A stretch of DNA of 40,252 nucleotides from a virus. Shown here in pieces: positions 1-40,252 of this stretch. The DNA is taken from positions 1 to 40,252 of IMG/VR virus record IMGVR_UViG_3300047121_000304; one strand, written 5' to 3'. The notes under the pieces were generated by a model. The model did no database searches, was not told the origin of the DNA, and worked only from the letters and a program-made list of their open reading frames with translations. Position numbers and translations under genes: made by a program. How positions within the stretch are numbered: the stretch's first letter is position 1; each line of letters opens with the position of its first letter.

Positions 1-1
1 T

Positions 2-118
2 GTATTCAAGCCTTTGGTCAGGCGTAAGGTCGCTTACATATTTGGCTTTAACTTGGATGAAGCAGAGGAAATCGTGAGGCATTATGACAATAAAAGAGAA
101 GCTACAAGAAAAGCATAA
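2..118 (+). CDS. C-terminal part of a small unknown protein (5' truncated by window start)
   Basis: An open frame runs from the first bases to a TAA at 116-118 and contains the protein-like stretch VAYIFGFNLDEAEEIV. It overlaps the start of the next gene by 35 nt. If the molecule is circular, this would be the tail of the small gene that begins at 40148, just after the integrase, but the two frames are out of register by one base at the junction. The direct continuation of the 40148 frame instead stops at 25-27. I do not recognise the protein. Which frame is real is uncertain. Confidence 0.35.
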   Translation, partial: VFKPLVRRKVAYIFGFNLDEAEEIVRHYDNKREATRKA

Positions 119-344
119 TTACAAAGAGTTATTGTTTGCCGATGGGTTTGACAAGGCAATCCTTGGGGTGGCTTGGGCGTATGACAAGCCTATGGCTGTG
201 GCCTATGACAAGGACAAGTGCATTAAAATTCTTATGGAAAGGGATGGGATGAACGAGGCTGACGCAAGCGAGTTCTTTACCTACAATGTGGAGGGAGCCT
301 ATGTCGGGGAGCAAACCCCGGTGTTTGTGGAGCTAAAGAAATGA
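84..344 (+). CDS. Small conserved-type phage protein, unknown function
   Basis: An 86-residue acidic/hydrophilic protein starting at an ATG with a GAGG ribosome-binding site a few bases upstream. It has no signal peptide or membrane segment. The C-terminal half carries an EADASEFFTYNVEGAYVGEQ-type stretch, a pattern I associate with small conserved proteins of many tailed phages that have no assigned function. It sits in the early block that leads into the RNA polymerase gene and overlaps the next gene by ATGA (341-344), so it is translationally coupled. Function unknown. Confidence 0.75.
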   Translation: MTIKEKLQEKHNYKELLFADGFDKAILGVAWAYDKPMAVAYDKDKCIKILMERDGMNEADASEFFTYNVEGAYVGEQTPVFVELKK

Positions 345-565
345 GTGATGAGATTAAATGCGTGTATGATGAATGCCCTTATTCTGGGTTTTGCAAGCGT
401 CATACTTTTGCCATAAAGACTTTTGAAGAACCATACTTTGCCTTTCGTCCGCCAGTTCACAGCGATTACAAATGTACTATGTTTGTCCCAATTTCAGGAT
501 TGGCTGAGAAAATATATAAAGTGTCTGTAACCCCGGCAGTATCGGGGATTGATATTGTTTCCTAA
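341..565 (+). CDS. Small cysteine-containing unknown protein
   Basis: A 74-residue protein whose ATG overlaps the stop of the gene before it and whose TAA (563-565) lies just before the RNA polymerase start. Cysteines at about residues 7, 12 and 18, with another in YKCTMF near residue 45, could bind a metal, but the spacing is not a classical zinc ribbon. No membrane segment. I do not recognise the family. Its place directly ahead of the polymerase gene in an overlapping operon suggests an early host-takeover or regulatory role, which is inference only. Confidence 0.6.
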   Translation: MSDEIKCVYDECPYSGFCKRHTFAIKTFEEPYFAFRPPVHSDYKCTMFVPISGLAEKIYKVSVTPAVSGIDIVS

Positions 566-576
566 AGGTGGGCTTT

Positions 577-2958
577 GTGGACACAGGGGTTGACCAGCAA
601 GGCTTGGAATCTGAAATGGTTAAGATGGGGGAGGTTCGGCATAACGAGCAAAGGGCTAGGTATATTCAAAGGGAACTAGAGACAGCACGGCCAGCGGTGA
701 ACAGGCTTTTCTCAGGATGCGTTGGGGTTTATGCCAATGCCATAAGGGATTGGATACGCCAAGCCAAACGAAAGCCGGGGACTCGACACACGGCGGTACG
801 CCACTTGGAAAAGCTTGCTCCTGATGTCATTGCCAGCATATCGGCTAGGATCATTTTAAATTCTGTATCTACAAAGAAGACACATACCCGGCTTTGCGTA
901 AAGATTGGGGAAGCGTTGGAAGCCGAGATAAACTTTAACTTACTTAAAAAGAAAAACCCAACCTATGCCGAGCGTTCACGAAAACGCCTTATGCGTACCA
1001 AGGTGGGATATGACTTCCGAAAGAAATGTGCCTACAGCACCATTAAAAGCATAGGCATAAAGGTTAAGTATCTCACCCCAACGGAACGCTTACACATAGG
1101 CTCTGTTTGTGCAGACCTGTTTATAAAGCACACAGGATTGGTCAAGGTTCACAAAAAGTGGGAAAGCCCTAAGCGTTGGGTAAATGTAATTATTGCCACG
1201 GACGAATGTATGCAATGGATTACAAAGTTTGAAGAAGCCAAGCAATACCTTCAGCCTAGAAAGTATCCTTCTTTGGATAAGCCAAAGCCTTGGGGAAAGA
1301 ATTCTGTGGTTGGGGGATACTACAGCCGGGAGGTGGAATACCCTTTTGTTAAAACACGCAACAAGCAAGTGTTGGAAGCCGTGGTAGGACGGACTGACCA
1401 AAGAGTGTTTGATGCGGTAAACAGGATGCAGGGGACAGGGTGGCGGGTGAATAAATGGTTGTTTGAGATTATGCACAATTTCTGGAAGAACGGCATAGAT
1501 GACGGAAAAGAAGTTCCGATGAACAAGCTTTTGGTTTTGCCTTCCAAGCCAAAGGATGGGGCAAGCGTGGAAGAAATTAAAGCCTACAGCCGTCAGTCTG
1601 CTTATGTCTACAGCAAGAATGCGGAGTATCGCTCCCAAAGGCTTGCCTTGGCCCAAACCATATACACAGCACAAAAGTTTTTAAATGCTGGTAAGATTCA
1701 TTTTCCTTGTCAGTTGGATTTTAGGGGAAGGGTTTATTATGTTACCGAGCACCTCAATCCTCAAGGGTCGGATTATGCAAAAGCGTTGCTGGAGTTTTCT
1801 GAAGGCCAGCCGTTGAATGACAATGAATCTCTAAGCCATCTTTTAAAGTATGGGGCAGGGTTGTTTGGCCTAAAGGGGACATTGCAAGATTGTACGGATT
1901 GGCTTAAAAGCAACAGAGAAAGAATTAGAAAGAGCGTTAACGAGCCGTGGAACTTTAGGTGGTGGCAAGAGGCAAAGGAGCCTTGGCAGTTTTTAAGATG
2001 GTGCAAGGAATATGTGGATATGTTTGAACAGCCTAATTTTAAAAGCCATCTGCCTGTTACTTTGGATTGCACAGCCAGCGGTCTACAGATTCTTTCACTT
2101 CTTACCGGGGATTCTGAAAGTGCAAGCCATACGAACCTGAATTACAGGCACGAGCCTTCAGACATTTACGGAAAGGTTTTGGGAGAGCTACACATTTTGT
2201 TACGAAAAGATGATAGCGATTATGCAAGGTTCTGGGAAAGCAAGGTGCTGGATCGCAAGCTTACCAAGCCTGTTTGTATGACTCTTCCCTATGGCTCCAC
2301 CTTGTATGGCATTCGTGCGGGAATTGAGGATTGGTATAGAACCAAGCACGGAAGTTTGCCTAAAGATATTCCAGACTTTTGGAAGTGTACTATGTACCTA
2401 GCCAAACAATGCGTTCAGGCCGTAAAGAAGTTTATCCCCAAAGGAATGGAATGTATGGAGTGGCTTACTTCGGTGGCTAGTCCTGTGGCTAAGGCCAATA
2501 GCCCGGTGTGCTGGATAAGCCCTAGCGGATTCTTGGTGGCTCAGCCGTATATGGCGAGTAGCGGGGTTTCGGTTAAGACCAATTTGGCCGGGAAGTTTCG
2601 GTATGTTTTGTTGCAAAAAGAAAACCTTAAAAAGGTGGACGATACCAAACAAAAGCTTGCGGTTTCCCCCAATTTTATCCACAGCTTGGACGCAAGCATC
2701 CTACACCTTGCCTTGTGCGATTTTGAACATACCAGCGTAGTGGCGATCCACGATTGCTTTGGGACTCACGCCAACTTTGTCTCGGAGTTGACTCGCAAGA
2801 TTAAGGCTTCAATGGTCTCCATATTTAAAGATGACCAATTAGTTGAATTCAAGAATTGCATTAGCCGTATTAAACCAGACATAAGCTTGCCTAATAACTT
2901 TGCTAGGGGCGACTTTGACGCTGGACAGGTATGGGAGGCCAACTATATCTTTGGCTAA
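577..2958 (+). CDS. T7-like single-subunit DNA-directed RNA polymerase
   Basis: Transcribes the middle and late phage genes from phage-specific promoters. The essential residues of the T7 enzyme are all visible (793-residue numbering): DFRGRVY near 381-387, the first metal-binding Asp in TLDCTASG (D497, T7 D537), Arg and Lys in DRKLTKP (R560 and K564, T7 R627 and K631), the Tyr of MTLPYGS (Y572, T7 Y639) and the second metal Asp in IHDCFG (D726, T7 D812). At about 793 residues it is shorter than T7's 883, mostly in the N-terminal promoter-binding domain, so its promoters will differ from T7's. I chose the GTG at 577 because AAAGG (564-568) is well spaced from it. A GTG at 568 is also possible. 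It follows the small early genes and precedes replication genes. Confidence 0.96.
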   Translation: MDTGVDQQGLESEMVKMGEVRHNEQRARYIQRELETARPAVNRLFSGCVGVYANAIRDWIRQAKRKPGTRHTAVRHLEKLAPDVIASISARIILNSVSTKKTHTRLCVKIGEALEAEINFNLLKKKNPTYAERSRKRLMRTKVGYDFRKKCAYSTIKSIGIKVKYLTPTERLHIGSVCADLFIKHTGLVKVHKKWESPKRWVNVIIATDECMQWITKFEEAKQYLQPRKYPSLDKPKPWGKNSVVGGYYSREVEYPFVKTRNKQVLEAVVGRTDQRVFDAVNRMQGTGWRVNKWLFEIMHNFWKNGIDDGKEVPMNKLLVLPSKPKDGASVEEIKAYSRQSAYVYSKNAEYRSQRLALAQTIYTAQKFLNAGKIHFPCQLDFRGRVYYVTEHLNPQGSDYAKALLEFSEGQPLNDNESLSHLLKYGAGLFGLKGTLQDCTDWLKSNRERIRKSVNEPWNFRWWQEAKEPWQFLRWCKEYVDMFEQPNFKSHLPVTLDCTASGLQILSLLTGDSESASHTNLNYRHEPSDIYGKVLGELHILLRKDDSDYARFWESKVLDRKLTKPVCMTLPYGSTLYGIRAGIEDWYRTKHGSLPKDIPDFWKCTMYLAKQCVQAVKKFIPKGMECMEWLTSVASPVAKANSPVCWISPSGFLVAQPYMASSGVSVKTNLAGKFRYVLLQKENLKKVDDTKQKLAVSPNFIHSLDASILHLALCDFEHTSVVAIHDCFGTHANFVSELTRKIKASMVSIFKDDQLVEFKNCISRIKPDISLPNNFARGDFDAGQVWEANYIFG

Positions 2959-2980
2959 ACAAAAGGAGGACACACAACAA

Positions 2981-3253
2981 ATGAATCGAGAACCAAAACC
3001 ATACGAGTTTGAGGATGAGGGTAGGCAAGTGACTACCTTTGTTCATTCCTCACGCTACGAAAACCAACCTGAGACTCAGGTAACAATGTCTACCCATTCG
3101 GGGAAGCTGGATGACATTTTGATTAGCTTCCAAAAGTTTCTTTACGCTTGCGGTTTCCGCTGGCCTAAGAATTACGTTTTGCAGTTTGCCCCGGCAGAAG
3201 TTTTTCCAAGAGAGGTCTTGGATGACTCGGATACTGAAGTGTCCGTGAACTAA
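2981..3253 (+). CDS. Small unknown protein ahead of SSB
   Basis: A 90-residue protein. The frame is open further upstream inside the polymerase gene, but the ATG at 2981 follows a strong AAAAGGAGG site and is the natural start. The sequence is acidic at the N-terminus and near the C-terminus (LDDSDTEV), with a helical segment LDDILISFQKFLYACGF followed by RWPKNY. No catalytic motif or membrane segment. It lies between the RNA polymerase and SSB genes, where T7 phages keep small host-interaction proteins such as the gp2 inhibitor, but I see no convincing likeness to gp2. Function unknown. Confidence 0.75.
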   Translation: MNREPKPYEFEDEGRQVTTFVHSSRYENQPETQVTMSTHSGKLDDILISFQKFLYACGFRWPKNYVLQFAPAEVFPREVLDDSDTEVSVN

Positions 3254-3273
3254 CCTAAAAAGGAGATACAACA

Positions 3274-3906
3274 ATGGACAATAGAATACTTAAGCTTGTC
3301 TCCCCCAAGGGAGTTGCAAGCTACCCTAAACTGAATGAGCCTGACACAAAGTTTAAGCCTGATGGGGAATACTCTGTCAGCTTGCTTTGCGATCCAAACG
3401 AAGCCAAGAGCTTTGCCGAATCGGTGAAGGCTTGCGTCAAAGAATACTACGCTGAACAATGCCGACTTCTTAAGAAGAAGGAATTGAAGGTGGCTGAGCT
3501 TCCGATTAAGGAAGACACCGACAAAGAAGGAAACAAGACCGGGAAGATGCGGATTAAGTTTGCTCTTTCCGCCAAGGTTAAAAGCAAGAAGTCAGGCAAA
3601 GAATGGGAACAGCGTCCCGCTTTGTTTGATACCAAAGGAAAGGTAATCAAGGAGCGAGTTGGTGGTGGTAGCATCATTAAAGTTGCTTGCGAGGTGTTCC
3701 CTTGGTACACCCCGGCTCTTGGGGTTGGGGCAAGCCTTCGTTGCAAGGCCGTTCAGGTGATTGATCTTAAATCCCCTAGCGGTGTTGCCAACGCTGAAGC
3801 CTTTGGCTTTACGGCAGAGGAGGAAGGATATGTTAGCGGAGGCGAAAGCCTTCCTGACAATGTGTTTGGTAGCGATGCCGAGGCCAAGGGGAATGGCGAC
3901 TTCTAA
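3274..3906 (+). CDS. T7 gp2.5-like single-stranded DNA-binding protein
   Basis: Coats single-stranded DNA at the replication fork and couples polymerase with primase-helicase. The 210-residue protein starts after AAAAAGGAG and has the features of the gp2.5 family: an OB-fold-sized basic body with alternating beta segments (YSVSLLCDPNEAKSF; a lysine-rich central part at 60-120; VFPWYTPALGVGASLRCKAV near 150) and an acidic C-terminal tail ending in an aromatic residue (GNGDF). In T7 this tail contacts the polymerase and helicase. T7 gp2.5 is 232 residues. Its 3' end overlaps the endonuclease I gene, matching the T7 2.5-3 order. Confidence 0.88.
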   Translation: MDNRILKLVSPKGVASYPKLNEPDTKFKPDGEYSVSLLCDPNEAKSFAESVKACVKEYYAEQCRLLKKKELKVAELPIKEDTDKEGNKTGKMRIKFALSAKVKSKKSGKEWEQRPALFDTKGKVIKERVGGGSIIKVACEVFPWYTPALGVGASLRCKAVQVIDLKSPSGVANAEAFGFTAEEEGYVSGGESLPDNVFGSDAEAKGNGDF

Positions 3907-4333
3907 ACCAAAGAAGTATCGTTCCACGCTGGAACACAACATAGCCCTACACCTTGAAAAGGCGGGGGCTAAGTTCCAGTACGAATCCATCCGTTTGCCC
4001 TACATTCGGAAGTGTGCATACACGCCTGATTTCATCCTGTGGAATGGGATCATTGTAGAGGCAAAGGGGTGGTTTCGTTCAGCCGACAGGTCAAAGTTAG
4101 TGCTTGTCAAAAAGGCTAGTCCGTGGATTGATATTCGTTTGGTTTTTCAAAGAGCCAGCAACAGGCTTAACAAACACACCAAAACAACATACGCAGAATG
4201 GGCGACCAAAAATGGTTTTCCTTTTGCAGAGGGCCGAATCCCTGAGGATTGGCTAAAGGAGAGAGATGAGCTTAGAAAACTTGCTAGACTTTGTAAACGA
4301 TTTCGAAGCAAAATATGGGGCGAAGCCAACTAG
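3893..4333 (+). CDS. T7 gp3-like endonuclease I (Holliday-junction resolvase)
   Basis: Cuts branched DNA and helps degrade host DNA and resolve recombination intermediates. The 146-residue length matches T7 gp3 (149). The PD-(D/E)XK core is visible at about residues 43-58: YTPDFIL followed by IIVEAKGWF, with a conserved Glu in TLEHNIA near residue 13. The ATG at 3893 is preceded by AAGGGG and lies just before the SSB stop, so the longer open frame from 3761 is not needed. The basic C-terminus (LARLCKRFRSKIW) fits DNA binding. It overlaps the next small gene by 68 nt. Confidence 0.9.
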   Translation: MATSKPKKYRSTLEHNIALHLEKAGAKFQYESIRLPYIRKCAYTPDFILWNGIIVEAKGWFRSADRSKLVLVKKASPWIDIRLVFQRASNRLNKHTKTTYAEWATKNGFPFAEGRIPEDWLKERDELRKLARLCKRFRSKIWGEAN

Positions 4334-4469
4334 AATTGGCATAACCAAAGACCGCTTTGAATATCTTGAGAAACAGCTAGAAGACCAAGCCCCGGTTAAG
4401 TACACGGCTTGCTATCTAGGCACAGCCAAAATACGCCTGTTCGGTACGGAGGTGTTTTGCGTTAAATGA
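4266..4469 (+). CDS. Small unknown protein between endonuclease I and primase-helicase
   Basis: A 67-residue protein whose ATG follows AGGAGAG inside the 3' end of the endonuclease gene (68-nt overlap) and whose TGA overlaps the primase start (ATGAG), so it is part of a tightly coupled operon. The first half looks helical (LLDFVNDFEAKYG, ITKDRFEYLEKQL) and the second half beta (TACYLGTAKIRLFGTEVFCV). This layout resembles small phage proteins with a helix-then-hairpin fold, but I cannot name a family. Confidence 0.65.
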   Translation: MSLENLLDFVNDFEAKYGAKPTRIGITKDRFEYLEKQLEDQAPVKYTACYLGTAKIRLFGTEVFCVK

Positions 4470-6070
4470 GCAGTTTCGTAGCACACGAACCTTGCTCAAA
4501 ATGCGGATCATCCGATGCCCTTTCAAGGTATGATGATGGGCACGGATATTGCTTTGCTTGCAGGACGTATTTTAAGGCGGACAGCAACACAACAAACACA
4601 GCACAAAGGAGGATGATTGAAATGATGCCACAGGAAGCTTTTGTAGATGGTGAACATATTGATTTAAACAAGCGGGGCCTGACCTTGGATACTTGTAAGA
4701 AGTGGGACTACAGGATCGGGCACTACAATGGTAGGCCAGTTCAGATTGCCAATTACAAGGATATGGACGGCAAGGTTATTGCCCAAAAGATTCGGTTTCC
4801 TAACAAGGATTTTAAAATTATTGGCGATGGGCACAGGATGGGGCTTTATGGAATGCACCTTTGGAAGGGGAATTTTAAAATGGTTACGATTACGGAGGGG
4901 GAAATTGATGCTCTTTCCGTAAGCCAGCTTTACCAGAATAAGTGGCCTGTAGTGTCTGTCCCTAATGGTGCTCAGGGAGCGGTCAAAGCCGTGGCTAAGA
5001 ACTTGGAATGGCTTGAGCAGTTTGAGGTGGTTGTGTTTATGTTTGATAACGATGAGCCGGGGATACAAGCCAGCAAGGAGTGTTCTGCTTTGCTGTCCCC
5101 TAGGAAGGCTAGGATTGCGAGCTTACCATTAAAGGATGCAAATGAGATGCTTGTGGCCGGGAAGGGTACAGAGGTTATTGACGCAATGTGGAGGGCCAAG
5201 GAGTACAGGCCCGATGGGATTGTTGGCGGAACTGATCTTTGGGAATATATAACTAAAGTTGACCTTCAAGAGGCTATTCCATACCCATATCCGGGGCTTA
5301 CTAAAATGACCCACGGATTGCGGAAGGGGGAGCTTGTAACCATAACCGCTGGATCGGGGATTGGTAAGAGCCAGTTCTGCCGGGAGCTAAGCCATCACTT
5401 GTTGGTACACGGCCAAAGCGTTGGTTACATTGCCTTGGAAGAATCAGTAAGGCGTACAACTTTGGGGATATTGGGAATTGAAATGTCTACTCCTCTTCAT
5501 TTAAGGAAGGACATAGACGAAAAAGAATTAAAGAAAGCCTTTGATTCGTGTTTGGCTTCGGGGCGTTTCTTTACTTATGACCACTTTGGTTCAATGGATT
5601 CAAGCAATCTTATGAACCGAATTCGCTATATGTCCAAAGGCTGTGGGTGTGGCTGGATTATCCTAGACCATCTTAGCATTGTGGTTTCTGGTATGGGTGA
5701 CGGAGATGAACGGAGGTTGATTGACAACACAATGACTAAGCTTCGTTCCTTAGTTGAGGAATTAAAAGTAGGGATGATTATTGTTAGCCATCTTCGTAGG
5801 CCAGAAGGAAGGGGACACGAGGAGGGAGCCAGCACCAGCCTTAGTCAACTTCGTGGTTCTGCTGGTATTGCTCAATTAAGCGATATGGTTCTTGGGCTGG
5901 AACGGAATCAGCAAGACGAGGCACAGAGAAATAGAACAATTGTGAGAATCCTGAAGAACCGCTTTACCGGGGAAACAGGCATAGCTTCTTATTTGGAATA
6001 TGACAACGAAAGGGGACGGCTTGTGGATATGGGAGAAGCCCCGGTTGATTTACCTGAGGAGCTACAATGA
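4466..6070 (+). CDS. T7 gp4-like bifunctional DNA primase-helicase
   Basis: Synthesises RNA primers and unwinds DNA ahead of the polymerase. Domains in order: a zinc-binding domain with C10, C13, C29 and C32 (same spacing as T7 gp4); a TOPRIM primase fold with Glu in TITEGEIDAL (E144) and the acidic pair in FMFDNDEPG (D194, D196); a RecA-like hexameric helicase with Walker A AGSGIGKSQ (295-303), Walker B WIILDHLS (D401), the switch region IIVSHLRRP and an arginine-finger candidate in KNRFTGETG. It is 534 residues against 566 in T7. The C-terminus (DLPEELQ) is acidic, as in T7 where it contacts the polymerase. Overlaps both neighbours by 4 nt. Confidence 0.96.
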   Translation: MSSFVAHEPCSKCGSSDALSRYDDGHGYCFACRTYFKADSNTTNTAQRRMIEMMPQEAFVDGEHIDLNKRGLTLDTCKKWDYRIGHYNGRPVQIANYKDMDGKVIAQKIRFPNKDFKIIGDGHRMGLYGMHLWKGNFKMVTITEGEIDALSVSQLYQNKWPVVSVPNGAQGAVKAVAKNLEWLEQFEVVVFMFDNDEPGIQASKECSALLSPRKARIASLPLKDANEMLVAGKGTEVIDAMWRAKEYRPDGIVGGTDLWEYITKVDLQEAIPYPYPGLTKMTHGLRKGELVTITAGSGIGKSQFCRELSHHLLVHGQSVGYIALEESVRRTTLGILGIEMSTPLHLRKDIDEKELKKAFDSCLASGRFFTYDHFGSMDSSNLMNRIRYMSKGCGCGWIILDHLSIVVSGMGDGDERRLIDNTMTKLRSLVEELKVGMIIVSHLRRPEGRGHEEGASTSLSQLRGSAGIAQLSDMVLGLERNQQDEAQRNRTIVRILKNRFTGETGIASYLEYDNERGRLVDMGEAPVDLPEELQ

Positions 6071-6282
6071 AGCATAGGACAAAGGGGATAAAGGCAGAAA
6101 TAGGTTGGAGTATAGCCCTTTTGGAAGAAGCCCAAGAACGGCTCAGAAAGTACAGGCAGGGCGAAGACCACGGCAAAAACCTAAAGCTAAAAACAATTCA
6201 AATGCGGGTTGATATGGTTTTAGTTATTGCCAAAAGACTACAGAAAAAATACGATACACGGAAACAGGAGGACACAAAATGA
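6067..6282 (+). CDS. Small basic helical unknown protein
   Basis: A 71-residue Lys/Arg-rich protein predicted to be almost all helix, including IALLEEAQERLRKYRQG. The ATGA overlaps at both ends (with primase-helicase and DNA polymerase) show it is translated as part of the replication operon. T7 also has small genes between 4 and 5, but none of them is recognisable here. No motif or membrane segment. Confidence 0.7.
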   Translation: MKHRTKGIKAEIGWSIALLEEAQERLRKYRQGEDHGKNLKLKTIQMRVDMVLVIAKRLQKKYDTRKQEDTK

Positions 6283-8168
6283 ACGCACTTGTGTTTGATT
6301 TGGAGAGTGATGGATTGTTGGACGAAACGCAGAACATACATTGTATTGTGATTCACGATACAAAGACAGGCAAAACCACCCGGTATAATGATGCCGAAGG
6401 GCATAACCCTGTTCAGGAAGGCGTTGATTTTTTGGTTAACGCAGACCCAAAAGAACATATTATTGTTGGGCACAATGTGTTGGGTTTTGATATTCCTGTT
6501 TTGTTTAAGCTTTATAACGCTTACCCTCAGGCTTCTATTCGGGATACTTTAGTTTGTACTCGGTTGATTTGGGCCGACATAAGGGAAAAAGATTTTTCCT
6601 TTGCTAGGAAGAATGCTTGGTTTCCTAAGCAGTTGATTGGTTCTCACAGCCTAAAAGCTTGGGGTTATCGGATTGGTTTACGCAAGGGTGACTTTAAGGA
6701 AGGCGGGGATTTTAGCCGATGGTCGAAGGAGATGGAGGATTATTGCGTAAAGGATGTCGAAGTAACTTTAAAGCTTTGGGAAAACATTAAGCTTAAGAAT
6801 TACTCTGATGTTGCTTTGGATTTGGAACACAAATTTGCACAGGCTTTATTGCTTCAGGAGAAGCACGGCTTTGCATTTAACAAAAAACAAGCGGAGGAAT
6901 TATATGTTAAGATGGCTAAACGCAGGGTTGAACTGGAGCAAGAACTTCAGCGAGTATTTGAGCCTAATGTTGAGCGACTTAAATCCCGAAGCTATGTTTT
7001 CTTGGACAAAACCTACTCCACCAAAGCGGAAGCCTCTGAAGAGGCGAAACGCTGGGCAAAAGAAAACGACAAAACCCAAAAGGAAGGCTTAAGCCTAGTA
7101 CAAGAGGGTGAGCAAAAACAAAGGCGGATACCATTCAATCCGGGGAGCCGGGAAGAAATTGCGGAAAGATTTAAAAAGAAATACAAGTGGGAGCCAAAAG
7201 AGTTTACCCCTGATGGAAAACCCAAAGTGGATGAAGCGGTGCTTCAAACTCTTGCGGGGATGGGCTATACAGAGGCCAAACCCCTGCTTGAATATCTCCT
7301 CCTTCAAAAGAGGATTGGACAGCTTGCAGAAGGGAACGAAGCTTGGTTAAAGTTGGTTCGCCCCAATGGGCGGATTCACGGAAGGGTAAATACGAATGGT
7401 GCAATAACCGGGCGTTGCACACATTCTAAACCAAACATAGCCCAAGTACCTAGGGTAGGGAGCGAATATGGAAAAGAATGTAGAGAATTATTCATTGCTG
7501 GGGAGGGTAAAAAATTGGTGGGGGCGGACGCTTCAGGGTTGGAGTTGCGGTGTTTGGCACACTATTTGGCTCGATACGATGGAGGAGCCTACGCAAACGA
7601 AATTATACAAGGGGATATCCACACCCTTAATCAAGCTTCCGCTGGATTGCCAACGAGGGATGATGCGAAAACATTCATCTACGCATTCTTGTATGGGGCA
7701 GGGGATGAAAAAATTGGTAACATTATCGGAAAAGGACAGGACGAAGGACGAAGGATTAAGCGAGAGTTTTTAGAAAAGACCCCGGCTTTAAAGAAACTTA
7801 AGGAAAGCATAGACTTTACTCTAAAGCAACGGAATTGGTTGGCTGGGTTGGACGGAAGAAAGCTACCTATTCGTAGTAATCATTCAGCTTTAAACACGCT
7901 TTTACAAAGTGCTGGGGCGTTGGTTATGAAGATGTCTACTATATTATTACTGGAAAAGCTTCAAAAATTAGGCTTTATCTTTGGGCCTGATTATGCTCTA
8001 GTAGCCCATATCCACGATGAAATGCAGATCGAGTGCAGGGCGGATATTGCAGATGAAGTCGGCAAAACAGCCGTTGCATCCATAGAGGATGCCGGGAAAT
8101 TATTTAACTTTAAATGTCCACTCACAGGAGAGTATCGGATAGGCCAAAATTGGGCCGAGACGCATTAA
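6279..8168 (+). CDS. T7 gp5-like family A DNA polymerase with 3'-5' exonuclease
   Basis: Replicates the phage genome. The exonuclease domain shows D7 and E9 in VFDLESDG, D71 in NVLGFDIP and D159 in YCVKDVEVT. The polymerase domain shows motif A GADASGLELR (D417), motif B DDAKTFIYAFLYGAG (K464, Y468) and motif C HIHDEMQIE (D580). It has 629 residues against 704 in T7, so loops such as the thioredoxin-binding region are probably reduced or different. Strong AGGAGG upstream; it begins by overlapping the preceding small gene. Its 3' end is overlapped by 55 nt by the LAGLIDADG-type ORF. Confidence 0.97.
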   Translation: MNALVFDLESDGLLDETQNIHCIVIHDTKTGKTTRYNDAEGHNPVQEGVDFLVNADPKEHIIVGHNVLGFDIPVLFKLYNAYPQASIRDTLVCTRLIWADIREKDFSFARKNAWFPKQLIGSHSLKAWGYRIGLRKGDFKEGGDFSRWSKEMEDYCVKDVEVTLKLWENIKLKNYSDVALDLEHKFAQALLLQEKHGFAFNKKQAEELYVKMAKRRVELEQELQRVFEPNVERLKSRSYVFLDKTYSTKAEASEEAKRWAKENDKTQKEGLSLVQEGEQKQRRIPFNPGSREEIAERFKKKYKWEPKEFTPDGKPKVDEAVLQTLAGMGYTEAKPLLEYLLLQKRIGQLAEGNEAWLKLVRPNGRIHGRVNTNGAITGRCTHSKPNIAQVPRVGSEYGKECRELFIAGEGKKLVGADASGLELRCLAHYLARYDGGAYANEIIQGDIHTLNQASAGLPTRDDAKTFIYAFLYGAGDEKIGNIIGKGQDEGRRIKREFLEKTPALKKLKESIDFTLKQRNWLAGLDGRKLPIRSNHSALNTLLQSAGALVMKMSTILLLEKLQKLGFIFGPDYALVAHIHDEMQIECRADIADEVGKTAVASIEDAGKLFNFKCPLTGEYRIGQNWAETH

Positions 8169-8554
8169 ATCTAAAAGCCATTGCACCCAATGAAATTAGC
8201 TACCTTGCGGGATATGTGGATGGAGAGGGTTGTTTGGTTGTTGCCTGTGGATCAATTACAATCAAAGTGGATTCTTGCTATCCAAAAGTTTGTCATAGAT
8301 TGTTTAAGTTATTTGGCGGTAGGTTTAGACACATTAAAAGAAAAGCTACATTTACTGGACGAAACCGACACTATTTTAGTTGGACGGCTCACGGAGAGAG
8401 AGCATATTTGGCTGTCTCAACCTTATTCCCTTTTTTGCGTGAGAAAAAGGATCAAGCAAAGTTGTTCCTCAAGGCTCACCATACCAAGGGTGTTGCTGAA
8501 AAGGACAAAATAAACTTGAAACTTAAACAGCTAAAACGAATGGTTTATCTATGA
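8114..8554 (+). CDS. LAGLIDADG-type homing endonuclease-like protein
   Basis: A 146-residue protein with a recognisable LAGLIDADG helix, ISYLAGYVDGEGC (residues 28-40), the acidic Asp/Glu at its end being the usual metal ligands. It is followed by a beta-rich section (CLVVACGSITIKV, then RHYFSWTAHGERAYL) and a helical C-terminus, as in single-motif members that act as homodimers. The ATG at 8114 lies inside the polymerase gene; no later in-frame ATG precedes the motif. It sits exactly between polymerase and exonuclease, usually adjacent in T7-like phages, and ends with an ATGA overlap to the exonuclease, so it is an insertion that has become part of the operon. Activity is inferred. Confidence 0.8.
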   Translation: MSTHRRVSDRPKLGRDALNLKAIAPNEISYLAGYVDGEGCLVVACGSITIKVDSCYPKVCHRLFKLFGGRFRHIKRKATFTGRNRHYFSWTAHGERAYLAVSTLFPFLREKKDQAKLFLKAHHTKGVAEKDKINLKLKQLKRMVYL

Positions 8555-9291
8555 GCAAGAACACAATTTATATTGATGGAGATATTGTGGCATACCAGCA
8601 GTCGTTTTTGGCTGAGCAGTCCACGGATTGGGGTAATGATTTTTGGACGCTTCACGCTGATGTAAGGGAAGCTAAAAAGCGTACTGATGTGTTTATTGAG
8701 GAGCTTAAGGATTTGCTGAAGGCAGATAAAGTTGTTGTTGCTGTTAGCAGTTCAAATAATTTTCGTAAGCAGATTTTACCAGCATACAAAGAGCACAGGA
8801 AAAAGATGCGTAAGCCTGTAGCCCTTGGGGAAGTGAGGGAGCATCTTATATACACCTATAAAGCTGTTCATCTTCCAAACATCGAGGCTGACGATGTGCT
8901 TTCGCTTTTGGCGTTGGAAGATGGAGGAATAATTGTTTCTTTGGATAAGGATTTTAAAAGCGTACCGGGAAGGCACTATAATTGGAACAAGCCTGAAGAT
9001 GGTGTTTTTGAAGTAAGCGAAGTTGATGCTGATCGAGCGTTTATGACGCAAACGCTTACAGGAGATTTAGCCGACAATTACACAGGCTGTCCGGGGATTG
9101 GCCCCAAAAAGGCAGAGGCAGTACTGGCCGGGTTGACAAAGATTGAGAGTATGTGGGAAGCTGTTAAGGGTGCTTTTAAAAAGGCAGGGTTTGGGGAACA
9201 GGAAGCCCTTTGCCAAGCTAGAGTAGCTAGGATTCTTAGGTCAGGAGAATACGACAAAAAGACAGGGAATGTTAAATTATGGCAAAGCTAA
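8551..9291 (+). CDS. T7 gp6-like 5'-3' exonuclease (FEN/PIN family)
   Basis: Removes RNA primers and degrades DNA from 5' ends during replication and recombination. Conserved acidic sites are visible: YIDGDIVAY at the N-terminus, NIEADDVLSLLAL near 108-120, IVSLDKDFKSVPG near 128-140, and TGDLADNYTGCPGIGPKKAEAVL near 167-189 (the helix-hairpin-helix that grips the DNA backbone). It has 246 residues (T7 gp6 is 300). It begins with an ATGA overlap after the LAGLIDADG ORF and overlaps the next gene by 13 nt. Confidence 0.94.
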   Translation: MSKNTIYIDGDIVAYQQSFLAEQSTDWGNDFWTLHADVREAKKRTDVFIEELKDLLKADKVVVAVSSSNNFRKQILPAYKEHRKKMRKPVALGEVREHLIYTYKAVHLPNIEADDVLSLLALEDGGIIVSLDKDFKSVPGRHYNWNKPEDGVFEVSEVDADRAFMTQTLTGDLADNYTGCPGIGPKKAEAVLAGLTKIESMWEAVKGAFKKAGFGEQEALCQARVARILRSGEYDKKTGNVKLWQS

Positions 9292-9611
9292 AATCAATTA
9301 GTCGAAAGACTAAGGGAAAGAGAGTTTATATATCAGGGCCAATGACCGGGCTACCTGAATATAATTATCCTATGTTTGATTACAAAGAGGAACGGCTTTG
9401 GGAAATGGGATTTATCCCTGTTAACCCGGCTAATAATTTTAACCGGGACACCACTCGTGAAAGGTGGGAATATCTAAAAGAAGACATAAAGAACTTACTG
9501 ACTTGTGATTATATTCTTTTTCTTCCGGGGTTTGAAAGAAGTGCTGGAGCTTTGTTAGAAGCTTTAGTTGCTAGGGAGTGTAACATTCCTGTTTTGGAAT
9601 TTGAAATATGA
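9279..9611 (+). CDS. DUF4406-type (nucleoside deoxyribosyltransferase-like) protein
   Basis: A 110-residue protein with the N-terminal signature VYISGPMTGLPEYNYPMF and the C-terminal helix ERSAGALLEALVA, as in the DUF4406 family, which is related to nucleoside 2-deoxyribosyltransferases. The Glu in GALLEAL corresponds to the usual nucleophile position in that superfamily. A role in nucleotide turnover or in recycling modified nucleosides is a family-based inference. The ATG at 9279 overlaps the end of the exonuclease gene, and the TGA overlaps the ATG of the following lipoprotein gene. Confidence 0.82.
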   Translation: MAKLKSISRKTKGKRVYISGPMTGLPEYNYPMFDYKEERLWEMGFIPVNPANNFNRDTTRERWEYLKEDIKNLLTCDYILFLPGFERSAGALLEALVARECNIPVLEFEI

Positions 9612-9751
9612 TAGCGATTTTATTTTTGCTTTTGGCCGGGTGCACTCCGCAAGGAAGCACACAGCAAGCAACAAAGTACCCTGATGTTCCCGAATATGGT
9701 ATAGTTTTTGAACTTCAAAAGGAGGAGGAGCAATGGAAACAAAAGAAGTAG
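9608..9751 (+). CDS. Tiny predicted lipoprotein
   Basis: A 47-residue ORF starting ATGATAGCG directly on the stop of the preceding gene. The N-terminus is a hydrophobic stretch ILFLLLAGC that fits a lipoprotein signal with the lipidated Cys at residue 11, so the mature product would be only about 37 residues, anchored in a membrane and ending in a charged Glu/Lys tail. It overlaps the next gene by 19 nt. It resembles small Rz1-type outer-membrane lipoproteins, but no inner-membrane spanin partner is beside it, so its role is open. Confidence 0.6.
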   Translation: MIAILFLLLAGCTPQGSTQQATKYPDVPEYGIVFELQKEEEQWKQKK

Positions 9752-10119
9752 TTGTTAAAGATTCTGGTAAACGCCAGCATTTTGAGTCTGGTTCTGTTCG
9801 TGACACTAGGGAAAAAAAGGGAAGGTATGACCTTCTTATGCCTTACGCTATACACCTTGTGGCTAGGCAATTGGAAGAAGGGGCTTTAAAGTATGCGGAG
9901 CGTAATTGGGAGCTTGGTCAGCCTCTTTCCCGGTATATGGATTCAGCACTTCGCCACTTGTTTCGCCACCTAGAGGGACACAGGGATGAAAGGCACGATG
10001 TTGCCGGGGCTTGGAATATACTTGCTTTGATTGAGACAAAACGCAAGATTGAGCTTGGATTGTTGCCACAAGAACTGGATGATTTACCTAAACCTATAAA
10101 TGAGCCAAAAAGAGCCTGA
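9733..10119 (+). CDS. DUF5664 / MazG-like nucleotide pyrophosphohydrolase-type protein
   Basis: A 128-residue protein after a strong AAAGGAGGAGG site. The signature is DLLMPYAIHLVARQLEEGALKYAERNW-like at 36-61 followed by SALRHLFRHLEGHRDERHDVAGAWNILAL-like at 74-101; the ExxxK and His/Asp-rich ExxxD pattern is that of the all-alpha dATP/dGTP diphosphohydrolase (DUF5664) family, related to MazG. Such proteins may adjust nucleotide pools or remove unwanted dNTPs during phage replication. It lies at the end of the DNA-metabolism block. Family assignment is good; the substrate is inferred. Confidence 0.78.
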   Translation: METKEVVVKDSGKRQHFESGSVRDTREKKGRYDLLMPYAIHLVARQLEEGALKYAERNWELGQPLSRYMDSALRHLFRHLEGHRDERHDVAGAWNILALIETKRKIELGLLPQELDDLPKPINEPKRA

Positions 10120-10300
10120 TTCATTACCTCCTATTAGTAAAGCACTTGTAAAGGCTCTTGAAGAAAGATGCCCTGAAAAGTGCCCTGAACTTTCAATGAG
10201 TGAAAAAGAAGTATGGTTTTATGCTGGACAGAGGCAAATAGTTAGGCTAATTAAAAAAGCTTACGAAGATCAAAACGAAAACATATTAATTAAAGAATAA
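10100..10300 (+). CDS. Small unknown protein at end of replication block
   Basis: A 66-residue acidic, mostly helical protein. Its ATG lies inside the last 20 nt of the preceding gene. Features are two Cys in ERCPEKCPEL and a helix EVWFYAGQRQIVRLIKKAYE, a pattern I have seen in small phage proteins just ahead of structural genes but cannot name. No membrane segment. Confidence 0.6.
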   Translation: MSQKEPDSLPPISKALVKALEERCPEKCPELSMSEKEVWFYAGQRQIVRLIKKAYEDQNENILIKE

Positions 10301-10307
10301 TACTACA

Positions 10308-10817
10308 ATGGCTAAATGGGGATCCGCTCCTTTAAGGGTTGTTCTGAGGTTGCCTTCTGCTATGCAACTTAACAGGTCAAATATGTCCGGGCCTCGTGTT
10401 TCTGGCCCAAGAGTTTCGGCTAACAACCCTGTTGCACGAAGTTTTTTTTCTAATGCAAATAGCCAATTTATGAATCGAAGCATTACCAAGGGGCCGTGGG
10501 TTTCTAGTTTTGGTAGGCTTGGTACTGGTGGAGGGAGGATGGCACAAATGCTTGGAGAGCGTAATTCTGTTAGGGCTTTTAAAAATTCTGTTAATCAGAC
10601 TAGGAATGCTCCTCCTGTTGTTAAATATCGTGATCCTCGTACAGGAGCCGTAACCGATTTTCCTGTTTCTCGTGTGAATCTTGGTAGATTTGGCTCTCAA
10701 GGCTGGAGAGCTAATCAAAATATTGCTGGACAAACCTCTAAGAGAGGCTATTCAAGCGGAATGTCGCAATTTGCAATAAATACCCCATCAGGTGTGGGGA
10801 TTAATAGAATGCGATAA
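10308..10817 (+). CDS. Basic, low-complexity protein, probable minor virion component
   Basis: A 169-residue protein rich in Ser, Asn, Arg and Gly, with a short internal duplication (SGPRV twice near residues 27-36) and many NxxR/GxxR patches, predicted to be largely disordered. Only a weak ribosome-binding site precedes the ATG. It opens the structural block upstream of the portal, where T7 keeps small head/tail assembly proteins such as gp6.7 and gp7.3. A virion role is inferred from place and composition only. Confidence 0.55.
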   Translation: MAKWGSAPLRVVLRLPSAMQLNRSNMSGPRVSGPRVSANNPVARSFFSNANSQFMNRSITKGPWVSSFGRLGTGGGRMAQMLGERNSVRAFKNSVNQTRNAPPVVKYRDPRTGAVTDFPVSRVNLGRFGSQGWRANQNIAGQTSKRGYSSGMSQFAINTPSGVGINRMR

Positions 10818-10836
10818 TAAAAAGGAATATAAATAT

Positions 10837-11097
10837 ATGTGTTTTATGGGCGGTGGCGGTGGGGGTGCTCCCCAAGTTGTTTACAGGGATAACCCTTCTC
10901 CTTCAGTTGTGTCTTCTCCTCCACCTCCTCCATCCCCTATGGCTGGCCCGGTTGGCCCTGCTGGGGAACAAACAATGGCTGATGTTGAGCGTTCCCAAAG
11001 TCTGGGTACTTCTATTTTCAAAATTAATCGTGACCCTATGATGACTAATGATTATCAGGATCAGGGAATTGACAGCGGAATTTCTTATTTAGGATAA
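10837..11097 (+). CDS. Gly/Pro-rich small virion-type protein
   Basis: An 86-residue protein. I chose the ATG at 10837 because it follows AAAAGGAA, although the frame opens earlier. It begins MCFMGGGGGG, then has a Pro-rich stretch (SPPPPPSPM), and ends in a polar segment with NRDPMMTND. N-termini of the form MC-x-Gly/Pro recur in two other structural genes here (22724 and 30310). The position before the portal and the composition resemble gp7.3-like tail-assembly proteins. Function is inferred. Confidence 0.55.
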   Translation: MCFMGGGGGGAPQVVYRDNPSPSVVSSPPPPPSPMAGPVGPAGEQTMADVERSQSLGTSIFKINRDPMMTNDYQDQGIDSGISYLG

Positions 11098-11100
11098 TAT

Positions 11101-11400
11101 ATGTCTTTTACTCAAGGAATTGCCTTAGGCCAGCTTGGTTGTTTTGTAGAGACAACCGCTAATGTTTTAAACAATGCACCTACTGGAAGAGAGTGGTTTG
11201 CTATTCAAATCATTAATGATGCTAGGTTCCATACTTTGACAAATCCTTCAGCCCTAGCATCTGCAAATTCAAACAGCGATTCTTTGGCAAACACTACTTC
11301 TGGTAGTGCGGTTCTTGTACCCGCAGGGACTATTTTGTACGGAACATTTACTGCTTTTCAACTTCATTCTGGAATTGTTATTGCCTATTTCGGCAGTTAA
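11101..11400 (+). CDS. Small beta-rich virion-type protein
   Basis: A 99-residue protein with a helical N-terminus and a beta-rich C-terminus: VLVPAGTILYGTFTAF followed by SGIVIAYFG. This C-terminal pattern (PAG-x-x-x-YG-x-FT, ending in a short hydrophobic strand) is common in small structural proteins encoded near the portal in environmental T7-like phages, possibly decorating heads or tails. No enzyme motif. It starts four bases after the preceding gene. Confidence 0.6.
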   Translation: MSFTQGIALGQLGCFVETTANVLNNAPTGREWFAIQIINDARFHTLTNPSALASANSNSDSLANTTSGSAVLVPAGTILYGTFTAFQLHSGIVIAYFGS

Positions 11401-11415
11401 TAGGCAGGGGTATTT

Positions 11416-13008
11416 ATGCCTAGTTTAGGTACAGGATTGTCTTTGGGGACAATCAGCCGAATCAATAATTTTGATTTTGACGCTTCTAGTTATATAACTA
11501 GCAGAGGAATACCTAATTCGGCTAATATTTTATCTGTAAACAGAAATTATCACGAGTTTAACGGAACAAATTATTTTAAATTTTCTTTAACTTCTACTAA
11601 TTCTGGAAAATTTAATCAACTCAAACTTACGGCTGGTTTAGCTAGATCGTTTTCTTTTTGGGCTAAAATTTCTGACGTTAGCCGTACTCAATGGATTTTT
11701 GGTAAAGAATTAGAATATGCTTTTAGAATCCAAAATTCTTCTGAAATACAAGTTTTATATGGAAATGTTGGAGGATCATCTTGGCTTCAAACTTTAATAT
11801 TTAATCTTTCTTCACCTTTAGTTAACAACACTTGGACTCATTTTTATTTTGTTTTAAATAGGTCGACAAATTTAGCTAGGCTTTATGTAAACGGCTCTTT
11901 GGTAGGATCGGCAATAAGCTTAAACACAACTGCGTTTACTTCCAATAATAATAGTTTTACTATTGGAGATAAAGACCCTCAAAACGTAAATCAATCGTTT
12001 ATTGGCGGGTTAAAACACTTTTGGGTTAGCTCCGTTGAGCACACTCAAGCAAATATTACTTATTTTTATAATTCAGGAAATGTAAGAGATCAAGGGTTGG
12101 TTCTTAATCCTGTTAATTTGGTGTTTTATTTTAATTTTGAAGGGCCGTTAGTTGATCGTGGTATTTTAGATTTTGGGACAGCTTCTTCTGGAATTTCAGT
12201 AAATACCTCTGAAAGCACATTTATTAGTGTAAATCCGCAAACTTTAATTAATTCTTTTGTTGTTCAGGTTAAAAATGCCGGGATTTGGAATAATATGGTT
12301 TGCTGGCCTTTAAGAAATTTCCAAAATGGGAACACTTCTGGAACCGCTTTTTCTTTGGGAGGAAAAGCCAGTATAAATTTATCAATTTTAAACTATTTGT
12401 CTGGGACGACTCAAACTGAACAAGGTCTTTTCACAAACGATGGATCATCAGTTTTAAGTACAATTTTAGGTAGCACTAATACTTGGACAGACGCTTCTCT
12501 GGTTAGCGTGATGAACACTAATGTAGTTATGAACGGATTTGCCGGGTTTCCGTTGATTTTACAGCTTTCAACTAATAATTATAGTAACTCTGGAACTTAC
12601 GATTTAATCTGCAATGGGGACGAAAATAGAGCATATAGGGGTAGTATTAAAAATGCTTCAACTTTTGTTCAAACCCCTGATGTTACTAACACATATAGGT
12701 CTAGGTTTATTGCTTCAACTTTAACCCCTTCTAGTGTTACTTGCAGTATTAACAATTCCAGCCCTTTATCTATATCTAATTCAACTTCTCAAGCCGCTGT
12801 TTTTGATAGAATATCGGTAGGAACTAGATATGCAGGGAGTAATACCCCTCAAATTAGTTCAGCTAATTCTTATGGGGGTTATGATTATGCTATTGCCCCA
12901 CCAGCTTCTTATTTAGCATTTAAAGCTATATTTGATACAAACATAAATATTTCTACTTTTTATTCTATTTATAAAAATACTCTTGGAGTTGGGCTTCCTC
13001 TTCCCTAA
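11416..13008 (+). CDS. LamG-domain virion protein, candidate receptor-binding protein
   Basis: A 530-residue AT-rich gene after GCAGGGG. Residues about 45-225 show a laminin-G/concanavalin-A-like jelly roll: YHEFNGTNYF, SFSFWAKI, NNTWTHFYFVLNRS, LARLYVNGSLVGS, FIGGLKHFWVSS. The remaining 300 residues are Asn/Ser-rich beta structure containing NMVCWPLRNFQNG and LYSIYKN-like ends, of the type found in phage adhesins. LamG folds usually bind glycans. No gp17-type fibre gene is seen after the internal virion proteins, so this protein may supply host recognition. That is inference; a head-decorating role is the main alternative. It overlaps the portal gene by 1 nt. Confidence 0.7.
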   Translation: MPSLGTGLSLGTISRINNFDFDASSYITSRGIPNSANILSVNRNYHEFNGTNYFKFSLTSTNSGKFNQLKLTAGLARSFSFWAKISDVSRTQWIFGKELEYAFRIQNSSEIQVLYGNVGGSSWLQTLIFNLSSPLVNNTWTHFYFVLNRSTNLARLYVNGSLVGSAISLNTTAFTSNNNSFTIGDKDPQNVNQSFIGGLKHFWVSSVEHTQANITYFYNSGNVRDQGLVLNPVNLVFYFNFEGPLVDRGILDFGTASSGISVNTSESTFISVNPQTLINSFVVQVKNAGIWNNMVCWPLRNFQNGNTSGTAFSLGGKASINLSILNYLSGTTQTEQGLFTNDGSSVLSTILGSTNTWTDASLVSVMNTNVVMNGFAGFPLILQLSTNNYSNSGTYDLICNGDENRAYRGSIKNASTFVQTPDVTNTYRSRFIASTLTPSSVTCSINNSSPLSISNSTSQAAVFDRISVGTRYAGSNTPQISSANSYGGYDYAIAPPASYLAFKAIFDTNINISTFYSIYKNTLGVGLPLP

Positions 13009-14573
13009 TGAGCAAAACAGCTTCAGCCCTGTACGCAGAGCTAGAAACTTCTCGCAACACTTACTTGCAGAGGGCTAGAGATTGCTCTGTACTGACCATT
13101 CCAACATTGATTCCCCCTGCTGGACACAGCAACGCCAGCAACTACGAAACTCCTTTTCAGGGAGTAGGGGCAAGGGGAGTTAATAACATTGCTTCTAAGC
13201 TTCTTCTTGCTTTGTTTCCGCCAAACGCCTCTTTCTTTCGTTTGGTAATTGATCCCTATAAATTAAAAAAACTTGGTGGCGGGGAAGAACTAAAAGTTGA
13301 AATGGAAAAAGCGTTGGCTGAAATTGAGAACGCAGTCAGCAAGGAAATTGAAACTTCAGCTTTGCGTGTTCCGATTTTTGAAGCTTTAAAACACCTTATT
13401 GTTGCCGGGAATGTACTTATTTATTTCCCTGAAAAAGGCGGTATGCGGGTGTTTAAACTTGAGAACTATGTTGTTAAACGTGATCCTTTTGGAAATGTAT
13501 TAAATATTGTAACAAAAGAGTGCGTATCTCCTTCTGCCCTTCCTGACGAAGCCAAGGCAATGTATAAAAAGCACGAAAAAGAAGAAGGCGAAGAATATTC
13601 TAATGACGACAGCGTTGACATTTATACCTGTGTCCACCGCAAAGACAATAAGTGGGAAGTGTATCAGGAAATTGAGGGCGAAATGGTTCCTGAATCTGAT
13701 GGAGAATACCCTATTGATAAGTGCCCATTTATCCCTCTTCGTTATAGCCGTATTGATGGAGAAGACTATGGCCGTGGATTGGTTGAGGAGTACCTAGGGG
13801 ATTTGCGTTCTTTGGAAGCCCTTACACAAGCTATTGTGGAGGGTTCGGCTTCTGCCTCCAAAGTGTTGTTTTTAGTTAATCCTAATGGTACTACCAAAAT
13901 TAAATCTTTGGCAGAATCCAAAAACGGCCAGTTTGTTTCTGGGAATGTGGCCGATGTTAACGCCCTTCAGCTTCAAAAATACGGAGATTTCCGGGTGGCA
14001 AAAGAAGTTATGGTGGAGATTCAAACCCGCCTAGCTTTTGCTTTCCTCCTTAATTCTTCTGTTCAGCGTGACGCAGAAAGAGTAACAGCCCAAGAGATTA
14101 GGTTTATGGCTCAAGAGTTGGAAACTGCCCTTGGGGGAGCCTATTCAATCCTTAGCCAAGAATTCCAGCTTCCTATGGTGTCTCGCATTATGGATCGGAT
14201 GAGCAAGGCTAGTCGCCTTCCGAAGCTTCCGAAGAATGATTTGATTCGTCCTATGATTATTACCGGGGTGGAAGCCCTTGGTCGTGGAAACGACCTTACC
14301 AAGCTGGATTTGTTCTTGTCTGGGCTTGCTCAAATTTTTGGCCCTGAAGCAATGATGCAATTTGTAAATATTGAAAATTATCTTAAGCGTAGGGCTACTG
14401 CGTTAAATATTGATACAGAAGGTCTTGTAAAAACTGCTGAGCAAATAGAACAGCAGAAACAACAATCTATGGCTTTGCAGTTGACAAATAACCTTGGGCC
14501 TCAGACAATCAAGGGAATATCTGATGTCGCTGGTAAAACTATGCAACAGCAGATGCAACAAACTCAGCAGTAA
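13008..14573 (+). CDS. Portal (head-tail connector) protein, T7 gp8-like
   Basis: Forms the dodecameric ring at the capsid vertex through which DNA is packaged and ejected. The 521-residue length is close to T7 gp8 (536). Family-typical stretches are the N-terminal YLQRARDCSVLTIPTLIPP, GVGARGVNNIASKLLLALFPP, the clip/stem region RYSRIDGEDYGRGLVEEYLG (about 245-264), ERVTAQEIRFMAQELETALGG (about 358-378), and a Gln-rich C-terminus (MQQQMQQTQQ). Its ATG overlaps the stop of the LamG gene, and the scaffold gene follows. Confidence 0.95.
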   Translation: MSKTASALYAELETSRNTYLQRARDCSVLTIPTLIPPAGHSNASNYETPFQGVGARGVNNIASKLLLALFPPNASFFRLVIDPYKLKKLGGGEELKVEMEKALAEIENAVSKEIETSALRVPIFEALKHLIVAGNVLIYFPEKGGMRVFKLENYVVKRDPFGNVLNIVTKECVSPSALPDEAKAMYKKHEKEEGEEYSNDDSVDIYTCVHRKDNKWEVYQEIEGEMVPESDGEYPIDKCPFIPLRYSRIDGEDYGRGLVEEYLGDLRSLEALTQAIVEGSASASKVLFLVNPNGTTKIKSLAESKNGQFVSGNVADVNALQLQKYGDFRVAKEVMVEIQTRLAFAFLLNSSVQRDAERVTAQEIRFMAQELETALGGAYSILSQEFQLPMVSRIMDRMSKASRLPKLPKNDLIRPMIITGVEALGRGNDLTKLDLFLSGLAQIFGPEAMMQFVNIENYLKRRATALNIDTEGLVKTAEQIEQQKQQSMALQLTNNLGPQTIKGISDVAGKTMQQQMQQTQQ

Positions 14574-14598
14574 ACAAAAATAAGCAAGGAGAAATAAA

Positions 14599-15396
14599 AT
14601 GGACAGAGTTCAGGTTCCAGCGAATGCGTCTGGCCCGGTGAATACCGAACAAGCCACGCCCACACCAGCCCCTAATGCGATTGAGCCTAGGGTTCAAACC
14701 AATCAGACCAATGTGGCATCTAGCACAGAAAAACCTGATTGGCTTCCTGAAAAATTTAAAAGTGCTGAAGAGATGGCAAAAGCCTACTCTGAGCTTGAAA
14801 AGAAACTTGGTGGGCAACAGGAAAACCAAGAAAATCAGCCTGAAAACAATCAGGCAAATGAACAGCAAATTACCCCTGAGGAAACAAAGGCTTTTCAGGA
14901 ATGGGAAAATAAGTTTTCAGGGTTTTCCAAGGAATACTTTGAAAAAGGCCAGCTTAGTCAAGAGTCTTACGCAAAGCTTACCCAAATGGGTTATCCTCGT
15001 TCCATTGTGGATGCCTATATTAATGGGCAAGTTGCCATTTCTAATCAAGGCTCTCAGCAACTAATGTCTGAGATTGGCGGTGAAAGTGGCTTTCAAGAAA
15101 TGCACAATTGGGCTTTGGAAAATCTTTCTCAGGATGAGATTGATTCTTACAATGCTTTTCTTGAAACCGGGGATCAACGCCAAGCTAGTTTTGCCGTAAA
15201 GGGTATGTACGCTAGGTATAAGGCTTCAATGGGTAAACAGCCTAAGCTTATTGGCGGTACTCAATCTGAAACCACAAGTTCGGCATTTCGTAGTGTTGCT
15301 GAGCTTACAAGTGCTATGGCTGACCCTCGTTACAAAAATGATTCGGCTTACAGAAAAGATGTTGAACGGAAGCTTGCAAATAGTAATGTTCTGTAA
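14599..15396 (+). CDS. Capsid assembly scaffold protein, T7 gp9-like
   Basis: Directs prohead assembly and leaves before or during packaging. The 265-residue acidic protein has the usual scaffold design: a disordered Pro/Thr/Asn-rich N-terminus, the short conserved PDWLPEKFKSAEEMAKAYSE-type motif at about 45-65, a Gln/Asn/Glu-rich helical stretch, and a C-terminal basic helix DSAYRKDVERKLANS that would contact the capsid protein. T7 gp9 is 307 residues. Good AAGGAG upstream. Unusually, three small lysis-type genes separate it from the capsid gene. Confidence 0.92.
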   Translation: MDRVQVPANASGPVNTEQATPTPAPNAIEPRVQTNQTNVASSTEKPDWLPEKFKSAEEMAKAYSELEKKLGGQQENQENQPENNQANEQQITPEETKAFQEWENKFSGFSKEYFEKGQLSQESYAKLTQMGYPRSIVDAYINGQVAISNQGSQQLMSEIGGESGFQEMHNWALENLSQDEIDSYNAFLETGDQRQASFAVKGMYARYKASMGKQPKLIGGTQSETTSSAFRSVAELTSAMADPRYKNDSAYRKDVERKLANSNVL

Positions 15397-15415
15397 GTAA
15401 AGAAAGGAAAAATAT

Positions 15416-15589
15416 ATGACTAAAGAAATTATTCAATCCCTTGCTAGGCACATTCTAACCGCCCTTGGTGCTTTGCTTGTTTCCAAGGGTGTTGTTGGTC
15501 ACGCCGAAACTGAGGCCATTGTTGGAGGCATTGTTGCCTCTATTGGCCTTGGTTGGTCGGTTTGGGACAAGTTTAAGAATCGGAGTTAA
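15416..15589 (+). CDS. Small holin-type membrane protein
   Basis: A 57-residue protein after AAAGGAAA. It contains two hydrophobic segments, ILTALGALLVSKGVV (13-27) and AIVGGIVASIGLGWSVW (34-50), split by the short polar turn GHAETE, and a basic end DKFKNRS. The pattern RHILTALG...GWSVWDK is that of small two-TM phage holins (Pam3-gp28-like family). It would permeabilise the inner membrane at lysis. The two overlapping genes that follow complete a probable lysis cassette. Confidence 0.78.
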   Translation: MTKEIIQSLARHILTALGALLVSKGVVGHAETEAIVGGIVASIGLGWSVWDKFKNRS

Positions 15590-15592
15590 GCC

Positions 15593-15784
15593 GTGTTTGG
15601 GGCTATTATAGAAGCCCTACTGATGGCTATATACCGAATTATCAAAGGGGAGGCTCAAGATGCTTCAAAACCAGCTAAAGCTGAAGAACTTGGGCCTCCT
15701 CCTTTGTATGTTAGGGAGCGTTGGAATAAGCGGGTGTGCGACTTTATCGGAAAGCAAAAAGGTAGTAATAGTCCACGAAAGTGA
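15593..15784 (+). CDS. Small N-terminally anchored protein of lysis cassette
   Basis: A 63-residue protein starting at GTG 15593, three bases after the holin-type gene. The N-terminus MFGAIIEALLMAIYRIIKG could be a membrane anchor; the rest is hydrophilic with ERWNKRVCDFIGK. The lipoprotein gene begins inside it in another frame, as in Rz/Rz1 pairs, but 63 residues is short for an inner-membrane spanin and no long coiled coil is visible. Could be a reduced spanin partner or an unrelated small protein. No family recognised with certainty. Confidence 0.55.
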   Translation: MFGAIIEALLMAIYRIIKGEAQDASKPAKAEELGPPPLYVRERWNKRVCDFIGKQKGSNSPRK

Positions 15785-15926
15785 CGCTTTATTTAAAATA
15801 GGCCCAAATGTAAGGGGTCAGGTGTATTTTTGGAACGGCAAAGAGTGGGAATTGTCAGAAAATGAAATTAAACTTCCAGAAGGATGGTTGACAGGCCCAC
15901 TTAATTCTGCTAAGGACTCAAAATAG
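15660..15926 (+). CDS. Predicted lipoprotein overlapping the upstream gene in another frame
   Basis: An 88-residue protein with a strong GGGGAGG site before the ATG. The signal peptide LGLLLCMLGSVGISGC gives a clear lipobox with lipidated Cys26. The mature part is about 62 residues: VVIVHESDALFKIG, VRGQVYFWNGKEWE, IKLPEGWLTGP. The order charged strand - Val/Trp strand - LPEGW matches a small lipoprotein often found in lysis regions of alphaproteobacterial phages (from memory). It overlaps the upstream gene by 125 nt in a different frame, an Rz/Rz1-like layout, so an outer-membrane spanin role is plausible. Confidence 0.7.
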   Translation: MLQNQLKLKNLGLLLCMLGSVGISGCATLSESKKVVIVHESDALFKIGPNVRGQVYFWNGKEWELSENEIKLPEGWLTGPLNSAKDSK

Positions 15927-15939
15927 ATTTTTGAAAAAG

Positions 15940-16060
15940 GAATCTAGTCAAGTAGCACTAGCCCCTCTACGGAGGGATAACTAAGCTGTCGAAAGCGGAC
16001 ATCCCAATCAAAAAGCGTTAAAGCTGAGTGGCTTTGACATTGTTTGATTAATATTAACCC
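15940..16060 (+). promoter_or_regulatory. Structured leader of the capsid gene
   Basis: The 151-nt gap before the capsid gene folds into consecutive helices: CTAGT (15944-15948) with ACTAG (15957-15961); CCCTC (15963-15967) with GAGGG (15972-15976) around a UACG tetraloop; GGGAT (15974-15978) with ATCCC (16001-16005), or alternatively TGTC (15987-15990) with GACA; and AATCAAA (16006-16012) with TTTGATT (16043-16049) enclosing AAAGC/GCTTT. The capsid ribosome-binding site CGAAAGGAAAC follows. The place corresponds to the T7 phi10 promoter and processing region. A phage promoter, an RNase III-type processing hairpin or an mRNA-stabilising leader is plausible; no known ribozyme core was recognised. 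Confidence 0.55.
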
Positions 16061-16077
16061 GAAAGGAAACAAAGAAA

Positions 16078-17055
16078 ATGGCTCTTACAACCTTTTCTCG
16101 TCCCGGCCGTGTAAACAACGCTGGTGACGCTAATACGCTGTTTCTCAAGAAGTTTGCGGGTGAAGTGCTGACTACCTTTGAAACCAATGCGGTTTTCAAG
16201 CCTCTGCACCTTGTTCGCACTATTGAGAGTGGCAAATCCGCTTCGTTCCCGGTTACTGGAACGGCGGAAACCCGCTATATGACTCCGGGGGATAACCTCC
16301 TCACGGATTCTGTGGGTGCAAACTCATATCTCTCTGGCATCGCCCACGGCGAACAGGTGATTGACATTAACAACTTGCTGACCTCCAGCACCTTCATCGC
16401 TAAGATTGAGGAAGCGAAGAATCACTTCGATGTTCGCTCGATCTATACCGAGGAAATTGGCCGTGCTCTGGCGAAGAAATTCGATCAGACCATTGCCCAG
16501 CTTGTGGTCAACGCTTCCCGCACGGCGGTTTCGGCCCCGAAAAAGGCTGGTAGCGGTTCCGTTAATATCGGAACTGGTGCTGGTATTACCGGGATTACCA
16601 TTGCCAAGGGCATCTATGATTCGGCTGTTAAGCTGGATCAGGTTGATGTTCCTGATGATGGCGAGCGTTATTGCGTTCTTCCGCCCGATCATTATGCACT
16701 TTTGGTGCAGAATGTCGGCCACCCGGATAAGGCCAACGCTGTCGGCTCTTACGCCAAAAACAGCATTGTTGAAGTTGCCGGGGTGAAGGTGCTGAAAAGC
16801 AATAACCTTCCCTCTATGGGAGCTTCGGCTTCGGCTGAAACTAACTCGCTTGTGAACTACAACGATAATACCACCTACGCCAATGTGGGCGGTGTTGTGT
16901 TCCATAAGAATGCGGTTGGTACTGTTAAACTGCTCGATCTTGCCGTTGAATCGGAGTACAAGATTGAACTTCAGGGCACATTCATTGTGTCGAAGTACGC
17001 TATGGGTCACGGAGTTCTCCGTCCTGAGTGTGCGGTTACGCTGAATAAGGCTTAA
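16078..17055 (+). CDS. Major capsid protein, T7 gp10-like
   Basis: Builds the icosahedral head (HK97-fold family). The 325-residue protein (T7 gp10A 345) carries the usual N-terminus FLKKFAGEVLTTFETNAVF, the E-loop region SGKSASFPVTGTAETRYMTPG (about 60-80), and the domain IYTEEIGRALAKKFDQTIAQ near 121-140. Codon use is more GC-rich and more uniform than in the flanking AT-rich tail genes, as expected for the most expressed gene. A structured leader precedes it and a strong hairpin terminator follows it. No frameshifted longer form is evident. Confidence 0.96.
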   Translation: MALTTFSRPGRVNNAGDANTLFLKKFAGEVLTTFETNAVFKPLHLVRTIESGKSASFPVTGTAETRYMTPGDNLLTDSVGANSYLSGIAHGEQVIDINNLLTSSTFIAKIEEAKNHFDVRSIYTEEIGRALAKKFDQTIAQLVVNASRTAVSAPKKAGSGSVNIGTGAGITGITIAKGIYDSAVKLDQVDVPDDGERYCVLPPDHYALLVQNVGHPDKANAVGSYAKNSIVEVAGVKVLKSNNLPSMGASASAETNSLVNYNDNTTYANVGGVVFHKNAVGTVKLLDLAVESEYKIELQGTFIVSKYAMGHGVLRPECAVTLNKA

Positions 17056-17072
17056 TAGGTCTTAATAGAAAG

Positions 17073-17187
17073 CCTCTGCAAGTAGTAGATTTAATCTTCC
17101 GGGTAAATTATCATAATTGGGCTTAGTCCCTTCCTTGCTTATCCCGGTTTTAGGTTAAATCTTTACTTGCAGAGGTTTTTCTTTTTA
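17073..17187 (+). terminator. Long hairpin terminator after capsid gene
   Basis: CCTCTGCAAGTA (17073-17084) pairs perfectly with TACTTGCAGAGG (17164-17175) and is followed by GTTTTTCTTTTT. Inside it AGATTTAA (17087-17094) pairs with TTAAATCT (17155-17162), and CCGGG (17099-17103) with CCCGG (17143-17147); a small GGG-CCC hairpin caps it. The location immediately after the capsid gene is that of T7's late terminator. The stem plus U-rich run strongly supports intrinsic termination. Confidence 0.9.
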
Positions 17188-17204
17188 TGTAGAAAGGTTT
17201 GTAT

Positions 17205-18821
17205 ATGGCTAGTACCCCTACTTCTAAACTAGAAGCACTTAATTCAATTCTTTCTTACGCAGGGGAAGCACCGATTACTTCTTTGGATTATGTGGCCGAT
17301 TCTGTTAGTGCCACTATTGCCAATAATGTTTTAAATGAGGTTGATCGTTCTTTTCAAACTAAAGGATGGTCTTTTAACACGGATATTGATTACACTTTTG
17401 TTCGAGATGGAGTTAATAACATCTCTGTACCAAGCAACGCTATTCGCATTAATGTTTTAGAATCCACTTACCCTACTTTGAAGGTAGTTCAGCGTGGAAC
17501 CAAACTTTATGATGCAAAAGGCAAAACCTATGTGTTTGCCACTAACATTGTAGGAGAGATGGTTTCGTTATTGGATTTTGATCTGCTTCCTGAATCAGCA
17601 CGAAACTATGTTGTTATTCGTTCAGGTAGGATGTTTCTTTCTAGGACAAGAGCCGATGAAACACAGGCTAAGATTACAGAACTAGATGAACAGCTTGCGT
17701 TTGCTAATTTTCTAGATTACGAAGTTCGTTCCGGGGCCGACACTAATTTTTCTAAGTATTCTGCCGAGCTAGAAGCACTAGGCATTAATCAGGCCATTTT
17801 CCTTGCTTCTTCTGTAGATGACAAGCTTAAGCTAATTCAAACCTCTGCCACTAACCTTACCGAAAGGCAAGGACGGCTTTATTATCAAAATAGAATTGAG
17901 AATAAAACCACTTCAGCTTCAGACACCTACGATACCTACAGGACGCAGTTTAATCGCCTTGGAATGTCTGAAAAGGAGTTTCTAGCCCTCGATCCGCTCC
18001 AAAAAGAGGAAGCTTTGGTTATTGCCAAGGGAACAAGCACAACTGCCGATGCTAGAGCTACAGCTTTTAATACCGCAAACATTCAAACTAACCTTAGAAA
18101 GCTTGGAATTAAGTTCTCGGATTTCTTGGGTCTTAGCCGGGAACAGCAACAGCTAATGCTGGATGGTGCTTCTGGTTTGGATAATGTAATCGCCAGCACA
18201 AGCGTTGCCGTGGCTAGTTTTGAAAACGCATCTAACAGGAACAAAGCACTTAATCAGGTTTTGCGTTTTATTAACATCCCTCCTGTAAGTAGTATTACGG
18301 CCTCTGACACTTCCTACACGGCAGATAAGCTATTGTCAGAAATTGAAAAAATTGTCCAAGCTGAAGGATGGCATTTTAACACAGAACTAGACTTTACTTT
18401 AACTAGAGATGTAAATAACGAAATCTTGTTGTCCCAAGTTGCTCTACCTGTTCTTGCTGTGGATGCTGACAAATATCAGGATTATAAGCACAATATTGTT
18501 ATAAGAAACAACAAGCTTTGGGATGTAAACAAATCTGTTTCTACATTTAGTTCTGATGTAAAAGTAGAGCTAGTTCTTCAGCACTCTTGGGACAACATTC
18601 CTGTACCTATTCAGCGTTATATTATTACAAGAACAGCCAAAGAGCTTTCAGCAACGATGGGAAGAACAGATGCACTCCAAGCCCTTGCGGTTGAAGAGAA
18701 CAGGGCAAAAGTTGAAGCAACTCAGTATGACGAAGAACAGGGAGATTATAGTATTTTTGATTCTTACGATGTAGCTAGAGTTTTGGATAGGTCTATTGGT
18801 TATTCAAATACATCTATTTGA
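17205..18821 (+). CDS. Tail tubular protein A (gp11-like), internally duplicated
   Basis: Tail tube / head-completion protein joining the portal to the tail nozzle. T7 gp11 is 196 residues; this one is 538. The N-terminal copy (about 5-165) shows KLEALNSILSYAGEAPITSL, GWSFNTDIDYTFVRD and ARNYVVIRSGRMF. A second copy (about 345-510) shows RNKALNQVLRFINIPPVSS, GWHFNTELDFTLTRD and IQRYIITRTAKEL. Between them are three approximate repeats centred on LEALGINQAIFLA, FNRLGMSEKEFLAL and LRKLGIKFSDFLGL. The ATG at 17205 follows GAAAGG; an earlier TTG is unlikely. Confidence 0.9.
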   Translation: MASTPTSKLEALNSILSYAGEAPITSLDYVADSVSATIANNVLNEVDRSFQTKGWSFNTDIDYTFVRDGVNNISVPSNAIRINVLESTYPTLKVVQRGTKLYDAKGKTYVFATNIVGEMVSLLDFDLLPESARNYVVIRSGRMFLSRTRADETQAKITELDEQLAFANFLDYEVRSGADTNFSKYSAELEALGINQAIFLASSVDDKLKLIQTSATNLTERQGRLYYQNRIENKTTSASDTYDTYRTQFNRLGMSEKEFLALDPLQKEEALVIAKGTSTTADARATAFNTANIQTNLRKLGIKFSDFLGLSREQQQLMLDGASGLDNVIASTSVAVASFENASNRNKALNQVLRFINIPPVSSITASDTSYTADKLLSEIEKIVQAEGWHFNTELDFTLTRDVNNEILLSQVALPVLAVDADKYQDYKHNIVIRNNKLWDVNKSVSTFSSDVKVELVLQHSWDNIPVPIQRYIITRTAKELSATMGRTDALQALAVEENRAKVEATQYDEEQGDYSIFDSYDVARVLDRSIGYSNTSI

Positions 18822-18824
18822 CCT

Positions 18825-21800
18825 ATGCCTAACATAGTTTCAAACATCCCTAATTTTGTTAGCGGGGTAAGCCAACAGCCCCGGACAATGCGGTTTCCTT
18901 CTCAAGCCGAAGAGTCTATTAACGCTTTTCCTTCCGTAGTTGAGGGTTTAACAAAGCGTCCTCCCAGCCAGCATATTAAAAGATTGTATACAACTGGATT
19001 AGCTCAAAACCACGATACGGCTCATTTTATTGACCGATCCGAAACTGAGCGATATGTAACAGAAATTAGAAATGGAACTATTCGGGTTTGGGATTTAGAC
19101 GGAAATGAAAAAACTGTTTACTATGGAGGAGCAACTCCTTCTACTTCTCCAACAGCACAGGCTTCTACTTTTCTTACTGGCGGTGACACAGATTTTAAAA
19201 TGCTTACTATTGCGGACTATACTTTTGTTTTAAACAAAACAATTGCTCCTCAATTTACATCCGACAAAGTTTTGCACGTTTTAGCTGGTTCTTCAAAAAA
19301 CAGACTACAGAAAGTTGCTTTGTTTACTATTAAACAAATGGCCGATCTTTCTGAATTTACTATTCGCATAGATTGTAAAGTACCCGGCACAAGCCAAGCA
19401 AGAAGCATATTATACAGAGTAACAACAGGAATAGCTACTGACACTACTGCGGGTTGGAATGTCCAATACCAAGCTTTTAGGTCTGATAATTTTCTTGGTT
19501 ACTCTTTAATAAGACAAGAGCGAATAAAATTTACATCTTCTTTAGTAAATAACACAACTACTTTAGCTCAAACTTTGAGTGCATTTATTGCTAATGGGAC
19601 TACAGGGGCGACACTAGAATCTTCATCTGGAACAATTACAACTTTGGCAACAATGACAGGATATTCTGGATGGCTTTCTTTCTATAGTTCTTCAGTTTTG
19701 TACTTTACAAACGATTCAGTTTACGGATCAACAAATCCAAATAGCTACGACACAAACGGAGATTTAATTTGGGGTGCTTCTGCTTCAGATAGTGCCGGGG
19801 GAGCTATTTTAAATTTAAATTTTGGAGATGTTCAGGCTTTTTCTGATTTACCCCGCCACGCTTTGCATAATACAATATATAAAATTGTTGGATATCCCCA
19901 AGATACAGGAGATGAATATTGGGTAAAATTTAATGCTTGGCAAAATGCCATTTCAGGATCGCTTCAAAGCGAAGGAGAGTGGAAAGAAACAATTGCTCCG
20001 GGGGAATATTATAAAATTAACCCGGTAACAATGCCTTGGGCTTTAATACGCCTTTCTACAGGTAATTTTGCATTTACTCCTTTGGATGGCGTTTCTAGGA
20101 CTTATGGTTCAGTTACCTTTGTTCCGCCAAAGTGGGCAGACAAAATGTGCGGGGATAGCGAAACAAACAAAGACCCAAGTTTTTTAAATCCAAATGGAGT
20201 TACAACTAAAAAAATTAATGACATTTTCTTTTATAAAAACAGGTTAGGCTTTCTTTCAGAAGAAAATGTAATATTTTCTGAATCTGGAGAATATTTTAAT
20301 TTTTTTAGAACTACAATTACACAAACTTTAGATGCCGACAGAATTGATATTGCTTCAAGTTCAGTTAATGTCACTAATTTAAATTATGCTATTCCGTTTT
20401 TTGACAGATTGTTACTTTTTGCCGAAAATAGCCAATTCAGTCTTATTGGATCGGATAATTTAACTGCAAAAAGTGCATCTATTCAAATTTCCACAAGCTA
20501 CTCTGCAATTCCAGATGTCCCGCCTGTAGGAGTTGGTAAATTTGTTTATTTCCCATTCTTTAAAAACAATTATTCTGGAGTTAGAGAATATTTTTTAAAT
20601 CCTGAAAATGCGTTTATGGAGGCTAACGATATTAGCGTTAACATTCCTAAGTATATTGAAGGAAAAATTAGGGTAATGTCCGCATCTGACACAGAAAGCA
20701 TTCTTGCTGTTTTATCAAGAACGAATAAAAATATTTTATACATATATAAATATTTAAACATTGGCTCAGAGCGTGTTCAAGGAGCTTGGAGCAAATTTGC
20801 TTTTTCGACATCCGACAACATTTTGTTTGTTTTCTTTAAAAAAGAAATTATGTACATTTTAGTACAACGAGACGATGGTGTTTATCTTGAAAAAATAGAT
20901 TTTCAAGCTTTTCAGGAAAAACAATATCTTCCTTATGTTCCAAGAATGGACAGGCTTGTTGCTGTTTATTCAACCGGGGCAGGGGCAGAATCAAATCTTT
21001 CTGGAATTACAACATCTTTTTCTAACTCTCAGACTACTATTACATTGCCTTTAAGTTTTGGAAATGCAAAACCTTTAGCTGTTGCCGGGTTTTCGCCTGA
21101 AAGTGATTTGTCTTTAAAATTAACTGGAGTGGAGCCTTCTTACGCATATTCTTCAAATTCTTCAGATTTTTATAGAAACAATTTGCCAAATAATTTTACA
21201 ATTTTTGGCTTTTTTAAGCCTGAAAATTTAAACAATCAAGTAATTTTTATTTTAGATAAAGGTGCGTTAGAAAATTGGAAAGCTGTTCAATTGAACATAT
21301 CAAATCAAAGCCTTAACGCTATGTGGAAAACTGAAGACAATTTTGGAGTACAAATAAGCGTTTCTGGTGTTGTTTTAGGAGAATGGAACAGATTTATTAT
21401 TGCTTATAACTCTACTACAAATCAAATTTCATTAAGATTAAATAATACGACATCTACAATATCAACTTCTTCTGTTTCATACTTAGACATTGCTCCAATA
21501 GCGGAAAACAATTTTGTAGGGTCTTTAGATAATTTAGGAATTATTAAAGATTATGTTAATCCTACAACCCTAGATGTTTGGCTAGATCAAACAGCAAACG
21601 GAGCCAATTTATATTCAGTTATAAGTAAAAGTTTGTCTACTTTGCTTAGCTTTTTTACTTTTAATTCAAATGATGGAGATGTTTTAACAGATGTTCATTC
21701 AAAAGTTGTCGTTTTTGATAAAATAAAAGGTAAATATTTAAATTCGTCTCAGTCTACAACTCCAAATGTAATTTTTGACGAAATTAAAATTGTAAGCCAT

Positions 21801-22229
21801 ACTATTGTTTCTGGTCAGTCAACCATTGTTGTTGAGGGTTCTTTAAACTCATACAATGGCCCTATTTACTTTGGAGTTCCGTACACAATGTTTCACACAA
21901 TAACTCCTGTTTCTTTAAGAGCACCGGGACAAAAAGGAGGTCAAATTCTTGTTTCTAGCGGAAATTTACAGCTAAAATACGCTTATCTTGCATATACAAA
22001 TAGTAAATCTTTTAGTGTAGTTGTTTCATCTAACGACCCGGCCCAAGGAAACAATTATACTTACCGATATTTGTCTTCTAAAGGCTTACAAACAGGCATA
22101 TTTAGATTTCCTATATTCTGTAAAACTGAAAACGCTTTTATCAGTTTTATTAACTCCACAATCTATCCTTCCTGTTTTTCGTCAGCAGATTTTGAAGGCA
22201 CTCTCACCAATTCTTTCCAAAGAGCTTAA
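18825..22229 (+). CDS. Tail tubular protein B / tail nozzle (gp12-like) with LamG insertion
   Basis: Forms the hexameric nozzle of the short tail. The N-terminus is typical of gp12: VSNIPNFVSGVSQQPRTMRF, then SINAFPSVVEGLTKRPPSQH; the centre has KINDIFFYKNRLGFLSEENV and SSVNVTNLNYAIPFFDRLLLF. It has 1134 residues against 794 in T7. Much of the excess is a LamG/jelly-roll-like region at about 765-920 (NNFTIFGFFKPENL, GEWNRFIIAYNSTTNQISLR, VGSLDNLGIIKDY), after which gp12-like beta structure resumes. The gene is AT-rich. It begins four bases after tail tubular A. Confidence 0.93.
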   Translation: MPNIVSNIPNFVSGVSQQPRTMRFPSQAEESINAFPSVVEGLTKRPPSQHIKRLYTTGLAQNHDTAHFIDRSETERYVTEIRNGTIRVWDLDGNEKTVYYGGATPSTSPTAQASTFLTGGDTDFKMLTIADYTFVLNKTIAPQFTSDKVLHVLAGSSKNRLQKVALFTIKQMADLSEFTIRIDCKVPGTSQARSILYRVTTGIATDTTAGWNVQYQAFRSDNFLGYSLIRQERIKFTSSLVNNTTTLAQTLSAFIANGTTGATLESSSGTITTLATMTGYSGWLSFYSSSVLYFTNDSVYGSTNPNSYDTNGDLIWGASASDSAGGAILNLNFGDVQAFSDLPRHALHNTIYKIVGYPQDTGDEYWVKFNAWQNAISGSLQSEGEWKETIAPGEYYKINPVTMPWALIRLSTGNFAFTPLDGVSRTYGSVTFVPPKWADKMCGDSETNKDPSFLNPNGVTTKKINDIFFYKNRLGFLSEENVIFSESGEYFNFFRTTITQTLDADRIDIASSSVNVTNLNYAIPFFDRLLLFAENSQFSLIGSDNLTAKSASIQISTSYSAIPDVPPVGVGKFVYFPFFKNNYSGVREYFLNPENAFMEANDISVNIPKYIEGKIRVMSASDTESILAVLSRTNKNILYIYKYLNIGSERVQGAWSKFAFSTSDNILFVFFKKEIMYILVQRDDGVYLEKIDFQAFQEKQYLPYVPRMDRLVAVYSTGAGAESNLSGITTSFSNSQTTITLPLSFGNAKPLAVAGFSPESDLSLKLTGVEPSYAYSSNSSDFYRNNLPNNFTIFGFFKPENLNNQVIFILDKGALENWKAVQLNISNQSLNAMWKTEDNFGVQISVSGVVLGEWNRFIIAYNSTTNQISLRLNNTTSTISTSSVSYLDIAPIAENNFVGSLDNLGIIKDYVNPTTLDVWLDQTANGANLYSVISKSLSTLLSFFTFNSNDGDVLTDVHSKVVVFDKIKGKYLNSSQSTTPNVIFDEIKIVSHTIVSGQSTIVVEGSLNSYNGPIYFGVPYTMFHTITPVSLRAPGQKGGQILVSSGNLQLKYAYLAYTNSKSFSVVVSSNDPAQGNNYTYRYLSSKGLQTGIFRFPIFCKTENAFISFINSTIYPSCFSSADFEGTLTNSFQRA

Positions 22230-22719
22230 CACTCCTAAAGTTTGGGAGTATAAGGAGCACAACGGCCTAATTAGACAGGCTAAGGAAGGAGACGGCATCT
22301 CTCTTGGCCCTAGGCTTCGTGAAGCTGACCTTAGAGAGATACAGGCTTATTCTAAGCTTGATCCGGGTTCTCTTATTGAAGACACCATAAAAACATATAA
22401 ATCCACTACATATACTATTGAGCATAAAGGACTTCCAATTGGTATATTTGGTGTAGTCCCTTCTACAAGTTTGGCCGGGGTAATTTGGATGGTCGGAAGT
22501 GAAGCTATAGTACCGCTAAAAATTCCTTTCTTGCGTAATTGTAGATTTTGGGTAAAAGCCTTTAGTGAACTTTATCCCATTCTGTTCAATGTGGTTAGCA
22601 AAGCTAACACCTTGCATATAGATTGGCTTAAGTGGCTGGGATTTAAGTTTATGCAAGAACACAAGGAATACGGATTAAATAAAGAACCATTTATTGAGTT
22701 TATAAAGATTAAAATATAG
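22192..22719 (+). CDS. gp13-like internal virion / acetyltransferase-fold protein
   Basis: About 175 residues. Family features: ISLGPRLREADLREIQAYS followed by YTIEHKGLPIGIFG, GVIWMVGSEAI and the C-terminal LKWLGFKFMQEHKEYG, which parallel T7 gp13 (138 residues) and GNAT-like folds. No in-frame ATG precedes the conserved part; the first is deep inside the domain. I place the start at TTG 22192, which overlaps the end of the nozzle gene by 38 nt and has no good ribosome-binding site, so translation may depend on coupling. A start elsewhere in 22150-22240 cannot be excluded. T7 gp13 is needed for assembly of the internal core. Confidence 0.78.
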   Translation: MKALSPILSKELNTPKVWEYKEHNGLIRQAKEGDGISLGPRLREADLREIQAYSKLDPGSLIEDTIKTYKSTTYTIEHKGLPIGIFGVVPSTSLAGVIWMVGSEAIVPLKIPFLRNCRFWVKAFSELYPILFNVVSKANTLHIDWLKWLGFKFMQEHKEYGLNKEPFIEFIKIKI

Positions 22720-22723
22720 TTTT

Positions 22724-23398
22724 ATGTGTGCACCAGCAATTCTCCCTTTAGTTTTTTCAGTCGGTCAGTTCGCTATTGGTGCGACCAGTTCTGTCCTTGG
22801 ATATATGGGACAGCAACAGCAAGCCAGCCAACAGGCTCAATACCAAGCAAACCTTTCAATGCTGGAACAGGAAAGGGCACAAAGAGAACAGCTTCAGCTT
22901 CAGCGTCAGTATTCCCAAGAAATGTTTGCCCGGCAAGTTCAGATCGGCCAAGAAAAAGAAGCTTCTGCTAGGGAAATGATGGGGCTTGCAAAAGAAGCTA
23001 GGGCGGTTCGCTCTAAGATTAAAGTAGCTTCAGGAGAGGCTGGAGTTCAAGGCACTTCTATTGATGGTCTTTTGGACGAAGTTACCAGACAAGAACTTGG
23101 TTATTTGGAAGCCAAAACAAGACAGCTTCAGCTTATGGATCAAAACTTTATGCTGAACGCAATGAATATGGAAGAGTCTTTACGCACTAACTCTTCCAAC
23201 GCCTTGTTTGGTTCTCAAATGCGTCTTGCCAATATTAACAGACCAATTGAGCGTCCAAGCCTTTGGGCTTTGGGTACAAACCTGTTTGGTCAAGGCTTGT
23301 CGAGTGCCAACAGCTACTACAGCAACAAGTATTATCAGCGTTATGGTGCTGGATCAGGCCAAACCACAGACCTTGTTAGCGGTATCTTTGGGGTTTAA
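22724..23398 (+). CDS. Internal virion protein B, gp14-like
   Basis: Ejected with the DNA and thought to form the outer-membrane part of the transenvelope channel in T7. The 224-residue protein (T7 gp14 196) has a hydrophobic N-terminus (ILPLVFSVGQFAIGATSSVL), a long Gln/Glu/Arg coiled coil with many Q residues (about 28-80), the conserved SGEAGVQGTSIDGLLDEVTR region near 102-121, and a Tyr/Gly-rich tail. It lies between the gp13-like and gp15-like genes, as in T7. Confidence 0.9.
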   Translation: MCAPAILPLVFSVGQFAIGATSSVLGYMGQQQQASQQAQYQANLSMLEQERAQREQLQLQRQYSQEMFARQVQIGQEKEASAREMMGLAKEARAVRSKIKVASGEAGVQGTSIDGLLDEVTRQELGYLEAKTRQLQLMDQNFMLNAMNMEESLRTNSSNALFGSQMRLANINRPIERPSLWALGTNLFGQGLSSANSYYSNKYYQRYGAGSGQTTDLVSGIFGV

Positions 23399-23400
23399 TT

Positions 23401-25866
23401 ATGGCTGAAGAAATTATCGTCCCTCGCCGGGGAAACACAAATCTTGAACTTGGGGGTATCCCAAAAATTCAAGCCATGCCTTTGGTTCAGCCTTCTCAGT
23501 TTTCCGCCCCGCCTCAAGTTGAATGGACAGCCCCGGCACGAACCAATGAACTAATGCAAGTGTCAGAAGCTTTGGCGGACTTAAACCCTCAACTTAAAGC
23601 TTTTGGTACTGCTTATATTCGAAACGATGCAGTTGAAGATGTTTTTGCCAAAAAGATGGCTCAGGAAGACGCTAACCTACTTTCCATCGAACAGGCAAGA
23701 AACATTAACCGCAAAAGCATTCAGGAGGGGATTAAAGAAGGGTGGCTTAAACCTGAGCAACTTCCTCAGTACTATACAGAGCTTCAGCGTGTGTCTGCCC
23801 AAAGGGAAGCACGAAGCGATTATCGTAATTTCATTTTAACTGCAACGGATAATAATGGGAAACTTAAATTTATAGACAGGCTTCAGAATGGCCTTAGTTC
23901 TGAAGACCCTTATGCTGTTTTAGAAGAGGCTTCCAATGAGTGGTTAAACTCATATCAAAATAGCTCACAAATTGGCCGTTCTTCTGCCAAAGATGAAATT
24001 ATAAAGATTAATCAAGAAGTTGCCGATCAGACAACTAAAAATAGGTGGGAAAACCGAAGGACAAGAATGGAAGAAACTCTTGCTCAAGCTGGGCAAGATA
24101 TTCTTATGGATGTTAACCTTAATGATCGGGACAAGCAAGAAGCCGTTCAGGGATGGCTAAAACAAATTTCCGATGCAAATGTTCCCGGTGCTTTTAACAA
24201 ATGGGCGGAAGGATCGCTTCAGCCTTATATTCTTCGTCTAGCTAAAGTAAACCCGGATAAGGCTAGGACAGAGCTTAACGCCTACGAAAATATTCAAACT
24301 CAAACCGGGGCTAAGCTTGGAGGTGGAGGTAATTTCGCTACTTTTCAAAGTCTTTACGCCAAAATTGATGATTTTGAAGATAAGGAATCAAAAAACAATG
24401 AGCTAAATCGGGCTAAGGATGAGCAAGCATTAAGCGACAGGATTGTTAATGTAGTTTACAATACATTTGACAAATACGGAGGGGATGTTGACAGCCTACT
24501 TGACCCTAAAATTCAAGCTGAAATGGAGCAAGAGCTTTTTAGCAATCCTATTGAAGTCGAGGAAAGAAAATTCCTATTAGACGAAACTCCTTATATAGGA
24601 AAGGCACGAAAAGAATTAGCCAAACAAGTTCAGGATGTAGTTCGTCTTGAGTATCGTGAAGACCCTGAGCTTCTTAGTAGCCTTAAAATAGCCATTCAGG
24701 AAGGTGACAGCGAAAGGGTGGAAGGCATTATTGGGGCTATAGATGCTAACAAAGGATGGGGAAGGACTTACACTTCTAGCAAGCCTTGGGCACTTCAAGA
24801 ATTAAATAAAATTAAAGAAGGCTCGGCTATTATTAACAATCCTTTTGTAAAGGACGCTACTCAGCAAATTCAAAAGTCTTTACAAACTTATCTTTATGGT
24901 CAGGCCGGAGGTAAAGATACTGACGATGCTTTGATTGCTGGTCAGGCTTTGTTACAAATAGGAAGCGATGCAAGAATCGCCCAAGATATTCAAACTGCAA
25001 TAAAATCCAAGGTTGAGGAAGTCCGCAAAGAAGACCCAAATAAAACACAAGGCCAGATTATTCAGGAAAACATTCAAACTATTGCTTCTGAAGTTCAAAA
25101 AACTTTAAGCCAAGAAGCTTTTAAAAAGTTCGAACAACTTCAGAACAATGTAAAAGAAAGTGCAACAATTGAAACAGGAATTAGGGAAAATGAGTTCCCT
25201 ACTCCTGATGGATTTATTGGTTCAATGTTTAAAGAGACGGACTCATACCAAGGCCAGAGGATGGAAAGCATTCCTGTTCTGCAAAACAGGTTTAACAAGG
25301 CTCTTAAAAGAAAGCTACAGCTTGTGGACGCTGGGCTTTCAGAAAATAACCCGGCTCTTCCTGACTTGATGAGGCGTAACATTGCAGAGTATACGGAACA
25401 AAGAAATCGTCTCAGCCGGGAAGCCAATAATATTCTACCACGGCTTGCAAAGGATATTGTGCTAGGTGGGTATACCGGGTACGCCACCAGAGAAGGAGCT
25501 AATTTTGTTGGTGGTCAGACTTTTATTAAGTATGACGATGCTACACTAGCCAAAAAAGGACAAGAGTATTTTCAGCTAAAAGGATTGATTGGCTATACTC
25601 CAAAAGAGGTAGCTAACGGAAAAACTATAGAAGGTCTTCCCCTTCCTTTAGACCCTAAAATGCCTGAGTACAACAAATTCAGAAATTTAACCACGCATTT
25701 TCAAGGATCGCAAGAACTAGATCAAGCTATTCAAGAATATGCCCAATCTACTTCAAAAGAATCCACTCTTTTAGGCAGAATGTTTAAGTCTCTACAATTG
25801 CAAGGGGACGATGAGGAAGATTCTTATGTTCAACAACAAGCATATCTGCTAAAGCTACTGAAATGA
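23401..25866 (+). CDS. Internal virion protein C, gp15-like
   Basis: Large, mostly helical, Gln/Lys/Glu-rich protein of 821 residues (T7 gp15 747), with few hydrophobic stretches. In T7 gp15 stacks with gp16 in the head core and forms the periplasmic tube during DNA ejection. Assignment rests on order (after gp14-like, before gp16-like), size and composition, plus N-terminal PQVEWTAPARTNELMQVSEA-type sequence typical of this family in environmental phages. It begins two bases after the preceding gene and overlaps the next by ATGA. Confidence 0.86.
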   Translation: MAEEIIVPRRGNTNLELGGIPKIQAMPLVQPSQFSAPPQVEWTAPARTNELMQVSEALADLNPQLKAFGTAYIRNDAVEDVFAKKMAQEDANLLSIEQARNINRKSIQEGIKEGWLKPEQLPQYYTELQRVSAQREARSDYRNFILTATDNNGKLKFIDRLQNGLSSEDPYAVLEEASNEWLNSYQNSSQIGRSSAKDEIIKINQEVADQTTKNRWENRRTRMEETLAQAGQDILMDVNLNDRDKQEAVQGWLKQISDANVPGAFNKWAEGSLQPYILRLAKVNPDKARTELNAYENIQTQTGAKLGGGGNFATFQSLYAKIDDFEDKESKNNELNRAKDEQALSDRIVNVVYNTFDKYGGDVDSLLDPKIQAEMEQELFSNPIEVEERKFLLDETPYIGKARKELAKQVQDVVRLEYREDPELLSSLKIAIQEGDSERVEGIIGAIDANKGWGRTYTSSKPWALQELNKIKEGSAIINNPFVKDATQQIQKSLQTYLYGQAGGKDTDDALIAGQALLQIGSDARIAQDIQTAIKSKVEEVRKEDPNKTQGQIIQENIQTIASEVQKTLSQEAFKKFEQLQNNVKESATIETGIRENEFPTPDGFIGSMFKETDSYQGQRMESIPVLQNRFNKALKRKLQLVDAGLSENNPALPDLMRRNIAEYTEQRNRLSREANNILPRLAKDIVLGGYTGYATREGANFVGGQTFIKYDDATLAKKGQEYFQLKGLIGYTPKEVANGKTIEGLPLPLDPKMPEYNKFRNLTTHFQGSQELDQAIQEYAQSTSKESTLLGRMFKSLQLQGDDEEDSYVQQQAYLLKLLK

Positions 25867-28800
25867 ATTTTAAAAGTTTAAGCGAAGTTAGTGATTCTTT
25901 GTCAGCACAGGGAGCACCTTTTTCAACGCCTTCTTCTATACCAGAATCCCCCGAAATGATGGCTGGGCCTGTGCCTATGCCTGTTCCCACAACTGAACCA
26001 GCAAACGATGAGCCTTCTCTTATTGCTGATTTAGCCCTAGCCCCGGTGCGTGGGGTTTTAAACGCTACTGAAGAGGTGGCTGATTTAGTTTCTTTTGGTA
26101 ATGTGCCTGAAGGCTCTTTAAATCGTCTTGGTCGTTCCAAAACAACGGCTGGCGGGTTTGTTGAAAACGCCACACAATTCCTAGTAGGGTTTACTCCGGG
26201 CTTTGGATGGCTTAATCGTATTTCTAAATTAGGAAAACTGGCTAAACTAGGAAAAGTTGGCCAGTTTGTTGCTAAGTCTAATGTCGCCAAGGGTGCAATT
26301 GCAGGGGCGGTGGCTGATTTTTCGGTGTTTGACGAACATCAAGCTAGGCTTTCTGACCTTATTGAGTCTGTTCCAGAACTACAAAACCCTATTACTGAGT
26401 ATCTAGCTTCGGATCAGGATGATTCAATGTTTGAAGGCAGAATGAAGAGTGCCGTGGAAGGGGTTTTGGCTGGAGGGGTTATTGATGGAATTATTAGCGG
26501 TGTTAAAGCTCTGCGTGGGGCCAAGAAAGCGGTTGAAATTGGTAACATCGAACAAGCCAATAAGCTTTTGCTAGAGGCCGAAGACCCTGCTTTGAGGGCT
26601 TTGACTGACGAATACCCTGAAGACTTAGCCAAAGCTGACGCTGACTTAATCGCTAAAGCAAACGCAGATGAAGATGCTATTGTAAGTATGCCGGGTACGG
26701 ATGGTCGTGGAAATGCCTATATGACGGCAGATGAAATGGGAATTCCTGAGATCAAAGCACCAGTAAAAAAACAAGAAGATTTGTTTGAAGAAGCCGTTCC
26801 TATGCCTGAAATTGGCCCGGATGGTAAAATTTATGACCGGGAAATGAAAATGTCTGAGTTTATGGGGACGCTCCCTAAAACTCAAAAAATGGTTGAGATT
26901 CTAAATAAAAGTGATGCTGACATTGCTTCTATTCGTCAGGAACTTCTTGGAGATGCAAGCCGTCCAATTTTAAACATCTTTAATCATTCGGGGCCAGCGG
27001 GTGCTCACAAATCGGTAACGGCTTTTGTAAAGGTCAGCAAAGAAGAACTTGAAAATTATCGGGCGGACAACCCAAAACAAAACGAAGTTTTATCGGAAGC
27101 CGTTGAAGATATTAAAAGAAACGGAGGGGAGAAATGGCTCAACGATACGCTTTCTCAGGTTAAAGACGCACGAGAGCTACCTCTTCTTGTTTTAAAAATG
27201 CGTGTGGCTCAAATGGATGTTATGAGTCAGTTAGGTGCTCTCAGCGATGACTTTCTTAAAACTGCTAGGCAAATGGAAGCTGGATCGGCTGATCCATTTG
27301 TAAAAGATCAAATAAACGCTGAGTATGTAGGAAAATTTATTAGATTAAATGAGTTTGTTCCTAATGTAACAAAAATCCTGTTTGGCAACAAAGAGCTAGG
27401 AACAAGCATAGGCCGTGCACTTGCCTTTAGAAAACAAACCAAAAGAGAGGCTCAGCTTGCAGAAGAATTGATTGGTAGGGCAGAAAAATGGGCAAAAGAC
27501 CCATCTAAAATGAAAGAATATGGGAAAGTCATTGCCGAAGAGTTAGGCCAAGGTGACGCAAAAGAAGGGATTCGGCTGTTTAATGAAGGAATTGAAAGGT
27601 TTGCCACTCTGTTTGAGAAGTACGGAGAGCGTGGCCTTGTCACAATGGCCCCGGACAAATTCTGGATCAAACTCCACAACGAATGGTGGATTAACGCCCT
27701 CCTTAGTGGCCCTAGGACTTTTGGCGTTAATATGATTGGCAATACCATATCCACTATGTGGAAGCCGTTTGAATCGGCTGTGGGTGCTCAGGTTGCCTAC
27801 ATTAAAACAGGGAATCCTGTGTTTAAACAAATTCGCAACTCTTTTTGGAGCCAGTATGGAATGATGTTTGATACCGCAAGAGAAGCCCTTGTGATGGCTA
27901 ACAGGGCTTTTAAAACAGGCGAAAGCGGTTTGGTTCAAAACAAAACAGCCGTTGAGCAGTTTGAGCAAATTATTACCAAAGAAAATTTTGAAGCAAAATT
28001 AAAAGAGATTGAGCAGAAGCATCCTAACACTTCTCCGTTGGTTAAAGGCATTGCCAAGTTTCTTGTTACCGATGCCACAACCAAAGCCGGGGATTTAATT
28101 CGTCTTCCTACCAAAGCCCTTTTGTGGATGGATGAGTTTACCAAACAGCTAAACTTCCGTTCTTCTGCCAAGGCTCGTGCCATTAGCGAAGGCTACGACC
28201 AAGCTTGGGATTTGGTTTCAAAAGGAGAACTGGAAACTGAAGGAATTGACGCTTTTGTTGCCAAGTACGCTGATGACACAATTAACAGCCTAGTGCTTGA
28301 AGGAGGCGGTCTTTACGCTCTCCCGGCTGTTAGGAGAAAAGGAGCCTTGGAAGGCAGAAGGCTTGGAAAAACAGGATTGGATTTGGAAGACTATATTGAG
28401 TCTTATGTGGCTAAAAACTTTGACGAAACAAAGTCTAACTTAGCTCAATACGCCTACGGATGGGCAGAAGAAGTAACCTTCACAAAGCGGGGAGCAGAAA
28501 AAACCATTCAACGCTCCGTTGAGAAGTTTGTTAAAGATCACCCTAGTATGAGGCTGATCCTTCCCTTTGTCACTACGCCAACAAACATTATTAAATTCTT
28601 TGGGCAAAGGGCTTTTGGATTGTCCGGGTTTGTTGAAGGGGCAATCAAAAACCTCGATGAAACTTCGCCTGAGCTTAGCAAAGCTTACCTTCAGATTACC
28701 AGAGAGCTTTACAGCCCTGATCCGTTTCTTCGTGCACAGGCGGAAGGAAAAATTGCTATGGGCTTGTCGGTGCTAGGAACGGCTATTGGTCTTCATTCTG

Positions 28801-29813
28801 CCGGGATGATTACAGGACAAGGAGCTAGGGACGAAAAAGAAAGAGCACTTAAACAAGCTACAGGATGGCAACCTTACAGCTTCCGAATTAAAATACCCGG
28901 AACAGATAAGTACCAGTATATTTCATATCAGAGGTTCGATCCTCTTGCCACTTTCTTTGGCATTGTCGCTGACTTTGCGGACAAAGCCACGGAAGACCCT
29001 GCCGGGAGCCGTGATTCGGTTAACTTTATTGCTTCTGCTATTGGCGTTGCTTTAAGCAAAAACATAACTTCAAAATCGTACCTGACAGGCATTGAACAGG
29101 TAATGGACGCAATCAACCAGCCTGACCGAAAGATGTCCCAATTCTTGGGTACACGCCTAGGTTCTTTGGTTGTGCCTAGCGTAGTAGGCCAGACCATCCC
29201 TATGGGTGATCCGATTATGCGGGAAGCCCGGACGCTGATGGACAATGTTCTCAAGCGTGTTCCCGGTGTGTCTCAACGCCTTGACCCGAAGCGGAACATT
29301 CTTGGAGAGGAAATTAAACGCCCTGAGGCAGTTGGCCCCGATTATATTAGCCCATTGTTTGTTAGCACCGAAAAGAAAGACAAGGTTATGGACGAACTGG
29401 CTAACCTTAAGTACTCCTTTAGTTTACCCCCGGTTGTCGAAAAGGGCGGGATTGACCTTTACAGCTACAAGAATGCTTCCGGGCAAAGTGCTTATGACCG
29501 ATACCTAGAACTCACAGGGAAGGTTACAATTGGCCGTAAAACGCTTCGTGAAGCCCTTGCCAAAGTAATTAATACTCGTTCCTACCAAGCCCTTCCCGCC
29601 GATGCCGTGGAAGGTCTGGACAGCCCACGAATTGCCGAGCTTCGCCGGGTTATTAGTAAATATCGTGCCACAGCCAAGGAACAGGTTTATCGTGAATTCC
29701 CTGAATTAGATCGAGACAGCAATCTCCGTGGAAAATTAAAACTTGCTAGACAGCAGGGGAAAGTTCTTGAAGCCCAAGGCATTTTAGGGCAACTTAAGGG
29801 GGATACCCTATGA
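25863..29813 (+). CDS. Internal virion protein D, gp16-like, without visible transglycosylase
   Basis: Largest core protein, 1316 residues against 1318 in T7. In T7 it enters the inner membrane and its N-terminal lytic transglycosylase opens peptidoglycan. Here the N-terminus is instead Pro/Glu-rich (residues 20-50), followed by a hydrophobic/basic segment (RISKLGKLAKLGKVGQFV) and GAIAGAVADFSVF. I see no SLT signature (Glu in an ES-x-x-x-P context, or GLFQI). Later parts contain family-like stretches: GPRTFGVNMIGNTISTMWKP near 617-636, PFVTTPTNIIKFFGQRAFG near 900-918, and SYQRFDPLATFFGIVADFAD near 1021-1040. The peptidoglycan-cutting activity may lie elsewhere. Confidence 0.9.
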   Translation: MNFKSLSEVSDSLSAQGAPFSTPSSIPESPEMMAGPVPMPVPTTEPANDEPSLIADLALAPVRGVLNATEEVADLVSFGNVPEGSLNRLGRSKTTAGGFVENATQFLVGFTPGFGWLNRISKLGKLAKLGKVGQFVAKSNVAKGAIAGAVADFSVFDEHQARLSDLIESVPELQNPITEYLASDQDDSMFEGRMKSAVEGVLAGGVIDGIISGVKALRGAKKAVEIGNIEQANKLLLEAEDPALRALTDEYPEDLAKADADLIAKANADEDAIVSMPGTDGRGNAYMTADEMGIPEIKAPVKKQEDLFEEAVPMPEIGPDGKIYDREMKMSEFMGTLPKTQKMVEILNKSDADIASIRQELLGDASRPILNIFNHSGPAGAHKSVTAFVKVSKEELENYRADNPKQNEVLSEAVEDIKRNGGEKWLNDTLSQVKDARELPLLVLKMRVAQMDVMSQLGALSDDFLKTARQMEAGSADPFVKDQINAEYVGKFIRLNEFVPNVTKILFGNKELGTSIGRALAFRKQTKREAQLAEELIGRAEKWAKDPSKMKEYGKVIAEELGQGDAKEGIRLFNEGIERFATLFEKYGERGLVTMAPDKFWIKLHNEWWINALLSGPRTFGVNMIGNTISTMWKPFESAVGAQVAYIKTGNPVFKQIRNSFWSQYGMMFDTAREALVMANRAFKTGESGLVQNKTAVEQFEQIITKENFEAKLKEIEQKHPNTSPLVKGIAKFLVTDATTKAGDLIRLPTKALLWMDEFTKQLNFRSSAKARAISEGYDQAWDLVSKGELETEGIDAFVAKYADDTINSLVLEGGGLYALPAVRRKGALEGRRLGKTGLDLEDYIESYVAKNFDETKSNLAQYAYGWAEEVTFTKRGAEKTIQRSVEKFVKDHPSMRLILPFVTTPTNIIKFFGQRAFGLSGFVEGAIKNLDETSPELSKAYLQITRELYSPDPFLRAQAEGKIAMGLSVLGTAIGLHSAGMITGQGARDEKERALKQATGWQPYSFRIKIPGTDKYQYISYQRFDPLATFFGIVADFADKATEDPAGSRDSVNFIASAIGVALSKNITSKSYLTGIEQVMDAINQPDRKMSQFLGTRLGSLVVPSVVGQTIPMGDPIMREARTLMDNVLKRVPGVSQRLDPKRNILGEEIKRPEAVGPDYISPLFVSTEKKDKVMDELANLKYSFSLPPVVEKGGIDLYSYKNASGQSAYDRYLELTGKVTIGRKTLREALAKVINTRSYQALPADAVEGLDSPRIAELRRVISKYRATAKEQVYREFPELDRDSNLRGKLKLARQQGKVLEAQGILGQLKGDTL

Positions 29814-30028
29814 GTGACGAACTACACAGAAGCCTAGGCAAGCTTGAAGGTATGATTACTGAGGTTTTAAGAAACCAACAGGATTTTAAAAGTACTTTTG
29901 AAAAGCACGATACACGCCTACGGCACATTGAAGGCAATTATATGAAGGGGCTTGGCATTGTAACGGCCATTGCTTTTGGTGTTACTTACTTGTGGGATAT
30001 TATTAAACATAAAGTATTTGGTAGCTAA
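29810..30028 (+). CDS. Small tail-anchored membrane protein
   Basis: A 72-residue protein. The N-terminal two-thirds is a coiled-coil-like helix (LHRSLGKLEGMITEVLRNQ, then FKSTFEKHDTRLRHIE), and the C-terminus is one membrane span GLGIVTAIAFGVTYLWDII with a short basic end. It sits between gp16-like and terS, where T7 has the gene 17.5 holin. Could be a second lysis component or a regulator of the holin; no sequence signature decides. Overlaps the preceding gene by ATGA. Confidence 0.7.
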   Translation: MSDELHRSLGKLEGMITEVLRNQQDFKSTFEKHDTRLRHIEGNYMKGLGIVTAIAFGVTYLWDIIKHKVFGS

Positions 30029-30029
30029 G

Positions 30030-30305
30030 ATGGACGCTAACGCAGTCAAAACCAAGCTGGAAGAACTGCACGAATTGGTTGCAGATGCCTTGCTGGATAA
30101 GATTCGGGATGGGGAAGCTACCCCGGCAGATTTAAATGTCGCTAGGCAGTTTCTTAAAGATAACGGCATTGATGCCATCCCCGGAAAAGATACCCCCCTG
30201 TTTAATCTAGCCCTTGCCCTGCCGTTTCAGGATCAAGGAAAGCCGTTGGAAATTAAAGGAATTCAAGTAAAGGAACCCGCTCCGCTTCCGTTTAACGAGG
30301 TTTAA
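30030..30305 (+). CDS. terS: Terminase small subunit (DNA maturase A, gp18-like)
   Basis: Recognises the packaging site and delivers DNA to the large subunit. The 91 residues match T7 gp18 (89). The N-terminal pattern KTKLEELHELVADALLDKI followed by EATPADLNVARQFLKDNGID is strongly family-typical. The ATG at 30030 is two bases after the membrane-protein stop. The C-terminal tail (KEPAPLPFNEV) is Pro-rich and probably flexible. It is separated from terL by three small genes and a 157-nt gap. Confidence 0.92.
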   Translation: MDANAVKTKLEELHELVADALLDKIRDGEATPADLNVARQFLKDNGIDAIPGKDTPLFNLALALPFQDQGKPLEIKGIQVKEPAPLPFNEV

Positions 30306-30309
30306 TTTT

Positions 30310-30600
30310 ATGTGTTCACCCGGAATGGATCAATTAGGAAAATTTATGGCATCTCCTATTTTAGCTACGCAAGGAAAAGAAAATCCTTTAGGCTTAAAAT
30401 TTACCCCGGCAAACCAACCTCAAGCTTCATCGCAAATAAACGACCCTTCAAGTTCACAGCCTCAAAGAATTCAACAGCAAAATCAAGTTACTTCCATTGC
30501 TTCGGCTCCTAAAGTAGCACCAAAGTTTAACTTTAGGTCTAGCCCATTTTCAATTCAACAAGAACAAGCCGGGGGTGAATCCGGGCTTAATGTAGGATAA
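30310..30600 (+). CDS. Low-complexity unknown protein with FNFRSS motif
   Basis: A 96-residue Gln/Ser/Pro-rich protein beginning MCSPGMDQLGKFM. Middle part is disordered (SQPQRIQQQNQVTS). It carries KFNFRSSPF at about residues 74-82; the next gene ends in RFNFRSS, so the two probably share a docking motif. No domain recognised. Its place between terS and terL and its composition suggest a small virion or assembly protein. Confidence 0.55.
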   Translation: MCSPGMDQLGKFMASPILATQGKENPLGLKFTPANQPQASSQINDPSSSQPQRIQQQNQVTSIASAPKVAPKFNFRSSPFSIQQEQAGGESGLNVG

Positions 30601-30605
30601 TTTTT

Positions 30606-30971
30606 ATGGCTAATTTTATTCCTCTTTCGTCAGCTTCATCCGACCCTTCGTTTGAAAACTGGTACAAAAACATTTATAGGCCGTCTTTTGCAGGACTAAG
30701 AGGAGCTCTGCTTGCTCCTCGCCTCCTGACTTCAACGGCACTACCAAGTGTAACAGAAGCATTTGGAAAATATAAAGCAAGCCTTCCAGACAGCCCTCAA
30801 AGCATTCAAAAAAATATGGAGTCTCAAGGACTTGTTTACGACAGCCCATTCTTTCCTAGAGGATTTAATTTACAGCAATTTATGATTGGTCGGTCAGCCA
30901 ACTCTAGCAGTAATTCAGGACTAGGCGAAAAATCGTATGCTGGAGGAAGGTTTAACTTTAGGAGCAGTTAA
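30606..30971 (+). CDS. Unknown protein ending in the shared FNFRSS motif
   Basis: A 121-residue protein with an aromatic/basic N-terminal part (FENWYKNIYRPSFAGLRGALL), a helix-like middle, a segment VYDSPFFPRGFNLQQFMIG and a Ser/Asn/Gly-rich end terminating GRFNFRSS. The terminal motif repeats one in the preceding gene. No enzyme motif or signal peptide. Probably a small structural or assembly factor (inference). Confidence 0.55.
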   Translation: MANFIPLSSASSDPSFENWYKNIYRPSFAGLRGALLAPRLLTSTALPSVTEAFGKYKASLPDSPQSIQKNMESQGLVYDSPFFPRGFNLQQFMIGRSANSSSNSGLGEKSYAGGRFNFRSS

Positions 30972-30973
30972 GT

Positions 30974-31195
30974 ATGAGGAACTACGCCAAGGAATACCGG
31001 GAATACCAAGGAACCCCTGAGCAAATTCGCAGAAGGGCTAGGCGGAATCGTGCACGAAGGCTGATGATTAAAAAGTTTGGTAAATCACGGCTCCGTAACA
31101 AGGATGTTGACCACAAGGATGGCAACCCAATGAACAATTCTTATTCAAATCTTCGTATTATGTCTAAAGCCAAAAATAGGGGCAGAAACAACTAA
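30974..31195 (+). CDS. HNH-type endonuclease
   Basis: A 73-residue very basic protein. The C-terminal half shows the HNH core: DVDHKDGNPMNNSYSNLRIM (His at about 48, Asn at about 55, Asn-Leu-Arg near 60), and NRGRNN at the end. The N-terminus is an Arg-rich helix (RRRARRNRARR). Small HNH proteins beside terminase genes can assist packaging in some phages, while others are homing enzymes; neither can be decided here. Confidence 0.78.
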   Translation: MRNYAKEYREYQGTPEQIRRRARRNRARRLMIKKFGKSRLRNKDVDHKDGNPMNNSYSNLRIMSKAKNRGRNN

Positions 31196-31352
31196 AAATC
31201 CGTGAATAAAAAGAAAAAAGGCCGTAAATACTAATAAGTGCCAAAAGCACTTTGCTTGATTATTAAGTAGTTGCACCATATTCAGTCTTATTTAGACTGA
31301 CCCACAGACATAGCCGTGCATATTTTTCCCACAACCACAAGGGCACAGCACT
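31196..31352 (+). promoter_or_regulatory. Hairpin-rich leader of the large terminase gene
   Basis: This 157-nt gap holds two perfect hairpins: AAGTGC (31236-31241) with GCACTT (31247-31252), embedded in TAATAA/TTATTA flanks, and TCAGTCT (31282-31288) with AGACTGA (31294-31300). A T5 run (31323-31327) follows at some distance. It could be an RNA-processing site, a phage promoter or a weak terminator. ACTAATAAG at 31230-31238 recurs at 34001-34009 in another gap, which is compatible with a shared promoter element. Confidence 0.45.
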
Positions 31353-33014
31353 ATGAGCACCATAGACCCAAGGCTTAAGGATTTTCGAAACTTCCTCTAT
31401 ATTGTCTGGAAGCACCTAAACCTTCCCGATCCAACGCCGTTGCAATATGACATTGCCCAAAGAATGGAAACAGGCCCGGATCGGCAGATTGTGGAAGCGT
31501 TTCGAGGGGTGGGTAAAAGCTGGATTGCGTCAGCCTTTGTGTGCCATCAGCTATTGATTAACCCCACTAAAAACATTTTGGTTGTCTCAGCCAGTAAAAA
31601 CCGGGCAAGCGACTTTACCACCTTTACGCTACGCCTGATTAATGAAATCCCCATCCTTCAACACCTAGTCCCAAGGGAAGAACAGCGTAACAGCAAGGAA
31701 AGCTTTGACGTTGGCCCTGCCCCGGCAAGCCACGCTCCTAGCGTTAAAAGCGTTGGAATCACCGGGCAGATCACCGGGAGCCGAGCCGATATTATTATTG
31801 CGGACGATATTGAAACAAGTGCCAACAGCCAGACCGAATTAATGCGAATCAAACTTGCCGAAAGCGTCAAGGAGTTTGATGCCGTTATCAAACCCGGCGG
31901 AAGAGTTGTGTTCTTGGGTACTCCTCAAACCGAAAACAGCCTGTACGAAAAGCTGGAAAGCCGTGGGTATATGGCACGGATTTGGCCTGTCCGTATGCCC
32001 AACGATGAGCAAAGGGAACGCTATGGGATACGCCTAGCCCCCTATGTGTCTTCGTCCAACATCCAAAGCGGAACCACCACCGAGCCTACCCGCTTCACCG
32101 ATGAAGACCTGACCCTGCGTGAGGCCAGTTATGGCCGTAGTGGGTTTGCCCTTCAGTTTATGCTCGATCCACGCCTGTCCGATGTGAACAGGTATCCGCT
32201 AAAACTTTCCGACCTTGTGGTGCATTCTCTCGACCCAAAGCGGGGGCCAAGCCACCTTGTGTGGTGCAACTCCCCGGAACACCGCTACAACGATATTCCC
32301 AACGTTGGCTTTGACGGAGACGCTTATTACAGGCCGATGAGCGTTAGCAATGAATTCACCGAATACCAAGGAAGCGTTATTGCCATTGATCCATCAGGCC
32401 GGGGCAAAGACGAAACCGCCTACGCCATTGTTAAATGTCTCCACGGCCAGTTGTTTCTGGTGGATATCGGGGGTTTTCGTTCCGGGTACACGATGGAAAC
32501 CTTGGAAACCATAGTGCGTCAGGCCAAGCTTCACGGATGCAACTATGCGGTCTACGAGGCCAACTTCGGGGACGGAATGTTTGGAGAGCTTATCAAACCA
32601 GTATTCGGACGTATCCACCCTTGCACCATTGAAGAGGTCAAGCATTCCTCCCAAAAAGAAAAGCGGATCATAGACACCCTTGAGCCTGTAATGAACCAGC
32701 ACAGGCTGATTGTTGATCCTAGGGTTATTGAAAAGGATTACCAAAGCATTCAGTCCGATGGAGAGATTCAGGAACGCTACAGGTTGTTTTATCAAATGAG
32801 CCGAATCACAAGGGACAGAGGTAGCCTAGCCCAAGATGACCGATTGGATGCCCTTGCCATTGCCGTCAGCTATTGGGTACAGGCTATGGCTAGAGATACT
32901 GAATTAGCCCATAGACAACATAAACAGGAACTATTAGAAAAGGAACTCGACAAATTTATGGAAAACGCTATTGGAGACAGAAGCAAACGAACCAATAGCT
33001 GGATTAATGTCTAA
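31353..33014 (+). CDS. terL: Terminase large subunit (DNA maturase B, gp19-like)
   Basis: ATP-driven packaging motor and nuclease. 553 residues (T7 gp19 586). Walker A is EAFRGVGKSW (48-57), Walker B ADIIIADDIE (145-154), followed by the coupling motif VVFLGTPQTE. The RNase H-like nuclease begins at SVIAIDPSGRGKDETAYAIV (D346), with YEANFGDGMFG and DDRLDALAIAV supplying further acidic residues. The start ATG follows a 157-nt leader without a strong Shine-Dalgarno sequence. The gene is more GC-rich than the small genes before it. Confidence 0.96.
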   Translation: MSTIDPRLKDFRNFLYIVWKHLNLPDPTPLQYDIAQRMETGPDRQIVEAFRGVGKSWIASAFVCHQLLINPTKNILVVSASKNRASDFTTFTLRLINEIPILQHLVPREEQRNSKESFDVGPAPASHAPSVKSVGITGQITGSRADIIIADDIETSANSQTELMRIKLAESVKEFDAVIKPGGRVVFLGTPQTENSLYEKLESRGYMARIWPVRMPNDEQRERYGIRLAPYVSSSNIQSGTTTEPTRFTDEDLTLREASYGRSGFALQFMLDPRLSDVNRYPLKLSDLVVHSLDPKRGPSHLVWCNSPEHRYNDIPNVGFDGDAYYRPMSVSNEFTEYQGSVIAIDPSGRGKDETAYAIVKCLHGQLFLVDIGGFRSGYTMETLETIVRQAKLHGCNYAVYEANFGDGMFGELIKPVFGRIHPCTIEEVKHSSQKEKRIIDTLEPVMNQHRLIVDPRVIEKDYQSIQSDGEIQERYRLFYQMSRITRDRGSLAQDDRLDALAIAVSYWVQAMARDTELAHRQHKQELLEKELDKFMENAIGDRSKRTNSWINV

Positions 33015-33355
33015 TGAACCCTCTTCTAGAACCCTCCAAGTTTGACCTGAACAACATTGATATGTTCTTTGGGAACCGGGCCAAAACACCTGTCAGGATG
33101 CCCCAAAATCGCTCACAAATGCCCCTAGAAGGGCCGATGAATGTCAGCCAAGGGGTATCTACCCCCCAAACGCTACAAACCGCTCCTAATAGCCAAAATA
33201 GCGGTTCCACCTCGGAAGGCAACAAGACTAGCCCCAAGTTTGCCCTTGAAGTCCCATCTATGGAACTTGGTGGCGGTGTTCGTACTGCTCCTATGCGTAT
33301 GGAAATCGCCCCGGTTCAGCAAGAATTCGACTTTTCCCAAAACAAGCCACGCTAA
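33014..33355 (+). CDS. Unknown Pro/Asn/Met-rich protein
   Basis: A 113-residue protein starting on the terL stop (TAATG). It has an ordered-looking N-terminus (FDLNNIDMFFGNRAKTPVRM), a disordered centre and a C-terminal FDFSQNKPR. No recognised domain. Composition is like the low-complexity proteins before terL, so a minor structural or assembly role is possible. Confidence 0.55.
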   Translation: MNPLLEPSKFDLNNIDMFFGNRAKTPVRMPQNRSQMPLEGPMNVSQGVSTPQTLQTAPNSQNSGSTSEGNKTSPKFALEVPSMELGGGVRTAPMRMEIAPVQQEFDFSQNKPR

Positions 33356-33368
33356 CCTTTTCATTGCC

Positions 33369-33935
33369 GTGCCACTTGCCCTCGATCCCTCCGTAGTGGA
33401 TCGTATAATGAAGTCCGAAGGGCCATATACCATTCAGTCAGGCAAAAAGGAATACTATGGCTTTAGGGAAGACCACCCGGCCTTTCCCGGCCTCCACAAG
33501 CTTGTCCGTGAGCACGGCGTTGAGTCCCCTCAGGTCAAACAGCGTATTACCGAGCTTTTAAACGAAAGGGCAGTTAAGGCTGGTGCTCTCCTGTTCGATA
33601 GCCCCGGTGTTCAAGCCAGCATTATGGCTATATCCCATTTAAGAGGGGAGGGGGGTTGTCAGGCTATCCTTAACGCTGTGGCCGGGTTTGCTATGGTTAA
33701 GTCCGACAAGCTGAAGCCTGAGTCTGTAGACAGGATCAACAAAATGACCAAGCTGGAGTTTCAGAACAAGCTTAGAATAGTCAGGGAAGCTTACGATAGA
33801 CGAATCTACGGAGACAGGAGTGATTCTATTATGATTAAGGGAACCCTAGTAAAGGGTAAGTGGTGGACACTCTTTGGTAATGGTCTTATTAAAAGATACG
33901 ACAGGGAAAGACAGGAATTCTTGGGATTGGCTTAA
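33369..33935 (+). CDS. Probable endolysin / peptidoglycan hydrolase-like protein
   Basis: About 188 residues from GTG 33369; ATG 33408 is an alternative and the frame stays open further upstream inside the previous gene. The N-terminal helix VVDRIMKSEGPYTIQSG contains a Glu in a muramidase-like position, followed by YYGFREDHPAFPGLHKLV, and later ALLFDSPGVQASIMAISHL with GEGGCQAILNAVAGF. This resembles GH108-type phage lysozyme architecture (catalytic Glu near the N-terminus, later FD-x-x-x-N/G helix). No other endolysin is visible in the genome, which supports the call. Assignment is tentative. Confidence 0.55.
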   Translation: MPLALDPSVVDRIMKSEGPYTIQSGKKEYYGFREDHPAFPGLHKLVREHGVESPQVKQRITELLNERAVKAGALLFDSPGVQASIMAISHLRGEGGCQAILNAVAGFAMVKSDKLKPESVDRINKMTKLEFQNKLRIVREAYDRRIYGDRSDSIMIKGTLVKGKWWTLFGNGLIKRYDRERQEFLGLA

Positions 33936-33936
33936 A

Positions 33937-34015
33937 GGGTAAGCTTAAGGATAAGCTTTAGGTTATGGTAAGGTTTATGAGTAAGATTAAGAGTAAGTTA
34001 ACTAATAAGACTATA
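33937..34015 (+). repeat. Degenerate 12-bp repeat array (GRGTAAG units)
   Basis: Units related to GRGTAAGNTTAA follow one another: GGGTAAG (33937), GGATAAG (33949), TGGTAAG (33966), GAGTAAG (33979), GAGTAAG (33991), and CTAATAAG (34002), at spacings of 11-17 nt. No ORF covers them. T7 has arrays of a 7-bp repeat with similar spacing beside its terminal repeats, so this may mark the genome ends (inference). Confidence 0.6.
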
Positions 34016-34066
34016 TATAATAATTATTATTATAGATATATGTTAAAGCTAAGCTGTGTCGCAATC

Positions 34067-34097
34067 TTGAAGATAACTTAAAGCTAACCTTTATAAT
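34067..34097 (+). promoter_or_regulatory. Weak sigma70-like promoter candidate
   Basis: TTGAAG (34067-34072) and a perfect TATAAT (34092-34097) precede the HExxE gene, but the 19-nt spacer is long. The surrounding 34012-34100 is extremely AT-rich. Confidence 0.25.
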
Positions 34098-34118
34098 ATA
34101 TATCAAGAGGAAAACAAG

Positions 34119-34514
34119 GTGTCAAGCAAAAACCAGAATAAAGTAAGCATAAGGCCAAAGAAAGGTTATCCAAGCTATATAAAGCTAGGAAGCCACATAC
34201 TGCCTGTGAACTACTATATGAGTGAACAGGAAGCCATAGCTATTACCAAAGACCGGGAGTTGTTTAAGGAAGGGCAGTTGTATGGGGCGTTTATAAGTTA
34301 TCCTCACCCTATGATTATTATAGATGGTAGGTTTGAAAGTAATCCTAACCACCCAACAATGACCCTGCTTCACGAGAGTATTGAAGCCATAAATGAACTC
34401 TATGGGTTGGAGCTTACGGAACAAGACATACGATGCCTTGAGTTGGCGTTGTTTGGTCTGCTAAAGGATAACAAAGCTTTCTTTAATGCGTTGAAGAAGG
34501 CTATAGAGTCTTAG
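34119..34514 (+). CDS. HExxE-motif protein, metallopeptidase-like
   Basis: A 131-residue protein starting at GTG 34119 after AAGAGGAAAA. It has a basic N-terminus, then beta-type LGSHILPVNYYM and GQLYGAFI, HPMIIIDGRF, followed by TLLHESIEAINELYGLELTE with a His-Glu-x-x-Glu helix (about 87-91). This layout is shared by many small phage proteins distantly like zinc metallopeptidases (ImmA/IrrE or SprT-like), though a second His ligand is not evident. Activity is uncertain. It lies isolated between two non-coding repeat regions. Confidence 0.65.
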   Translation: MSSKNQNKVSIRPKKGYPSYIKLGSHILPVNYYMSEQEAIAITKDRELFKEGQLYGAFISYPHPMIIIDGRFESNPNHPTMTLLHESIEAINELYGLELTEQDIRCLELALFGLLKDNKAFFNALKKAIES

Positions 34515-34566
34515 GCTGTGTTAGAAAGTTCCATTCAGTCCATTGTGTGTATGCGTGTGGCGGTTT

Positions 34567-34757
34567 GGGGTTATCCGTAATCCTCCTACAAAACCCCTAG
34601 ATTTTAAAAAGGCTATTCGAGGAAGTCTGACAAATGGGCGGTAGAGATCGCATCAAAACCGCCCTAGGTGGAGAGGAGTTAGCTTCGATATGCTAGTAGA
34701 AGCGAAACGAATCCCTAGCAAGCCACCCGGAGCAATCGGGTAGCCTTTTACTTTTTT
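34567..34757 (+). ncRNA. Candidate structured non-coding RNA with own terminator
   Basis: No ORF is present. Helices: GGGGTT (34567-34572) with AACCCC (34592-34597); GGGCGGT (34636-34642) with ACCGCCC (34658-34664), 7 perfect pairs; CTAGG (34664-34668) with CCTAG (34714-34718), enclosing GCTTC (34682-34686) with GAAGC (34699-34703); and ACCCG (34725-34729) with CGGGT (34737-34741), ending in a U-rich tract. GC content is much higher than in the following 700 nt. CCACCCGGAGCAA (34723-34735) and GAGGAAGTC (34619-34627) resemble conserved stretches of bacterial RNase P RNA, compared from memory. Ends are approximate. Confidence 0.55.
34721..34757 (+). terminator. Intrinsic terminator
   Basis: ACCCG-GAGCAAT-CGGGT hairpin, extended by GC/GC beyond one mismatch, then AGCCTTTTACTTTTTT. 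It closes the structured RNA region and separates the late genes and HExxE gene from the early region. Confidence 0.75.
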
Positions 34758-35027
34758 GTAGAAAAATTCGAAGGGCATATATTAACCGCTAAAATTTCGT
34801 GTTTCCCCCCTTATCCCCCCTTTAAAACGCTCAAACTAGGTGGCAATGAGAAAAAATAACAGGAAAGACAAGAGGAAAGCGTTAAAGACTATAGCTTTTT
34901 ATTAGTCTTTAAATCTAATCGAATCTGGGAATTGTCTTATCTTCTTTTTATTTTTTTTAGTTTAAAATACTTTTATTTTTGGATTTATTATTCCTTGTAA
35001 ATTTTTATTTAACTTTATTAATAGTTC

Positions 35028-35129
35028 ACACCTATGAAATATAAACAGGGGTAAACATTAAACACCTGTAAAATATAAACAGGAGTAAACATTCAACACT
35101 TGTGGAATATAAACAGGCGTAAACATTTC
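35028..35129 (+). repeat. Three tandem 34-bp repeats (iteron-like)
   Basis: Three copies in exact 34-bp register: 35028-35061, 35062-35095, 35096-35129. Each starts ACACYT, contains AATATAAACAGG and then GTAAACATT. The core ATAAACAGG occurs at 35041, 35075 and 35109. ACAGG and CCTGT within successive units form inverted elements. Perfect spacing with degenerate connecting bases is typical of protein-binding iterons or tandem promoters. Confidence 0.85.
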
Positions 35130-35236
35130 ACTACATTAAATAATTTTTAAAAAACCTAATAGCATTTTAAAAATAAACTTTTCTCATATCTCCCAAACCA
35201 TTAAAAAATTTCACCATCTATTAGCCTTCCTTATGC

Positions 35237-35369
35237 CCTTTACAATCGAGCGTAAATGGCCTTTAAAATCGTTTTAGGTGCTTATAAATAGACCATAGCG
35301 GAAAACTAAAAACCCCATTTTAAACGCATTTTTAAATTTTCTAATAATCAGAATTAGGTTTTCTAATAA
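35237..35369 (+). repeat. Two pairs of short direct repeats
   Basis: CCTTTACAATCG (35237-35248) and CCTTTAAAATCG (35260-35271) differ at one base and are 23 bp apart. TTTTCTAATAA occurs at 35337-35347 and 35359-35369, 22 bp apart. Both pairs have about two helical turns of spacing, suggesting binding sites on the same DNA face just upstream of the first early promoter. Confidence 0.55.
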
Positions 35370-35392
35370 CTTTCAAAAACTAAAAATAGAAG

Positions 35393-35420
35393 TAGACTAA
35401 AAATAAAAGTGTGCTAAATT
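35393..35420 (+). promoter_or_regulatory. Early promoter candidate upstream of first early gene
   Basis: TAGACT (35393-35398), 16-nt spacer, TAAATT (35415-35420). It shares spacer length, the A-rich AAAAATA beginning and the -10-like hexamer with the site at 35721-35748. It lies upstream of the gene at 35483. Confidence 0.5.
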
Positions 35421-35482
35421 AAAAATAGAAAGGGAGGAGTTATCCGAACTTTCTAAAAAATAAAATAGGAGGATAAAATAAA

Positions 35483-35713
35483 ATGAATCGGAAAACATTT
35501 TGGGAAAGTAAAGGCGTAGTTTTTAAACAAGTAGAAACGATTGGAATGTCTCTTAGTGGGGCAACTACTGAGCCCTATCTAACTTGGACGGCTGTTTATA
35601 AAGGGAAGTTTATTGCCAACGGCGGATCATCTCTTGATCGCCTTGTTGAATGGATGGATGGAAAAGAAGATAAAATGATTCAGCGTATTGAACTTATTAA
35701 AAATAAAGTATAA
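35483..35713 (+). CDS. Small unknown early protein
   Basis: A 76-residue protein with a very strong AGGAGGATAA site (35467-35476). The sequence looks like a compact beta fold (TEPYLTWTAVYKGKFIANGG) followed by a helix (SLDRLVEWMDGKEDKMIQRI). No membrane segment or motif. As the first gene after the promoter at 35393 it is probably expressed very early. Family not recognised. Confidence 0.7.
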   Translation: MNRKTFWESKGVVFKQVETIGMSLSGATTEPYLTWTAVYKGKFIANGGSSLDRLVEWMDGKEDKMIQRIELIKNKV

Positions 35714-35720
35714 TTAGCTA

Positions 35721-35748
35721 TTGACTAAAAATAGAACACCATTAAATT
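35721..35748 (+). promoter_or_regulatory. Early promoter candidate
   Basis: TTGACT (35721-35726), 16-nt spacer starting AAAAATAGAA, TAAATT (35743-35748). It lies in the 59-nt gap before the gene at 35773, and matches the 35393 site at most positions. Confidence 0.55.
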
Positions 35749-35772
35749 AAATAAAAAGGAGGATAACTAAAA

Positions 35773-36024
35773 ATGAATAAATTCGAATCAGAATGGGCAA
35801 ACTTTTTGACCGCTTTGGCCTGTATCCCACAAGAGAATCAGGTCAGAGTGCGTAGAATTGCTGGTGCTGAACTTTCCCAAAAATTTGGGGCGAAGGGATT
35901 CGGCATCAGTTCATCGGATATTAACCATCATCTCTTTTCTATATGGAAAAGGGGAGGGGAAACGCTTGGCGGGTTTTGCCTCGCCCTTGTGGAAATAGAG
36001 GAAAACTTAGAGGGGGCACATTAA
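35773..36024 (+). CDS. Small unknown early protein
   Basis: An 83-residue protein after AGGAGGATAA (35757-35766), directly downstream of the promoter at 35721. Helical N-terminus (FESEWANFLTALACIPQ), then VRVRRIAGAELSQKFGAKGF, SSDINHHLFSIWKRGG and an acidic end. The RIAGAELSQKF...SSDINHHL pattern is slightly reminiscent of a helix-turn-helix, but not enough to call one. Function unknown. Confidence 0.65.
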   Translation: MNKFESEWANFLTALACIPQENQVRVRRIAGAELSQKFGAKGFGISSSDINHHLFSIWKRGGETLGGFCLALVEIEENLEGAH

Positions 36025-36025
36025 A

Positions 36026-36127
36026 ATGATTACTATTGAACTAAACGACCTAGCCTTAGCCATTCTAACCATTTTCTCAGCGGGAATCCTTGTCGGGATT
36101 CTGTTCGGGAATGTCGGTAAAAAATAA
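36026..36127 (+). CDS. Tiny single-span membrane protein
   Basis: A 33-residue ORF one base after the preceding stop. Nearly the whole product is one hydrophobic helix, LALAILTIFSAGILVGILFG, with a short acidic N-terminal segment and the basic end GKK. Tiny membrane proteins of this type in phage early regions may alter host envelope enzymes or superinfection; no specific role can be read. Preceded by AGAGGGGG. Confidence 0.5.
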   Translation: MITIELNDLALAILTIFSAGILVGILFGNVGKK

Positions 36128-36156
36128 ACTAAAACAAAAACAGGAGGTTACACAAA

Positions 36157-37038
36157 ATGCAAAACATCGAAGCAACACTAAACCAATCGGGAAGGTATGC
36201 GGAAACTACTAGCCCCCGATTTAATCCGATCACCACAGGGCAAGTGATCGAAAACCTAGAAGGTTTGGGATGGGTTCCCTTTTCTTCCAAGGTAGTTAAA
36301 ACCCGAAACTTGGAGCGTAGACCTTACGCCAAACACTTGGTTTGCCTTAAGCAGAAAGCCGAACAGGCGGGGCAAGTGGGGGAATATCTCCCCCGCTTAA
36401 ACCTTCGCAACGCCAACGATGGAACGGCGAGTTTTGAAGTCTTCGCCGGATTCTATCGCCTTATCTGCTCTAATGGTTTGGCAATCGGCACAACCTATGC
36501 AACGGCGAAGATTCGGCATTCCCTTAGTTTGGATAAATTAGGGGATGCCGTTGCTCACGCCGTAGCGTCCACAGAGGAGCAATTAAAGAAAGGTGATAGC
36601 GTGATTAAGGAGTGGCAACGCATCACCCTAACGACAACTCAGCGGGAAAACCTTGCGGGTTTTGCCGTTGGGTTGCGTTGGCAAAATCTCTTTTCCGATT
36701 CGATGCGGGAAAAGGTTGGGCAAACTATGGAAAATCCCAACACTTTCCTAGTGTCTGAATATCGGGAAAGGGTTGAAAGCGTCCTGAGGGTTCGCCGTTC
36801 AGAGGATAACTCTTCCTCGCTTTGGCATACCTTCAACGCCATTCAGGAAAACGTGATCCAAGGCGGGTTCAATATCTACTCCCCTCGAAACTTTAGGGGA
36901 GGGGTTGCGGTGCGTCCTGTATTGTCTCGCCGCTTGGGAAACATTGCGGAGAGTGTCCGCATTAATCGTGCCTTGTGGGATGGGGCGGAAAAGATCGCCA
37001 ACGGCGAGACGCTCCCAACTTTGGCACTTACTAGCTAA
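36157..37038 (+). CDS. DUF932 (phage/plasmid-like) protein
   Basis: A 293-residue protein after AGGAGG (36142-36147). Features typical of DUF932: the N-terminal FNPITTGQVIENLEGLGW with VPFSSKVVKTRN, then YLPRLNLRNANDG followed by FEVFAGFYRLICSNGLAIG, RHSLSLDKLGDAVAHAVAST-type helix, and the late NTFNAIQENVIQGG-like segment. The family occurs widely in phages and plasmids; its biochemical role is not established. Base composition is clearly more GC-rich than the AT-rich flanks, suggesting a different history or stronger codon selection. Confidence 0.88.
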   Translation: MQNIEATLNQSGRYAETTSPRFNPITTGQVIENLEGLGWVPFSSKVVKTRNLERRPYAKHLVCLKQKAEQAGQVGEYLPRLNLRNANDGTASFEVFAGFYRLICSNGLAIGTTYATAKIRHSLSLDKLGDAVAHAVASTEEQLKKGDSVIKEWQRITLTTTQRENLAGFAVGLRWQNLFSDSMREKVGQTMENPNTFLVSEYRERVESVLRVRRSEDNSSSLWHTFNAIQENVIQGGFNIYSPRNFRGGVAVRPVLSRRLGNIAESVRINRALWDGAEKIANGETLPTLALTS

Positions 37039-37110
37039 TAAAAAAAAAATGACAGCGGTGGGCAAGTTCTACCCTTCCCCCGCTAGAATAAAAAAGGAGG
37101 ATAAAACAAA

Positions 37111-37302
37111 ATGAAAAACAAGCGTTGGACAATATACGCAAAAAGTATCGTGATTTATCAAACTGAAGTAAACGCATTCAACGAAGAAGAAGCGATTGAA
37201 AAAGCTGAAAAGATAGACGCTTCAGAGTGGATAGAAAACGAGAATTGCGGGAATTTTGAAATTGTAGAGGCAAAACCCTTCGACATTTTAAAATTAAAAT
37301 AA
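37111..37302 (+). CDS. Small unknown early protein
   Basis: A 63-residue protein with the strong shared leader AGGAGGATAA (37095-37104). The sequence RWTIYAKSIVIYQTEVNAFN, EEEAIEKAEKI and FEIVEAKPF suggests a small beta-alpha-beta fold like that of many short phage DpnD/PcfM-type proteins. No catalytic residues. A 72-nt gap before it holds an imperfect AGCGG/CCGCT hairpin. Confidence 0.65.
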   Translation: MKNKRWTIYAKSIVIYQTEVNAFNEEEAIEKAEKIDASEWIENENCGNFEIVEAKPFDILKLK

Positions 37303-37321
37303 AAAAGGAGGATAAAAGAAA

Positions 37322-37468
37322 ATGAAATTTTTACATACGGCAGAAAGAACTTTAGAAGTAGATATAGAAGAGCTTCATAATTTAATGTGCGATGCCTTCG
37401 AAGAGACTAAAAACGAAAAACTAGGCAAGGCCATAGATGTTTTGGAAGGTGCGATTTGGCCTTTGTAA
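37322..37468 (+). CDS. Tiny unknown acidic early protein
   Basis: A 48-residue ORF behind AGGAGGATAA (37306-37315) ending TAA just before the next copy of the same leader. Composition is acidic, helical (VDIEELHNLMCDAFEETKN, then LGKAIDVLEGAIW). The strong conserved ribosome-binding site argues that it is a real gene despite its size. Function unknown. Confidence 0.6.
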   Translation: MKFLHTAERTLEVDIEELHNLMCDAFEETKNEKLGKAIDVLEGAIWPL

Positions 37469-37486
37469 AAAGGAGGATAAAAGAAA

Positions 37487-38155
37487 ATGAATCATAAATT
37501 TTTAGATTGTCCCTTAGACGATAAAAATTCTAAGGAGATCACAGGCGGATTTTCTCGCCCTTCTAAAATGCCTTGCCCCGCCTTTTCCATTTCAGCGTTT
37601 CGTTGTAAAACAGGGGAAAAACTTAGGGCAATACCGGGAAGCACTTGCGAGATATGCTATGCAACCCGCAACACCTACCTTTACCCCAACACCAAAAACG
37701 CAATGGAAAGGAGGTATCAAGGTTTATCTCACCCTAGGTGGGCGGAAGCGATGGCCTTCCTTATTAAATGCGAAGGCAACGCATTTTTTAGGTGGCACGA
37801 TTCAGGGGACATCCAAAGCGTGGAACACTTACAAAAAATCGTGAAGGTTTGCACGCTAACCCCTAGCGTTTCCCATTGGTTGCCAACAAGGGAAGTAGGC
37901 ATTTTAGGGGAATATCTAAACAAGGGTTTTAGAATTCCTGAAAACCTGACCATTCGCCTTTCCGCCTTTATGGTGGACGCTCCCCCGCCTAAAGTTTTGG
38001 CGGAAAAGTTCGGTTGCGTTTCTTCCGTAGTTACTACTACCCCTGACAAGGTGGAAGCGAAGGTTTGCCCTAGCAATAAACAGGGGAATAAATGCTTAGA
38101 CTGTCGAGCCTGTTGGGATAAGGCGGAAAAGGTGGTGGCATATGTCGCACACTAA
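37487..38155 (+). CDS. GP88-like cysteine-rich phage protein
   Basis: A 222-residue protein with leader AGGAGGATAA (37471-37480). It contains cysteines at 30, 40, 54 and 57 (STCEICYATRNTY), the central motif FFRWHDSGDIQSVEHL (100-115), HWLPTREVG (130-138), RLSAFMVD, and a second cluster C194, C203, C206 and C209 (CLDCRACW). This combination matches the phage 'gene 88' family (GP88). The clusters may bind iron-sulfur or zinc; the role is unknown. It overlaps a tiny membrane-protein gene at its 3' end. Confidence 0.82.
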   Translation: MNHKFLDCPLDDKNSKEITGGFSRPSKMPCPAFSISAFRCKTGEKLRAIPGSTCEICYATRNTYLYPNTKNAMERRYQGLSHPRWAEAMAFLIKCEGNAFFRWHDSGDIQSVEHLQKIVKVCTLTPSVSHWLPTREVGILGEYLNKGFRIPENLTIRLSAFMVDAPPPKVLAEKFGCVSSVVTTTPDKVEAKVCPSNKQGNKCLDCRACWDKAEKVVAYVAH

Positions 38156-38261
38156 AAAAAGATTAGATAGAAAATGGGAAAGGTTGGGGGAATTCCTAAC
38201 TATTTTCTTTTTTCTTTTTGGGTTTATTTTATATTCTATTTTCCTTTATCATAAAAAATAG
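38142..38261 (+). CDS. Tiny membrane protein overlapping the GP88-like gene
   Basis: A 39-residue ORF whose ATG lies 14 nt before the end of the GP88-like gene, with AAGGTGGTGG upstream. A basic helix (TKKRLDRKWERLGEF) is followed by one membrane span LTIFFFLFGFILYSIFLY and the end HKK. The charged N-terminus and basic C-terminus are typical of small phage membrane proteins. Function unknown. Confidence 0.5.
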   Translation: MSHTKKRLDRKWERLGEFLTIFFFLFGFILYSIFLYHKK

Positions 38262-38455
38262 TTTAAAACTTTTTAAAAGTTCTACCCTTTTAAAAATATA
38301 TAAAAATGTTTTTAAATATAAAAATATAAAATCTAAAAATCTTTTTTAATTTTAAAATTTTTTTATTTTTCCAATCCACTATCATCGCCCATCAATTAAG
38401 TGTTTCCCCAACATTAAGTGTTCTATAAGCCTAACTTCTAACTTACCAACCTAGG
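38262..38455 (+). other. AT-rich intergenic region before integrase-proximal genes
   Basis: No ORF. 38262-38370 is almost pure A/T with runs such as CTTTTTTAATTTT, and a less AT-rich segment 38370-38455 follows that contains two TTAAGTGTT-type repeats and the sequence CCTAGG (38450-38455). A phage attachment site could lie here, close to the integrase, but I cannot identify a tRNA-like core. Confidence 0.35.
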
Positions 38456-38483
38456 TTGACCTGTATTAATTGCCCGATAAACA
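38456..38483 (+). promoter_or_regulatory. Promoter candidate, possibly giving a leaderless mRNA
   Basis: TTGACC (38456-38461), 16-nt spacer, TAAACA (38478-38483). Transcription would start near 38490, only a few bases before the ATG at 38494. Confidence 0.5.
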
Positions 38484-38493
38484 TTGCATCATT

Positions 38494-38682
38494 ATGAACA
38501 AGACACCAACACGCATAGATAAAACCATAATGGCGGTATTTGTCACATTGTTTGTGACTCACCATCCGATACACCCGCCCCACGAACACACCCACATAGC
38601 AATTGTGGAAGCTAAAAAGCCAAAAGAAACAGGCAAGCACAAGTGGGGCATATTAAAAATGGTCAACAACCATAAAGTTTAA
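38494..38682 (+). CDS. Small histidine-rich, possibly membrane-associated protein
   Basis: A 62-residue protein. The frame can also start at TTG 38470, but the ATG at 38494 is more likely. A basic N-terminus (NKTPTRIDK) is followed by a short hydrophobic segment IMAVFVTLFV and then HHPIHPPHEHTH, a His cluster that may bind metal, then a Lys-rich end. No Shine-Dalgarno is seen, in line with a leaderless transcript from the promoter just upstream. Reality of the gene is moderately supported. Confidence 0.45.
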   Translation: MNKTPTRIDKTIMAVFVTLFVTHHPIHPPHEHTHIAIVEAKKPKETGKHKWGILKMVNNHKV

Positions 38683-38704
38683 GTGTTCGACAAAAGAGGT
38701 TTTT

Positions 38705-38947
38705 GTGTCTTACATTAAGTGTCCGATGTTTAAGGACTATGACCAGTTCCACATTGATAACCCACCGATATGCGGTGTATGCAACCGGGATTTGATTGAA
38801 ACAGCCAACTCTCAAAAGATTGCATACGCTAAAACAACGGACTTTAACTGCGTGTGCGAGGCTTGTTGGCCTCATTTTGTCACGGCCAGCTTACTACTTG
38901 ATCGTGTATTGGGTTCTCAGGTCGCCAAAGGAAAAAGACAAAAATAG
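38705..38947 (+). CDS. Small zinc-ribbon-like protein
   Basis: An 80-residue protein starting at GTG 38705 after AAGAGG. Two CxxC pairs, CGVCNRD (about 23-29) and CVCEACW (about 49-55), would form a zinc ribbon. The C-terminus is basic (VAKGKRQK). Such proteins often bind nucleic acid or a polymerase subunit. It lies two genes before the integrase and ends just before the promoter at 38951. Confidence 0.65.
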   Translation: MSYIKCPMFKDYDQFHIDNPPICGVCNRDLIETANSQKIAYAKTTDFNCVCEACWPHFVTASLLLDRVLGSQVAKGKRQK

Positions 38948-38950
38948 TCG

Positions 38951-38978
38951 TTGACCAATGGTGCGTTTTGACTAAATA
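38951..38978 (+). promoter_or_regulatory. Promoter candidate upstream of the integrase operon
   Basis: TTGACC (38951-38956), 16-nt spacer, TAAATA (38973-38978), then a TAAGTGCTC repeat (38979-38987) overlapping the probable start site. The next gene begins at 39008 behind AAGGGAGGAA. Confidence 0.6.
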
Positions 38979-39007
38979 TAAGTGCTCAACAAGGGAGGAA
39001 ACACACA

Positions 39008-39340
39008 ATGATTGAAACGCCAAAAACAATAACAGGGAAGCGAGGGGGGTTTAACCTCATCGGAACTTTTCGCTGTTCAATGCCTCGCTTGCTTCAAGAG
39101 CAGAATCCATACGGATTGGATTGGGCCAATGTAGAGCTTACATATCACTCTGATCGCCTGATGTGGACTGCCCGGATTGATTGGCACAGGACAAGGGTGG
39201 ATGTGGATGGGGAAAGCGAACAGCAAGCCATAGAGGATGCTTGTAAGCATTTTCTTATCTGGTCGGATCAGGTCTTACACTCACAATACACGGAGGAACT
39301 AAACAATGAACACGCAGAGCAAACAAGTAACTTGGGCTGA
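39008..39340 (+). CDS. Unknown protein preceding the integrase
   Basis: A 110-residue protein with a good GGGAGG site. Mixed fold: RGGFNLIGTFRCSMPRLLQE, WANVELTYHSDRLMWTARI, RVDVDGESEQQAIEDACKHF. The latter helix-after-strand pattern is dsRBD- or ferredoxin-like, but not diagnostic. It overlaps the integrase start by 35 nt, so the two are co-translated; as such it may be an excisionase or regulator by position only. No recognised motif supports that. Confidence 0.65.
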   Translation: MIETPKTITGKRGGFNLIGTFRCSMPRLLQEQNPYGLDWANVELTYHSDRLMWTARIDWHRTRVDVDGESEQQAIEDACKHFLIWSDQVLHSQYTEELNNEHAEQTSNLG

Positions 39341-40151
39341 GCTTCAAAGCCAAGCCCTTAACCGAATCTGGAAAGGCACAAAGAGCGAGGCTACGGCTTC
39401 AGTCAACACTCAGAGTGCTGTTGAATTCTTTGGGGCTACAAACATTGTGGCTGACCTAGGGGTTCAGCAGATTGACGATTATGTTGACTCCCTGCAAACC
39501 AAGGGCAACAGCAATGCCACGATTAACAGGAAGCTTTCGGCCTTAAGCAAGATGCTGAAGTTTGCCTTGGATCGGGAGTGGATTACCAAGCTACCCAAGA
39601 TTCAAAAGCGTAAGGAATCCAATGGCAGGGTTCGGTGGTTAACCAAAGAGGAGGAGCAGAAGCTTGTGGATCACTTTTTAAGTGTTTCCCGGCCTGATGT
39701 TTCATCGCTGATTCTGTTTTTATTGGACACCGGGGCTAGGGCTGGCGAAGCCCTTGGGGTCAAGTGGAAGGACATCTCAGGGGGTTTAGTTACCTTTTGG
39801 GATACCAAAAACAATTCCCCACGATCCGTGCCGTTGACTAGCAGGGTTCAGACTTTGATTGGCAATGGTACTGCCGTGAATGGGGATGGGCCGTTTTCTT
39901 CGGTCAATTACCCTGAGTTTAATTACCTTTGGCAAAAGGCTAAGAAAGCTTTGGGTTTTGATTCGGATGACCAGTTCGTTCCCCATTGCCTACGGCATAC
40001 CTGTGCTTCCCGATTGGCCCAAGCCGGGGTTCCGTTGCTTACCATTAAGGAATTCCTAGGGCATAAGACCATTCAGGTGACGCTTCGTTATGCTCACCTT
40101 GCCCCAAAGCAGTTGGACAAGGCTAGGGAAGTACTGGAGCAAGCCGTATGA
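39306..40151 (+). CDS. int: Tyrosine recombinase / phage integrase
   Basis: Catalyses site-specific recombination between phage and host attachment sites. The 281-residue protein has an N-terminal core-binding (SAM-like) domain (about 10-100) and a catalytic domain with all signature residues: R145 in DTGARAGEAL, K168 in the DTKNNSPRSVPL beta-hairpin, H227 and R230 in PHCLRH, H253 in FLGHKT and nucleophile Y262 in LRYAHL. It lacks a separate N-terminal arm-binding domain, so it looks like a simple Xer-type integrase. It starts within the preceding gene and overlaps the next by ATGA. Good AGGAACTAAACA-type site upstream. Confidence 0.95.
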   Translation: MNTQSKQVTWAELQSQALNRIWKGTKSEATASVNTQSAVEFFGATNIVADLGVQQIDDYVDSLQTKGNSNATINRKLSALSKMLKFALDREWITKLPKIQKRKESNGRVRWLTKEEEQKLVDHFLSVSRPDVSSLILFLLDTGARAGEALGVKWKDISGGLVTFWDTKNNSPRSVPLTSRVQTLIGNGTAVNGDGPFSSVNYPEFNYLWQKAKKALGFDSDDQFVPHCLRHTCASRLAQAGVPLLTIKEFLGHKTIQVTLRYAHLAPKQLDKAREVLEQAV

Positions 40152-40252
40152 AGACCAAAAAGCTGGAGTGTGGCGGGACTGCCGTTTACGCCGTGGACGC
40201 TAAAAGCAAACAGGAAGTTCAGGTTGCCTATATTGGGCCGGGACTGCCTGTG
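40148..40252 (+). CDS. N-terminal part of a small unknown protein (cut by window end)
   Basis: ATG 40148 overlaps the integrase stop (ATGA). Thirty-five codons are present: MKTKKLECGGTAVYAVDAKS followed by EVQVAYIGPGLPV. If the molecule is circular, the direct continuation stops at 25-27, but a one-base shift would continue into the protein-like frame 2-118. No family recognised. Confidence 0.5.
   Translation, partial: MKTKKLECGGTAVYAVDAKSKQEVQVAYIGPGLPV

What the first reader, a model, noticed from the sequence alone, without database searches (positions are those of the whole stretch)
17205..18821. Tail tubular A with two gp11-like copies and a triple-repeat linker
The protein is 538 residues instead of about 196. 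GWSFNTDIDYTFVRD in the first half matches GWHFNTELDFTLTRD in the second, and YVVIRSGRMF matches YIITRTAKEL in position. The linker holds three roughly 30-60-residue-spaced repeats (LEALGINQAIFLA, FNRLGMSEKEFLAL, LRKLGIKFSDFLGL). A ring protein present in two fused copies would change the subunit count or height of the tail adaptor.
Basis: seen in the sequence. Interest (0 to 1): 0.7.

Follow-up and report, generated by a model that had tools for sequence, protein, structure and literature searches.

The report
Double-copy tail adaptor in T7-like phage
A virus related to phage T7 makes its head-to-tail ring from one protein that contains two different copies of the usual ring unit joined by a three-repeat helical linker, an arrangement shared by a small clade that has also lost the normal tail fibre, so it may change how the ring is built and how the phage grabs its host.

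Summary
The 538-aa ORF at 17205-18821 contains two full gp11-type adaptor domains. Each half matches the family on its own (E 5e-43 and 3e-32) and each has the solved gp11 fold in an AF2 model (Z 19.6 and 18.0). They are joined by a 160-aa helical linker with three real repeats (0 of 100 shuffles reach the score). None of 1434 gp11-bearing phage records has the double form, but ten other IMG/VR contigs encode it or part of it. The linker is the most conserved segment. The halves have split the contact residues: copy 1 keeps the nozzle-contact Glu (T7 E26) and lacks the portal-embracing tail; copy 2 keeps that tail and its Arg (T7 R196) and has Ile for the Glu (8/8 each). My preferred reading, inferred only, is six chains forming an (AB)6 pseudo-dodecamer that builds in the 12-to-6 symmetry step. 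Stacked rings remain possible. The four double-adaptor genomes lack the T7 fibre anchor, present in all 14 single-adaptor genomes tested. Instead they carry a LamG-fold nozzle insert and, in some, a tailspike-like module on the adaptor.

The parts
17205..18821 (+). double-copy tail adaptor (tail tubular protein A / gp11-type), 538 aa
17205..17744 (+). copy 1 (residues 1-180), canonical gp11 domain; keeps T7 E26 equivalent (E21); lacks its own C-terminal embracing helix
   Evidence: PHROG 446 4.9e-43; Z 19.6 to 8i4m_G
17745..18218 (+). linker (residues 181-338), predicted all-helical, most conserved segment of the clade
   Evidence: mean pairwise identity 83% vs 73% and 60% for the halves; secondary structure; no relatives outside the clade
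17757..17846 (+). linker repeat 1 (residues 185-214, YSAELEALGINQAIFLASSVDDKLKLIQTS)
17937..18026 (+). linker repeat 2 (residues 245-274, YRTQFNRLGMSEKEFLALDPLQKEEALVIA)
18081..18170 (+). linker repeat 3 (residues 293-322, IQTNLRKLGIKFSDFLGLSREQQQLMLDGA)
18219..18821 (+). copy 2 (residues 339-538), diverged gp11 domain; keeps embracing-helix sequence and R529 (T7 R196), has I358 in place of T7 E26
   Evidence: PHROG 446 2.8e-32; Z 18.0 to T7 gp11
18825..22229 (+). nozzle (tail tubular protein B / gp12), 1134 aa instead of about 790
   Evidence: PF25675 5.2e-175
21057..21779 (+). nozzle insert of about 240 aa, between the propeller end and the platform (T7 gp12 about 628-655); LamG/pentraxin-like fold predicted for 21153-21731
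13008..14573 (+). portal; keeps the acidic stem residue (T7 D275) and basic clip residues at T7 307 and 309
   Evidence: PF12236 1.1e-94
11416..13008 (+). candidate receptor-binding protein: conserved N-terminus MPSLGxGLSLGT, variable body with LamG domain
   Evidence: PF13385 3.1e-15
29814..31352 (+). usual tail-fibre position between gp16 and the large terminase; only small ORFs of 72-121 aa, no PF03906

Best explanation
The protein is the head-to-tail adaptor of a probably temperate, T7-like (Autographiviridae-type) phage, made as a covalent tandem of two differentiated gp11 domains. Proposed working: six chains assemble on the 12-fold portal clip as an alternating A-B ring of twelve gp11 domains, (AB)6. 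Copy 1 (A) supplies the strong nozzle contact through its alpha1-alpha2 loop. Copy 2 (B) supplies the C-terminal helix that embraces the portal stem. The helical three-repeat linker runs outside, between each copy 1 and the next copy 2. Each chain then presents one A-B pair to one gp12 nozzle subunit. In T7, identical gp11 chains have to adopt two alternating loop conformations to make this 12-to-6 step; here two different sequences would encode it. The clade has no T7-type fibre anchor, so the outer surface of the adaptor and nozzle, plus added modules (nozzle LamG-fold insert, separate LamG protein, and in some relatives a GDSL/tailspike-like C-terminus on the adaptor), probably takes over host binding. 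Shown: two domains, both under purifying selection, the residue split, the missing fibre anchor, the insert, the clade. Inferred: stoichiometry, geometry, linker position, adsorption role.
For: Two PF17212/PHROG 446 domains. Both halves have the gp11 fold (Z 19.6 and 18.0). Residue split over 8 clade members and 43 single-copy gp11s: T7 E26 (contacts gp12) is E in 42/43 singles, 8/8 copy 1, 0/8 copy 2 (all Ile). T7 R196 (contacts portal stem) is R in 42/43 singles, 0/8 copy 1, 8/8 copy 2. T7 E175 (portal clip) is acidic in all copy 1 (E) and 7/8 copy 2 (D), so both copies look able to touch the portal. The contacts themselves, and the two alternating conformations of the alpha1-alpha2 loop on one gp12, are from PMC6702177; nozzle R766 to adaptor E20 in P-SCSP1u is from PMC10575957. 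The portal keeps D275 and basic clip residues. All three segments are under purifying selection: where dS could be estimated, dN/dS is 0.01-0.25. No conserved internal start for copy 2. Fibre anchor PF03906: 0/4 double-adaptor genomes versus 12/12 single-adaptor contigs and 2/2 isolates, with complete gene maps and no room at the usual locus.
Against: No oligomer, mass or density was measured or modelled. The residue split also fits stacked rings (copy 2 on the portal, copy 1 on the nozzle). The alignment of the extreme C-terminal tails is loose for the most distant single-copy gp11s, although it is unambiguous for CRP-227-type tails (VARVLNR versus VARVLDR). The AF2 model has pTM 0.48, so it gives no relative placement of the domains and only low confidence in the linker. 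A tailspike module, usually trimeric (own knowledge), on a six-chain adaptor (L014) has an awkward stoichiometry. The fibre loss and the double adaptor are each one event on one clade, so their link is not statistically independent.
Confidence: 0.52

Rival explanations
1. Stacked rings: twelve chains per virion. Copy 2 forms a 12-mer on the portal, copy 1 a second 12-mer below it that holds the nozzle, giving a longer adaptor.
For: Copy 2 keeps the portal-stem Arg and embracing-helix sequence, copy 1 the nozzle-contact Glu, as expected if each ring keeps one partner. The 160-aa linker could span a stack.
Against: Copy 1, not copy 2, is the better conserved adaptor overall (49 of 61 versus 28 of 61 conserved positions by the same count) and keeps the portal-clip residue E175. 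Copy 2 would need a new binding face for copy 1, and the portal keeps its usual counterpart residues.
Confidence: 0.22
2. Canonical 12-mer of copy 1 with copy 2 outside the ring: copy 2 and the linker decorate the collar, or fill the vacated fibre dock, acting as a base for host-binding modules (the GDSL/tailspike-like tail of L004-L006 and L014 follows copy 2).
For: Copy 1 is the canonical adaptor. Copy 2 evolves fastest (60% mean identity) and carries the extra C-terminal module in three contigs. The fibre anchor is missing.
Against: Copy 2 keeps the embracing-helix sequence and Arg in 8/8 members, expected only if it still docks on the portal. Copy 1 lacks its own embracing helix.
Confidence: 0.18
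3. The linker is cut during assembly (or copy 2 is started separately), so the virion contains two ordinary single-domain adaptor proteins.
For: Parts of the linker model are low confidence.
Against: The linker is the most conserved segment, 83% mean identity and dN/dS 0.01-0.10. Met318 is replaced in L013 and L014 and no internal start near copy 2 has a good ribosome-binding site.
Confidence: 0.06
4. Assembly artefact: two gp11 genes or two genomes joined by mistake.
For: The window is a metagenomic viral contig.
Against: The same architecture occurs in independent contigs at 63-95% identity from several samples, one uninterrupted frame each, under purifying selection.
Confidence: 0.01

Closest known systems
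T7 gp11 adaptor (tail tubular protein A; PDB 6r21, 7box, 7ey7) and cyanophage P-SCSP1u gp22 (8i4m)
   Same: Each half has the PF17212 sequence signature and the helix bundle plus beta dock fold; same gene position between capsid and nozzle genes; the key partner-contact residues are kept in one or both copies.
   Different: T7 and P-SCSP1u use one domain of about 200 aa in twelve identical chains. Here two diverged domains and a 160-aa repeat linker form one chain, and the E26 and R196 functions are divided between them.
Pelagibacter phage HTVC041P and Roseobacter phage CRP-227 (closest isolated relatives, integrase-bearing Autographiviridae)
   Same: Same gene order (integrase, RNA polymerase, portal, scaffold, capsid, adaptor, nozzle, internal proteins, terminase).
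   Different: Single-domain adaptors of 195-198 aa, nozzles of 784-787 aa without insert, and a PF03906 tail fibre after gp16.
Vibrio phage VP2 tail tubular protein (741 aa)
   Same: An adaptor-like fold (BFVD match) extended by extra C-terminal domains (Ig, glycine-rich), like the C-terminal module in L004-L006 and L014.
   Different: Extended with Ig-like and glycine-rich domains, no PF17212 match at all in Pfam, in a different phage group; it shows that adaptors can be extended, not that they are duplicated.
[quoted passage not shown]
   Same: Reported to bind the host receptor Vp0980 directly: a precedent for adaptor and nozzle taking part in adsorption.
   Different: Nothing about a duplicated adaptor is reported in the abstract read here; OWB's own adaptor was not examined.

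Membership tests
Tail tubular protein A / gp11 adaptor (PF17212, PHROG 446) | Profile match above the curated cut-off | tested here: met
   217 bits versus cut-off 22.3, two stretches; both halves separately on PHROG 446
Tail tubular protein A / gp11 adaptor (PF17212, PHROG 446) | gp11 fold (up-down helix bundle plus beta fibre dock) | tested here: met
   Model residues 3-203 Z 19.6, rmsd 2.5; residues 341-526 Z 18.0, rmsd 3.5
Tail tubular protein A / gp11 adaptor (PF17212, PHROG 446) | One adaptor domain per chain | tested here: not met
   Two domains per chain in all full-length clade members; so it is a member by domain, a variant by architecture
Tail tubular protein A / gp11 adaptor (PF17212, PHROG 446) | C-terminal embracing helix with portal-binding Arg | tested here: met
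   Met by copy 2 (8/8); copy 1 has the linker instead (0/8). Sequence evidence; the model has low confidence there
Tail tubular protein A / gp11 adaptor (PF17212, PHROG 446) | 12-fold ring on the portal clip | not testable with these tools
   No complex prediction or experiment available
T7-like podovirus (Autographiviridae) | Single-subunit RNA polymerase and T7-type portal, capsid, nozzle, terminase | tested here: met
   PF00940 3.8e-78, PF22530 1.2e-38; PF12236, PF21703, PF25675
T7-like podovirus (Autographiviridae) | gp17-type tail fibre anchor (PF03906) | tested here: not met
   Absent from window and G001-G003 with complete gene maps; present in 14/14 single-adaptor genomes. A diverged anchor below detection is not excluded. 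Treated as a lineage trait, not as grounds to exclude it from T7-like phages
Laminin G / pentraxin-like domain (nozzle insert) | LamG/ConA-like jelly-roll fold | tested here: met
   Model residues 90-282, Z 13.8, many LamG and pentraxin chains at Z 11-13; no Pfam LamG match by sequence
Laminin G / pentraxin-like domain (nozzle insert) | Carbohydrate or receptor binding | not testable with these tools
   Fold only; no ligand data

The most novel reading that the evidence does not exclude
A phage lineage whose head-to-tail ring is a natural covalent heterodimer: six (A-B) chains encode the 12-to-6 symmetry step in sequence, while the T7-type fibre is lost and host binding has moved onto the adaptor and nozzle themselves (LamG insert at the fibre dock, tailspike/GDSL-like modules appended to the adaptor).
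Probability: 0.4. Interest if true: 0.78.

Novelty: new variant of a known kind. Interest (0 to 1): 0.62.

Why it matters
How twelve identical adaptor subunits pass on to a six-fold nozzle is a standing question in short-tailed phages; in T7 one sequence takes two conformations. A fused, differentiated A-B adaptor would turn that into separate, mutable parts: each half can be changed alone, and the chain count (six or twelve) gives a clean answer. The lineage also offers a T7-like phage without a recognisable gp17-type fibre, a test of whether adaptor and nozzle can serve as the adsorption device.

Tried and rejected
1) Linker relatives: viral contigs, phage records at E up to 10, GTDB genomes and PDB sequences gave nothing outside the clade; the repeat unit occurs nowhere else in the window or fetched loci (that model was trained on these repeats, so it only shows absence elsewhere). 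2) A link between the linker repeats and the fibre anchor: the fibre N-termini were only read by eye, with no resemblance seen; no alignment was run. 3) Tandem duplication versus two origins: copies 1 and 2 are not sisters in the best tree, but one clade is not rejected (AU p 0.067), and long branches are present. 4) Profile-profile comparison of the nozzle insert with the LamG ORF was inconclusive (prob 4%), so the insert was folded instead. 5) Pfam's Sipho_Gp37 match to the insert (E 0.001, below cut-off) was not taken as a family assignment. 6) Other double adaptors: among 179 loci with gp11 only this clade has two domains. 7) Papers on fused or duplicated podovirus adaptors: none found in the searches made.

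Full report
OBSERVATION. The ORF 17205-18821 (+) encodes 538 residues from an ATG. It sits between the major capsid protein gene and the nozzle gene. Pfam Tube (PF17212) matches two stretches (217 bits, cut-off 22.3) and PHROG 446 matches each isolated half (4.9e-43 and 2.8e-32) but not the linker. The halves are 26% identical to each other, E 9e-21, far beyond shuffles. The three linker repeats (residues 185-214, 245-274, 293-322; pattern LG....FL.L....K..L) give a triple score of 82 against a shuffled mean of 32.7, sd 9.6, none of 100 reaching it.

FOLD. AlphaFold2 on an alignment of 31 window and locus proteins (mean pLDDT 76, pTM 0.48) shows two gp11-like units: helices 8-18, 34-52, 130-148, 152-176 with strands between, and helices 344-355, 368-386, 467-485, 488-512 likewise. 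Against solved structures, residues 3-203 match the P-SCSP1u adaptor at Z 19.6 and residues 341-526 match T7 gp11 at Z 18.0 (Foldseek list). The linker is predicted helical, with a long helix 204-234, at low to moderate confidence. The low pTM means that the relative placement of the two units is unknown.

RELATIVES. tblastn finds 1434 phage records with gp11, none covering 80% of the double protein; in the best-scoring rows one single gp11 matches both halves. In IMG/VR, L001, L002, L004, L005 (same contig as L014), L007, L008 (L015), L009 (L016) and L013 carry the double form in full or nearly so, and L003, L006, L010 and L011 are fragments. Of 179 loci with a gp11 hit, only this clade has two domains in one frame. 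Mean pairwise identity is 73% for copy 1, 83% for the linker and 60% for copy 2. All three segments are under purifying selection; where dS could be estimated dN/dS is 0.01-0.25. In a tree of 59 domains, all copy 1 domains form one clade and all copy 2 domains another (100/100 each), so the fused form predates the clade. Whether copy 2 arose by duplication of copy 1 is unresolved (AU p 0.067).

DIVISION OF LABOUR. T7 structures (PMC6702177) show that gp11 E26 in the alpha1-alpha2 loop contacts the nozzle, in two alternating conformations on one gp12; that E173/E175/D177 contact the portal clip; and that R196 of the C-terminal embracing helix contacts the portal stem. Across 43 single-copy gp11s, E26 and R196 are conserved in 42 each. 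In the double clade, copy 1 keeps E26 (8/8) and lacks R196 (0/8), its tail running into the linker. Copy 2 has Ile instead of E26 (8/8) and keeps R196 (8/8) within a canonical tail (DSYDVARVLDR versus DSYSVARVLNR in CRP-227). E175 is Glu in all copy 1 and Asp in 7/8 copy 2. The portal keeps D275 and basic residues at 307 and 309. Caution: the extreme tail alignment is loose for the most distant singles.

HOW IT MOST LIKELY WORKS. Both copies look able to touch the portal clip, one supplies the embracing helix and the other the strong nozzle contact. The simplest arrangement is six chains in an alternating ring, (AB)6, with each chain offering one A-B pair to one nozzle subunit. In P-SCSP1u each nozzle and each fibre trimer is held by two adjacent adaptors (PMC10575957), so a covalent pair is a natural unit. 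This is inference: no complex was modelled or measured. Twelve chains in two stacked rings, or copy 2 outside the ring, remain possible.

A FIBRE-LESS SETTING. The T7 fibre anchor PF03906 is absent from the window and from three other double-adaptor genomes (the 11-kb fragment G004 also lacks it but is too short to count). It is present in two closest isolates and in 12 of 12 single-adaptor contigs. Contig ends of G002 and G003 fall inside gp16 and the gene maps close, with only small ORFs between gp16 and terminase. The loss and the fusion are each one event on one clade, so this is association, not proof of a link. The nozzle of the clade is 1134-1200 aa instead of about 790, with an insert of about 240 aa between propeller end and platform (T7 gp12 about 628-655), the stretch that PMC6702177 calls the nozzle fibre dock (my placement by alignment). 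Its model (mean pLDDT 67) has a LamG/pentraxin fold (Z 13.8 over 90-282). An ORF upstream of the portal has a conserved N-terminus and a variable body, with LamG in the window and L016. In L004, L005/L014 and L006 the adaptor frame runs on past copy 2; in L004 and L014 it ends in a K1-lyase_C tailspike domain, with a weak GDSL match in L014, and the C-terminus resembles Streptomyces phage tailspikes. [quoted passage not shown]).

NOVELTY. By domain it is a gp11 adaptor; by architecture it is a new variant. No report of a duplicated podovirus adaptor was found in the library searched, which holds open-licence papers only. Three unread BFVD entries align end to end with the model (A0A516L4P3, A0A6J5LSM0, A0A516M5L4) and could be other double adaptors, so priority for the architecture in databases cannot be claimed.

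Noticed in passing
window 21057-21779 (nozzle): About 240-aa insert in the nozzle at or near the fibre dock with a predicted LamG/pentraxin fold, absent from the nozzles of the closest isolates and without matches in phage records.
   Followed up: yes
window 11416-13008; L014 4768-5832; L015 from 4293; L016 4270-5808: ORF just upstream of the portal with a conserved N-terminus (MPSLGxGLSLGT) and a variable body (LamG in window and L016, no Pfam hit in L014); no match in phage records. Candidate receptor-binding protein.
   Followed up: partly
L014 11597-13549; also L004 and L006: Adaptor frame continues about 650 aa beyond copy 2 into a low-complexity stretch, a weak GDSL-hydrolase match and a K1-lyase_C tailspike C-terminus.
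   Followed up: partly
window 29814-31352: No PF03906 tail fibre at the usual place between gp16 and the large terminase; four double-adaptor genomes lack it, 14 single-adaptor genomes have it.
   Followed up: yes
window 39306-40151: Tyrosine integrase next to the RNA polymerase gene (across the contig ends), as in HTVC041P and CRP-227: probably a temperate phage; no tRNA in the window.
   Followed up: no
BFVD entries A0A516L4P3, A0A6J5LSM0, A0A516M5L4: Viral proteins of 583, 512 and 1139 aa align over most of the double-adaptor model at 11-13% identity; possible other double adaptors, sequences not readable here.
   Followed up: no
L189 9329-11554 (Vibrio phage VP2): 741-aa tail tubular protein with an adaptor-like fold match plus Ig and glycine-rich domains: an adaptor with appended domains in a named phage.
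   Followed up: partly
window 36157-37038 and 37487-38155: A DUF932 protein and a PHROG 1392 protein of unknown function in the region after the terminase, both conserved in G001-G003.
   Followed up: no
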